The notes under the pieces: model-generated
Told to the model about the DNA's origin: nothing
The model's database searches: none
The model's input: the letters and a program-made list of their open reading frames with translations, nothing else
Assembly: GCF_037975245.1 (NCBI RefSeq)
Contig: NC_092583.1
Coordinates: 13,729,764-13,793,763 of the forward strand
Length of the DNA stretch: 64,000 nucleotides
From: Apostichopus japonicus
Lineage: Eukaryota; Echinodermata; Holothuroidea; Aspidochirotida; Stichopodidae
Reading direction: 5' to 3'
Shown here: one piece after another, positions 1-64,000 of the stretch
Layout: each line of letters starts with the position of its first letter
How positions within the stretch are numbered: the first letter of the stretch is position 1
Position numbers and translations under genes: made by a program

Positions 1-2795
1 TAACCTTTCAGTACTAAATAATCATTGTAACAAGTAAAACTTGTCACAAAGTTTTGTGTTTCAGCCGTTGCGTTTATTCATGCAGTAAGTAAAGGTCGAG
101 TCGATTTGGGTTAAAACAGCGGACTCTGTAATGCACTGGCAAAGCTATATGTAGCGTAATAGTACTAAACCGTAACTTTCCATTCGTAAAGAAGGTCAAA
201 GGAAACAAACCAACAATAAAGGTTTGTTTTAGGGTAAACCCATATCTGCAAAAATATTCATCGAGTCACGGCTGTGAAGAGTTCAAGATGTCTTAGGCAT
301 ATGATGTTATAGAAAACGTGTCACCAAATGATTTTTTTTGGGTTATATGCAGGCACTTAATGAAAGAGGAAAGTTTATTCTTCACTAACCCCACCCGTTC
401 TGACGGATTATGTTCCCGCTTTATCGGGGTGGTGGGGGGGGGGGGAGAGATACAATTGCATTGTTAACAATTAAAATGAGCGCTTTTGCTAGAAATGAAA
501 ATGTTTCTCAAAAAGCACACTGATATGCCTCTATTTTTTTGGTTTAAAAAGAAAATGTAATTAGAGAATGCCCATTTGTTGAGAAAACAAATCAAATTTG
601 TGTTACAAAATGCTCATTTTATCGTTAGGTTTAGTGAATCTGTGGTTTTCCCAAACGAAAATCTTACAAAGCTACAATTGCTTCCACTGTCCAGTCTTCC
701 CCTCAAAGTGTATGACCCCCTCCCCCCCCAACACTCCCCCTCTTCCATCACCTCTGGTTATGACTGGTTATTGACACCGAAATCTAAAATCATGAGTCAC
801 CACTCTAAGAAACACCTAGGCTTGCTGGATGCTGTGGCATTGCTTTGTTGGCGGGTGAGCTGTGTACCTGCATGTGCTTCTTCACACATGTTTATAGTAT
901 CTATTAACGTAGTACAAGTTATTGTATATTCTATACTATTCAATCAGCGACCTATTTTTGAAGAAAGATAAATACAGCCGACACCAAAGTGTGCAACAAT
1001 CATGGTCTATATACGTACTACTAAAGAAAGCAAGATGCATCTATAAAATCACTGGACAAGAAAAATTTGTGTACGAATTTGTTGGATTATTCAAAAGGCC
1101 AATCAATAGTAGAGCAAAGAATCATGATGTACCAAAAATTGCCAAGACTTAACCTAAGTTTAACACTGATTATTTTGTTTTATTTTTCTGGTGGTTTTTG
1201 CGATTTTAAAATCATACCCGGGACTTGAGAAGTATTACGTTAAATAACAAAATGTCTGAATGAGCTGGGGAATAGATTTTGAGAGTGACTCGGGACAGCA
1301 AAATAGTTCTTAAAGTTTGCAATTGAGTGACCATTAACTTGACTTTCTAGCATATTTGGAAAATTAATCTGGAATCAATTAAACATTGAATGACATAACC
1401 CTTTACAGAGCTGTAATATTTTGATTTTAGAGTATTATTTACATCGATTTCTTACTTTCCTTAAAACAACAAATCAAACAAATACAAATTAAATCACAAA
1501 AAATGACGTAAAATAATGCAGACTCATTAAAGTACATTTTATTTTTTATTTTACTCTATTCACAATAATAAAATCTCTGGCAATAAATATTTCAATTAAT
1601 TTCTCAATTTAAGTAGGATGGACAAAAGAAACATGATTAGCATCAATCTTGGAATTTTAGATACATGTAATATGCAAGACAACTTTCATATACAATATTT
1701 GATCAATCCAATTTAACTTTCACAAATATTGCCTCCATATCAACCAGATAAGCAAAAGAAAAATACTTGGGCACCTGTGAACAAATGCTCTATTACTTGT
1801 ATCCTCATGAATTTGCTTTTCTCAAAGAGAAAATGGAAATGTCTTTTACAAAACTGCTCGTCATTTAGGAATGAATATAAGTGTTGGAAATTGCTGATAT
1901 AGTATTTTCAACCCTTTTTAGAGATTTTAAACAGGCCAACATTTGAAGGTCAACACAGATGATAATTAAGATGACATTGATTAATAAATATTATTAATTT
2001 TTTAGTTACATTTTATTTATTTTTTTCTAAAATAAAGAATAACTTGAACTTGAAACATTACAACTTATCAATCACTGACCATCTTTAATTTATGCAAAGA
2101 AAGAAAGTTCACACACTACAAAAGAAAGGCACATATATATGTCAAGGTGGATCGAAAATAAACAGAGATATCTAAACATTGCATAACATTTCAAAAAGTT
2201 TTTTAAAGTGGATTTATATCAAATATCAGTAAAGAACGATATTTCTACTTTTCAAATATTTTACAACTTATCTTAGCGGTTTTAAAACTTTCCCAAAAGA
2301 ATCGGCTCGTGGAGGGATTCATACCAAGTGAAGACTTGGTTAAAGATGCATCCCTCTAAATCATCATTTCAGTTTGTAACAACATCCAACAAAAAGGGAG
2401 TCGGGAGGGGAAGGGAAAGGAAAAGAAAGGGAGGATGGAAAGGGTGGGACTTTTACGAGATGTGATACCATGGGCGGGCCAGCATAAAGCTTGATTCAGT
2501 TGGTCCATAGGGTGATATCAAATTTATGTCTGTGTTTATGTGTGTAACATGTAGTTGGGTCTATCATGAAATTCATTCTCTACAGAAAATGTCTATGACC
2601 TAAAGAGCATCCTTTTATTATGCTTTAATTAATTGATTTATCTATATTTGTCCTGTGCAAACAGTTGCAAAAGTCCCCTTTTCAGAACACAAAAGTGGTT
2701 CATATACAGAGCTACCATATGATGCATTTTAGGACCAACGTTGCATGTTAATATTATAAATCATCCTGGTTTCTACAAAGTTTGTATTTTCAACT
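1..2795. other. Sequence downstream of the KIAA2012-like gene, nothing recognised
   Basis: AT-rich DNA with a G-run at about 430-446 and a purine-rich stretch near 2,400-2,450. Two plus-strand ORFs (576-971 and 922-1152) have no splice sites, domain or coding-like composition. Confidence 0.5.
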
Positions 2796-2801
2796 TTTAT
2801 T
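2796..2801 (-). terminator. Candidate poly(A) signal of the KIAA2012-like gene
   Basis: AATAAA on the minus strand about 95 bp after the stop codon. No other support for the cleavage site. Confidence 0.45.
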
Positions 2802-2894
2802 CCCACCATTTATCTTCACTTGTAGATAGCAAGTTTTCACTCTATCTATTAATCCTATCGTACCTTTTCCACCTCTGAATACGATCCTCATCAC

Positions 2895-3340
2895 CTACTC
2901 GCTTGGTTCACCATGTCCCCCCTGGTGGTTCTGAGGAACCAGTTGCCCCTTCAGGTACCTCTCCCTCAAATTCTCCGGTATGGGAATACCCAGGTACTCT
3001 AACAGCTCAAAGTACGACCAGGTGAAAGCCCTCGTCACATCCTGAGAATGAGCAAAGATATTAGCTTCGGAGTTGAGTTCCCGGTTGAAGTTCAACCTGA
3101 TCTCAAGCTCCTTCTGCCTCTTAGCCATCTCTATGGCCAACCTCTCCGCTTCTTCCTGGGCCAGTTTGGCCTCAATCTCTCGCCTCATTCTCTCCTCCTC
3201 GGCCTTGATATGAGCGATGAGTTCTTCCTCCCTCTTCCGTTTCTCGTATTCTAATCTTTCCTCTTCGGCCATCTTGGCCAACATCTCCTCCTCTTCTTTC
3301 CTTCTCTCTTCTTCCTCCTTACGTTTTAATTCCTCCATTT
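2895..3340 (-). CDS. KIAA2012: KIAA2012-like exon 26 (coiled coil and conserved tail, stop)
   Basis: 148 residues then TAG. The first ~95 continue the Glu/Lys/Arg coiled coil. The end is non-repetitive and globular-looking (RAFTWSYFELLEYLGIPIPE, then ERYLKGQLVPQ), which suggests a conserved C-terminal module. Acceptor CCGATCAG. Confidence 0.9.
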
Positions 3341-6300
3341 CTGATCGGATTGTTTGGAGAAAAAAAACAGAAATTTCTTTATTAGAAAATGTGAAATGTT
3401 TTCAAGAACTAATACACTGTACAAGTCATATCAAAGAATTTCTAAAATTTTCGGCTTTCAGATTTGTATAACTTCTTCGAAGATTCCTCCCAAATGATCA
3501 CTAAGCTATTCATCTTTAAAATTTCAAGCTTTGAAGGTAAACAATTGCTTGCATCTTATCAAGAAATCAAAGATGGTCAGCAACAAATACAATTCCTACC
3601 ACGTGTATGCTTTCAAATATTCTACAGTCGATAAACGTTCTGATATTTATGAAAAGGTTAAACTCGAACTCTTTTTTCGGATTTCTCACCTTGTCTCAAT
3701 TTATCCTCTTCCTTCTTCTTCTTGGCAAGAGCTTCCAGTTTCTTCTTGTACTCCTCCTGTTGTTTACGTTCCCTCTCTGCTGCTAGGAGGGCCTGCCTCT
3801 CCCTCTCCTGCTGCGACTGCTCTGCCCTTCTCTTGGCTTCTTCATCCGCTTCTTGTTTCAACCTGACGGAAGGAGATGGAAATTACGATACATTTTAGGC
3901 CGTGACTCTACAGACAAACAAAAGTCAATCTTGCATCCGTCTGCAACGAACAGCTCTGAATGCTAATGTAAGCCCGGTTGAACAATTTTTAAAACTTAAA
4001 GGCATTGAAGACTCGCCCCAAACCGTGTGCGGCCATCTGAAAAGTTAACTTTCTGTTGCTTGCAAGTGACGTTTTAATAGTGTCGCTACAAAATGCAGAC
4101 AGTACAGTAATGAAATGTGATTCCTTGTTATCTTTAGCTGGACCTGAGATGTCCATCGCTGTATTGTTTGTACACTGTGCTGTGGGTATTGACCGCAGCT
4201 GTATGTACTGACTGTACACTAGTGTCTAATAACTGATAGTAGCAAGCTGTGTGTGTAATTTCTGGGATCGATGGTGGTGTTTAACACTTCTGTTACACCT
4301 CATTCGAAACTAGGTCAGATTACCGGCATTAGACATTTCTTTTTGCGCGAGTCTTCACACCCTTTAACACTGATCCTGCAGCATTAAACCACTAAAATCT
4401 ATTAATTGCTTTGCTCATGCAACTAGAACATTAGTTGTTAAAAACATGGTATATATTACATGTTTGGCCTGAATAATGCAATCAATTTTTAGGAATAAGA
4501 CCAACTAGTTATTGACAATTAAACAACCTAAACAATGCTATGCATAGTTACATTTCCTTTGCATGGGTTTCAGACCTAGGCTTTATAGTGTTTTCATGTT
4601 TTTGAAAAGTAAAAAAATTCCTGATATATTTAATATCTTGATGTGGTACTAGTATAACAAATTAACAAGTTACTCTCCTTGGTTATTTATCTTTTTGTTC
4701 TTTCATTTAGTTTCATTTATTTGTTGCTTTTGTTTTACACCAAATTATTTGTTATTGAGGTTTATGTAAATTGCATTACAACAAATTACTTTTTTTTTCT
4801 TCTCTCAGTTTTACTTTTATTTAGTGTCATTTAAAAACTAAAATAAAATTGTTAAAAAATTTTAATTAAAAAAAAAACAATTCAACTACATTTTTTCTGA
4901 TTGCTATTTTTGTGTTTCCTGTGAGTTTATATACCAGATTAGTGGGAAACAATAGAATGCAAAGTTAAGGTCTTTAAATTAAGACTCTATTAGACATCAA
5001 TGGAAACTGGTGTCAGAGGATCACCACCCCCACCTCTATGAGAAGAGAAAGATTGAGATGAACAGAAACTGCTCAGAACTATATCGCCAACCTCATCTGC
5101 TCTGCCTTTCTTCGTCTTTCTTCTTCAAATTCCAACTTGATCCTCTCCTTCCTCTCCTGCTCCTCCAGTGACTTGCGTCTGGCCTCCTCTTTTTCTCTCC
5201 GCTTCTTTTCAATCTCTTTCTTCTTCCGATCCGTCTCTGCTGCTCTCTTTGCTGCCCTCGCCTGCGATCTGCTAAGACTCCCCGGTCCGTGGTGCGAAGA
5301 GTCCTAAACGAGGCAAGGGTATGTTAATACACAAGGTAAGAGGATATCGAAAACAATGCAAGAGGATATTAAAACAAAGGGTAAGGGGATATCTAAACAC
5401 ATGGTAAGAAGTAATTAACACAAGAAAAATGGACATCAAGCACAATAAAAGAGGATACCATAATACCAGTCCCTCTCCCAGTTTAAACTCTGTCCATCCA
5501 ATTCCAACCCCCTCCCAGCTTACCTCTATGTATTTCAAGCCACTCCCAATTCCCCCAGTTTACCTCAGTCAATCCCCTTGCAAACTCCCTGCCAGCTTTA
5601 ATCTCTGTCCATCCCCTTCCAATCTCCCTCCCAGCTTAACCTCTGTCCATCCCCTTCCAATCTCCCTCCCAGATTTTAATCTCTGTCTATCCCCTTCCAA
5701 TCTCCCTGCCAGCTTAACCCCTGTCCATCCCCTTCCAATTTCCCTCCCATTTCACCTCTGTCCATCCCCTTCCAATCTCCCTGCAAGCTTTACCTCTGTG
5801 TATTCTGTGCCAATCTCTGACATAGCTGGACCCTCCTCCTGTGAGTCATCTACAGATGGGAGTTCAACTTCAACCGGTTGTTCCTGAAAATGTCAGAAGA
5901 AAAAACATGGCAACTTGTTTGTTTGTTTTTGAAGCAGCAAACATTGCATTGACTCGGACTTGAGATTATTTGAGTAAAACCATCAATAGTACTGCAGGAG
6001 TAGATACTATCACACTACTCAATGTTTGTAACAACTATATTTTGGCATTGAAGACTCGCCCCAAACCGCATGTGGCCATCTGAAAAAGTTACCTTTCTGT
6101 TGCTAGCAAGTGACGTTTTTTTCGTGTCGCTACAAAATGCAGACAGTACAGTAATGAAACATGATACCTTGTTATCTTTAGCTAGACCTGAGATGTCCAT
6201 CGCTGTATTGTTTGTACACTGTGCTGTGGGTATTGACCGCAGCTGTATGTACTGACTGTACACTAGTGTCTAATTACTGATGGTGGCAAGCTGTGTGTGT

Positions 6301-9300
6301 AGTGTATTTCTGGGATCGATGGTGGTGTCTAACACTTCTGTTACACCTCATTCGAAACTAGGTCAAATTACTGGCATTAGACGTTTATTTTTGCGTGAGT
6401 CTTCACACCCATTAACGTAAGCATGACACAGCATTACAACAATGAATTGATTTTGACTACTCAGTAGGTTGTTTTTTGATGACAAAAGTGACAACTCTGT
6501 TATAAGGTGGCAATGCATGGATAAGCTATTCACTCAAAAGTAGAAAGATCTGTATCAATGAACACTGTAAATAGCATAAATAGATACTTATTAACTACAA
6601 TACCAAGAAAAATAACGATAGCGTTGAAATAAACTGTAAAAGCAGTCAAAGGAAAGAAAGAAAGAAAAATATAGTTGACAATAGCAGCATACTATACGGT
6701 AGAAATTAATTGCTGCAGGATATAAGGTCAAACTTTAATGAGAACGGAGCTAAAAGTTAGCCAAGAACAGGACTATGAAAGCAACCAACTATAAGCAATG
6801 AGGGTTACCCAGTTGCACTGATAGGAGAGGTGAATAGTTATTAGGCGAAGAGTATGATGTCCATAGAAGCATCAGAGTGTATATAGCATACACTTGTCAT
6901 TTATATTTATTACAGAACTATTTAGTGTGCTCTGTTGTAAATGACAGGGCAATACACTCAACTTGGAATATCCTGTCTTTTTGCTTTAAGGGGAAGGGGG
7001 GAGGTTGAGGGAAGGGACAGGGTTGACTAATAGTAGAGACCCTATCATTAGCTCTTGCATGTGGTATTATTTTTACTATTTATAATTATTTATTCATTTT
7101 TTGGGTACTGGGGGGGGGGTGGGGGGTGGGGGGAAGGTTGGAGAGGTTTCACCCACTACCTACATGACATAATATTAAAAAAATTTTGGATCAAGGTACA
7201 GTGGCATTACAATATTCAAACCAATCAAGAAAAAAGAATACAATTTATGAAATAAGTCCTACATTACAAGGCAAGGTCTGTTCAGAGATCTAATAGATAT
7301 ATAGATACAAATCTAAACTAATGATCTTGTATTTAATCTGATGTTATTAGATATAAAACTGCAAAAAGGAACATGCAATATAGAGTTAGGGAGCAGGATT
7401 ACTATTGATTACATTAAAGGAAGGATTGAAAAGAATTACATTATGAGAGAAAGAATAAAAGAGATAGAAAATATATATTTTGCAAAAAGCATCAGCAAGA
7501 GATTTTTCTCTCTCTGTAAAGATTTTGTTTGTGGAAGCCTAAACAGGTGAAAGTGTTGGAGTGAGAGCTAGAAAGATAGCAACAAATTTGAGGGAATTTT
7601 TGCTTTTGAAAGGAGACAGAGCAGCTAGCAGAATTTAAAATCATGTAAAACAATGTAATACCTCTTCTTCCGGTTCTGAATCTGACGAAAATTCCTTTAA
7701 ATTTGACGACGGAATAAAAGAATACAATGAATACCAATTTATAAAAAAACAGATAAAAAATGCATTCATTTTTTTTCTTTTGAATGCAGAGAGGGAGGGG
7801 GTGGGGGGAGGTTGATAAGATCTCACCCCTTCCTCCACAACATGCTATTAAACAAGGTTAACTTTGTGAAATTGGAAATTGATGGGTTCTGAGATTGGAA
7901 TATGTGGTAAAGAGTACCATAATAAGGGTGAGTTTTTCCAGAAAAATAACAAAAAGAAAAACTTTACAAATCATCCATTGCTTGGTTTTGATTTAGTTTG
8001 AGGTCTTGTGGAATTATCAAACATAAGACAAGTAGACCATTCTAATGGACTGGGTGAAGTGTTAATAGATATTCAGGTCACTATTAGCAACAAAAGATAT
8101 ATAAAAGATTAAAAAAAAAACATTGAACAACTTACAGGCCATCACTGTTGGCCACAGATTTAAGTATCCTAAAAATTGCTAACGGCAGTTGCTCACAGGC
8201 CAAATATTAACATCACTTCTGAACCATTTAACCTCCAGTTTATCATTTTCTTAATCTTCCCGAAACAATTACCAACTACAATAAGAATTCCCTAGCCCAT
8301 CTCCTCCCTTCCACCCCTTCTCTCCCACCACCTACCTATTCTCCCACCCACCCCTCCCCCTCCCACCCACCCCTTCCTCCAACCCACCCCTCCCTCCCAC
8401 CCACCCCCTCCACAGAGTTGCGACAACTCACTTCATGTGTAGTCAAATCCAGTCAATATTTATTATTACTCTATATTTATTAAATCAACTCAAGTTGAAT
8501 CACAGACTCAGTTCACTCTATCATTTCTTCCGATGCCCCCCCCCCCTGTGCCTCACCCCTCACAAATCCTCCTCATGCAGTTTTCCCACAACTGAGCTAC
8601 ACCGAAGATGGTAAAAATCAACATACTGTTAAACATTAACACTAACATATGCATTGTTTCTAACATCAACACACCCCCCCCTCCCCCTTCCTAATTTCTC
8701 ACCCAAGCCCACCTCTAAAATGACCGATGAACCTACCTCATGGATGATGATGAACTCAGGAGATTCAGCCTTTACACTCACTAAATCTTCTTCATCCTCT
8801 TCAACATTCTCTGCCTCTCCTCCTACCTCGGGTGCATCTTTATTAACCTTTTCTGAATCTTCAGCTTTGATCACATTGTCTTCACCTTTCTTCTCTGGTT
8901 CCTAAAAATGATCCCCAAAAAACACACAATAAACATTTAAAAAAATTACACGCAGAAATGATTCCCTCCCTACAGGAATGATTTCTTACATTTGAAAATC
9001 TAGTTGAAATAGAAAAATGGAGGAAAAATGATATAGAAGAATTATATTTTAAATTTGACCTTTTTTACTTGTTTTGTCTCAAACAGTTAAATGTCATTTG
9101 AATTTAAATTTCTGTGATTTGGAATATTTACCTCTGTAGATGGAGTATCCTTAGGCTTCTTCTCTTCCGTAGCCGGTTCGACCTTCTTCTTTTTGCTCTT
9201 TTTCGGTTTATCCTTCTTGGCTTTCTCTTTCTTGGGTTTCTTGGGAGGTTTGGGTACGACAGGGTTAACCTTGCCTGGAAATGAAACGGGAAAAAACGAA

Positions 9301-11490
9301 CAGTGAAATGCATCTGACAAGAAATATGCAAATTTATACAATTCCACAATCAAAGCAATTTTGCCTATTGGTTATCAATTTTAATAAATCCTCAAGATTA
9401 AAATTGGTCATGGTTCAGTCCCTCCTACAATTTTTTCAACAAATGAATGTAAAATGTCCAATTAAATCAATTATCTAATCGCCTCTCCACAGTTCATCAC
9501 CCCCAGCCAGACACTTTTTACATATTGTCGTTATAAATCACATATGAAAAGACAACTGGGAAAGATTCAAAAACTTTTTAACTATAACATTTTTTTTTTA
9601 ACAGTCATATCAAATATGTAACTTGACAGTAAAATGAGTAGAAGACGGAATTTACACAAACACTTCTGTATTTTGAGCAAAGAAATACAAAAAGTGCATA
9701 CAAAATGTTTCTCATGGCTGTCTTCCTTACAACATTGTAGGGTCAACTGGACTTTTCTCTGAGAACTAATGCTGAGATAAGATAGACATATTGTAAAAGT
9801 CCAAGACTCCAGCCATGGCAAATACTCTGGTTGTCCAATTATCAATCTGAAGAAACCGTAGATTTGATAGTCCAATAAGATATTTAAACATCTGAAAATG
9901 ACCAACTATTTGGCTACAAATCCATGTATGGTTCCACTTCTATTACCTGTTTCTTGTTTGGGCTTCGTCTCTGGTTCTTCCACCGGCTTGTAAGCCAAAT
10001 AATCTTCTTTATCGTCGTGAGGCATGGCTGTAAATTAAAAACAGCAACAGATGATGGATTTTTAGAAGTGTATTTTGAGGAGGCATTTCATTCTTGATTA
10101 TATCCAGGAACAAAACTTAGTCACTGACCCATCGACTGGATGAGTATATGCGAACTAGGACCCCGAAGCAATTCCCAAACTGTCTCCTTGTACCAAAATA
10201 GTTACAAACTATAAAATATGCAAATTTGGCTTTCCTTCTTTCAAAACATCAAGCAAATCACTAACAAACAAACAAATTTGCATACGTGGTAAACCGCCGC
10301 TGGGATGGCAACTTAGTTTTTTTCATTTTATAAAAAAAAAAAAAAAATGATTGCCCAAAAAAAAAAATTCGAACTCACTGACAATAAACTCCTTTGCTTT
10401 GTCTTCATCTTTGTCACTTTTCTCTGACTTTTGACTTTTTCCCGATTTCTTGCTGCTTTTGTCTGATTTTTGGCTCTTTGAACTCTTGCTACCTTTTGAC
10501 TTCTTAGTCGAGGCAGTCCCTGGTGTCTTGGAGAGGAGATCAATGTCCGCCACAATCCTCTCTAACTCACTATCCTCCTTACTCTCGGACGCTAGAGATT
10601 TAGAAGAAAAGGTAATATTTTGGAACAAGATGGCTGCATTTCAACATTGAAGGAAATTATAAAAGTCAAAGAAAAAAAAAAAATGAACCGTGGGAGAGGG
10701 GAACAAATTTGACAATAAGGACGCAAAACCAATGACCTCAGGGTCACCTAGGGAAATTGTAAGACTTTCCAATGAACTTAAACTGTACATAAAAGTTTTA
10801 TAAAATGTTAATAACAGTTTTAAGAATGTTTTAAGTTGACTTTATAATCCATCATTATTTTAGCACTTCCCACACTGTTTTATATGATAATGATGCAAAC
10901 TTTAAATTCCTGAATTAATAAATTAATGAATTAATAATTGCTGGGAAGACAATTGAGCATGACAAGATCTATTAATAGTGAGTCAGGGGAAAACAGATGA
11001 CACCAATGGACTTTGTGCTGTTACACACTTGTTCAAAATGCATATTTTGCAATTAAAAACATCTTTACAGTCATAGCATCCATTAACCTTTTTTGTCAAT
11101 AAGATGATGTTAAACTGTTACACCATACCAACAAACAATAAGTATTTAGAACACTGCAACCATTCCACAATACCTTCACCCAATATAAAGTAAAAACATT
11201 GCAAACACTTCCCATAACTTCACTCAAACATACTTCGTACAATATACCCACTATTCCATTCCTATCTGCCCAGAATATTTAGAAACAATGTCACCACAAA
11301 TACACCACACCTTCACCCAATTATATCCTAAACTACATCACTACTACACCCAGTACATAAAAAACCCTCAAAAATACCACTATATCATATACCATGACCA
11401 AAATATATGTAGATAAAAGTATTTACAACATCAAAGCTACCAATTACATTATGAAACAATGTTTATATGACACCATATATATATATATAT

Positions 11491-11524
<34 letters not shown>

Positions 11525-14500
11525 TTCTGGGAATGTCTGATGTACATATTAAATGCACTAAAAAGCCACATAACCTATCGACAGTGGGTACTTTAGATGT
11601 CTGCAGTACACTTGTAGCTCCACCTTGGCCCATAGCAGCACCTTTCTGTGTTTACATTGATCCAAATTTGACCTACATTCCACCCATGGAAGCAGCTTCA
11701 CACACCTTTCATTAAAGAACTGGACCACACTTCAACAGGGTGCATTGACATATATAGAAACTAACAAGTATACAAGGGACAGTTGAATTTGTTTGAAGGC
11801 GGTGGAGTGAATCGGAGAGATATAATTATGACACAGTTCTTTCAGGCTAGAGTTCAACAATAAACGATGACAACCAGACTAGAAACAGTCCAAGAAGGAA
11901 AGTCGCAAAACAGCTGATTTGACAGTTTTGGGGATTTCCTCCAAAGGGAGGGGGAGGAATGGGGGAGGGGGCTAGCTGAGGAGGCAAGTCTTGGTAGTTA
12001 CAGGCTATAATTTAGTGTTCAAATTTTGTGTAGCAGTTTTGAATTCTCTGAAGTTTGCCCCAGTATTCAATACTTAATGGTTTCGGTGTAAACAAAATTG
12101 TGATAAATCTTTGCACTAGTTGGACTATATTTGCATAGTATTTTGCTTAATAGCGGTACTGAAAAAATTATTCCCTAGAGTTATCAAAATTACTACTGAA
12201 ATAGCGGTTTATAAGAACACTATGTCAATATGAGTGGAATGTATCGTGCACGAAGAGTGCCTAAAATTTTGTCTACTTCTACCTTGATATAATTAAAATT
12301 ACTTTTGTAACTAAAATTTAGCGGCAACATTTTTTTACAGAGGAAGTGGGAGGCTCTGGGCCACCTCCCTGAATCTGCCCTTTACTAAATTACAACTTGA
12401 AGAAAACGAAAATAATTCCCTAAATTCACTGACATTTCCAAACCACAATAAAAAACCGACAAAATCTTAAAATTCCTAATTTCCTCACACCAACTAATGT
12501 GTCTTGGCCGATAATATTCCACAGATGATATTAATTTTCGGTAAAAGTGTCGTTTGTATCAATATAACATATGTTCCAAACCATCTCGTACACGTCTCAT
12601 ACACATCCCATACACATCTCATACTCTCATCTCATACTCACACTAATACACATTTCATACACAAAACCATCTCATACCCAAACGACGGTCATACATTCAA
12701 GCATGATTCCTGCTCTACGAATTTAGGGGAACGTCCGCAAACTATGTAACAGAAAATAGAAATTATGAATATGGCCCGAACCTCTTCTCTGTTCTTTCGG
12801 TTTATCCGCGACACCGAAGTGGGTGACATCCAGTTTCAGAGGGTCCTGTCGGCTGGATGGTTTTCCTCCTTCAGAGTCAACGGTAGATGACAAATCTTCT
12901 GTCAGATGAATGAAGTATGAAAGTATGAATTGTATGAAAGTATGAATTAAAAGAGAGGAGAAAGTTCATTGAAAATTTCACAGCTTTTTGGATGTAAAAT
13001 TTTGAAGAAAAAATATATCGGAAATGTCAGCGTGTTTCAATGATGTCACATCTGTTTGTTCAAAGTTCACATGTTGGCACAAGGTTGTCAACTTTAGATG
13101 TTACTTAATCAGTATGTCACAGGAATTGAATGAAATATTCACAAGAATGCTTAGAATATGTCCCTCGGTTTCTTTTATCTGTCAGAAATACATTTTCACC
13201 TGGATTATCCAATTAAAGTTAGCATGACTTTATTGACTTTGATACAACCTTAATTAACTTCACTGTGTAACTAAACCCTATGCCATACTGAGAGAATAGA
13301 ATACATACATACATGCATAGTTACTTGTAGAAATAGAATATGTTAATTATGGTTCATCTATGCATGCCAGCAATGTTTGTATAACAAACATAAAACTAAC
13401 GTTCAACAAAACCAGGTATTCGTTAAGGAGTTTTATTAAAAGCTTGATGCATTTGAAACAATTCAAACTGAGTGAAATCCAGAATTATTTTTATTGTCAC
13501 AAGAAGAGTTAATATTCATTATAAGATGATTCTGTAGCTTCCTTGTTATTGCAGACTGTCCAAGCCAGTGTTAATGGACAAGCATGGATCAAGGGGGTAT
13601 GAGGGTGTAAACCCCCTCTCCCCCCTTTCAACACCACACAAAATGAAAAGTACTCACTAGCACAACCTTGCCTATAGACATAATTATATATCTAATTTAT
13701 AGCCTAAATATGTCTCAGAATGGACCATTTTGCATCTAATTTATTTTTGCGACACAACCCCCACACCCCTCCCCACATGGGGGTCACACCCGTCATTATG
13801 AACATAGCTGTACACTGACAGCTGTCATAGCTGTTGTGACTATTGTTATTATTTACATATATTAAACATTCTATTGTTCAAAATTTTGTTAATCAGAAAA
13901 CAAAGCCAATTGCATTAATTGTAGCAGCGAAAAGGAGAACAATAACATTTCTTCAATCTCGGGTTAAACGTTATCTTGATAGCACCAAGCACCTAATAAT
14001 AACCAAGAAGGAAACTTAGTAAGTGATGATTTGCACATGGGAGAGAAAGAGGGCGACAAACTGTTACATAGAAAGCAAAGCAGAAGCAAAAAGGCAAATG
14101 AAAGAGAAATAGTCAATTTGAAGAAAGAAAAGAAAATATAAAAGAGAAGCATCTATAAATATGAAATGCCAAGTCCACACTTCAGTCACTCTCAAATCTA
14201 CTGCATAACCCCCCCCCCACCCCCAAGAAAACATAGCTCACAACAGGACTTAGACACTTGAGAGTAGACTTGTAATGTGAGTACCATGTCCTGAGTACAA
14301 TAACCCGTACAAGGTCCGAAGTACAAGTATAGGTCCCAGGATGAGTACAGCACAAAGCCACAAGTATATGATATTGTTGTTTTTGTTCAGTGTGAGTACC
14401 AGTACAAACCCATGAGTACAAGAATGAGTATAGAAAACTGTACTCAAATTATTCAATTACAAAGTACAAGTATGTATTTTAGATCCTCCTGCAAGCAGGA

Positions 14501-17500
14501 ACTCGCGAAGAAGCCTCATTGGCTTATCAAAGCCGCAAGCTGACCGAAGTCAGTCTCTTACATTCATATTTAGCGTCCATGATTATGAATTGTCAATTGT
14601 CAACAACTCTGTAACTGGACGACATACATTAATCTTGGAGTGACTCGAACCGGGGACCTTATGATTGGAAGGCACCGGCGTTAACCATTGAGCTAACACT
14701 CCACTAAGATGTAAGTATGTACTCGAGTACTACCAGTCCTGAGCTACATAGAAAAATAAAGAAATATGAAGAATGGAAAGAGTAAGTGCCAAGAAAAAAA
14801 AGGAGAAATATGAAACTGACTGCACTTTGGTCACTCTCATAGAAATGTGCATAATCCATCAAAAACATCATCACACGATGGAAAAAAAAACAATCTGCAA
14901 AAAGTCACAATCAGAGCTTGAAGTTTGAAGATAATGCACTCCTAAATCACAGCACAACCACTCACTCTCTACAGCTAATCCTGCCGCTGGGCCAATACTC
15001 TGTGGTTCCTTTGAGTCCAAGGTATCTCTCTCCTCTGGTTCTTTCTTACCTACTTCACTCTTAGCAGACCCACTCGAGGTGGTCTGGTCAAGATTCTCTC
15101 TACTTTGTGATGCTAATTGTATCTCGGTCTCTGACCGACCTACCGGACCTTCATTTGTTATGTCTTTCTTGTTCATTTCTTCATTTAAAATTGTCTCCTT
15201 TTCAAGAATACTCGTAGCTGATTTTGATCTACTGTGCTTAGACTGTCCAGACCCAGGTCTGTCTCCATCCCCACCCATTAGAGACCTACCCTGTGATGAT
15301 CCACCAGACCTCCTGACAGCAGAAGGGCTTTTACCAGACCCCGGGGAGTGTCTATGAAGGGTGGGGCTGCTGGACACAGGAGGGGTGGGGACAAGAGGTA
15401 CACCATCTCCTGCCGGGCCAAGTAAACTCTTACTGGATATTCTACCACTTTGGACAGAAGGGATTTTGTGTCTATCGCTAACACTAGCCCTACTCAAACC
15501 CCTGTTCTGGACTGAGGGCGCTATAGGAATACTCTGATTGTCTTCATCTTCAGAGAGAGATACGATGGCTTTCATCTGAGAATCCAAGCTAACTTCTGCA
15601 GTCATTTGAAATGAGGAGATATGATGCAATGGAGAGATGAAAAGATGCAGATGAAATTGCTGATGAGCTACATAATGATCAAAGGTTGAAAATAATTTTG
15701 TTTGCAAACTTAAAGCAGCTGGTAGCGTGTCTAATGTAATATATAAAAAAAAATGGGAAAAAAAGGAAAATGTAATAAATGAAGATGGCTTTCAAGTAGT
15801 GGCCATGAAATAAAGTGAAACACATATATTGCTAATAACTATGTTATAAAATTAAACGAAAGATGGCTACAAAATATGCAATAAAATGGAAAACAAGTGG
15901 GAAAAAATATGTTATTACATATTAATGCAAAAGAACAAGTGGTTACAACACATGAAGTAACACATGCAACAAATGGCTACAAAAGATTTAATCAAATAAA
16001 AATGTGAAAAGAAATAGCTATAAAATATGTTATAAAATCAAATTTAACAAGATACTATATAATAACAGATAACAGTATCAGCTGATAGCTACAATACTAT
16101 CATAACAGATGTGTCAAGGCTCAGCATGTTTTGCATGCAGTATCTGGGCTGAAGCTATGATGATCATCAAGTGATTAGATTCATTTTCAAATGATTGTTT
16201 TTTTTTGTTTTGTTTTTTGGGGGGGGGGGTAAAACAAATTATTTTCCAATTTAATTTTTGACAAAGAACAAAATCACCAATATTAAACATACAAGTGTAA
16301 ATGAGTCGGTTTTATTGGAGGGTTTTATCATTTAAGATCATTAAGTAGAAATGAAGTGCAAATCAATTTTAATCATAAAATCTAGCAAAAAATCTAGCAA
16401 ATGAAAAGCTGTGCAAGGTTTGGATTGTGTCAGCATGAAAAAGCAGGATTTGCTTATAATGATTATGAATTTGAAAAATATGGCGAAATTAGCAATTACG
16501 TGGACTGAACGATGAAGTAACGACCAAGACATGCGTGAATGGGTTTTTTTGCTGTCATAGTTACGGCAGATTATTCTATGCAATTTAACTTGGGAAGAAA
16601 GCACTTACATACCAGCTAAAATGATAGTATAAAACATTACAATGTCAACATTAATGAGAAATTGTGGTATGTTAAAAAATGACTGTGTGTTAAGCCTGCA
16701 AAATTTTACATAATCTGAAAAACCTATTTTCTGTTATAATTAACGTACCTGAATCTAGAGAAGGGTCAAACAAATCGACCGCGGCTTGGGCAGATGACAC
16801 TCTTCTATTTCGTCTGGACTTTCGTTCGACACCTGTCAGAAGATCGGCGCCGTCCCATTGGCCGATGTCTGACGATGCAACCGACGATCCGTCCATGGAG
16901 TTCTTTCTCCGTCTGACAATCACTGATCGAGTATCATCGGGGGGCGGTCTTGCTTGAAGCAGTTGACCCAGCCGTTCCCTCCATAGTGCTGCTGCAAGCT
17001 GTAGACAAAGATAACTCTTTAAGTCCAGGACATTTACACTGCAAATATGTCAAATCCATTTGTATCTTGTACGCTGTAGCCAACCCTTTGTTATTGTAAT
17101 TTTGTTTTCCCCCTAACATAGATGTATATACATGATTGTATATGTGTTTGCGTTGTAAGTAAGCATACTTGTTCATATTAACTTGGGTGTATATGTATAT
17201 ATGTATGTATATGCATATACTTATATATATCTATATATATATATATATCTATATATATATATATATATATATAAATGAAAATAGTAATGAGTTGGAAAAT
17301 CAAGAACAGTGAAAAAACTTCCAGCCTCCACCGGGATTGGAACCCAGACCTTCCGCTCTGTACGCGGACATCCTAACCACTAGGCTATGGACGCTGATTG
17401 TATGTCCAGAGGTTCGAAACCGGTAAGGAAGGTTGTAATTCCACTGTAGGCGTTTGTCACCTGTATCGAACAATACTAGTTCTGTTTTTGAAGACATATT

Positions 17501-17577
17501 TTGCCTTACTCTAGAGATCAAACATGATGCTAACCAACTTGAAAATCATTTGTGATTTTGATATATATATATTGATG

Positions 17578-17635
<58 letters not shown>

Positions 17636-20600
17636 CCTGTGTGTATTTGTATTCAATTGTGTATGTATGCATATGTGTATATGTATGTATTGTGGGTGGT
17701 GGGATGGGTGGTTTTACATGTTGGTTTGGTGTGTGGGTGGATATAAGTGTTATTGTTTTCTTGTACTGTTCTTATTATATACTTATGGGAGTGCTCTACT
17801 AGACAAGCCCTCTGGATTTTTTGGAGTGCTTCCTTTCACAATTTTCCCTGTTATTGATATGATTTGTCACTTAGTTAACTTCTCTGTATTTATATTGTGA
17901 AGAAACAAATAGATGATATGAAAATAATAGTTTAGGGAACTACTCTTTTTTTTTCTTTTTTTTTTATTGTACTCAGAAAAGGAACCAAAGTGACAATACA
18001 CTAAAATTTGATGGCCCTAACTCCTAGCCTTATACCTAGCAGTAATCCAGATGTACCATAACAAGGACATGAAAAAAAAACTCAATTACTTTTATGGGCT
18101 ATCATATAGCACTGTCATTCAATTCCAATTGGGACAACAATACCAACTCTGTGAGATACCAGTATGTTGTAATTGTCAACAAATAAAAACTGTTCTTTTC
18201 TATGAAAATGTTTGACAATGCATACTAAAACCAATTGGTAGTATTGCGTTTCTTAGGTTGCCTGAACTCTGTTTCAACTATTTGTCTACAGTAGGTGTTG
18301 GTGTATATCCTTTAAACTTTATCTGACACATTTTGGCATGCTAAGATATTAACAGATAGAGCTATGCTGATTTGGCCTTTTGAAGTAAGTCCTTACTTGG
18401 CTCAAAGCGATAGCACTCCATTTTGTTGAAGCCATTTGTTTTACGGGTGATTATTGATGGCAGGGTATCCTTTGAAAGGTTGGCACGGAATTTGGTTTTA
18501 TTCTTGCATACATCGCAGAAGATTCTTACCTCCTCAGCGTTGCTGAGGTTAACAACCTCAAACAGCAGCTGAAATAGAGATACACCATCTCCCTGCTTCA
18601 ATTGGCTAAGACCGCCCCATAGCTCTATAAAATTTTCAAAAAGCCCTTTTTTAGAAGCTCTGACCTTTCTAATGAGTCCCAGACAATTACACACCTGGGT
18701 GAGCTAAGATACTTCACAGGTTCCAGAGTAATATTCTAAATTCGAGCATGAGTGACCATTACTCGATTGTCTAGCATATTTGGGGTGATACTGATGACGT
18801 TTAAGCGTATATATGTATGATTACCTGGGCGTCTTCGGCAAGATCTCTCCCTGATCTGGGCCTCTGAAGGACCGCCTCTGCAATTGCTGCTACTTCCTCC
18901 TCCAATTGGTCCATCAGCAGGGAGGTCCTTGACGACGAGCTTTGCCTGCTTCTTGAGAGCTCGTCTAAGAATCAGAAAAAGATTGAAAGTTTCAGCCTAA
19001 CATCTGGTTAGTTGTAAGTCATGAAACATACAGATATACCTGGCCCAAAGAGGTAAAAAACTGGCTCTTTGAGGGAGATGGAGATGGGAAAGAGGATGAT
19101 AATGGTTTCTTTATTGTTACAACAAATGACCCAATTTTCATTCATTTATTGTTCATCTTTTTGCACAGCATATCACTTTTGAATTATAATAATAATAATA
19201 ACAGAAGAAAACATTCATCACAATAGCAGGTAGGTAACACAAGTTTTTGCACACAAAATACCATATGAAACATTATCGAGATTGGATAACAAAGGCACTG
19301 GATTTGATTCCCTATCCTTAATACTGAACTCATACAGCTTTCCCTTCCTGCCATGAAATTGCTTTTACATGCCTTTAAATTACTGACACTTTTGTCTTTT
19401 AAGGGGATGTTTTATGTTGTTTCCATGAATCACATACTAAAGCAAATGTACACAAATCTCAACAATAAGCATTTTCCTCTTTTTTTCCCTCTGACCTGAT
19501 TTTTCAGAAGAGGCATTTCTTCCTTCCGTCTGTTTTCCCATGAGGGCATCGTCTGCTGTTGATGCTGTGCCTACAGAAGGGGCATCACCATCAGCAAACT
19601 CATCTTGTAACCTAGAGGCACCGGTGCCCCTGCTCCCATCCACCACATCTTCTTTTCCGTCAAGTTCTTCACCGGGCTTGCTGAGGGCATCTCCATCCTT
19701 CCAAGGGGCATTAACTGTTCCAGGTTCATCATCTTGAGGCAGTGCCTCTCCATCCGTTTCTAAACCTCCTTCAGGCCACTCATCACTAGTGACAGAATCT
19801 TGGGCAATGCTCCCTATTTCTGTGTCATCTGACGGAAGACATTTCAGGAAATTTCTCATTAGTGATTACTGCACAAGGAATATTAATTCTTTCTGTGACA
19901 AGGATAAGCTGGTTGCAACTTTTAAGCTGTCCGTTAGCATTTGTTTGGACTGCTTAATCTTAAACTGGTATATTGACATATAAGACACATCAGTAACTTT
20001 CATCTCTAAAGATATCAAAACAATTTTTTCTTACATCTTTAAGGTTTGTTCATTGATACATATTTAATTAAAATTAAATCAAAATAAAACATATTTACAA
20101 AAGTGTCATCAAACTGAATATGCAGGGTAAATAAAATGGAAAAAGGAATAGATAAAATTGTAGAACTTAAGAAAAACAAAAAAACAGCCACATTAAATAT
20201 CGAAACAAAAGCTTTGGACATCTGGGAAGGATAAAGATATAACACAGCCAACATTAAGCATTGTTTAATGTATCAAGTTTGATCAAAAGAGATAATTAAT
20301 ATTATAAGATGAAAGCAACCATATATCAATAAAGGCTAGAGAAATCTGGGGAAGGATAAAGGTATAAACACAGCGAACATTGAATATTGTATAATGTATC
20401 AAGGATTATTTAAAAAAGATAATTAGAATTATAAGATGAAAGCAACCATATATCAAATAAAGGCTAGAGAAATCTGGGGAAGGATAAAGGTATATACACT
20501 GCGAACATTGAATATTGCATAAAGTATATGGTTAGGTATATGAGATAATTATAATATTATATCATGGCAGCAACCATATATTTAATTTATCACTGGTGTA

Positions 20601-23600
20601 AGGACTCTGTTGATGGCTAACAAAAACAGCAATAAAGCCATGCTTGATTGCATAAAATATAGAGAGAGGAGGGGGGGTCCAATTTAAATAAAGACAAGTA
20701 CAGCTAATTGGTATGCAAAATAGGGAGATGGAGGATGACAGCAGAATACATACAGGCTTGTACAAGGTTACTTGAGGGCCAGGGGATGGGAGGGGGAGGG
20801 AAAGGGAAAGGGGGAAGGGAAGGGAATGGGATGGTTGGGATGGTGGACTGGTGTCTGTTTGTGTCTTTTGTTGTTATATTTTCGATAAGAATCGCTTCTC
20901 TCTAATTTCCTCAACTTTTGTAAAATATCCAATTGTTAAAGTTTACAATATATATTGGTATTTATTTGATATTTAATTGAAATTTGAATTCCTAGTTTTC
21001 TTGTATATTTTTGTTGTATTTGTATTGTTGCAAATGTAGAAATAGATATATATTCAATTCAGTTAGTAGTAAATGCTTCTAAAAATGAATATTCATGAAT
21101 GACTTGATCATAAATGAAGAACAGAAGTTGTATCAGATGGCATGTACTATACAGTTAATATTTGGACTTTCATATGTCAATGTTATTGCACAATTTCAAA
21201 TTTATACAAAAATTATACATAAACAATCATTTATTGTTTACATGCTATTCCATTAGCATTAATTTGAAGGGAAAAAAATAACCCCAAAATAGAGACAAAT
21301 TTCAAACTTTCACAACCAGATAAATTTCAAATGTGTATCCTGTGAGTGGGAGGAGTTGCTGAATACATTAACAGCAACAAGTTTATGACAAATGACTCTG
21401 TAACCCAAAGTCTGTATCTCCAGAATAAAATTTTAAAAAAACAACCAAAGTCTTTTAATTTGCAAATTCAACATGATCTTGAATTGGAAGAGCATAAACT
21501 AAACCAGGAGAAGTTATAAAGATTTGCAATTTTATGAAAATGATTCCTCTGAATGTAAATGTTTTTATTAAGTGATAAAAGATTGTGCTAAAAGGACAAG
21601 CATAGGACCTTCAGCAGAATGGAGAGAGAGAGAGAGAGAGAATGAATACAGTCAAGAACTATCTGGCAATATAAATATGGCAGACAATCACTGGTTTATA
21701 GATGCAGAAGGCTACATAAAGAGCATTGCAGAGGTTCCAACTGCAAAAAGGGAATAATTTTTATTGGAACCAATGAGAGTGCAATGTTTTTAAAAACTTC
21801 AACAATTCTTAGGTTAAGGTTTTTCAAAGTATCCTTTTTTTCCCCCCACTTTCAACTTTCTGTCAAGTAGGTTTAATATTTATACCCCTATATGTAGCTT
21901 GATTAGTTTCTGACAAGTTCAGCACTCTCTCTGTAACAGTATCAGTACTATTTGCTCTTTGTTGAACTGAGGGTCAATCAAATCACGTATTGCAGAAAGC
22001 TACATAAAGAGGATTGCAGAGGTTCCAACTGCAAAAAGGGAACAATTTTTATTTGAACCAATGAGAGTGCAATGTTTTTTCAAAACTTCAACAATTTTTA
22101 GGTTAAGGTTCTTCAAAGTATCCTTTTTTTCCCCCCACTTTCAACTTTCTGTCAAGTAGGTTTAATATTTATACCCCCATAGCTTGATTGGTTTCTGACA
22201 AGTTCAGTACTCTCTCTGTAACATTATCAGTACTATCTGTTCTTGGTTGAACTGAGGGTCAATCAAATCACGTATTGCAGAAAGCTACATAAAGAGGATT
22301 GCAGAGGTTCCAACTGCAAAAAGGGAATAATTTTTATTGGAACCAATGAGAGTGCAATGTTTTTTCAAAACTTCAACAATTCTTAGTTTATTAAGGTTCT
22401 TCAAAGAATCCATTTTTTTTCCCGTTTTCAACTTTCTGTTAAGTATTTAATATTTATACCCCAATAGCTTGATTAGTTTCTGACAAGTTCAGTAATTTCT
22501 CTTTTAAATTATCAGTACTGAGTTATTAACTGAGGGTCAATAAAATCACACAAACCACCCTCACTGCCTCCCCCCCCCCCCCAAAAAAAGAGGGAATAAT
22601 TAGGAAGCAGCGGCTAAAACAAACAAGTAACAATAGTAAAAACGACTGGAGGCTGGAGGCTGGCAGCATGCAAAAACTTAAAGAGTTATTGCTACCTCTG
22701 TCAGATACAAGACTGAAAGATAAACTTCCGTATCTGCTCGACCGAGATGAACCCTCCGAATCTTTTCTCGGCAGGTAACTATAAGTTGTGAAGAACTCTG
22801 AAACACTGAGACCTCCCTCGGCTGGTTTTTAAAAACAAAACAGTACATTATTTTACGTGAAATGAGTAACTTTTGAATGTGAAATGTTTACACAGTGACT
22901 GGTGTAAAAGCAAATAGGGTAAAGAAGAGAACATGTAAAAGTAACAAATATTTGTATCCGTTCCGTCAGCATCCCGTTACCATGTTACTGTTAATACATT
23001 ACAGCACAAGTTTGGAATGCTTCTGCCTCTGTAAAGCATTGCCAACATTATGGATACATATCCGTTTTAACTCGAAGTTGTGAAGAAGTCTGAAGCACTA
23101 ATACCTCCTCCCCCAGCTGGTTATTAAAAACAAACCAGTACATGTTACGTGGAAATATAAAAATAACTTTTTAAAGTGAAATCTTTTCACAGTGACTGGT
23201 GTGAAGTAAATAGGCTAAAGAAGAGAACATGTCAAAAAACATTTGATATATACAAGTTGGAATGCTTCTACCTCTGTGAAGCATTGCCAGCATTATGGAT
23301 ATATATCCGTTTGAGTTGTAATCACATCAGTAAAAGACTATACTTGATGTAATTACACAAAATAGATTGAAAATACATGCTCTGAAAAGGACCAGGAGAC
23401 AAAAGGAATTCAAAAACGTAATACACGTCGAGAGTTTTGAGGATTTTCTTTGCTATTCTTTTCAAATGTCCAAAGCAATAAATTAAATATATGAGGAACG
23501 TCATCCTACCTTGTTTAGCTTGAGCTTGAGGAGTAGACGGCATGGACAACCTCTTCTTTGATTTGGGGAAAGACCTCTCCGAGACTTCCGCTTCTTGGAT

Positions 23601-26600
23601 GAGATCAGATCCGATAGAGGCTGTCGGTAATTGTTGATTCTGGTCATCATCAGTGTTATGGTCAGCTGATGAGGGCAGCATTTCCCTGTTATGGTCAGCT
23701 GATGAGGGCAGCATCTCCCTAACGTGATGCCCAGATTCCTTGGCAGTCAGATCTTCTGCTCTGCTCTCCTCTTCTTTACCTTCTGAATTATCATGTCTCT
23801 CCATTTCAGAGGACAAAGGCACTGATGCGCCTCCTTTTTGGTCGTTGCTGTTGTTGTTTTCTTCAGGAGGATGAGGAGAGGCAGGACTGTTCTTTGGTCG
23901 ATGGGAGGCTCCATCTTTGTCTTCCATGTCTTCTTCTTTAGTATCTTCTGCTTGATCAAGTCCATCTGATGAAGAAAAAGTAACAGGATTAATTGGCCAG
24001 TTGACCAAATGAGCCTATATTACCTATTAAACTATGGGGGCTACTGTAGATAAAGAACTGGTTGAAACCATCTCAAATTGTAACTTCTCATTGATCTTGA
24101 CATATGATAAAACAAAGATTCCAGGTGAAGATCTCACTCGAGAACAGAAATTGCTATCATTTCATTACAACCATGCAGCACCAACATGTATATATTAAGT
24201 TAGTTATTCAAGGTAGTTCAATTTATGCGAAAACATACTTCTTCAAATAAGTTTTTGTTTAATGTTAACTTCACTGATTTCAGTCTTTACAAAAGCGACA
24301 CAAACTTAAAAAAACATAGAATATAATACAAGCACACATAGGATGTGTAGTGTAGTGATCTTAGGCTATGAAAGAAAAGTGTGTGTACTAGGCATGCTAG
24401 TAGGCTTCACAAATATAATACAAGCACACATAGGATGTGTAGTGTAGTGATCTTAGGCTATGAAAGAAAAGTGTGTGTACTAGGTATGCTAGTAGGCTTC
24501 ACAAATATAATACAAGCACACATAGGATGTGTAGTGTAGTGAACTTAGGCTATGAAAGAAAAGTGTGTGTACTAGGTATGCTAGTAGGCTTCACAAAACC
24601 ACCCTACATGTAAGACCACAAAACGAGAAGATACCAAAAAATAACTAATGATATTATAACCACAAACCTTCTCCATCTATGGCCCTCTTTCTCTGGATAT
24701 CACTGTCGTTGACTTCATCGCCCTGTTTTGCCTTTGCATGCATCCTCTCCACCTGTCTCTTGTCTACCCGCTCCTTCATCCCTTTCTGGTTTGTGTCTTC
24801 CTCCTTTGTCCCCTTCTCCCCTGCCCCCTCATCTGTCTTCTTCTCCTCTGCCTGTTTCCCCTCTACCTCTCCCTCCTCTACTTTTCCCTTCTCTACCTCT
24901 TCCTTCTTCAGTGTAGGTGACTCTGAGCTCTTAGCAGATGATACCACATCACCAACCGGAATCTTGATCATCTCCTCTCCTTGACCAACCTCTATCTTTC
25001 CATCTTGTCTCGATTCCACGTCTTGCGTTACCTGCTTTTCATCACCTTTGGTTTCTGCAAAGTTATCTCCATCTGCATGCAAAATATGTAATTGATAATT
25101 GAAAAAAGGTCAACTTAATTCAATGATGATTAAGACCAGAAAACCATCCTTTTTACATTTTTTTAATTACTATTTTTAAACTTTCTTTTCAACATATCTT
25201 GTGTTGCATGGCTGTAACAATTTATCAATATCTGTCCGATTTTTTCAGTTGTTTTGTTGCTGGTAAAATTTTTACAGAAAGTCAATTTGATTAATGAACA
25301 CTAATAAAGAATTAGTTTTCCTTCTGCTTTAAGGCATTTAAAGTATTAAAAGATGCAGGGTTTTGGTTCTTAATGTTTAAAAAACACAGCACTGCATTCT
25401 GTTGACATCTAGTGTAGTAAACAACAAAGATATCTTTCATTTAATTGCAAAGTGTTTTATTTGCAAGAAAACTGAGTAAGCAAAGTCATTTTTCTCATTA
25501 ATTGGAGCAAATAGGAGTAAAGTATGCCAGACTGATACTTTACAAGAGTGCTTTGTTACCTTCGCCAATGTTCTCGGCATCGGAAATATGTTGCTCGTTT
25601 GTAGCGGAAATGACACTCCCTATGACAGAGAAGTGATCCTCTCCCCCCAAAAGAACATCTCCATCTCTCTGGCTGTCAACGCTGACACGGCTTTTACGAC
25701 CTTTGTATGACCTCATGCTCTCTGTACGGTTCTTGGGAACCACTCCTCCCTTCAACCTAATTAGTTGTTCGTTAGCTTCGCTGAGATTCTCAAAGCTCTG
25801 GCTTAACTGACTGCTCATAGACAGAACTGAACCACTTTCTGTGTAAAATATCATTGAAAATTCCAGACATATCATAAAAAGCAGCAATGAGATGGGCAAT
25901 AAATGCTGTCAATATTTACCGAATGACTCTGATGTCTCTCTGTGGTTTCATTATGCTGTCCATGACTAAAATCTCATAAATCACTGATATTATCATTGTT
26001 AGGGTTAAGCTTGCACAGTTTCGTGAAAACTTACAACCGGTTTTTTCTAGCCAAAAAACCGAATCTGGCTCAAACAACGTTTTTTTTTTTCCTCTAAGGA
26101 ATTACATTGAACACATCCAAATCTCTGAAGGAGGTGTCGCATTCTCTTGTTGCAATTTACTTTCATATTGCAAAAAGAATAGTAAATAGGTGAAACCAAA
26201 GTCAACAAATGATGGATGGAAGCTTTAACTTTGCTTTCTCAAGTATTTGCAATTCACATTTCATGTTTTCCCCCATTTTTTTCGGTTTATTAAAATAAAA
26301 AATAGTACCTAAATTCGGTCGGAAAAAACTGAACACTCTTCAGTCGATGCTTTCATGACAAAGATATCTGAAACTCAGCAAAGAACCCTTTAAATGTATA
26401 CAAAGGGACATGTTTTCTATCTGATATCTTCATGAAAGACGGAATTTATTTTTACCTTTACGTTCATTGCTCATGACACTATGCTTGGACCCAGTCTTTT
26501 GTAGTTTAGAGGACACAGAGTCCTTCTTGGACTTCACATCATCCACATCTCCGATATCAACATCTCCATCTCTCGTAGAGATCTCTCCGTCTAATCCTTA

Positions 26601-29600
26601 AAGAATGAAAGGCTCATTTTTAATCGTGTAACAAACAAACAAACAAATAAATCAAAGAACTCTTTGAATATCTCGTATATTTAGTTTTCATTGACTTCTA
26701 AGGTGAATCACATTTTATGAAAGTGCCTTTTATAAAGTGCCTTTATAAAGTGCCTTTATAATTTGTAGTTATTCCTTAGTGATTTATCTTTACCGGATTT
26801 TATTCTCTCCTTGAAGGATTCCGTGGACGGCTGAATTCTCATCCCTGATAGTGAAGTTCCTTGGTTGATATCCGGGAATTTAATGTCTTCTCTCTCAAGC
26901 GTCTGTTGGTGGGAGATACCATCGGCGTCCACAGACTGCTGGCTAGGAATGTTGATAGGTGGTAAAGTGGGTACAGCCGAGGAGCTGGAGAGGTGAGGGG
27001 CGATTTCTGTATATGGCAGCGTCTCCACCACTGGAGAGAGATAGTTTGAAGATGCAACATGACAATTTGGATTGACAAATTTATGTAAACATTCTTAAAT
27101 GGTTTGGAGACTCGCGAACAAAGAAACGTCTCATGCCGGTAATCTGACCTAGTTTTGAATGAGGTGTAACAAAAGTGTTAGACACCACCATTGATCCCAG
27201 AAAATACACACACAGCTTGCTACCGTTATTAATTAGACACTAGTTTACAGTCGATACATACAGCTACGGTCGATACCCACAACACAGTGTACATAGCAGC
27301 GTGGACATCTCAGGTCTAGATAAAAGATAACAAGGTATCACGTTTCATTACTGTCTGCATTTTGTAGCGACAAGAAGAAGAAAATGTCATTTTCAAGCAA
27401 CAGAAAGTTAACTTTTTCAGAGCGCGGCACATGGTTTGGGGCAAGTCTTCAATGCCTTTAAAGTAATTATTACAGCTAGGTGGTATATACAACACACATA
27501 AACTCAGATACGATTGCTCTATCACAAAGTAACCTGTTACTTTACTACTACTACGATACTGGTCTGCAAATAAAATAAACAAAAAAGCAAAAACAACTGA
27601 AACTTCATGGTTCTTAGTTCTTACCATCAGGCCATGAGCTTTCTGAGGGGGTACTGCCACTATAGTCTTCTTCAATTGTTGCTTCTCTAATCTTGAAGGG
27701 GTTGCCACCAGATAAGATATTTCGGGAGTTTTCGTTAACTAAATGCTGTAGAGCGATGAGAAAATTGGAGAGGAAAATAAAAGCATGTGAACTTCAACTG
27801 CATAAATAATTTTAGTCCAGAACTAATGTAAATTTTGACCGATGAATAGATTAACATTTTCTAAGCATCTCACTGAAACTTTCATTAAATCCTCAAACTC
27901 TTTTCAAAATAATATTGAAGTTGAAGACTTTTCTAACAAAAAGTGAACTTCAAGCTATGTGGTGTGATATCATACATGCCCATGTTATTTTTAGACACTG
28001 TCCTATGTTTAAAAAAACGGGGGAAAAAGGGTAATCCGGGAAATTGATATTTGATGCCCACATTTACCAGACGTAATTCTTGGGCAATCTTAACTCACCA
28101 CAATTGCCTCTCCCATGTCAAGGGGCATGACCTTTGACCCTTGGGGATCATCCTGCACTTTGTCTTGGCTATGATGAGCTGCACTTTGTAGGATCAGGTT
28201 CTGGAGTACCATCTGCTGTTCCTCGGGGTCAAGTTGTGCATAAATCACAGGATGTGGCTTCTGACTTCCGTCTCGTGCAATCGCTGCTATCATACCAGGT
28301 CTGGTGATGTTAGACTCCGGAGTTACTTTTGGAGGGCGGGGTTGGTGACTGGTTCCAGGAGCCTCCCCTGACCCTTTAGAAATCAAGAAAGTAAACAAAT
28401 ATCAAATTATGTAACAGCATGCAAAGATTGCAAAGATAGAAAGAATTCACACTACCAACAAATTAAATCATTGTCTGTACTCTTCATAAGACAAGTCTGA
28501 AGGATATAAAGATCTAAAAGGAACGTTTTATGGTTCTTTAATAATCCTCCTCTCTCCCCAGCCTCCCCCCACGCCCCCCCTCCCCTGCCACATTAGGTAC
28601 CCACTAATCCTCATTTTCTATTAACGGACAGACTTACTGTACCTACTCTACCACCATTTCACAAACTTATCTGAACATAGCACCCTAACAATTAACAGCT
28701 TGTGCTTGTGCTAGTACTGTAAAACATATCCTATGCCAACAATTCTTCCAAAGAACAAGAAATCCTGGCCTCAAATACAAGAACTAACAGCTGAATTAAT
28801 AAGACCTGACATAAAGACTCAAGCTGGGAAGAATACGCCGATAATACGTTCGATAATACTATTCGAGTCAATCATGATGATGATTACAGCAGATATAAAC
28901 TTCGATACAACTAGAGATGATGAGCAAACACAACGGCATTCAATTAAAAATAAATCAAAAATAAAATAAGATAAATAAACACAAATAAAACAATATGCCA
29001 TTATGTCACTTCAAGCAGCAAAAAAAGATATTGCACGCCAAGGAAGAAGCATGAACAAAATACTCTATAACTTGTATGTATGAATAGAAAGGGCAGAACA
29101 ACATTCATAGCATCTAGAACATCAACTGCCTTCACTGCCAAACAAAGTAATATGTAGCCATGGACACTTAAAACTATAAAAATAAAAAAAGGGAATGGAG
29201 AGACCAAAATGGTGCTAACTATTGGACGGCGATGATTTATTCTACAACGTTACAACTATTGCTGAAAAAAACGTTTGCGGATAGAATGTTGCAGGGAGCA
29301 CTAAACATATACAAACACCCACTACTCTTACAGACAAGGGCCCTGAGATCCTGATCAGTCTCAATCCATGCGACTTCAAATGAGAGAAACAAAAATCAAA
29401 ATTTGTAAAAATGATTTTTAATCAATCAAAGGTAGCATTCAAAGCATTCTCATTTGTTATGAAAGTTTGTATCAAACATGTGATAACTCATTGTGTTATT
29501 ATATGTTCTATTACATCAGACAATAAAAACCATTAGTATATATTTCATTAACAATGTTGATACAGTACCTAGAATGTCATATATAATATTAGTGTTTAAA

Positions 29601-32431
29601 TCTTTATCTCCCATGAAGATTAATAGGAAAAAAAATAACAATATTATGAGAAAAGCTTAAAAAGCCACAAAGGGGCTTTATTAATACAGGATGTAACAAT
29701 GGTAAATGTGACAATGGTGTATCAGCCTTTGACACATTAGGTCAATTATACAAGTAAAAATAGTAGCATCGCTCCATGTGAGTAGCACACACTTACCATA
29801 ATCGATGTCATCTGGACGTATCCTATAGTACTCATAGGACACTATGTCACCTGGGGATACCAACATGTTCCTTGTTACTCTGTATGGTGCTGGTGCTTGA
29901 GACATGTCATCGTTGATTCTGCGGTACGTGCTAGGCAGTACTGAATTACTTTCAAAGAGGTTCTTGTCCCATAGGTGTCCTATAAAAATTATAAAATACA
30001 TATTATATAAAATTATACATATTATATAAAATTATAAAATATTATCAAATATTTATATATATATATATATAATAAATTGGAAAATTTATAATATGTCACA
30101 GTTCTAATGAAGTTGTATAAACAAGAGCAAAATTCTCTAATATAAACCTAAATTTCCATACTTAAGGTGAAATATCCAAAATGGAAAATAAGTCAGTGTT
30201 TAAAGTTTTCTGTTTTGAAGATTTTGAAATTTTGAGGTTTATGGAACTGTATCTGAGCAAAATACCACAAATAACAAACGATCTTTAGTACAAACATCAC
30301 TATAACCTTCTTTGCCAATTTTCTGTAACAAATGTTGGACCATGTTGGACAATAACTTTTTCTATGTGCTACCAGACCAGCTATTCCTCTGTAATACTTT
30401 TCATAAAGCTTGCTTTTCTAAAGTGAGCTGAAAGAAATAAGAAGATTTAAATAACCGCAACCCCTTGTAGGATACTGCAAATATTTTCCCTACAAGAAAG
30501 GCTGTGTCAAATTGTCAATTTAACATTGACATTTGTTTTCACTTTCAAAATCCATGAATAAGGGCTGCATACCTTCACTACGTAAGTAGTTTAATATGGA
30601 ATCGTCCCAGCTCTTTGACCAGTTGGCCAGATACCTCTTTGCCGAAAAGCCAGGTCTGACTGTGCGTGGTGAGTTGAAGCTATTCATCTTTGAGTTTGAG
30701 AATCCCATAAAAACATTCTCACTTTGTTCCTTTGTAATAAAAGAATGATAATATGGATGGAGTTACTTTTGCTGAATGTTAAATGGTAATTCTCTTTTCA
30801 ATAATTTCAATAATAATATATAATCCACTGAAGTTTTCTCCAAAGAGCTTCTACAACAATATTAAAGTAGCTATTATAAAAAATATTGACAGTCTTTTTT
30901 TTCACCATTACTGGAATTGAAACATTGAATGCAGGTAATGTAAACAGCAGACCCACCCAAATCTTTTCGATAATATTTATCTCACAAGAATTTATGAGCA
31001 TACATATTGAACGGCTTTAAGGATCACACACTACAATGTTGACTGCTTTCAGAGGTAAAGATGTAATGCAATAAATAAGGGGGCCAGCTTTAGAAAACTG
31101 GTGTTGATGTTTTCCACAGAATCAACCAAGTGGCCATTTTTTGGCATTTAAAAAAAAAAAAAATTGACAACCTTCTACAATATTAGGTACTCTAGGCACT
31201 TTATATTATCAGAGTACCTGTTAGGCTTAAACATATTTGACTAGCCTGTATTGTTACTTCAGAAAAGGCCGCATACATATTATATGGAAAACTGTCACAT
31301 CAAGTCACAGTATAGACAGACACACACACACACAATTGTCACAATTTGGACTACGAATACATAAAATAAAGCTTGTTTAATCAAACAAAGGTGGGCTCAA
31401 TGGTTCACCTTTCCTCCATAGGATAAAATTGCACTGCGTAGATCTTTCATGGTACTGAGGTAATTGCTGTCCTCTGCCTCTAACGCTTTCTTTCTGGGTC
31501 TTCTGTGGCTGTTCTGAGATGGGTAGGACAACGCCAAATCCTCTGCGTATAGTAATAATGCTCCTTTTCTAGTTGTGTAAGTCTTGTGTGCCTGTATTGT
31601 TCTACTTGGTATCTCTTCATGTGACCATGTCTGGTGATGTATTGGAGGTAGGTAGTATCCCTTCCTCTGGATATTGAAATAATCCTACAAAGAAACAAAA
31701 AGATGAACGGGATGTCAGTAGAAGCTATTCAACTAAGAAAAACCGTTAGTGAGTAAGGATACTTATATCTTACACAATCAGTGTAATCACCATATATTCA
31801 ACCAGCATTCCCTCTCAAAATCATCCAAAATTGAAATGAATAACAAAAAGACTATCACCTTGATTTCATGTGTTCAGATACAGCACATTTCTCCCTGCAA
31901 CTTACAAACTTTCAGTTTAATGTACTGATGTTATTGCAAACAATTAACATATTTAATTGCATACTGTAAACGACTACTGCATATGTTAGAGAAACATACA
32001 ATATTATTTATTATCATACCACTGTAATCTGCTAACATCAAATTATATTTGTACAGTTATATAAACACAAAACCTTAATTAAAAAACAAATATTATGCCA
32101 TTTGCCTTAGTAATTCACCTAGCAACCTGGTTTGCATAAGTCTTTCGTTATAAATGATCAATAACTACAATATTTATCACCACAGCAGCCTCAGGGAAAC
32201 ATCTGCAGCCCTTGACACATACTGTAGCCTAGGCTAACATATGATTCACCTTACATGGTGTTACAATTGGGAGGAGGGTTCACACTCAAGTTTAAATGGA
32301 AGTTGTATCATTGATGTCATTCAGCTTACCTCGGGTTCCAAAAGAACCTCCACTTTCCGATTTTTTCCTTTATCCGTTTCCTCTCCAACACCTCTGCTAA
32401 GAAGTGACAATCCTAAATTTGCACTTGCCAT
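2895..32431 (-). CDS. KIAA2012: KIAA2012-like protein, complete 26-exon coding model
   Basis: Joining 26 exons at GT..AG sites gives one frame of 5,784 nt (1,927 residues plus stop), and every intron phase matches. Residues about 7-13 (LSLLSRG), 32-36 (EPEDY), 38-56 of exon 2 (TRKGALLLYAEDLAL) and 20-40 of exon 3 (RPGFSAKRYL) match the N-terminus of vertebrate KIAA2012 as I recall it. The centre (about 370-1,650) is low-complexity, rich in Asp/Glu, Ser and Lys. Residues about 1,650-1,880 form a continuous Glu/Arg/Lys coiled coil, followed by a compact tail with FTWSYFELLEYLGIPIPE. The ATG is preceded directly by an in-frame TAA. There is no signal peptide or membrane segment. The vertebrate protein (about 1,180 residues by memory) has no established function, so this one is considerably longer. 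Three donors are weak (GTTCGG, GTTGGC, GTTTGT), so single-exon errors remain possible. Name is by recollected similarity, not a search. Confidence 0.8.
3690..3862 (-). CDS. KIAA2012: KIAA2012-like exon 25 (coiled coil)
   Basis: 58 residues, phase 2 in and phase 1 out, an uninterrupted Glu/Arg/Lys/Gln coiled coil. Acceptor TTCCGTCAG, donor GTGAGA. Confidence 0.87.
3996..4367 (+). mobile_element. TTAA MITE, copy 1
   Basis: About 364 bp between TTAA duplications. Termini AGGCATTGAAGACTCGC and, inverted, AGGGTGTGAAGACTCGC (14/17 match). No protein coded. TTAA targets plus an AGG terminus fit Kolobok-type transposons better than piggyBac (CCY terminus). Confidence 0.8.
5092..5303 (-). CDS. KIAA2012: KIAA2012-like exon 24 (coiled coil)
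   Basis: 70 residues, phase 0 in and phase 2 out. After a Ser/Gly start (HHGPGSLSRSQ) it becomes a continuous Arg/Lys/Glu/Ala helix. Donor GTTGGC is weak, but the phase-2 junction with exon 25 (M-R-L-K-Q) preserves the helix. Confidence 0.8.
5470..5800 (-). repeat. 38-bp minisatellite derived from the exon 23/intron boundary, about 8 units
   Basis: Minus-strand unit GAGATTGGAAGGGGATGGAC then AGAG|GTTAAGCTGGGAGG. It parallels the last 24 nt of exon 23 (about 18 of 24 identical) plus the start of its intron. About five units keep a GT at the donor position. Confidence 0.85.
5794..5883 (-). CDS. KIAA2012: KIAA2012-like exon 23
   Basis: 30 residues, phase 0-0 (EQPVEVELPSVDD .. EIGTEYTE). Acceptor CATTTTCAG, donor GTAAAG. 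Its last ~25 nt and donor are repeated about eight times in the adjoining intron minisatellite. Confidence 0.78.
6041..6415 (+). mobile_element. TTAA MITE, copy 2
   Basis: Same family and orientation as the copy at 3996-4367. The left TTAA is lost (TTTTGG), the right TTAA is kept. Confidence 0.78.
6416..7661. other. Intron between exons 23 and 22
   Basis: Contains a G-rich run at about 7,111-7,140 and AT-rich unique sequence. Short ORFs here lack coding character. Confidence 0.55.
7662..7694 (-). CDS. KIAA2012: KIAA2012-like exon 22 (33-nt microexon)
   Basis: 11 residues (EFSSDSEPEEE), phase 0-0. Acceptor AATTTAAAG after a modest pyrimidine tract, donor GTATTA. The frame closes equally well without it, so inclusion is inferred from splice sites and acidic composition. 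Confidence 0.55.
8278..8412 (-). repeat. C-rich tract, G-rich on the gene's sense strand
   Basis: CCCTCCCACCCACCCC-type runs. On the minus (sense) strand this is many GGG/GGGG runs with short loops, which could form G-quadruplexes in the pre-mRNA. It lies upstream of microexon 22. Confidence 0.75.
8737..8901 (-). CDS. KIAA2012: KIAA2012-like exon 21
   Basis: 55 residues, phase 0-0, acidic throughout, ending SPEFIIIHE. Acceptor CATTTTTAG, donor GTAGGT. Confidence 0.8.
9132..9274 (-). CDS. KIAA2012: KIAA2012-like exon 20
   Basis: 48 residues, phase 1 in and phase 0 out, dominated by Lys/Pro repeats (PKPPKKPKKEKAKKDKPKK). Nuclear-signal-like in composition, but no specific function can be read. 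Confidence 0.82.
9947..10027 (-). CDS. KIAA2012: KIAA2012-like exon 19
   Basis: 27 residues, phase 1-1: MPHDDKEDYLAYKPVEEPET. Acceptor AATTTACAG, donor GTAATA. Confidence 0.8.
10379..10591 (-). CDS. KIAA2012: KIAA2012-like exon 18
   Basis: 71 residues, phase 1-1. A helix (SELERIVADIDLLSK) is followed by about 45 residues of Lys/Ser repeats such as KSQKSDKSSKKSGKSQKSEK. Acceptor AATCTCTAG, donor GTGAGT. Confidence 0.83.
10592..12781. other. Intron between exons 18 and 17 of the KIAA2012-like gene
   Basis: Holds a (TA)n run near 11.5 kb, a region of short CACAATACC/TACACC-type words (11.1-11.4 kb) and a G-run near 11,945-11,970. No gene or clear mobile element seen. Confidence 0.6.
12782..12898 (-). 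CDS. KIAA2012: KIAA2012-like exon 17
   Basis: 39 residues, phase 1-1: DLSSTVDSEGGKPSSRQD then KLDVTHFGVADKPKEQRR. Acceptor CATCTGACAG is good; donor GTTCGG is non-consensus. Confidence 0.72.
14270..14476. repeat. GAGTACAAGTA-type repeat interrupted by a SINE
   Basis: Dense GAGTAC/GTACAAG words, continuing after the SINE at 14713-14740 (GTATGTACTCGAGTACTACC). Noncoding. Confidence 0.5.
14477..14712 (-). mobile_element. tRNA-derived SINE, copy 1
   Basis: On the minus strand it begins with a tRNA-like head containing an A-box-like TTAGCTCAATGGTTAACG and a B-box-like GGTTCGAGTC, then a body with GACTGACTTCGGTCAGCTTG, ending in a TATG-like tail. AAGTATGTA (14468-14476 and 14713-14721) is a likely target-site duplication. 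It is inserted into a GAGTACAAGTA-type repeat. Confidence 0.75.
14966..15595 (-). CDS. KIAA2012: KIAA2012-like exon 16
   Basis: 210 residues, phase 1-1, the largest exon of this gene. Ser/Pro/Gly-rich and probably disordered, with several RS and SP dipeptides. The acceptor CTGCAG after EVSLDSQMK is inferred from frame and phase. Donor GTGAGT. Confidence 0.82.
16749..16998 (-). CDS. KIAA2012: KIAA2012-like exon 15
   Basis: 83 residues, phase 0 in and phase 1 out. Continues the exon 14 helix (LAAALWRERLGQLLQARPPP), then basic VRRRKNS and ERKSRRNRR. Less repetitive than its neighbours, so it may be a conserved core segment. Acceptor TTGTCTACAG, donor GTACGT. Confidence 0.85.
17195..17275. repeat. 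(TA)n microsatellite
   Basis: TA-rich run to the left of the tRNA-like sequence. A similar run lies at 17562-17630 to its right, and others at 11477-11521 and 30054-30071. Confidence 0.9.
17324..17394 (-). tRNA. tRNA-like sequence (probable pseudogene or SINE head)
   Basis: 71 nt foldable as a tRNA: acceptor GCGTCCA/TGGAGGC (6 of 7 pairs), D arm as in tRNA-Glu (CTAGTGGTTAGGAT), anticodon stem TCCGC/GCGGA with loop GTACAGA, T arm CTGGG TTCCAAT CCCGG. The implied anticodon ACA is not a normal animal tRNA, and the acceptor and D mismatches point to a tRNA-derived repeat, not a working gene. Confidence 0.45.
18362..18718 (-). pseudogene. Orphan ORF fragment within an intron
   Basis: A 110-residue open frame (MCNCLGLIRKVRASKKG.. 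with FCDVCKNKTKF) in the intron between exons 14 and 15. Composition is coding-like, but no phase-compatible donor is seen and the frame ends in a stop. Probably a fragment of a mobile element; an alternative terminal exon is less likely. Confidence 0.3.
18825..18964 (-). CDS. KIAA2012: KIAA2012-like exon 14
   Basis: 47 residues, phase 1 in and phase 0 out. Ser/Arg-rich start, then a helix with LMDQLEEEVAAIAEAVLQRP. Donor GTAATC. Confidence 0.83.
19496..19828 (-). CDS. KIAA2012: KIAA2012-like exon 13
   Basis: 111 residues, phase 1-1, strongly acidic (Asp/Glu/Gly). Acceptor CCGTCAG, donor GTCAGA. Confidence 0.8.
20216..20590. repeat. About 125-bp direct repeat, three copies
   Basis: Units contain CTGGGGAAGGATAAAGGTAT, GCGAACATTGAATATTG and ATGAAAGCAACCATATAT. 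The copies are moderately diverged. Confidence 0.85.
21701..22555. repeat. 288-bp direct repeat, three copies
   Basis: Each copy runs from GCAGAA(A/G)GCTACATAAAGAG through GAGAGTGCAATGTTTT and ACTTTCAACTTTCTGT to AACTGAGGGTCAAT. Starts near 21,701, 21,990 and 22,276. In the intron between exons 13 and 12 of the KIAA2012-like gene. Confidence 0.9.
22696..22821 (-). CDS. KIAA2012: KIAA2012-like exon 12
   Basis: 42 residues, phase 1-1: GLSVSEFFTTYSYLPRKDSE then Ser/Arg-rich. The acceptor (TTTTTAAAAACCAG) has a poor pyrimidine tract. A decayed copy of the exon's 5' part sits about 280 bp upstream in the same intron. Confidence 0.72.
22785..23315. repeat. About 280-bp tandem duplication containing part of exon 12
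   Basis: The segment with AAGTTGTGAAGAA(C/G)TCTGAA, CCTCC..GCTGGTT and CAGTGACTGGTGT recurs about 280 bp apart. The left copy contains the 5' part of exon 12 and its acceptor; the right copy (23,065-23,130) is decayed. Confidence 0.8.
23510..23965 (-). CDS. KIAA2012: KIAA2012-like exon 11
   Basis: 152 residues, phase 1-1, acidic and Ser/Asn-rich. Contains an in-frame 33-bp tandem duplication encoding REMLPSSADHN twice. Ends in basic KSKKRLSMPSTP. Acceptor TTCATCAG, donor GTAGGA. Confidence 0.83.
23657..23722 (-). repeat. 33-bp in-frame tandem duplication in exon 11
   Basis: Two copies differ by one synonymous-looking substitution and encode REMLPSSADHN twice. Confidence 0.9.
24317..24597. 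repeat. 93-bp direct repeat, three copies
   Basis: ATATAATACAAGCACACATA..GGATGTGTAGTGTAGTGA..CTAGTAGGCTTCAC occurs three times with two or three substitutions. Confidence 0.93.
24668..25072 (-). CDS. KIAA2012: KIAA2012-like exon 10
   Basis: 135 residues, phase 1-1, almost entirely Lys/Glu/Gly (KGKVEEGEVEGKQAEEKK). Predicted disordered or helical. Donor GTTTGT is weaker than its neighbours. Confidence 0.8.
25560..25838 (-). CDS. KIAA2012: KIAA2012-like exon 9
   Basis: 93 residues, phase 1-1. A Ser-rich SMSSQLSQSFENLSEANEQL segment leads into a basic RSYKGRKSR patch and an acidic DGDVLLGGED stretch resembling exon 8's DGDVDIGD. Acceptor TTTACACAG, donor GTAACA. Confidence 0.83.
26456..26596 (-). 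CDS. KIAA2012: KIAA2012-like exon 8
   Basis: 47 residues, phase 1-1, acidic start (TRDGDVDIGDVDD) then Lys/Ser-rich. First of six consecutive phase 1-1 exons. Confidence 0.82.
26794..27030 (-). CDS. KIAA2012: KIAA2012-like exon 7
   Basis: 79 residues, phase 1-1: VETLPYTEIAPHLSSSS, then Pro-rich and mixed. Acceptor TCTCTCCAG, donor GTAAAG. No domain recognised. Confidence 0.83.
27095..27461 (-). mobile_element. TTAA MITE, copy 3
   Basis: Inverted relative to copy 1, TTAA on both sides, with a decayed terminus (ATGGTTTGGAGACTCGC). Lies in the intron after KIAA2012-like exon 6. Confidence 0.8.
27625..27745 (-). CDS. KIAA2012: KIAA2012-like exon 6
   Basis: 40 residues, phase 0 in and phase 1 out: HLVNENSRNILSGGNPFKIR then acidic/Ser-rich. 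Acceptor CTCTACAG, donor GTAAGA. A TTAA MITE lies 164 bp further into the following intron. Confidence 0.83.
28099..28373 (-). CDS. KIAA2012: KIAA2012-like exon 5
   Basis: 92 residues, phase 1 in and phase 0 out. Includes a helix-prone DPEEQQMVLQNLILQSAAHH. Acceptor TTCTAAAG, donor GTGAGT. Confidence 0.85.
29797..29979 (-). CDS. KIAA2012: KIAA2012-like exon 4
   Basis: 61 residues, phase 1-1, length divisible by three. Begins HLWDKNLFES and ends YYRIRPDDIDY. Acceptor TTTTTATAG, donor GTAAGT. Confidence 0.85.
30573..30729 (-). CDS. KIAA2012: KIAA2012-like exon 3
   Basis: 52 residues, phase 0 in and phase 1 out. Contains TVRPGFSAKRYLANWSKSW, matching the RPGYSAKRYL region recalled for the vertebrate protein. 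Acceptor TTACAAAG, donor GTATGC. Confidence 0.88.
31409..31684 (-). CDS. KIAA2012: KIAA2012-like exon 2
   Basis: 92 residues, phase 0 on both sides, acceptor TTTGTAG and donor GTGAAC. Contains TRKGALLLYAEDLAL, the most recognisable KIAA2012 motif, then a basic stretch and NYLSTMKDLRSAILSYGGK. Confidence 0.88.
32330..32431 (-). CDS. KIAA2012: KIAA2012-like exon 1 (start)
   Basis: Encodes 34 residues, MASANLGLSLLSRG.. to ..VEVLLEPE. Donor GTAAGC, phase 0. LSLLSRG and the following EPED across the splice are the family's N-terminal hallmark as I recall it. A TAA abuts the ATG in frame, so translation of this ORF starts here. An acceptor (CATTCAG) sits 12 nt upstream of the ATG, ending at 32444, so the exon probably has a spliced 5' UTR. 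Confidence 0.82.
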
Positions 32432-33003
32432 TTATGTGCGTGGCTGAATGTTACAACAACAAAAAATGTTCTAGTACTACTTCTCAGCTAGGTGACACAA
32501 GATGTCAAGTACTACTTTGGTGTCTGTGTAGGCTTACTGGATTTACCATCGCTGGGAATGCATGTGGATTAGCTTTGCTGATATGCATTTGTTGTGTTCG
32601 TACGTGTGACGTTATAACGTACTGGTTCAGATTTCATTAGCGGGTGTGCCTGTTGGGCAAGGCCTACCGTTAGTATAACTAGTAATAAATTTTCACTGCT
32701 TTTGGAAGCCTAACTTTGCGCAAACCAGGACTAGCCTAGGCCTAGTCACTCTAGGCTAGTACAGTTTGGACAGGTGTCTGACAAGTGTCTGACAAGTGAA
32801 CTACAGCACCACGAAATAATGTGATCTTAAAAAAAGTCACTTATTTTCTTATTCAGTTTTTAACACCTAGGCCTAAAATACACCCTTCTTTGGTTCGTAA
32901 AATACATTTCGCTTATAGGATATCCATCACAACGAATCAAACTTTGGTTCGCTATTCTTCGTTCTAGTCGCCATATTGTTTCATGGAGTTGCCTCGAAAC
33001 GCG

Positions 33004-33011
33004 TGACGTCA
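33004..33011. promoter_or_regulatory. CRE palindrome upstream of the KIAA2012-like start
   Basis: TGACGTCA, the CREB/ATF consensus, about 570 bp upstream of the KIAA2012-like ATG in a locally GC-richer stretch. An 8-mer can occur by chance. Confidence 0.3.
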
Positions 33012-33260
33012 TTGCAACTCATCAGCTGTTTTGCAGGTGTCATTGCAGTAAGATTTTTGTTTAAACCGTAAGCTGATGAGATACGACGATTTCGATTGAG
33101 TAATATTAATTTCGAATATTAATTGGAACGGTTGAACCAAAATGGATATGGGTTTCACAGAAGACAGAGATTGCTGCGAAATTTGAAAGGTTGCAATTTA
33201 ATCCTATGCGTGACCGTGATAAAATGATTGCAAGGTAGGAAAAAAATACAAAATTCGCAC

Positions 33261-33421
33261 CTGTGCTTGTTTTAGATCAGCTTCAGTCAGTGTTTCCTTG
33301 ACAATCGTCTGCTTCTCCTCCAAGCTGAGATACGTCCAGATAACAAACGCTTTTCTCGATTCTAGTTGGTCTGTTTCTGATTCCTGGGAGGGTATGTCAC
33401 CAAGACTGCGCTTCGTTAGTC
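33261..33421 (-). CDS. Upstream ORF exon b
   Basis: 53 residues with a helical second half (RKAFVIWTYLSLEEKQTIVK). Both splice sites are good, and composition is coding-like compared with the flanks. Confidence 0.6.
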
Positions 33422-34060
33422 CTAAGGGTCAAACAAAGAGATATAAAGACTTAAGGTATCATACTAAAATAAACTCATCTTAGTCGATAACCGAAATTAT
33501 GGTTGATTTGTCGTGTAGCCTTTATATGGTTTAATCACCAAAATAAAAACATTAGATTTAATCTTGAAATAATTCAGCAGTCTCTGAGACAAACGATGGA
33601 AATGACACATAACATATCACTATATGGTTCCACATAGCAAAACTGTCTTATGTAGCTTCTATATCTAACACTGCTGAATCTTCAGGACAGGTACTTAAAG
33701 GAATATATTTAATTGTTTACAGTGTAGTAAGCCGTTAACCCACATTTCTTGTTATTATTATGAATTTATTGCATCATTACGAGGTTACGTACCTTTCTTC
33801 TTCGGTTTCTTGTGTTGGTTTGTTTTCTTAGTTGGTTTCCCTTTAAGTCGTATTTGCCTTTTAACTTTAGTTCTCCAGCCATTGACAGGGCTAGGTAGCT
33901 TTACCTCTTGTCCTGTATCTGAAATCACCTTCAAAGATCTTCCTTGAATTACCCCTGATCCTTTGCATAACTCTGATAAATCTGGAGAGCTTAATCCTTG
34001 AGAAGTATCTTTATCATTTTGCTGTCTCCGGAAAGAGGCCTTGTTCACTGATCGAAACAT
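33261..34060 (-). CDS. Two-exon ORF upstream of the KIAA2012-like gene, unrecognised
   Basis: Exon a (33793-34060) starts MFRSVNKASFRRQQ, is basic at its end (KPTKKTNQHKKPKKK) and has donor GTACGT in phase 1. Exon b (33261-33421) has acceptor CCCTTAG and donor GTGCGA, and encodes 53 residues ending EEKQTIVKETLTEADLKQAQ, phase 0. An in-frame TAA lies eight codons before the ATG. I do not recognise the protein. Three continuations fit: exon b to KIAA2012-like exon 2 (both phase 0, an alternative N-terminus); exon b to the acceptor at 32444, where the frame stops at a TAA abutting the next ATG (an upstream ORF of 146 codons); or exons not found here (a separate gene). Confidence 0.6.
33793..34060 (-). 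CDS. Upstream ORF exon a
   Basis: 89 codons from the ATG, phase 1 out. The C-terminal third is Lys-rich. It could also join in frame to an AG at 32419 inside the KIAA2012-like first exon, giving ..KKKG-LSLLSRG.., but that acceptor has no good pyrimidine tract. Confidence 0.6.
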
Positions 34061-34726
34061 TTTACAAAAACAATGAGTAAATTACAACATATATTGTAAT
34101 ACAGTTATATATGCGGCACTATACTGCGTCTTGGGTAGGGTCAGTTTTTTAAAAATAAAATATACATGATAATTTCAATTCCAAGTTGTATATCTTCATG
34201 CCCATACTATAGGCATATATACACCATTACCTTACAAAAATTATTGTGATTATTGAGCTTTCGCGTAAACATTTTAATTATTCAATTGTTACATGTTTCT
34301 TCATAAGTTCCAACGAAAAAGTATGATTCACATTGCTTTCGTCGCTGTTCGGTCACTCTATCCACGTCCATTGAAAATTAAAGCGGTAATTTGCATATCA
34401 AAGCCACCGCGAAGGCTCATCATTAATACCAAGCACAGTTCAATGCCTTTGAGTATCCATTGTAGTCGCTTATTTGTTCTTTAACTTTAACAACATGCAA
34501 TGAGTTATTCAGAGTAAAAAGTAGACCCTTCATATGACCTCCTTATCCGAATGTCAAATGCAAGAAATAATATATACGTAAGCAGATCATATTATAATTG
34601 CCAACTCATAAGGAAAACGCTTCTAAACTGTCCGCAAAACTGATGCAGAGTTTGAAATATTGCTATGTATAATGCACACTTAATAGATCCAACCCAATTC
34701 TTTTCGAAGTATCGACTGATAATAAG

Positions 34727-34740
34727 GTTGCTATGGTGAC
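34727..34740. promoter_or_regulatory. X-box-like RFX site
   Basis: GTTGCTATGGTGAC matches 11 of 14 positions of the palindromic RFX X-box GTTGCCATGGCAAC. It lies about 670 bp upstream of the minus-strand ORF at 34060 and 1.8 kb from the plus-strand gene at 36578. RFX factors drive ciliary genes in animals. Confidence 0.35.
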
Positions 34741-35519
34741 ACCATATACGCCTTCAGATGTTTCCTATCGTCTGAGCAGATCTTTGAAATACATTGTTAT
34801 CATATTTCTCAATCTCACGGGAACATGCATATATACTGTGCATTTTAGTCAGGTGTATATATAGCCGTCAGTGATGTTTGTACTCGTAATTAATTACGAA
34901 CGACAAGGTGAATACACCGAAAAGGCTTCATAACATAAAGACAATATATATAATGAGAGATGTCTAATATCCGTGTGAAACTAGCTGTAAACGACCTAGC
35001 AGAAACGGAATGTTACATGCGCTGCACCACACGTACAAATAATATGGTTCAATACTTCACTGAGATCGAGGTGAACTACAGAGCTGTTGAAATTGTCAAT
35101 ATAAAGATCGAAATAAGGAAATGAAAAATGTCACATGGTCGGACAAGAGTCGATTTTATTAATTATTAATATTGCACTGTGACATTCAGACTGTTGTTGT
35201 TGTTGCAATGAGTATATTGTTATATTCGAGTCATGGGGAGGGGGAGGGGAGGGGATGGAAATAAGATTGCATAACCAAGGGAGGCACAGGGGCACGGTAT
35301 ACTCCTAACAGACACCCGGCCAGAATCTGTGTATAGCCTCTCTATTTCTCCAAAATGTAACCGAAGAAACTCAGTACGACCTTAATTTGATCCACTTCCG
35401 CCAGTTCCTTCATTCCAACCCCTCCCCCTCCCAGGCTGGCCTCCAGACGCACACATATACCATTAACTTGTATCAATTCGGCGAATCCCGAATTGCTGTC
35501 TTCTCTACGAAATCTTGCT

Positions 35520-35712
35520 CCTTTTCATTACTGGGCAATCCTCACTCCCTCTGTTGTATATTTGTATGTTTAATAGTCTTACTCTCTGTTTATTGTTTTA
35601 TAATATTATTATTCTTATACTGACTGTATTTTAGGGCCTCGGGGAAGATTAGCTTTGGCTAACCGAGTCACCCTTTTAAAGGTTAATAAATAAATAAATA
35701 AAAATAAATTAA
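35520..35712 (+). mobile_element. 3' fragment of a CR1-like LINE
   Basis: Ends with GGCCTCGGGGAAGATTAGCTTTGGCTAACCGAGTCACCCTTTTAAAGGTTAATAAATAAATAAATAAA in pattern (a short stem-loop followed by a TAAA repeat), a form common to CR1-type 3' ends in marine invertebrates. The 5' limit is uncertain and no coding remains. Confidence 0.5.
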
Positions 35713-36577
35713 ATGCACAATAATATAGGGTAGGAAACAGAAATGGAAGGGGTAGTAATGCAGTTATACATTATTGGGTGCATTTAGTGTAAGATACAGG
35801 CCCACTGATAAGACAAATTCGCATATAGACACCTTGCAAAGCCTTGCATGGGGATGAAACTGAATGAATTATTCAGTAAAGCAAATGTGAAAATGATCCG
35901 GTACGGCGGAAAAGTCTTGTTCAGTCTGGAGGAGCACAACACATCTTTTGTGTATTACGTACTACAAATTCTAGAACTTCCAATTTTGTTTAAAAAGGAA
36001 TATTTTTAATTATATTTTGCTCTTAATATAATAATATTTCATAGGTTTCAACGAATGGTGCATTTTAAACAACATAAAAGAAACATATTTTGTATACAAA
36101 AATTGTAATAAGGATACTTTAAGTTATCAAAAAGAGAACGCTTTCTATTACGTATAAGGAACTTTTGGGGTTTTTCACTCAACTTGGAGGCCGTACCGAC
36201 TGGGCCTCCCTGGCTTCGTTGCCCCTACGAGAATCCATCACCTTCACACGTTTCGCATACTGATAATCAGTAGCACAAGAACGACTGGCCGGAGTCTAAT
36301 CCCTAGTAACTAAAAATGTATACACAGCAACCAAGAGTCACCTGGACATCCCATACTCAGTTGCGCTAAACACGAACGTTAGGCATATCAAGAGGCTATA
36401 ACCAACCGCGTCACTGTCACTTCGCCTAAAATATAGCCTTTACTTTCCCTTTTCTTACCACTTTAATAGTATAGAAACGCTGCCAAACTCACAGTGTGAT
36501 AAAAAGAGGCTAGGGTGCGGTTGTCAAAGTTAGGCCGAATATAGTGGTACTGCATCAAGTTTTTACAGGATTACAAA

Positions 36578-36655
36578 ATGTCTGCTTTGCACTGGGAAGC
36601 ATTACGGAAGCAACGAGTAGTGGACAAAAAGCACGAATGGGAACAAAAGTATAAG
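36578..36655 (+). CDS. Small charged protein exon 1
   Basis: 26 codons from the ATG, ending EWEQKYK. Donor GTATGA, phase 0. Confidence 0.8.
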
Positions 36656-39070
36656 GTATGACTAACTGAAGCATGCATGTAATTGTAAGACAGGACATAG
36701 TTCCAACTTGGTTTTTAACAACTACACTGACTGAGTAGGGCCTAGCTAGCAAAGAAAATTTCGGTAGCCTATTAAAACATGAGAAGCCTAGTATTGGCAG
36801 TATTGCCAAAAATTTAAGACTCAATGCTCTAGAGTTATATGCTATATATCTGATAATTGATATAGTGATAGTTGATACCCTAGCCTAGTACTAGTAGTAG
36901 TGATACAAAATCAGGGGTTTGCTGGAAATTCAATTTAGGCCAGGCCTATAAGCCTGTTTTCTTGTTACTCACTTCTGCCACAGTTACTTTCCACCATATG
37001 AACCACCATTTTCACCATGGCAGAGAAGCACGGTTTTCATGGCGGAAAGTAACCCTCTTCAAATCAATTTAAAGGGTGTGAAAACTCGCGAACAAAGAAA
37101 CATCTCATGCCCGTAATCTGACCTAGTTTTGAAGGAGGTGTAACAGAAGTGTTAGACACCACCATCGATCCCAGAAAATACACACACAGCTTGCTACCGC
37201 CGGTAATTAGACACTAGTGTACAGTCAATACATACAGCTACGGTCAATACCCACAACACAGTGTACATAGCAGCGTGGACATCTCAGGTCTAGATAAAAG
37301 ATAACAAGGTATCACATTTCATTACTGTCTGCATTTTGTAGCGACAAGAAGAAAACGTCATTTGCAAGCAACGGAAAGTTAACTTTTCGGAGCACAGTTT
37401 GGGGCGAGTTTTCAATGCCTTTAACATTTTGCAAATTAGCCAACCTAAGTTTAAAAAATATATCAATGACCTTTCTGGATAATCCATTGTCAATCAACTA
37501 TCATTGTTGTCTAGTCTTGTGTCTGTCCATTCATCATTAAAGAGAACTTGTGATGTACTTTTTGGCAGTTGGCCAAACTTAGGCCTATATCATCTTTGTA
37601 TTAAAAAAAAAATTATCAAGTCAAAAGGGCAACCTGTGGTTGATTCATCATGTTGTTAACCACATTGCGTTAAAACTGAAAGGATCATTTGTTCTTTCCT
37701 TAAATGACATTAATTTCTGTGTTTTATGATGAAGAACTATACTTTTTTGGCAATTGGAGTTGTACAGTGTATAATTAGTGTGTAGTGCTGTTAGTGTTTA
37801 GTTGTTGTTTGTGAACTTTTGTATCTGTTTTGTGCTGAAGTTGGGAGGGTTTAAAAAGGACTTCCTTTCTTGGCCCCATTTGCCTGAAATATGTAAGAAC
37901 TATTTGCTTGCTTTTTGCAGGAAGAGCTGAAGAAACTCATTGAACAGCACAGAAAAGAGTTTGAAGCTGGCAGCCAGAATCCAAATGACTCATCTTACGA
38001 AAAGCAACTTAACGCCTTGTTAGGCAGAGATGGAATGTGTCCAAGGGGACAATATCACAGATCTATCGATGAAGAGAGAAGAAGACAAATACAAGAAGCT
38101 GCCATCAAGGACTTTAGTGCCAAAATGAGCAGGCGATATAATGTGAGTATAAAGCTGCATAGGCCCTCCCTGATTGTGAGCTGATATTAACCAGGGAATA
38201 CAGAATTATCTGGTTTGTCTTGACAAAATGAAAATGTGCAAGTAAGCTAGACAAACTGTGCAAAGATGCATAGCACTTTGTTTTACATAGAAACCATGAT
38301 ATTTCATTAGAAACAAAAGCTGTAGAAGTTGTCAAAAAGTGCCATGCGAAACTTTTCCATGTAAAAATGATCTTTCCTTGTTGAGACTCGTGGTCATTCA
38401 GGGTAGTCATCCATCAAAGCCTCATCGGAAGGGAAATTCATGACTAATTAATCAGGCCAGGTCTCTCGAATTAGAATGTTTTAAGTTTCTCTAAATGAAT
38501 TAGTCCCCTTCCAAACAGGAAATACTTAGAACACTTTGTATCAATGGAGAACGAACCAAGTGAAATCAAGGATACTTTTCTTGTTTTGACATGTTGAGCA
38601 TAATTCACAAATTGAAACCAAGATTAAAAAGTCATAATTTTTACCTCCAAATTGCTCCAATTTTAAGTAATAATTGCAAGCAGGTTTGAATAACTGTGCT
38701 TTAATGGATGCACATCAGACACCACCAAATTATTCAATGACCTGGCCAAGGGTTAAGTAAAATCATTTTCAGTGAGGAAAGGCAATATGAAATTTACTGT
38801 AGAATAGTTGTTCAAGTAGGAACACGAGTGACCAGTATTTGCCTTTCTAGCTTATTTTGAGGTATCTCTGACTTCATTTAAGACAAGTAGACAACCCTGT
38901 GACCATCATTTTATTAATCTTTCTTTTTTTTTTTAACATTTCTTAGGTCTTCTAAGTTTTACACTTAAATCCTATACATCCGAAATAGTATGGAAGTATT
39001 TATAATAAACATAACAATTCCATCTGTTATATTTCTTTCACAGGATACCGACTTTGCCCAACTTTGGTAG
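36578..39070 (+). CDS. Small charged helical protein, three exons, unrecognised
   Basis: Exons 36578-36655, 37921-38142 and 39044-39070 join at GTATGA/TTTTTGCAG and GTGAGT/TTTCACAG, all phase 0, giving 108 residues: MSALHWEALRKQRVVDKKHE.. to ..DTDFAQLW. It is rich in Glu, Lys, Arg and Gln, helical throughout, with a short GMCPRGQYHRSIDEERRRQ segment in the middle. No signal peptide or membrane segment. AATAAA lies 225 bp after the stop. The size and heptad-like charge pattern resemble small cilium-associated or microtubule inner proteins, but I cannot assign a family. It is transcribed divergently from the minus-strand genes at its left and convergently with inversin. Confidence 0.82.
37069..37424 (-). 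mobile_element. TTAA MITE, copy 4
   Basis: Inverted copy with TTAA at both ends and both terminal inverted repeats. Lies in intron 1 of the small charged protein gene. Confidence 0.82.
37921..38142 (+). CDS. Small charged protein exon 2
   Basis: 74 codons with a strong acceptor (TTGCTTTTTGCAG) and donor GTGAGT. Contains most of the helix and the CPRGQYHRS segment. Confidence 0.88.
39044..39070 (+). CDS. Small charged protein exon 3 (stop)
   Basis: DTDFAQLW then TAG, after acceptor ATTTCTTTCACAG. Short, but phase-compatible and followed by an AT-rich 3' UTR. Confidence 0.75.
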   Translation, partial: DTDFAQLW

Positions 39071-39294
39071 TTTCTATGGTTAGGCAGCATCACATGTTAC
39101 AGAGTAGATGTTGCGGACCAAATGCTGAAATAACAAACGGACGCTCTGCCTCCAATGATGGCACAAGCATTCACCTTGTCAGTAGTTAAATTACTTCCAT
39201 TTGTAATGGTCCATTGTTTTTACCATTTCAATTTTGTCTTTTAATTTCATTGCTTCTTCATTTCAACTTGATAAAATATTGTAAACTTGCTGTA

Positions 39295-39300
39295 AATAAA
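39295..39300 (+). terminator. Poly(A) signal of the small charged protein gene
   Basis: AATAAA within TGTAAATAAATCATG, 225 bp after the stop. Confidence 0.55.
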
Positions 39301-39964
39301 TCATGTGAAAAAAATTACCCTTGCATTGCTTGTATCTTTTTCTTGTATCTTTAAGTTTAGTAAGTACTAACTTTTAGGTGACATAAAGGTATTTTTATAT
39401 ACTTTACATGTTGTACTGTGTTACACATCGATAGATAATGTGTTTGAAAGTCAAACAGTAACCTTGTTTATCACTGAATATTAGTTTACACAGCCTGAAC
39501 AAAAATTGTTAAAATTTATTCAGCGGAAAAATTATTTGACATTATTTTTCAGCCATTTCCATGAATTATACAGTAGCTTTGGCACATGCATCATGTTGCA
39601 GAAATGTTTCCTTACCTCAAGACGTTTTACCATTCTGGTGGAATCTGATCATATAGTTGAAGGACAAAGCTGAATCACAGAGCAAAGTCAGAGAAGTTTT
39701 CATTATTGCAAACTTACCCTAGACTGCCCTATAATTTAAGAAATAGCAATTCAAAAACACTGAAGGTAACAAAGCAATACAATATGAGAGAGGTTGAAGC
39801 AATATTGTTTTACAATTTATTGCTCACTGATATAAAGCAGTTAACATCCTACAGTAGTAAGCTAGTTTGACTTCACTGATAAAGCACATACAGCATAATA
39901 TATGATCAAAACCATAGGAGCAGCCCCAAAAGCCATAATCTGCCAACAATTACAACTGGTTTAC

Positions 39965-40351
39965 TTAAAGGCATTGAAGACTAGCCCCAAACCGCGTGCC
40001 GCCCTCTGAATAAAGTTAACTTTCCGTTGCTTGCAAGTGAAGTTTACTTCTTGTCGCTACAAAATGCAGACAGAAATGAAACTTGTTATCTTTTATCTGG
40101 ACCTGAGATCAGGGAGTTCCATAACTCCCTGCTGAGATGTCCATCGCTGTTATGTACAGCGTGTTGTGGGTATTGACCATAGCTGCATGTATTGACTGTA
40201 CACTAGTGTCTAATTACCGAAGCTAGCAAGCTGTGTGTGTATTTTCTGGGATCGATGGTGGTGTCTAACACTTCTGTTACACCTCCTTCGAAAATAGGTC
40301 AGATTACCGGCATTAGACATTTCTTTGTGCACAAGTCTTCACTCCCTTTTA
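39965..40351 (+). mobile_element. TTAA MITE, copy 5
   Basis: Forward copy. TTAA at left, degraded (TTTA) at right. Carries an extra small palindrome (AGGGAGTTCCATAACTCCCT) near 40,115-40,135 that the other copies lack. Confidence 0.8.
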
Positions 40352-41097
40352 TGCCAGGAGAGATAACCCTGATATAATTCCACAGGGATTTAAACTTACA
40401 CAATGGTTCCACACAGAACTCGCATTGCTCCACAACTTTATAGTAACAGCATTACACTATTAACTAAATTTTGTGCATATATGCAATTTCAGAAAACTTC
40501 CAACTTGAAGTTTTTTGTTATAATCATAAAGATCATGTAATCCCTCCCTAACATTCCCCCAAAAAGTATATTCTATAAATGGATACTTGAAATAAATGAG
40601 TTAAACCACCACCTGGTATAAAAAGTACAAAATAAAGAGCTTACACCATATTAAGATTAACCAAAGTTTCCCGAAAGTGCAGCACAATGGAGCAAGCTAA
40701 AATAGGCTTCTATAAATAAAAATAAGATTTTCCACAGTTCTTCATACTTTTGATTTTCTCTGTCAAGTTGGGCAAACAGTCTGTTAGCCACGGAATTTTA
40801 AGTATAGCCCAATGGAGAGTGAATTTTACCACTTTTATTTAAATATTCATTTACTTGCAGATACCATTTCACTTTACATCATTGAAAAATGTCTCTTAAC
40901 ATCTACATAGCCAAAATTGAGGTATTCAAAATAGCCTCATGGAACAGTTTAATAGCACTAAAAAGACAAAAGCAATAGTAATAAACATGAATAAATAGAT
41001 AAATCTATGATGATTAATAAGCACAGCTATGGTATCTCTGGCTTTTAACTCGCTTAATGTTTTTGATCATAATCGTAACCTATGCAGAGTGTTGGTG

Positions 41098-41126
41098 GAG
41101 TGTGTGTGTGTGTGTGTGTGTGTGTG
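41098..41126. repeat. (GT)n microsatellite
   Basis: About 13 GT units in the convergent intergenic region. Confidence 0.9.
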
Positions 41127-41651
41127 ATGCCTTGCTTCTAAACACAATATCTCAAGAAGGAAAGCTTGGACCAATGTCATATTTGGTGTACATGAGTACC
41201 ATATTGAGTAGAACCCTATTGGTTTGTGGGGGAGGTCAAAAGTCATTTGGCGTCACCAGGGGCCAACTAGTGACAACCTTGTAAACACGATATCTCACAA
41301 AGGGAAGCTAATACCAATCATATTTCGTGAGTAGGAGAACCACAATGAGTATCTCTGGCTTTGACTAGCTTTTGTATACTTGTAAAGGTGTAACAGTTTA
41401 TGATACTCTAGATTGGCTAGGTTCTCTGTATTGCACGTCATATGATGCTTTCTGTGACTGTATAAAAATAAAAAACCCTCATTCTTATTCTACTGTGACA
41501 TCAATGGCATATCAAATTACATCTGTGTCTCATGAATACTGAAGAATACTGAAATTGTCTAGCTTCTTGTGTGACTTATAAAATCCATTTGTTGAGACAT
41601 TATTCCTGACCAAACCATTTTTGTTGCACCATGTTGTTTACAAGTGTTAAT

Positions 41652-41777
41652 ATATATGTATGTATTTTAGATCCTCCTGCAAGCAGCCATCATTAACGTC
41701 CATGATTATGAATTGTCAATTGTCAACAACTCTGTAACTGGACGAAATACATGAATCTTGGAGTGGCTCGAACTCGA
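41652..41777 (-). mobile_element. tRNA-derived SINE, copy 2 (deleted)
   Basis: Same family, with an internal deletion of about 70 bp in the body and most of the tRNA-like head missing. Confidence 0.65.
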
Positions 41778-42433
41778 ATATATAGCATATGTAACTGTCC
41801 AAAGGAGACAAATCTGAACAAATTCCAAACAGCTCACTCAATGAATGTTTACTTTGCAAATATAAAATATATAGTTTTGACATTACTTTCTTAAGTTCCA
41901 CAAACCTTTCCTCGTGAGAAACTAAGACACAATGTAACGAGCAAGATACCATGGTAAAAAAAAATTGTAACAAATATAAAACATCAGTATTTTCTTCCTT
42001 TCAAATAAGTGCACATAAGAGCACATTGCAGCCAAAATGTTAACATGAATAATTACACCGCACAGAACCTATAATGATTCTCTCAAAAACATCAACATTT
42101 GATATCAGAAATGACATTCAGGTAACCAAAATCACTTGCAACTTCCTGCCAAATTTCGTCTGGGCCTAATGACAGGTATCGTTTATCCCCACGGAAAGCA
42201 AGCCAGGGCTAGCTGGTACAGTTGTTCAAGGTGGCTCACAACTTTTATATTGCTATAAATACAGAATACAACATTCACGGTGGTTCCGATTTCTTTATAA
42301 TACCACAAGACATAATTGAATACAACAAACTCATTGCACAAAAGCATGGAGAAAGATTACAGATTAGGTTGTAGGAGTAAACAGCTAATTATTGCCAGCC
42401 AGGGTTCCTCCTTCTAGATAAGCCAATGTTTAT

Positions 42434-42507
42434 TTATTTCAGTCTGGTTTCCTTTACATGTAAGTTGCCTCTCTCCTCACTAGCTGAGCTCGGTAATTTT
42501 GAAAGAC
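42434..42507 (-). CDS. INVS: INVS last coding exon (stop)
   Basis: LSKLPSSASEERGNLHVKET then RLK and TAA. Acceptor CTCTTACAG. AATAAA overlaps the stop on the minus strand (42429-42434), though the true poly(A) site may lie further on. Confidence 0.78.
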
Positions 42508-45500
42508 CTGTAAGAGAAATGTAAGAGAGGAGTTTGTATCCCTTATTCAACCCCCAAACCTGCCCCCTTCCCCTATTAACACCCTGGTCCCACACCTTGT
42601 GTACAATACAGCCAAAGCAAGGTTTTCCTTTAGATATTTGAGGAGGTGGGGAGGTGATTGTTCATCATAAATTAAAGATGAAGGGTTACTTCTCCTCTAA
42701 AAAGAAAACTTCAGAAAGAGGTATCAAAATACAACCCTGCATAGATGGTAGTTTTGTCATGGTATGTGTGACACATCAAAAATCATTTCTTGCCCAAAGT
42801 CATTATTTCAGGTAGATTCAGCACTCACCTTTGGTTGATAAACTGTTCTCTTTTAGCAGTTCATTACTTGCTGACCTTATTCGACTTGGATGAAGCTTCT
42901 GCCTTCTGGACGGTTTATTTGGAGCCAGGTTGAAAGATTTACTCTCTATTACCGAATGACAAACAAAATGACACACATTCATCAGTTACCAGTTCAATTG
43001 TTTTAACCATTAAAATACATTAAAAATACTTAGTAATATTTAAACATTGACTATGATTTAATTTTTTTTACTATTAACATACTTCTGAAATTGTTTTGGA
43101 CTATATGCGTTTTGGTTTTTAGTATCGTTTAGTACGGGTGTGTTTATTATATTGTTGCTTTTGGCCTTTACATCTTTTGCCTTATTGGTTCTATATATTT
43201 AATATTTTGGTGTTTGTTACTATTTGTTTTTAGGTTTTACATTTGTAAAGCGCTTTGAGCAGCTTTGCTGATTATGCGCTATATGAATATTACTTATTAT
43301 TATTAAATGTCTGAAATGCACTGTAAAAAGCTAACACAATAAATAGAAAACATAAATGCATCAGATGTTTGAAGATAAAAGTACTTCTCTTCTAACCTGT
43401 GCCATTATGTAAATTTTTGCAGCAAAGTTAACAACTCCAGGGAAATGAAGTATTTCACACAGTCAGAGATCTCACATTCTTCAGTATAACATTCAATCAT
43501 TGCCATTTATTTTTCACTACCCATTCACACACATTAAATATGGTATTAACTATTAAGATAGGCATACCTTGTACATGACCCGTTGGCATGGTAACTGCTG
43601 ATGATGACCTCTGCCTTCTAACTTGGCCACTAGTTGTAAGTTTCACTTGTTGTTTTTCATCTGAAAAAAAGTACAAAATATTGAAAAGATAAATAGAGTT
43701 AAAAAATTATTTCACATACACTATCTTGCACCTTTTTGCACATGACTGCAATTGACTAGTGCTCTGCATACTCTATTAAACTTTACTCTACTTTATTCTA
43801 TAAAATTAGGTTCTGGGTATAATCAACCCTGCAGTGTTTTTTTTCTCTGTATAAAAAAGCAAAAAAAAGGATTTAATTTTCTCAGTTACCAGTTTCAATA
43901 TGACAGTGTGTTCAGAATATTGGTGCCAAAAAACTTGCTCAAGAAGGAAGGAATTATAAAATGATTCAATGAAATTTGCTTTACTTGAAAACAAATTAGT
44001 TGTAAAATCTTGCAGTGGTGACAAAGATGATAAAGTTGACTCACTTTTTGAAGTTGGCCCGTTACCGAGACCAGTATTATTCTCTACGATACGTCCTCGC
44101 CAGTCAAACTCGGACTTCGGAGACGGTGATGGCCAGCTACTGAGACGATCTCTGGATGGCGATTTGACCGTCACCTTGCCTCTCGGTGGTCTCTGCTGGG
44201 CGCTCTTGACCCGCCCCTTTGAAGCGCCTTTGTTCTGGATACTTGGTAATGTCCTCTCTGTGCTGATTTCCTTCCTTTCTAACTCAAACTGAATTTTTGT
44301 CACCGATTTGAAGGAGTCGTGCTTATCAGCGGAAGGACCGGCTGGGTCCTTTTCAGTTCTCTTCGTGCTAGATGGTAGATGGTTAGTTTCCAAACTTGTT
44401 CTTCTGCTTCTTCTTGGCCTCCTCATGATTCCTTCGCCATCTATCAGAGGATTTTTCTGTTCCCTGTCGTTCACCGCTTTCTCGTTCTGCTTCACACTTC
44501 TCGAGAGAGTCTTACGTTTTTCTAAAGGCGCGAAGAGTACCCGTTCCCCCCTTACCCCAAACTTGGATGGATCTGATTTTGATGATGATGGTGCATTTTC
44601 CAACTTGGCCTCTGTTTTTGGTTTTCTTTTCTTCAATTCCTCCTTTTTGGTGTATTGTAAATTTTCTTTCGAGGTTAGAGAGTTAACATTGATACTATCA
44701 GATTTTTGTCGAGACCTCCGTCTAGTCTTACTGTTCTCTTTGCCAGCTATCTCTCTGTCATCACTTCCACTCTTTTTCCGAGCATTCTCATTAATTTTCA
44801 TAGCCGCTTCAAGAGATTCTTCTCGGTCAGTCTGTGATTTTCCTTTGTGATCATCTGCTGTCCCTTCCCCACCAACCTCATCTATACTCTCATGGATTTG
44901 GCCTGTTTTTCTAACAGTCTTAAAAGTTTCAAGAACCTCTGAGTTATAAGAATTGACATCTTGACTTTGACTCAATTCTTCTGTGAAGAAAACCCTTTTC
45001 CTTACATCAGTCTCAGATTCACTCCTCTCCCTCCTCTTAAAATCCTCATCCTCTTCTCGCTCTCTACTCTCCACAAATTCTTGATATTCTTTCTGTCCTT
45101 TTAATTTTGCCTCAGTATCATTTTTAAACGTATTTCCATCCACCTCGTATTCTGCTTTCGTTTCCACCTTCTCAAAAAGACTCTCACTTTCCGGAAGTTT
45201 CTGCTTTGGATCTTTCCCCAAATCTAAACTAATTCTGCTACCATTCCCTGCCTCCTCCTCATCATCTACCCTATACTCTTCGCCGTCGGTCTGCACAGTA
45301 ATTTCGCTCGCCATATCTGTTGTTTCCTCGGTGAGATGGAATTTCCCCGAATGACTCTTTACATCGCAAACTTCTCCAATCTCACTGTCTATTTCAAGTG
45401 TTTTTTTCTCTCCTACTCTATTGGCACTGTGTACTATTGCTGTATCAGGTTCATTCATATTGCTCTGTGGTTGTGTTTCACTGCCCTTTGCTCCATCTAT

Positions 45501-48500
45501 CAGCAATTGCTGCTGCAATTCATTTTCTTCTCCATCTCTGTCATCTCCAGCAGTTTCACATCTTCCAGTATCAGCCTCCTCACCTTCTTTCTCTGCTGGT
45601 GTGCCTCCATCAGCCTCAGATGGTCTCATCTTACTGCCCTTGGACTTATCCTTGGAAGATTCTTTATCCTTGGAAGATTCTTCTAAGCTACTCTGTCCAC
45701 ACTCTTTCTTCCTACGAGGATTAAGAAGATTAAGGTAGTATACAAATAATTTCATTTTTTTCGAAGTGTATTTCCTTCTTTCAAACGGCAGGCTAAAATC
45801 TGACATCACAACCCCTAGCCGTACAGGCAAGTGTGAATTATTGAAAATTGTGACTTCAGTGAGTCCCACTATAGTCCCACTATGCTACCCATATCTTACT
45901 CCTCCAAGTGTGCTCATTACACCCCACTATGCAACTCTTACCGTCACCACCATCATTCTACCCTCACCCACATTACACCTTATAATGTACCCTGTACCTG
46001 GCTCACACAAGTGTGCCCTATACACCCCACTTTGAACCATTAAAGCCCTTACAATCCCATTATTCTACCCTTACCCACATTACACCTCACAATAGCTTGC
46101 ACCAAGTGCTCTCATTGCACCCCATCATGCACCCTTATTGACTAGAACAACCCATCATTCTATCCTTACCATCATTTCACCTCACACTGTCACCGTTAAC
46201 TTGCTCAACAAAAGTGCAACGATTACATCCTATCATTGGAACCTTACTGCCATTATAACCCATTCTGATATCTGCACCCCCACCAACACCCCACCTTGCC
46301 TCTAATAACACCATTACGCAACCCCATACCACCGTTACCTTTCCTCTAATAACACCATTACGCACCCCCATACCACCATTACCTTGCCTCTTATAACACC
46401 ATTACGCACCCCCATACCATCGCTACCTTACCTCTAACAACACCATTACGCACCCCCATACCACCGTTACCTTGTCTCTTATAACACCATTACGCACCCC
46501 CATACCACCGTTACCTTGTCTCTTATAACACCATTACGCACCCCCATACCACCGTTACCTTGTCTCTTATAACACCATTACGCACCCCCATACCACCGTT
46601 ACCTTGTCTCTTATAACACCATTACGCACCCCCATACCACCGTTACCTTGTCTCTTATAACACCATTACCCACCCCCATACCATCGCTACCTTACCTCTA
46701 ACAACACCATTACGCACCCCCATACCACCGTAACCTTGTCTCTTATAACACCATTACGCACCCCCATACCACCATTACCTTGCCTCTTATAACACCATTA
46801 CGCACCCCCATACCATCGCTACCTTACCTCTAACAACACCATTACGCACCCCCATACCACCGTTACCTTGTCTCTTATAACACCATTACGCACCCCCATA
46901 CCACCGTTACCTTGTCTCTTATAACACCATTACGCACCCCCATACCACCGTTACCTTGTCTCTTATAACACCATTACGCACCCCCATACCACCGTTACCT
47001 TGTCTCTTATAACACCATTACCCACCCCCATACCATCGCTACCTTACCTCTAACAACACCATTACGCACCCCCATACCACCGTTACCTTGTCTCTTATAA
47101 CACCATTACGCACCCCCATACCACCGTTACCTTGTCTCTTATAACACCATTACGCACCCCCATACCACCGTTACCTTGTCTCTTATAACACCATTACGCA
47201 CCCCCATACCACCGTTACCTTGTCTCTTATAACACCATTACGCACCCCATACCACCGTTACCTTGTCTCTTATAACACCATTACGCACCCCCATACCACC
47301 GTTACCTTGTCTCTTATAACACCATTACGCACCCCATACCATCGCTACCTTACCTCTAACAACACCATTACGCACCCCCATACCACCGTTACCTTGTCTC
47401 TTATAACACCATTACGCACCCCCATACCACCGTTACCTTGTCTCTTATAACACCATTACGCACCCCCATACCACCGTTACCTTGTCTCTTATAACACCAT
47501 TACGCACCCCCATACCACCGTTACCTTGTCTCTTATAACACCATTACGCACCCCCATACCACCGTTACCTTGCCTTTAATAACACCATTACGCACCCCCA
47601 TACCACTGTTACCTTGCTGCTGCGTGCTTCCGTAGCTCTTCGTGCTTGACGAGTAATAATTTTCTCTCCAGGAAGGTTTTACGAACACAGTATCCGCGAA
47701 ATATGGCCTGAAGGAATGCAAAAGCACATTGCAATGAAAACAGCAATAAAATAAGTTTACAAAAAATAGGAACAAATGGAACGAAATTTGAGCCATATTA
47801 GGAAAAGTCCTAACAGAACAGAAGAAATAAAAACATGAAAATGAGCGGACAATCGTATCATGTTTGTTCAAACACATTATGTCTGCAATTTTATCGAACT
47901 TAATGATCATGGCTGAGCCAATTTTGCTGAGCCAGTATTAAGATGGAATTAATACACAAGAATTTTCAGTTTGACAGTTTTGCAGAAAATACTAAAAGGC
48001 TATTCTACTACTTTTAAAGTCCAAATGAGCCAAATGATTTACTTCTTTAAATTGAACAAAAAATATTTGCATTTGCATTTTTTATTACTTTGTTTTTATT
48101 TTGACCAATAATTAAGGGCTCAATATGTCTGCAATGTCTTATCATCACAAGGACTCTCTGAACAGTGACAGGCTAAGAGTATTCCAGATTGAGAGTTGGT
48201 TCATATTATTGGCCAATTATCTTGTAGGAAATTATCATTAAATTTTCTTTACATGGAAACAAAATACACATATAACTTTTGTTTAAGTTTTAATTATATA
48301 GTTTTTGTTTCATAAAATGAGAAATGACTTCATGAGAAAACTGCAGTATTAAAGTGATAAGCATTTTGTCCATCCTCCCTCATTGCACTCCCCTCCACCT
48401 CCTCCCCCACCCTCACACCATTTACAAGAAGTTATATTTGTTCTTCAACAATGTTAATGAACGGAACAAACCTGGATTCTGCTGGCTGCTAGGTCCCTGA

Positions 48501-51500
48501 TGGTGTTTATAGACAGAGCTCCTTGTTCTATCATAAACTGAACCACTTCATGGTGTCCATTCAGTAGGGCGTGATCCAAGGGTGTGAAGCAGTCTTCATT
48601 CACCTCCATGTGGTTAATGAACGAGCCGTGTTCCAACAAGAGCCGAACCGCTTCCAGGTAGCCTGTGCTGCACGCATAATGGAGGGCTGTAACACCCTAT
48701 AATATCCGGGAGAAAAGACAAAGACAACGATGGTGTAAAATAGTGGAATCATACAAGTAGAAATGGAAACTGTATTATAGGACAACAGCCAGTAATACTG
48801 TAACACCATAGCAAGATACAGAAACATATTGTATTACATGACACCCAATAATAACAGTAACATACAGTAACATATTGATTTTGTATCACACGACACCCAG
48901 TAATAACAGTAACATACAGTAACATATTGTTATTGTACTACATGTTACCCAGTAATAACAGGCACGTACAATAACATATTGATGTTGTATCACATGACAC
49001 CCAGTAATAGCAGTAACATATTAATATTGTATCACATAACACCCAGTAATAACAGTAACATATTGTTGTTTTACATGGCACCCAGTAATAACAGTAACAT
49101 ATAGTAACATATTGATATTGTATCACATGACACCCAGTAATAACAGTAACATATTGATATTGTATCACATGACACCCAGTAATAACAGTAACATGTTGAT
49201 ATTGTATCACATGACACCCAGTAATACCAGTAACATATTGATGTTGTATCACATGACACCCAGTAATAACAGTAACACATTGATGTTGTATCACATGACA
49301 CCCAGTAATAACAGTAACATATTGATATTGTATTACATGGCGCCCAGTAATAACAGTAACATACAGTAACATATTGATGTTGTATCACATGGCACCCAGT
49401 AATAACAGTAAAATATTGATATTGTATCACATATCACCCAGTAATAACAGTAACATATTGATATTGTATCACATGACACCCAGTAATAACAGTAACATAT
49501 TGATATTGTATCACATGACAACCAGTAATAACAGTAACATATTGATGTTGTATCACATTACACCCAGTAATAACAGTAACATATTGATGTTGTATTACAT
49601 TACACCCAGTAATAACAGTAACATATTGATAGTGTATCACATGACACCCAGTAATTACAGGAACATACAGTAACATATTGATGTTGTACTACATGACACC
49701 CAGTAATAACAGTAACACACAGCATCATATTGAACATATACAACACAGCACCCTGTAATATCAGAAACAAATAATAATTTGTTGAAATGTATTTGACAGG
49801 ACACCTTTTAATAACTGAAACATATCATAAAATTAGTATAATGGGATTTCCTATGGTAACAGAAACATTTGATAGCCTATTAAAATTCAATTGTATCGAG
49901 CACACTTCTATACAGCTAAACTATACTAATATATATGCTACTCTGATAGTCTAATATTTAAATGATGATAATTTGACCTCTGACCTCCTTGTCTTGTAGA
50001 TCTGGATCAGCCCCTTCCAGTAGTAATATGTTCATACAGTTGATGAACCCACCGTACGCCGCACACTGGAGAGGGGTTCGACCGTGGTGATCCTGAACGT
50101 TAGGGCTTATCTCATGCTTTAAGAGATTGGCACATACACAAGAGTGGCCTCCTCTGGCCGCCCTATGGGTGAAAATAATAAAATATGAGCAAATACAGGA
50201 TATTGTTGCATTGTGTCCTTGGGCAAGGCACTTTATCTCCATTGCCTCTCATACCCAGGTGTATAAATGGGGACCTGTGACATAAAGCTGTGAGTTGGGC
50301 GTTGTTTAGCTACTGCTTGTGGAGCGATTGTCTCTATGTTTGACAGGTTATCGTTGACCAGGGTAAATATTGTTATACGCCTTTTAACCGTTATCGGTGT
50401 ATATGTCTGCGCTTTATAAATCCTCAATAATATTATTATTTGATATATTTGTGCTTTGTTTTTGCATTGTTGATCGTCCTTTCATATTTTGCACATGATG
50501 TGACACTATATGATGATAAAATTGTGTCATCATTTTTCAAAAGGAACTTTAGTCTATTCATAATATTGAGAGAAAGTTAGTAAACATATCATGTCATTCA
50601 ATCCACCACTACTTGCATCATACATATTCATGAGACGTAATGAAATGAGAGAAATGGCTGCTAAAGTTAGTTCAAAATCACAAACAGATACTAGTGAAAC
50701 CAACTTAGAAAGGATAATAGCTATAACATGCTAGTTTTGATCGGCAACAATTGTGTCCATGACACAATAACAAATTTAGGAGGAGATATAGGTCATCGCA
50801 AATTACTTTCAATTGTCAATAATAACTAATTTAGGAAGAGAAATAGGTCATCGCAAACTACTTTCAATTGTCAATAACTTAACAAACTGAGGAAGAATCG
50901 TAATTAACCAAATACTAAAGTTTTTATTGGCGATAGAAACACATGTATTGATGAAGGAATAACAATATATGAAAGCATTATAGATAATCAGCTCAAATAA
51001 ATTAACATATCAAAGGTATAATTATATCAACATATAAGACATAATTATATATCAATATGAAATTCTTAACACAATAGTTCACAATTAATGATTCATAGTG
51101 AAATATCAAAAAATATCAAGTGGCTGGAAATTCATCTCACATCTCTAAAGACAGTTTATGCTGCATATATACTGCATCTTTTCATTATTAATTTTTTTAA
51201 GTTCAATTCTCTCTCTCTCTCCTCCTCCCCCCCCTCCCCTCCCACTAGGTAATAAGGGGTTAATCAACGGTCTAGCGTCTAGCATTAACACCCGGAGTGC
51301 ATTAATCATGTGAGTAACGCACGCTAGACCGTTGATTAACCCCGTTCATTCATACACTACCATTTGTGTGGGGGAAAAATCATAAAACAAAACATTTTTG
51401 GTTACATATAACCAAAGATTTATTAAAGTGATGCCCCGTAATTTCACCGTGCGTTACTCACAGGATTAACCACGGTCAGCTGACCTGAATGGACCAATAG

Positions 51501-54500
51501 GATTTAGGAATCTTTACTAAGTATGAATGAACACAAGAATATGCCATCTACAGAGAAGTTAAACTCACCAGTGAAGAGGTGACCTTCCCTCATCATCTAA
51601 TACATTCACAGTGGCGCCTCCTGACATGAACAGAGAAGAAGAAGAAGAAAGTCAGAGAATATGAAATTAAAGAAATTACAGACTCAGTGAATGGTGAATG
51701 TATCTTAAAATAATATTTCTTCAAGTATTCCTATATGGACAGCTGGTTGCATTAACACTTCTTTCTTATTATTTATTTTATTTTTTTATATATTTTTTTG
51801 TGTAGCTGGGTTTTTTTTTTGTGCGCACATTTTTATTCTTTGTGTGTGTGCAGTTTTGTTGGTTCTGCTTGTTGTTTAATATATATTTATTGTCTATTGA
51901 CATAACTGTCTGAACGTACTAACATATTAAATGTGTGATGATTCCATACAGGAATGAAACCATAGGCAGGGTTATGGGGGGGGCACTACCTCCCCCCCAA
52001 CTTTTTCCCAGACCCTGAGTTGGCTATTTTGTCCAATTCGGTCCATAATTTGGTTGGTTATGTCACAGCAATACTGACAACTCTGCGATACTCTCATACT
52101 TATTCATAATGTCATAACACAAGCTATAAAAAAAAGATCGACCCATTGTGACGATTCTTATTTAATTCCATTTGTTATGTTTTATGCCACTTAAAAAATC
52201 TAGTTACACTTTCAATGCAGATAGCATAATTATATTTTCAAATATGCAACTAGTACTGGGAAATAACCTTATACGTATTGCACCATATTACATCTAAGGG
52301 CTTTATTAAATCCAAAAAGGTTATTCATATCATAGGTCGTCACATGTTATCAGAGCAAGCTTCAGTTAAAGGGTGCGAAGACTCGTGCACAAAGAAACGT
52401 CTCATGCCGGTAATCTGACCTAGTTTCGAATGAAGTGTAACAGAAGTGTTAAACACCACCATCGATCCCAGAAAATACACACACAGCTTGCTACCATCGG
52501 TAATTAGACACTAGTGTACAGTCAGTACATGCAGCTGCGGTCGTACCCACAGCACAGTGTACAAACGGTACAGCCATGGACATCTCAGGTCCAGCTAAAG
52601 ATAACAAGGTATCACGTTTCATTACTGTCTGCATTTTGTAGCGACAAGAAGAAAACTTCACTTGCAAGCAACGGAAAGTTAACTTTTTCAGAGTGCGGCA
52701 CGCGGTTTGGGTGAGTCTTCAATGCCTTTAAGTAGATCCTCACATTGCACTGATTACAGATTACCTGATATGATATCAAAATCCTGCATCCAATCATTTG
52801 CTTATCAAGTTTGTTTCATATTTTCAATTGATTTCAAATGATTCAGTCTCACCCATCTTCAATGTCCTTTCTCAATATAAGCACAGGTCAGCTGTGACCA
52901 GACACTATACCCTAGATTCTGCCTAATCCTCCATTTGCACTGATAACAGCTATTTTCTTGGATATTAATTAATATTGGAGCCTGATAATTTACAAATAAT
53001 TAAAAAAATATGTTGAACAAAAAGCAATTAATTTCTCACCTTCGATCAGACTAACCAGTGCTTCGGTCTGGCCCATCTCGGCTGCTCGGAATAACGGCGT
53101 ATGCTTGTTCTCGTCCGTGACATTCACATCGGCCCCGAGCTAATAATTTTAGAAAAGAACAGATTGCCGTTGTTTAACAAAGTCTGTCAACTGTACATGT
53201 CTTAAGAACACAGGCAATTAGCTACAATCACATGGAATACAGAGCTATTTCTGAAACATTTGTTCACGCATTAGTTAACTTAAAGAACATCACATTCTGA
53301 AATTTCGATATAGTTACAAAAGGAGAGGGGTTGCTGACAGTTGAGAACGAACTTTTTCCAGCGAGTTTGTAATTTCGTTAGAAGAACCGAAGCTGTAGAC
53401 TTTGAATACAGGATATGATTTGTATGTATGCATGTATTTTAGATCCTCCTGCAAGCAGGAACTCGCGAAGAAGCCATCATTGGCTTTTCAAAGCCGCAAG
53501 CTGACCAAAGTCAGTCTCGTCTATTATATTATGAATTGTCAATTGTCATCAACTCTGTAACTGGAAAACATACATTACTCTTGGAGTGACTCGAACTCGG
53601 GACCTTATGATTGAAAGGCACCTGCGTTAACCACTGGGCTAACACTCCACATTTTAACACCATTCTTTGAATAATGGAAATGATTTAACACCATTCCTGA
53701 GAGCCAGTAGAGTTTTATATCTTCTGGTATGGTATAAACATGTTTTACCTCACACGTTTCAAAACATTGACTTAACAATAAGAATTACCTTGAGTAATAC
53801 CCCAACTGTACTGGTGTGACCAGCCATTGCTGCAGCATGCAGAGCTGAAAAGTAAAGCAAATCTTCTTGTTTGACTATATTACAGTTTTAAGATATATAT
53901 ATAACAACCTACCTTGCAATACACTGTAAATCATCAATGACTGTAGAAGCCAGCTGATGCAACAGACTTTGCAGATGTACTTTATTTACAGTCATCAATA
54001 ATGATCATGTTTAATACTGAAATGAAATGTAATTCATTAAATTAGACAATATATTGATGGCTAAGCTGAAGTAGTTAAAGGTTTTAATATTTAATAAGGT
54101 CCAATTGCACTTTTATATACAAGCTGGCGATGAATATTAGCAAAAAGTCTTACAAAGTCATATGGACATTGCATTTAGTGGAAGATTTCAAGTTCAAAGC
54201 AACACACACAGCATAGCAACAATTTGAGTTTTTCTTTATGAATCTTTATAATTAAGTGCTTGTTAATTGCTGTTGTTTCCTTTTTCTGTTTTCCTTTGTA
54301 TTATCTTTTGTTTATTAGGACCTTAAATAAGCTAGTAATAGCTTCTTTGGATTCCGCTCAACCCATTTTTTTTTCCATTTACATTCATTATTTCTTCATC
54401 ATTTCTTTAAGTTTAAGCTGCTTAAAGGTACACCTTGTCTCACATTTTTGTATAACTATTCATACTTACTATGTAAAGCGACCATGGTTGAAATAAAGTT

Positions 54501-57500
54501 TCTTCAAATCAAATTAAGTTTGATCCATTTTCAGCAAATCAGCCATGAAATATTGTCAGAAAAATGATATTTGTAGAAGGAGAAGACTAAGAAAAGTTCC
54601 AATTTTTCAGTCTTTTTTAAAGCCTAATTTCTTGGAAGGAGATTTTTGCGAACCTGTAGCCCCAATTTTGTCTGTTGCGTCAATATCACCATGGTGACCC
54701 ATCATAACGTGAATGACATCATCAGCACCCTTCCCTGCTGCCCACATCAAAGCTGTTCTCCTCTCCATGTCCGGTTCATCAGTGATGTCCTCCCGAGATA
54801 GAAAGGCTTCCACTGTCTCCTGTCAATTTCAAGTGAGTTAAAGTTTGTAATTGTTACTATTGGTTCTCTGAAGGCATCGATAGCTTGCAACATTAAAATA
54901 ACACCAGGCAGTAGCTAGAGGTTTTGGCCCCCGGGTGCAAGAGTAGACAATTGTGCCCCCCCCCCCCACTGAAAGAAAAAATAACTTGCGCAAACAATTT
55001 TGGTTATATATTTCGGGCAAGTCGTTACAGCCCCCCGCCCCTAAATCAAATTGTGCTCCTACGCCTATGATATTTCCACCTTTCGAAATCTACTGCCTTG
55101 GAACAATATACTGAATACCTGAAATTTCTGTGACATGTAGTGTGACATTACAGAATACAGAACACAATAAAACAGAGAAAACAGTCGAAATGGACTGAAA
55201 AGAAATCACAATCTATAAATTTGCTAATAAAAACAACTACATTCAGTTCAGATTCTTATTAGTAACTGGAAAATATTCATGCCTGACGACATACATCAAT
55301 TTCGTCATGTGTCTTTAAAAGGGCGTATTTTTTACTCTCATTCTCCCATTTCAGCGCCCCCCCTAAACCCGGCGCCCGAGGCACATGCCCTCCCTTGACC
55401 ACCCCCAGCTATGCCACTGACACCAGGACATGCAAATTAAAGAGTAAATGAAGTCTAAACTTTCAAAAATTTATATCAGAGAGCAAGAAAACAGGAAACA
55501 TATTGGTTTCAACACTCATCTTCATAGCTCCTTATGTAGCTTATGGGTTACCGGCGCTTGCATCGAGCTGCCACAGTTGAAATGAGTAGTGTTGTATTTT
55601 TCACGTTTTCTGTGTGTTAACGAACCTTTCCTTCGTTCTGAAGTTATTCGTTGTCGTGTTGTGGGACTACTAACACTCTTCATGCCATTTTCGAAGGTTT
55701 TTACGGAACGGGTGAGACATACAACTGTCAATTTAGGACAGTGTTCTACGTTACTTATTTTTTTTGGCCAATAGTATAGGCCTTCTGCTATTGACATAGG
55801 ATAGTAGGATGAACCCTAACAATACCGATATCGTGGGAGGTGCTCGAAGCCTACACTATAGCTCGGAGACACTTCACAATATTCGAAGGAGTATGCAGAC
55901 CCACACAATAGAATCACGGTTGGTGGACATATTGAAAGAACAATCGATTCTTCGCAAGCACAGAGGTACGCGGGCCGGTATACAGAATCGGATTAGAAAC
56001 ACTCAATCTCATAATTTCAGCTTTCCTTATGGACTGACAGCAAATGTAAACAGTATTCAGGGAAAGTTTTTACACCTGGAGCAAACTGTTACAAACATGC
56101 GAAATCTATGTTTCATTACATTGCAAGAGACGAAACTGCAATCACCGAATAAAGAGTGGCTAAATGAAATCCCACAGCACTGTGTGCCAGATGAAGCGTT
56201 ACGCATGGCAAATTACTTTATGTTTCGCCATGACAGACAATTTTCGGCAAATGGCGGTGGATTGATAATGTATATCTCGAAAGACTGGGCAGTGAGCTAC
56301 CCAAAGGTATGTTGTAGTATTTTAATCCCGGATATTGAGCTTCTTGCCGTGAGAGCCAGGCCACGATACCTCCCCAGCGACATGTCGAATGTAACGATCG
56401 TGAATGTATACACCAGGCCGTCATCAAATTTCTCAACTGCAGATAAAGAACTGAAATCAGCAATTACTAAGCTCCAGAAGGAAAACCCACGAACTCACTT
56501 CATAATTGCTGGAGATGTCAATCGAGAAAGCATCGCATGTATTGAGACAATGGGTTTCAAGAATCTGGTGAATTTTGCTACTTTCTCTTCGTCCAATTCT
56601 GTCCTGGACGCCGTGTATGTCACGGGTGACGTCTACCATGTAAAGAAATCCCACCCGATATCCACATCCGACCACAGCAGTGTCCTACTCATCCCGAAGT
56701 ACACAGAGAAGCATCGTGCTAAGAAGCAACGACGAAGCAGATCACAGAAGGACTTGTCATTTGATAACGTCAGGAGCATGCAAGAGATGCTTCAAACGAC
56801 CGACTGGAATGTATTTCGTGAAGGCTGCGATGACCCAGACGAATTAACTGACGTCATTTCAAGTTACATTGAATTCGTCAGCGATGTATGCATACCAATG
56901 AAGCAAATAACACCTGCTGAGATGATGAAGCGAATCCCCCCAGACAACAAGATCAAACAACTGGAAAAGCAAAAACAGAAGGCCATCGAGGACAAAGACA
57001 ACATCTCCAGGAACAGGATGCAGAGGGAAATCAATAAGCACGTAAACAATCTGCGAAGTGACACCTTTGGAGGAATAAAAGGAAACTCTCGTGCATTCTG
57101 GGATGTCGTCAAATCCATAAGAGACCCTACTAAAGATGACCAGCCTAGGCGGGTTGATGCAGATTTTGGGAAGGAACTATCCGACTATTTTGGACGGTTT
57201 AATGACTCAATAAGTAAAGATATACCGTTATACCTACCTGAGAAGAATGAGGGTTGTCATGAACTTGATGTCAATGTGGTAAGGAAACAGTTTGGGAAGG
57301 TCAAAAGGGGTGTTGCTTGTGGGTCAGATAAAATTCCGTGGTGGGTTTTTAAATTCTTTTCTTTTGAATTAGCTCCAATATACACATCACTCTTCCAAGA
57401 AAGCTTACAACATAGTCAGATCCCTAACCTGTGGAAAACAGCACTAACATCACCTGTACCAAAAGTGGCGAATCCCAAAGATGTGAATGATTTTAGACCA

Positions 57501-60500
57501 ATTGACCTAGCAAGTATTGCTTTTAACAGCATGCAAAGGATCCTCCTGCCACGACTAACTGACAGTATCAATCAATTTGGGGACAAGCGTCAATTCGCCT
57601 ACAGAAAAGGTGTATCATGTGTAGATGCTGTGCTGTTACTTATCCACGAGGTTGTGTCAGAATTAAATTGCAAGGAAACCACAATAGCAAAGGTGCTTTT
57701 CTTAGATTTCTCAAGTGCTTTCAATACCGTCCTACCAAATCAATTAATTACAGATCTGTCAGGTTTCATCACTGAACCATGGCTCCTACACTGGCTTGCT
57801 CAGTTCTTAACTGGGTGGTCAAGACACGTTAAATTGGAGAATGGGTTGTCTGATAGGTCAGAGATTAAAGTTGGAGTGCCTCAGGGTGGTCCATTGTCTG
57901 CTTTACTCTTCACATTATATACGGATGAAATCAAGTCTGGTGGTCATATCTCAATCACAAAATATGCCGATGACACTGCTATATTATGCAAAATATCCAA
58001 GAGTTCATGTGTCAATGATCAGCTGAACTATCAGCAATCAGTCAACGACGTGGTTTCAACATGTGATAGAAAGAATTTGTTGCTAAATGCTAAGAAGTCG
58101 AAGGAAATGTGCTTTGCTAACATCAATATAAAACATCAAGGTCTTCTGTCTGCAAGATCACAAGGTGTCACCATACATGAATCTGAGGTAGAACGAACAT
58201 CAAGAACTGAATACCTAGGAGTATGCATTGATGATAATCTAACGTTCACGTCGCATATCTCGAAAATCTTAAAAAAAGTGTATTATTTTGTATCAAGTCT
58301 TGCCTATATTGTGTCATTCTTTAATGAAGGTGCAAGAAAAAATGTGTTCAGCTCCTTTATTCTGCCACATTTACTTTATGCTGTTCCTGTATGGTATCAC
58401 TTTATATCATCTTCTGACAAGCATAGACTGATGAGATTCCTTAAGTATACTTCACGTATATTGAATGTAAGCCAGCTATTACTGAAGGATCAAGTAAACA
58501 CAGCTGCAAAGAATGAATTTGTAAGGATGACAAATAAAATTAGAGATGACAAAGATCACCCACTACATGGGCCACTTAATTGTCTGTTGGTGAAAGCTAC
58601 CAGGAATCTTAGGAACCCTCATATCTTGCCAAAATATAGAATTCAACTTTATAAGAACTCTTTCATCTACCGTGCTGCAATTTACATTCAATTTGGTATT
58701 TTGGAACCTTTCATTTAATTTTACTCATTGTTTCACCTAGTTCTAGTAATGTACATAGTTTTAACGCTTTCTTGTTGTGCAATCTTTTGAACATCTTATC
58801 TATCACGGTTTTCATATTCTTTAATTGTTTCACCTAGTTCTAGTAATGTATATAGTTTTAACGCTTTCTTGATGTGCAATCTTTTGAACATCTTATCTAT
58901 CACGGTTTTCATATTCTTTAATTGTTTCACCTAGTTCTAGTAATCTACATAGTCTTAACGCTTTCTTGTTGTGCAATCTTTTGAACATCTTATCTATCAC
59001 GGTTTTCATATTCTTTAATTGTTTCACCTAGTTCTAGTAATGTACATAGTTTTAACGCTTTCTTGATGTGCAATCTTTTGAACATCTTATCTATCACGGT
59101 TTTCATATTCTTTAATTGTTTCATCTAGTTCTAGTAATGTACATAGTTTTAACGCTTTCTTGTTGTGCAATCTTTTGAACATCTTATCTATCACGGTTTT
59201 CATATTCTTTAATTGTTTCACCTAGTTCTAGTAATGTACATAGTTTTAACGCTTTCTTGTTGTGCAATCTTTTGAACATCTTATCTATCACGGTTTTCAT
59301 ATTCTTTAATTGTTTCACCTAGTTCTAGTAATGTACATAGTTTTAACGCTTTCTTGTTGTGCAATCTTTTGAACATCTTATCTATCACGGTTTTCATATT
59401 CTTTAATTGTTTCACCTAGTTCTAGTAATGTATATAGTTTTAACGCTTTCTTGTTGTGCAATCATTTGAACATCTTATCTATCACGGTTTTCATATTCTT
59501 TAATTGTTTCACCTAGTTCTAGTAATGTACATAGTTTTAACGCTTTCTTTATGTGCAATCTTTTGAACATCTTATCTATCATGGTTTTCATATTTATTTA
59601 TTTTTGAGTTTGACATGTGTACTCCTTTTTATAAATATGCTATATTTATACTGGTTTCAATAAATGAAAATGAAATGAAAGCTGATATCTAAAATTTTTA
59701 AATGAATCCTTTTTTCTTCATCTGATTACATTGTGCAATAAGTTGGGATTTCATATACAGACAACAAATCAAAGCGTTTTTTCCTTTTCATTATGCAAAT
59801 AGATATTCCTAATCAACTAATAAGTTTTATACTATGATAGGGGAAAAAAGGGGGGAAAAAATCAAATTACTTACAGCATGGTTATTTTGGGCAGCATAAT
59901 GTAAGGCTGTAGCACCGTTTCCATCTGAGCTTGAAAAACTGGCTTTCTTGTCCAGTAAAAGGTTGACGATGTGAGTGTGGCCCAGGACAGCGGCCCAGTG
60001 AAGAGGAGTACGAAACAGGTTATCCAGTACAGATACATTACACTTTTCAAGGTGTGTCTACGGTAAAACAATTAAGAAACAAAAACAAAAATCATAAAGG
60101 TGCTCTAGTTAACGCCCATATTCCTGATTAGTGCAAGATACCTAGATTCAGCAATGTGTAGGGTGGGCTCTAGCTAAAGCCCACTTACTTGATTTGTGCA
60201 ACATAGTGGGTCCCTTTCTCAGGATTTGGCCAATGGGCCGCCTAATTAAGAGCCCCAGACTACACCTTAGAAACTAAACTGTGGCGAGCTTATTCTGGAT
60301 TATCACTCTGCTGAACTATGGAAATCATTCTAAACATTAGAGGAGGGAGAGGATTGGGGAGAGTGTGGATTGTGAAAGGGAGGGGGTGTGGATTATGAAG
60401 ATTAGCAATAGAAAATAGTATCTATTAAAGGTTTCATGCCAATTATAATTCATTTACTAATATTTACAGTACTATTTACAACAAAATCATACGAATGAAA

Positions 60501-63500
60501 TATTTTAATGAAAGACTATCGAAACCAAGGCGGGTCTGTCTGAGGAGTTGTTTCAGCTGATGCTAATTACGAGGCAGCTGCAAGGTGAGATTATAGACAG
60601 TTGATGGGTGACCTTTTGAACCAGTTTTTGTCTGCTACTAAAATAAACACTGCTGTTTAATATGAATGACGACCTTTCACAAATGTTTAACGCTGTCCAC
60701 ATTGTCAGAGGAGACAAAAGAGGACAAGCTGAATAAACTGCTCGACAGCTGCTTCTTGGAAAGCTGTGATGTTTGATAAATGGCTTCCCATTGATGGTGC
60801 ATCAAAAGATATGATAGACAATAAATCCAGATAAATCATTAAAAGCTGACACTCTTTTGTTTCTTCAATCTATGGAATATTTTTAAAGTACCATTGTTAG
60901 TCTTCAATCATTTCTATGCCATGTGGGTATTCATGTTCTCAAGTCACTGACTATTGTTAATTGTGTGAACCCACCAGAGTTGTCCATCAGGGGTATCTTT
61001 TCTATTAACACTCTTTTATTTTTATGAAGTGTTTCAATTGTGTGATCCTACATTACATTCTTTTAACATCAGACAAGAAAAGAAAAAAATGTACATGAAC
61101 ATGATTTTACAAATTATGAAAGAAAACATTATACTCTAAAATTCATATTGTTGGCAGATCATATTACTGTGTAAATTTACCTGGAATTTTATCAAAGTTT
61201 CGACTGTCTTTGTATTCCCGTCTGCAACTGCAAGATGAAGGGCTGTCCGCCCCTCGAAATCCTGCCAATTTATCACGCTCGGTTCGGCTTCTAGAATCAG
61301 CTGGACAGTGGCGGTGGCTGACGAGGTGTCCCCTGCTGTCGCTGCCCAATGGAGGGGAGTTTTCCCATCTACATCTGGTATCCCAATATTCGATCCCTGC
61401 GACAAAGATTCAAGGGGGGGGGGAAAGTCTTCAGTGATACCGTGAAGATTTTGGCAGGTGGTTGGAAAAATTTAATGCTTCCTGTGGCATAGTAACACCT
61501 GGTGAAGGTGAAAATTTCAATAATACTTCCCAAACTATCTATGAAACAAACTAGCAGAAAAACAGGGTGCATCATGTTTTGTTTTGTTTTTTTGCAATTC
61601 CAATATTACTAACAAGCAAGATTCTATTGTATTCCATAGCAGGAACCATGCCTCGGTACAGACGTTGATGGAAAAAATGATAAGAACTTGTTAACTGTTC
61701 ACTTGCACATATTTGCCCAAGCTTTTCAAAGCTACTAAAAGATCACTTCTATAATGTCCTGTCTTTGAAATTATTCTTTCTTAATAAATAAAAACAGCCA
61801 CTTACCTCATTAATAAGAATTCTGACAGCTTCTAAGTTTCCATACGAAGCACTCCAATGAAGAGCAGTCCTCTGGAGAAATAGAAAAATGTCAAAATAGT
61901 CAGTCAAATTTTCTACTTCTTCTTTCAGTGTTGTCAGGTTTCTTCCAATATCCTATTTATTCCAAGGGTCCTTTCCAGCATACATTACTCCTTGATCTCA
62001 TCTTATCTCACCTATTGTCTGAATATCTGACCACAGCTACAATAGCCAAGAGCACCCAAGCCCTTAGTTCTTTGGGTAGCCCCCACCCCCACACCACCCC
62101 AGCCCCCTTCCCTCCACTGAAAGAGTAAGAAAGCATCTGCAAATCAAGCAGTTAAGACTTGCTATTACTTTGCTCATCAGGCCCACTCACTTTTACACAT
62201 TTTCTTACACAGGATCAATAGTGGATAAGCAGTTTGCTAACAATTTTTTGTTGTTGTTATTTTGGAAATATGGTTGATGGAACCTATATTTGACTGGTTA
62301 AGCCATTAATCATTCTAGGGACTGGATCACAGTAGTAGTCTGTGATGTCACCATGGTAAATCTTCGTCTCAAGCTTGACTTTCCTTTGATAATCCTCTTA
62401 ATATTGATTTACCCTGAAATGTGATACATTTGGAATGTTTGACCAGCTGTTAATGTTCTCTGTACTTATTATAAAAAGAAGAAGAAAAACACATGGTTAG
62501 AGCATGCTATCTTCCTAGGCACATTAGCAGGTTCTAAGCTACTTGTAGGTATTTTCTGATGCTGTAACACTTAAGGGTGGATGAGAAAGACAAGATAAGG
62601 TGGACTTTTCTAAACAGTACCAATGCATATTAATAACTATAATTATTTCCACCATTCTTCAAATCATACCCTCCACCTTCTCCTCCTCACACTTACTTAT
62701 TGAAAACATTTTACCCGCTGTTTTTCTCCTACCTTATTGACATCTTGTTCATCAACCTCTCCTACAAATAGCTCTTTCAGGATGAGGGTGAGGCATCTGG
62801 TGTTTTCGTGTTTTGTTACTAGATGTAACGCAGTCAGATCTTCCCTGTCCTTCTCCCTCCAGTAGGCCCCACGAGAAATGAGAAGGCTACAGAAACGGTA
62901 GATACCCTACAGGACGAGAATTTACAAACCATGTTCTTACCACCACCAAAGAAATGGTAGGCACCAATGTTCACATTAGGATGCACGATTGCAGGATTCC
63001 TGCAATTTATCCAGAGGGTCCCGCAAACATATTCCCCCCCCCCCCAAAACAAAAACATTGAACATCCCAAAAAAACATAAAGTGACTGGGGGAATTCCCC
63101 TCTTTCTTATCATCCTAACACTTACACTGGTAGGCAACATACCATTTAACACTTCAAAAAACAGTTCCTTACATCAAGCCATCACCGACAACAAACAGAT
63201 CCTCATCTGAAAATAAAAACCCTGCAACACGGCATTTCAGCACAGTGCTAGACAACATCCTAAAATAGGTTCTTACCATAAACCACAAAAATACCGAGGT
63301 AATTCTTACAATTAGCCTCGAGAACTCTCTTGCAGGCATTTAACACCTTGTGGCCATTCTATCTGTGATTCTTGGCAAAAACACTGGAACCATAGCTTAT
63401 ATCCTGCCTATTGGAGGATGGTTCCATCCCTGTGAGCTCAATCCATGTAAGCTGAAGTAGCACCAACTCTGATATGTTGTCCAATGCAGACTTATTTTCC

Positions 63501-63706
63501 CCAACCCTTGGTCTTGACTGTTTACATATGGTATCATACCTTATATGCTGCCCAATGAAGAGCAGTTCTTCCTCTGTGATCCTTGGCATCTACATTAGCA
63601 CCATTTTTCAAAAGAAGCTGAGCACACTCAATATGATCAGCAAGGACCGTTACCATCAGAGGTGTCCTTCCAAACTGATCAGGCTCCTCCAACTGGTGTT
63701 CAGGGT
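42434..63706 (-). CDS. INVS: Inversin (nephrocystin-2), 16 exons in the window, N-terminus beyond the right edge
   Basis: Sixteen exons join in phase to 3,629 nt, giving 1,208 residues plus stop. Fifteen ankyrin repeats come first (about residues 1-500), with diagnostic inversin segments such as SNIGIPDVDGKTPLHWAA, NWQDFEGRTALHLAVADGN, RRTALMWAAGKGADDV and HGALS-like QGALSINTIRDLAASRIQ. An IQ motif follows across an exon junction (RIQ-AIFRGYCVRKTF). The remaining ~680 residues are charged and disordered. Vertebrate inversin is about 1,065 residues with 16 ankyrin repeats and two IQ motifs; the second IQ is not visible here. Inversin defines the proximal 'inversin compartment' of the cilium with NPHP3, NEK8 and ANKS6, binds Dishevelled, and acts in left-right asymmetry and planar polarity. 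About 36 N-terminal residues, including the first ankyrin repeat, lie beyond 64 kb. Confidence 0.95.
42829..42945 (-). CDS. INVS: INVS exon: tail
   Basis: 39 residues, phase 1-1 (SKSFNLAPNKPSRRQKLHPS..). Acceptor CGGTAATAG is short of pyrimidines; donor GTGAGT. Confidence 0.78.
43230..43305 (+). mobile_element. 3' tail of a SINE-like element
   Basis: GTAAAGCGCTTTGAGC..GCGCTATATGAATATTACTTATTATTATT resembles the tail of the element at 50175-50445. Confidence 0.45.
43568..43660 (-). CDS. INVS: INVS exon: tail
   Basis: 31 residues, phase 1-1 (EKQQVKLTTSGQVRRQRSSS..). Acceptor CTTTTTTTCAG, donor GTATGC. Confidence 0.82.
44045..45711 (-). CDS. INVS: INVS large exon: disordered tail
   Basis: 555 residues from RKKECGQSSLEESSKDK to NGPTSK, phase 2 in and phase 1 out. 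Acidic in the first half, Lys/Arg/Ser-rich in the second, with no second IQ motif. The plus-strand ORFs over it are shadows. Donor GTGAGT. Confidence 0.92.
46268..47612 (-). repeat. 44-bp minisatellite abutting the INVS IQ exon donor, about 30 units
   Basis: Unit on the minus strand: AAGGTAACGGTGGTATGGGG followed by GTGCGTAATGGTGTTATAAG and AGAC. Spacing of 44 bp is seen directly, with sub-blocks of higher-order repetition (variant units with ATCGCTACCTTACC). Each unit repeats AAG|GTAAC, the exon's own donor. More decayed related sequence extends to about 45.88 kb. Confidence 0.95.
47613..47707 (-). CDS. INVS: INVS exon: IQ calmodulin-binding motif
   Basis: AIFRGYCVRKTFLERKLLLV then KHEELRKHAAA, completing IQxxxRGxxxR and matching LLMKHEQLRKDAAAKK of vertebrates. 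Phase 0 in and phase 2 out. The donor AAG|GTAACA is the first of a tandem array of near-identical sequences. Confidence 0.95.
48472..48696 (-). CDS. INVS: INVS exon: last ankyrin repeats and start of the IQ motif
   Basis: 75 residues, phase 0-0: GVTALHYACSTGYLEAV .. FTPLDHALLNGHHEVVQFM .. LAASRIQ. The IQ motif's Ile-Gln are its last residues. Acceptor ATATTATAG, donor GTTTGT. Confidence 0.95.
48835..49740. repeat. 42-bp minisatellite in an INVS intron, about 20 units
   Basis: Unit ACATGACACCCAGTAATAAC + AGTAACATATTGATATTGTA + TC. The 42-bp period is divisible by three, so long ORFs run through it on both strands (VITGCHVIQYQYVT on the minus strand). It sits about 140 bp before the acceptor of the last ankyrin exon. 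Confidence 0.95.
49985..50162 (-). CDS. INVS: INVS exon: ankyrin repeats
   Basis: 59 residues, phase 2 in and phase 0 out: AARGGHSCVCANLLKHEISP .. GRTPLQCAAYGGFINCM, matching the vertebrate PNVQDYAGRTPLQCAAYGG segment. Confidence 0.94.
50175..50445 (+). mobile_element. Dispersed SINE-like element
   Basis: Contains GTGTCCTTGGGCAAGGCACTTTAT..CCCAGGTGTATAAATGG and a 3' tail GCGCTTTATAAATCCTCAATAATATTATTATT, a layout of common marine-invertebrate dispersed repeats. Superfamily not assigned. Confidence 0.5.
51256..51532. mobile_element. Foldback element with nested inverted repeats
   Basis: A perfect 23-bp inverted repeat (51256-51278 with 51321-51343) encloses a 42-nt loop. GTTCATTCATAC (51344-51355) is inverted at 51521-51532, and GTGAGTAACGC (51310-51320) is inverted at 51451-51461. 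Noncoding; superfamily unknown. Confidence 0.6.
51569..51620 (-). CDS. INVS: INVS exon: ankyrin repeat (52 nt)
   Basis: GGATVNVLDDEGRSPLH-W, phase 1 in and phase 2 out. Acceptor CATGTCAG, donor GTGAGT. Small but phase-locked between its neighbours. Confidence 0.9.
52366..52731 (-). mobile_element. TTAA MITE, copy 6
   Basis: Inverted copy with TTAA at both ends, in an inversin intron. Confidence 0.82.
53040..53139 (-). CDS. INVS: INVS exon: ankyrin repeat
   Basis: 33 residues, phase 0 in and phase 1 out: LGADVNVTDENKHTPLFRAA, matching VDATDVMKHTPLFRACEMGH of vertebrates in register. Confidence 0.93.
53421..53650 (-). mobile_element. tRNA-derived SINE, copy 3
   Basis: Full-length copy in an inversin intron, same orientation as the others. 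Head reads TTAGCCCAGTGGTTAACG, tail TATGTATGCATG. Confidence 0.75.
53789..53844 (-). CDS. INVS: INVS exon: ankyrin repeat (short)
   Basis: 19 residues, phase 1 in and phase 0 out (LHAAAMAGHTSTVGVLLK). Acceptor TACTTTTCAG, donor GTAATT. Confidence 0.9.
54654..54819 (-). CDS. INVS: INVS exon: ankyrin repeats
   Basis: 55 residues, phase 0 in and phase 1 out, with RRTALMWAAGKGADDVIHVM. Donor GTTCGC is weak, but the next exon restores GATALHAAAMAGH. Confidence 0.92.
55809..58718 (+). CDS. LINE ORF: apurinic endonuclease plus reverse transcriptase
   Basis: 969 residues with no internal stop. The N-terminal endonuclease shows the expected order: N81 (TANVNS), E107 (LQETKL), GGGLIMY (149-155), GDVNRE, and SDHS near 290. 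The reverse transcriptase has FRPI, LDFSSAFNT (near 633), GVPQGGPLSALLFTLYTDE and the catalytic YADD (719-722). The C-terminus has the HPLHGPL..R..YKNSFIYRA pattern usual for CR1/L2-group LINEs. It would copy its own RNA at a nicked target site. No ORF1 seen upstream, as in some members of this group. The intact frame suggests a recent insertion, antisense to inversin inside its intron. Clade assignment is by motif only. Confidence 0.92.
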   Translation: MNPNNTDIVGGARSLHYSSETLHNIRRSMQTHTIESRLVDILKEQSILRKHRGTRAGIQNRIRNTQSHNFSFPYGLTANVNSIQGKFLHLEQTVTNMRNLCFITLQETKLQSPNKEWLNEIPQHCVPDEALRMANYFMFRHDRQFSANGGGLIMYISKDWAVSYPKVCCSILIPDIELLAVRARPRYLPSDMSNVTIVNVYTRPSSNFSTADKELKSAITKLQKENPRTHFIIAGDVNRESIACIETMGFKNLVNFATFSSSNSVLDAVYVTGDVYHVKKSHPISTSDHSSVLLIPKYTEKHRAKKQRRSRSQKDLSFDNVRSMQEMLQTTDWNVFREGCDDPDELTDVISSYIEFVSDVCIPMKQITPAEMMKRIPPDNKIKQLEKQKQKAIEDKDNISRNRMQREINKHVNNLRSDTFGGIKGNSRAFWDVVKSIRDPTKDDQPRRVDADFGKELSDYFGRFNDSISKDIPLYLPEKNEGCHELDVNVVRKQFGKVKRGVACGSDKIPWWVFKFFSFELAPIYTSLFQESLQHSQIPNLWKTALTSPVPKVANPKDVNDFRPIDLASIAFNSMQRILLPRLTDSINQFGDKRQFAYRKGVSCVDAVLLLIHEVVSELNCKETTIAKVLFLDFSSAFNTVLPNQLITDLSGFITEPWLLHWLAQFLTGWSRHVKLENGLSDRSEIKVGVPQGGPLSALLFTLYTDEIKSGGHISITKYADDTAILCKISKSSCVNDQLNYQQSVNDVVSTCDRKNLLLNAKKSKEMCFANINIKHQGLLSARSQGVTIHESEVERTSRTEYLGVCIDDNLTFTSHISKILKKVYYFVSSLAYIVSFFNEGARKNVFSSFILPHLLYAVPVWYHFISSSDKHRLMRFLKYTSRILNVSQLLLKDQVNTAAKNEFVRMTNKIRDDKDHPLHGPLNCLLVKATRNLRNPHILPKYRIQLYKNSFIYRAAIYIQFGILEPFI
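58724..59602 (+). repeat. 97-bp tandem repeat in the LINE 3' UTR, nine copies
   Basis: TTTCACCTAGTTCTAGTAAT recurs at 58731, 58828, 58925, 59022, 59119 (variant), 59216, 59313, 59410 and 59507. Copies differ at only a few positions, so the expansion is young. Confidence 0.95.
59875..60057 (-). CDS. INVS: INVS exon: ankyrin repeats
   Basis: 61 residues, phase 0-0: LDNLFRTPLHWAAVLGHTHI .. GATALHYAAQNNHA. The intron downstream of it houses the complete CR1/L2-type LINE. Confidence 0.94.
60058..61180. other. INVS intron
   Basis: Unique AT-rich sequence with a short internal repeat (GCTCTAG.TAA.GCCCA at 60.10 and 60.17 kb) and a G-rich stretch near 60,340-60,390. Nothing else recognised. Confidence 0.5.
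61181..61396 (-). CDS. INVS: INVS exon: ankyrin repeats
   Basis: 72 residues, phase 0-0. Carries GSNIGIPDVDGKTPLHWAA and NWQDFEGRTALHLAVADGN, nearly identical to the vertebrate protein. Confidence 0.95.
61806..61871 (-). CDS. INVS: INVS exon: ankyrin repeat
   Basis: 22 residues, phase 0-0 (RTALHWSASYGNLEAVRIL). Acceptor TTTCTCCAG, donor GTAAGT. Confidence 0.92.
62733..62906 (-). CDS. INVS: INVS exon: ankyrin repeats
   Basis: 58 residues, phase 0-0: GIYRFCSLLISRGAYWREKD .. GEVDEQDVNK, matching the GNYRFMKLLL..GEVDTQDKNK segment of vertebrate inversin. Confidence 0.93.
63540..63706 (-). CDS. INVS: INVS exon: ankyrin repeats (first in window)
   Basis: 55 residues: PEHQLEEPDQFGRTPLMVTV .. GRTALHWAAYK, corresponding to about residue 36 onward of vertebrate inversin. 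Acceptor TTGGTTATAG, donor GTATGA, phase 2 codon carried in and phase 0 out. Confidence 0.92.
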
Positions 63707-64000
63707 CTATAACCAAGAAATCCAGAATGCAAAATATCTGTTGAGGTTTTCATGATTGAACATTACACTAGACTTCTGCTTCATTTAATTCAAATAAAAA
63801 TGTAACTTAAAATGGAGAACGAGAATGTTAGTGAATTTTTACGTATTTCTGGACCGGGTAGAGAAGGCTTGGACCAGGTAGTAATTTAATTTTCTTGATC
63901 TGTTCCCCAGGTTCCCAGTCCCATCATGAATGAGAAGATATCATATTTTAAAAAGTTTCAGAGTTTGACCACTGGTAACCCAGATGACCTTTGACCTTCA

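Follow-up and report, generated by a model that had tools for sequence, protein, structure and literature searches.

A minisatellite of thirty donor-bearing units at the 5' splice site of an IQ-like exon in a sea cucumber

In a minus-strand gene of the sea cucumber Apostichopus japonicus, the intron behind an exon with part of an IQ-like motif opens with thirty tandem units, each of which repeats the GT of that exon's own 5' splice site. This raises the question of whether such an array supplies the spliceosome with donors that are put to use, or is a growth that the gene tolerates. An earlier note on this DNA had offered both answers: that later donors, being in frame at every third unit of 44 nt, could tune the protein just after a calmodulin-binding motif, or that the gene bears the array without harm because the first donor prevails. 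We analysed the array within the window (the whole 64,000-nucleotide stretch of DNA considered here), and compared it with other arrays in the same genome and with known structures of this kind.

Host gene and anatomy of the array

The gene crosses the window on the minus strand, with ankyrin exons followed by an IQ-like motif that is split on two exons (SRIQ/AIFRGYCVRK; the slash marks a splice boundary here and below). The gene model is our own, drawn from open frames and splice signals, and apparently lacks one or more ankyrin exons in the interval 54653-53139. The ankyrin repeats are strong (Ank_2, E = 2.8e-28 in Pfam for two joined exons), and the IQ match (PF00612) scores 16.6 bits against a Pfam cut-off of 20.3; the "IQ exon" of the earlier note is thus correct as far as the presence of an IQ-like motif goes, and in need of qualification as to its split and its score. 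From the order of ankyrin repeats and then an IQ-like motif, the gene is a candidate inversin, a name that fits the architecture. Searched against the genome, the protein sequence of the preceding exon matched its own locus at 100% and other places weakly (best 4.2e-6), with no second gene copy seen.

The exon at the edge of the array (47707-47613, minus strand) is 95 nt long, carries the second half of the IQ-like motif, and is defined by its open frame and splice signals; it reads AIFRGYCVRKTFLERKLLLVKHEELRKHAAA plus AG, is entered in phase 0 and left in phase 2 (AG/G), and ends as AAG/GTAACA. Base 1 of the following 1901-bp intron (47612-45712, minus) is 47612, and the predicted acceptor AG lies at 45712..45713. 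The predicted next exon (43809..45711, minus) is a long open frame from (R)KKECGQSSLEESS, starting (R)KKECGQSS and with a provisional 3' end, for which a Pfam search gave no match.

TRF reports the minisatellite at 46293-47616 (period 44, 30.1 copies, 93% matches, score 2305), overlapping exon bases 47613-47616, so that the repeat spans the exon/intron boundary. Our own split of 46295..47612 (1318 nt, minus) gives 30 units counted from intron base 1, with a GT in the donor register in all 30. The array, which makes up 69% of the intron, does therefore begin at the exon edge, which sets the phase of the units, and does present tandem donors throughout, both as the earlier note had it. Its details need some correction: the array of about 30 units is real, while of the limits given, 46268 and 47707, the former should be ~46295 and the latter is the start of the exon; the unit length of 44 bp applies to 28 units, the other two having 43 bp; and the sequence AAG/GTAACGG, attributed to each unit, occurs in 21 of the 30, the rest being different. 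By donor-register variant, the units divide into AAG/GTAACG (21), AAG/GTAGCG (5), AAG/GTAATG (2), AAG/GTTACG (1) and the exon's own AAG/GTAACA (1); on the sense strand of the window, AAGGTAACG is found 21 times inside the array and not once outside it.

The exon end matches the 29 later units over 3 nt (six units), 4 nt (20) or 5 nt (three), and since the match is so short, the repeated part is almost wholly intronic. On the transcript strand G makes up 42% of the array and C 6%, and 27/30 units carry a run of five G. No AG behind a pyrimidine-rich stretch (8 of 12) is found inside it, so by this rule it consists of donors without acceptors. When identical units are given the same letter, the order is ABBBBCDBEBBBCFBBBCGHIFBBBBCGJK, where B accounts for 15 of the 30. 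The edge units A, J and K each occur once and are distinct from the homogenised interior; they have ATTA where most interior units have ATAA, and the edges of the array therefore look older to us than its interior. The recurrence of blocks running from B to C, and then to D, F or G, suggests in our reading that blocks of several units were exchanged.

A search of the 671-Mb genome with the unit core, allowing up to 3 substitutions, placed 28 of 28 matches at the array locus; the search considered substitutions only, and in it N runs and missing matches do not prove absence. The idea of a dispersed repeat or satellite that landed at the exon is accordingly not supported. Growth from the donor region, as the earlier note inferred, is most likely in view of this single locus together with the phase set by the exon and the distinct edge units. 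A division of the unit into two 22-bp halves was weak (p = 0.016, mononucleotide shuffles) and was set aside.

In its distal 0.5 kb, the intron contains a degenerate tandem repeat of ~95 bp (45904..46186, minus), whose internal repetition is strong (score 124, where the highest of 200 shuffles reached 49); the minisatellite and this repeat (46186-45904) together make most of the intron tandem repeat. By eye, the distal part could plausibly descend from ancient 44-bp units. This is not supported by local alignment against the unit, whose score was matched by 43/300 shuffles and 2/120 other pieces of the window, and, in a second scoring, by 29/300 shuffles.

Other repeats occur in the gene. The preceding intron has a second minisatellite (48826-49769; 42-bp unit, ~20 copies), which lies off the exon edge, ~215 nt past the donor of its intron and ~130 nt short of the next exon (48472-48696). 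A further intron holds a non-LTR retrotransposon on the strand opposite to the gene (55809-58715, plus), with a 969-aa open frame in which a reverse transcriptase domain (2.5e-29) and an endonuclease domain (1.1e-6) are recognised; directly after this frame comes a tandem repeat with a 97-bp unit in ~9 copies (58727-59594).

Read-through and donor strength

Intron nt 2-4 (47609..47611, minus) form a TAA that is in frame with the exon, so that skipping the first donor would end the frame immediately. As the exon is left in phase 2, any later donor reads AGG TAA, and the predicted read-through product ends in ...HAAAR followed by the stop. This rules out in-frame isoforms by multiples of 44 nt: the earlier expectation that every third unit would keep the frame fails, because any extension stops after one codon, and for the same reason the calmodulin-binding region could not be tuned by added residues. 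A role of the array in tuning is thus unsupported in the form proposed. A product from a later donor is predicted to lose everything after the IQ-like exon, and its mRNA should be a target of nonsense-mediated decay, which acts on such early-stop mRNAs. Since every later donor keeps the stop, use of these donors would mean loss and not variety, and heavy use would, given AGG TAA, yield a protein truncated before the long next exon.

Donor strength was estimated as the predicted pairing energy with the 5' end of the genome's U1, a crude proxy for donor use. The U1 genes start with ATACTTACCTG in the three loci read (3/3), among 42 matches listed. These 42 matches are above the Rfam cut-off, and a tandem cluster of U1 snRNA genes (L009-L011; G000, contig C20, ~29.04-29.09 Mb) has many copies ~0.86 kb apart. 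The first donor of the array, AAG/GTAACAGT (GT at 47611..47612, minus), has a predicted energy of -6.5 kcal/mol and is seventh among the ten predicted donors of the gene (-5.5 to -11.8 kcal/mol); the three weaker ones have no such array. Better pairing than at the first donor is predicted for 69/277 intronic GT sites. Five GAG/GTAAGG sites, all off the donor register and on the minus strand, are clearly better by this prediction, at -10.1 kcal/mol: the GT of the first is at 47352..47353, and the other four begin at 47047, 46827, 46695 and 46431. The later copies that are in register mostly tie with the first donor (21/29), with six weaker and two marginally stronger. The second answer of the earlier note, a tolerated array in which the first donor wins, agrees with the lancelet precedents discussed below; donor strength provides no basis for it, given the 69 sites that pair better.

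Precedents and other arrays in the genome

Tandem duplications of exon/intron boundaries have been named "mirages" in the lancelet gene Adh3, where, in the portion of the paper available, the units measure 10-72 bp (PMC3087553). They are also described in the accessible text for the lancelet globins BflGb6 and BflGb9, troponin C and PGBD5, with AG/GT splice signals in many units and normal splicing reported as undisturbed (PMC3087553, PMC3902484). In BflGb6, according to the same partial text, the array edges stand outside homogenisation, and units of ~150 bp number 6 and 3 in two haplotypes, while BflGb9 has one duplicate (PMC3087553). The sea cucumber array resembles the mirages in spanning an exon/intron boundary, in carrying splice signals in its units and in its homogenised interior, and the Adh3 range brackets its 44 bp. 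It differs from the globin arrays, with their few units of ~150 bp, in its 30 x 44 bp format, and from the mirages in general in that normal splicing and length instability are reported there, whereas the present array is known from the sequence of one assembly.

The mitochondrial code, in which AAA is read as Asn, argues against a lancelet as host lineage. This reading belongs to echinoderms and flatworms, and in lancelet mitochondria AAA encodes lysine. In the COX1 on contig C35, AAA aligned with Asn at 9/9 sites and AGA with Ser at 4/5 (code 9, compared with the best solved COX1 chain), and the matched stretch has 11 in-frame TGA. COX1-like pieces with internal TGA also occur on G000 contig C29 (14745-31219), possibly more mitochondrial sequence, apart from the full COX1 on C35. 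We treat lineage as history and not as a structural criterion for the mirage class. No report of donor-edge arrays in an echinoderm was found by title or abstract start, in a literature search light on subscription papers.

The units of the minisatellite in human IFI6 (6-16, G1P3) reportedly serve as extra splice donors, as Turri et al. are said to have described (1995, NAR 23:1854). The available part of another source has two downstream repeat donors in use, and three mRNAs (PMC4526556). The likeness lies in minisatellite units that bear extra donors; unlike the downstream donors of IFI6, which are reported as used, those of the present array are predicted to meet a stop at once. Tandem duplication of sequence with splice signals is further known from intron gain, by duplication of AGGT proto-splice sites with potato RdRp as a case (PMC4974935, as far as its accessible text goes) and in the Rogers model (as cited in the available text of PMC3087553). 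In these cases introns are gained, whereas the present units have no acceptor-like site by the 8-of-12 rule and no new intron is seen.

The genome contains further arrays of this anatomy. A pattern of three AGGTRAGT spaced 20-50 nt gives 976 genome matches, and the reversed pattern 789, so that donor-bearing arrays are not clearly in excess. Such counts are in any case not meaningful as evidence of enrichment, as the outcome varies too much from one motif to another: with three copies, forward and reversed matches numbered 976 to 789 for the donor, 116 to 365 for the acceptor, and 1967 to 255 and 1454 to 294 for two neutral motifs. The 100 matches listed of the 976 form 10 arrays (this and the other array tallies are our own groupings of the matches listed), which would extrapolate roughly to ~100 donor-bearing arrays genome-wide. 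All ten were examined, and four begin at the donor of an exon recognised by family: L022 (Saf4/Yju2, 2.8e-12 in Pfam; TRF edge 23 nt inside the exon), L027 (glycosyltransferase family 21, 9.3e-11 in Pfam; 33 nt inside the exon), L029 (serine palmitoyltransferase subunit 1, 1.1e-5; 4 nt inside the exon) and L031 (tyrosine phosphatase, 3.3e-10 in Pfam; 16 nt inside the intron, with the exon's own donor heading the series). By eye, L023 follows exon-like sequence with no Pfam family and L028 short exon-like sequence; L025 starts 93 nt past the donor of a TIL-domain exon, and no exon was seen by eye at L024, L026 and L030.

As controls, 42 arrays found with donor-unrelated motifs were inspected: 11 of the 22 listed for the reversed motif (those dropped being mostly simple repeats), 8 of the 18 listed for the acceptor motif (mostly dispersed families dropped) and 23 for the two neutral motifs (24 places taken from 28 distinct ones among the matches listed, after removal of duplicates and neighbours, less L062, which had no TRF row). 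Two of the 42 start no more than 21 nt away from the donor of an exon with family support, namely L036 (PDZ, 0.0004, 21.1 bits and so just below the cut-off of 23.2; starting at intron nt 7) and L076 (BSMAP, 4.2e-12; starting at intron nt 21). Two more have a similar look and no family support: L074, from intron nt 4, and L040, from 13 nt inside an apparent exon. In L040 (~1053-1749), the apparent exon end has GTAAGT in the first unit and the GT is lost in 11/12 later copies; with GT kept in 1/12, donor-edge arrays appear also to decay, and L040 is possibly such a decayed stage.

The number expected among the 42 is 0.16-0.47 if 100,000-300,000 introns are assumed; for 150,000-200,000 introns it is 0.23-0.31, with a probability of two or more of 0.02-0.04, and for 300,000 introns that probability is 0.08. 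The control numbers are low and were obtained in part by eye and after the fact, the eye screening having preceded the Pfam test and not being blind, and we treat them as a lead and not a result. For the 23 neutral arrays, 40/46 edges lie within the sequence pieces examined; among 13 frames of at least 40 aa able to open an exon after a neutral array, the one family match is a retrotransposon endonuclease, and none gave the start of a host exon. The other control edge frames, down to a length of 40 aa (a limit that would miss exons with shorter frames), gave no family with E < 0.01 except L035, where a surface-glycoprotein match (0.0034, below the model cut-off) was taken as chance. With two control arrays at family-supported donors, and two look-alikes, against 0.16-0.47 expected, it is conceivable, though we rather doubt it, that minisatellites in this genome originate more often at exon/intron junctions, and there at 5' splice sites, than elsewhere, by a mechanism linked to transcription or splicing, the inversin-like array being one of perhaps at least 100.

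On read-through, a stop stands ahead of the second donor in six of the eight arrays examined (the window array, L022, L027, L031, L028 and L040) and past it in L029 and L023; for L023, L028 and L040 the frame was taken from an exon that lacks family support. As to strength, the seven other donor-edge arrays that were scored all open with a strong donor (-10.6 to -12.6). Later copies are weaker than the first donor in 18/29 cases in L022, 8/10 in L023, 46/47 in L029 (most by 0.1 kcal/mol) and 12/12 in L040, and in 1/10 in L027 and 6/13 in L028; L031 lost register in the scoring, and its strengths are left out. In the window array as in the others scored, the notion that decoys are held weaker than the first donor is therefore not general.

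Origin and possible roles

We consider it probable that the array is a minisatellite of the "mirage" type, born at the donor of the exon and spliced out with the intron, whose decoys have no protein product of their own. A short segment across the donor (the last 3-5 exon nt and ~40 nt of intron) would have been duplicated in tandem, after which slippage or unequal exchange would have multiplied the copies and made them alike until they took up 69% of the intron; splicing would mainly use the first donor beside the exon, so that the array leaves with the intron and the extra donors act as decoys. The anatomy, the single locus, the donor-register GT of each unit, the immediate stop, the distinct edges and the recurrence at other exons are observed, and it is from these that we infer the duplication history, the use of the first donor and the absence of function.

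The minisatellite might instead have arisen within the intron, with a later deletion joining the exon to one of its units and so replacing the original donor. The exon end and the units do match over just 3-5 nt, and the remainder of the intron also contains a tandem repeat; such a deletion would nonetheless have had to restore a donor in the correct frame, and arrays at several other exons begin at the donor as well, those of L022 and L027 even taking in 23 and 33 nt of exon, which makes this origin improbable in our view. Nor do we think it at all likely that the array serves a weak donor, its repeated donor-like sites and G-runs helping U1 and its partners to define the exon (+5 C) and so raising inclusion. 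The rank of the first donor, seventh of ten at -6.5 in a range of -5.5 to -11.8, and the five-G run in 27/30 units would suit such a role, which is pure inference; the three weaker predicted donors of the gene have no array of this sort, and seven other donor-edge arrays have a strong donor at their head by the same scoring (-10.6 to -12.6).

A regulatory role of another kind would have the array donors compete for and divert some of the transcripts to the stop and to decay, making a length-dependent rheostat of full-length protein with no new isoforms. The GT is kept in 29/29 later units, the TAA is met at once on any extension, the five off-register GAG/GTAAGG sites clearly surpass the first donor in U1 pairing, and the IFI6 repeat donors are reported to be in use in the part of that source available (PMC4526556). 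On the other hand, the nearest GAG/GTAAGG would extend the 95-nt exon by 259 nt, and lancelet mirages with splice signals are reported, in the accessible text, to give no aberrant mRNA (PMC3087553, PMC3902484), and we regard such control as unlikely. Under the preferred reading of a tolerated mirage-type array, some leakage to later array donors is possible, since downstream repeat donors are reported as used in human IFI6.

Minisatellites that duplicate an exon boundary are thus a known kind; what is new here is their extension to another deuterostome lineage and their recurrence in the same genome. Its possible abundance in this genome is a lead, and with four further recognised exons of the same anatomy a genome-wide count is worth making. 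The inversin-like array is most likely a tolerated growth and not a switch. As its later donors stop at once, and as predicted pairing does not favour the first, it would make a natural test of how the spliceosome chooses one among thirty near-identical donors.
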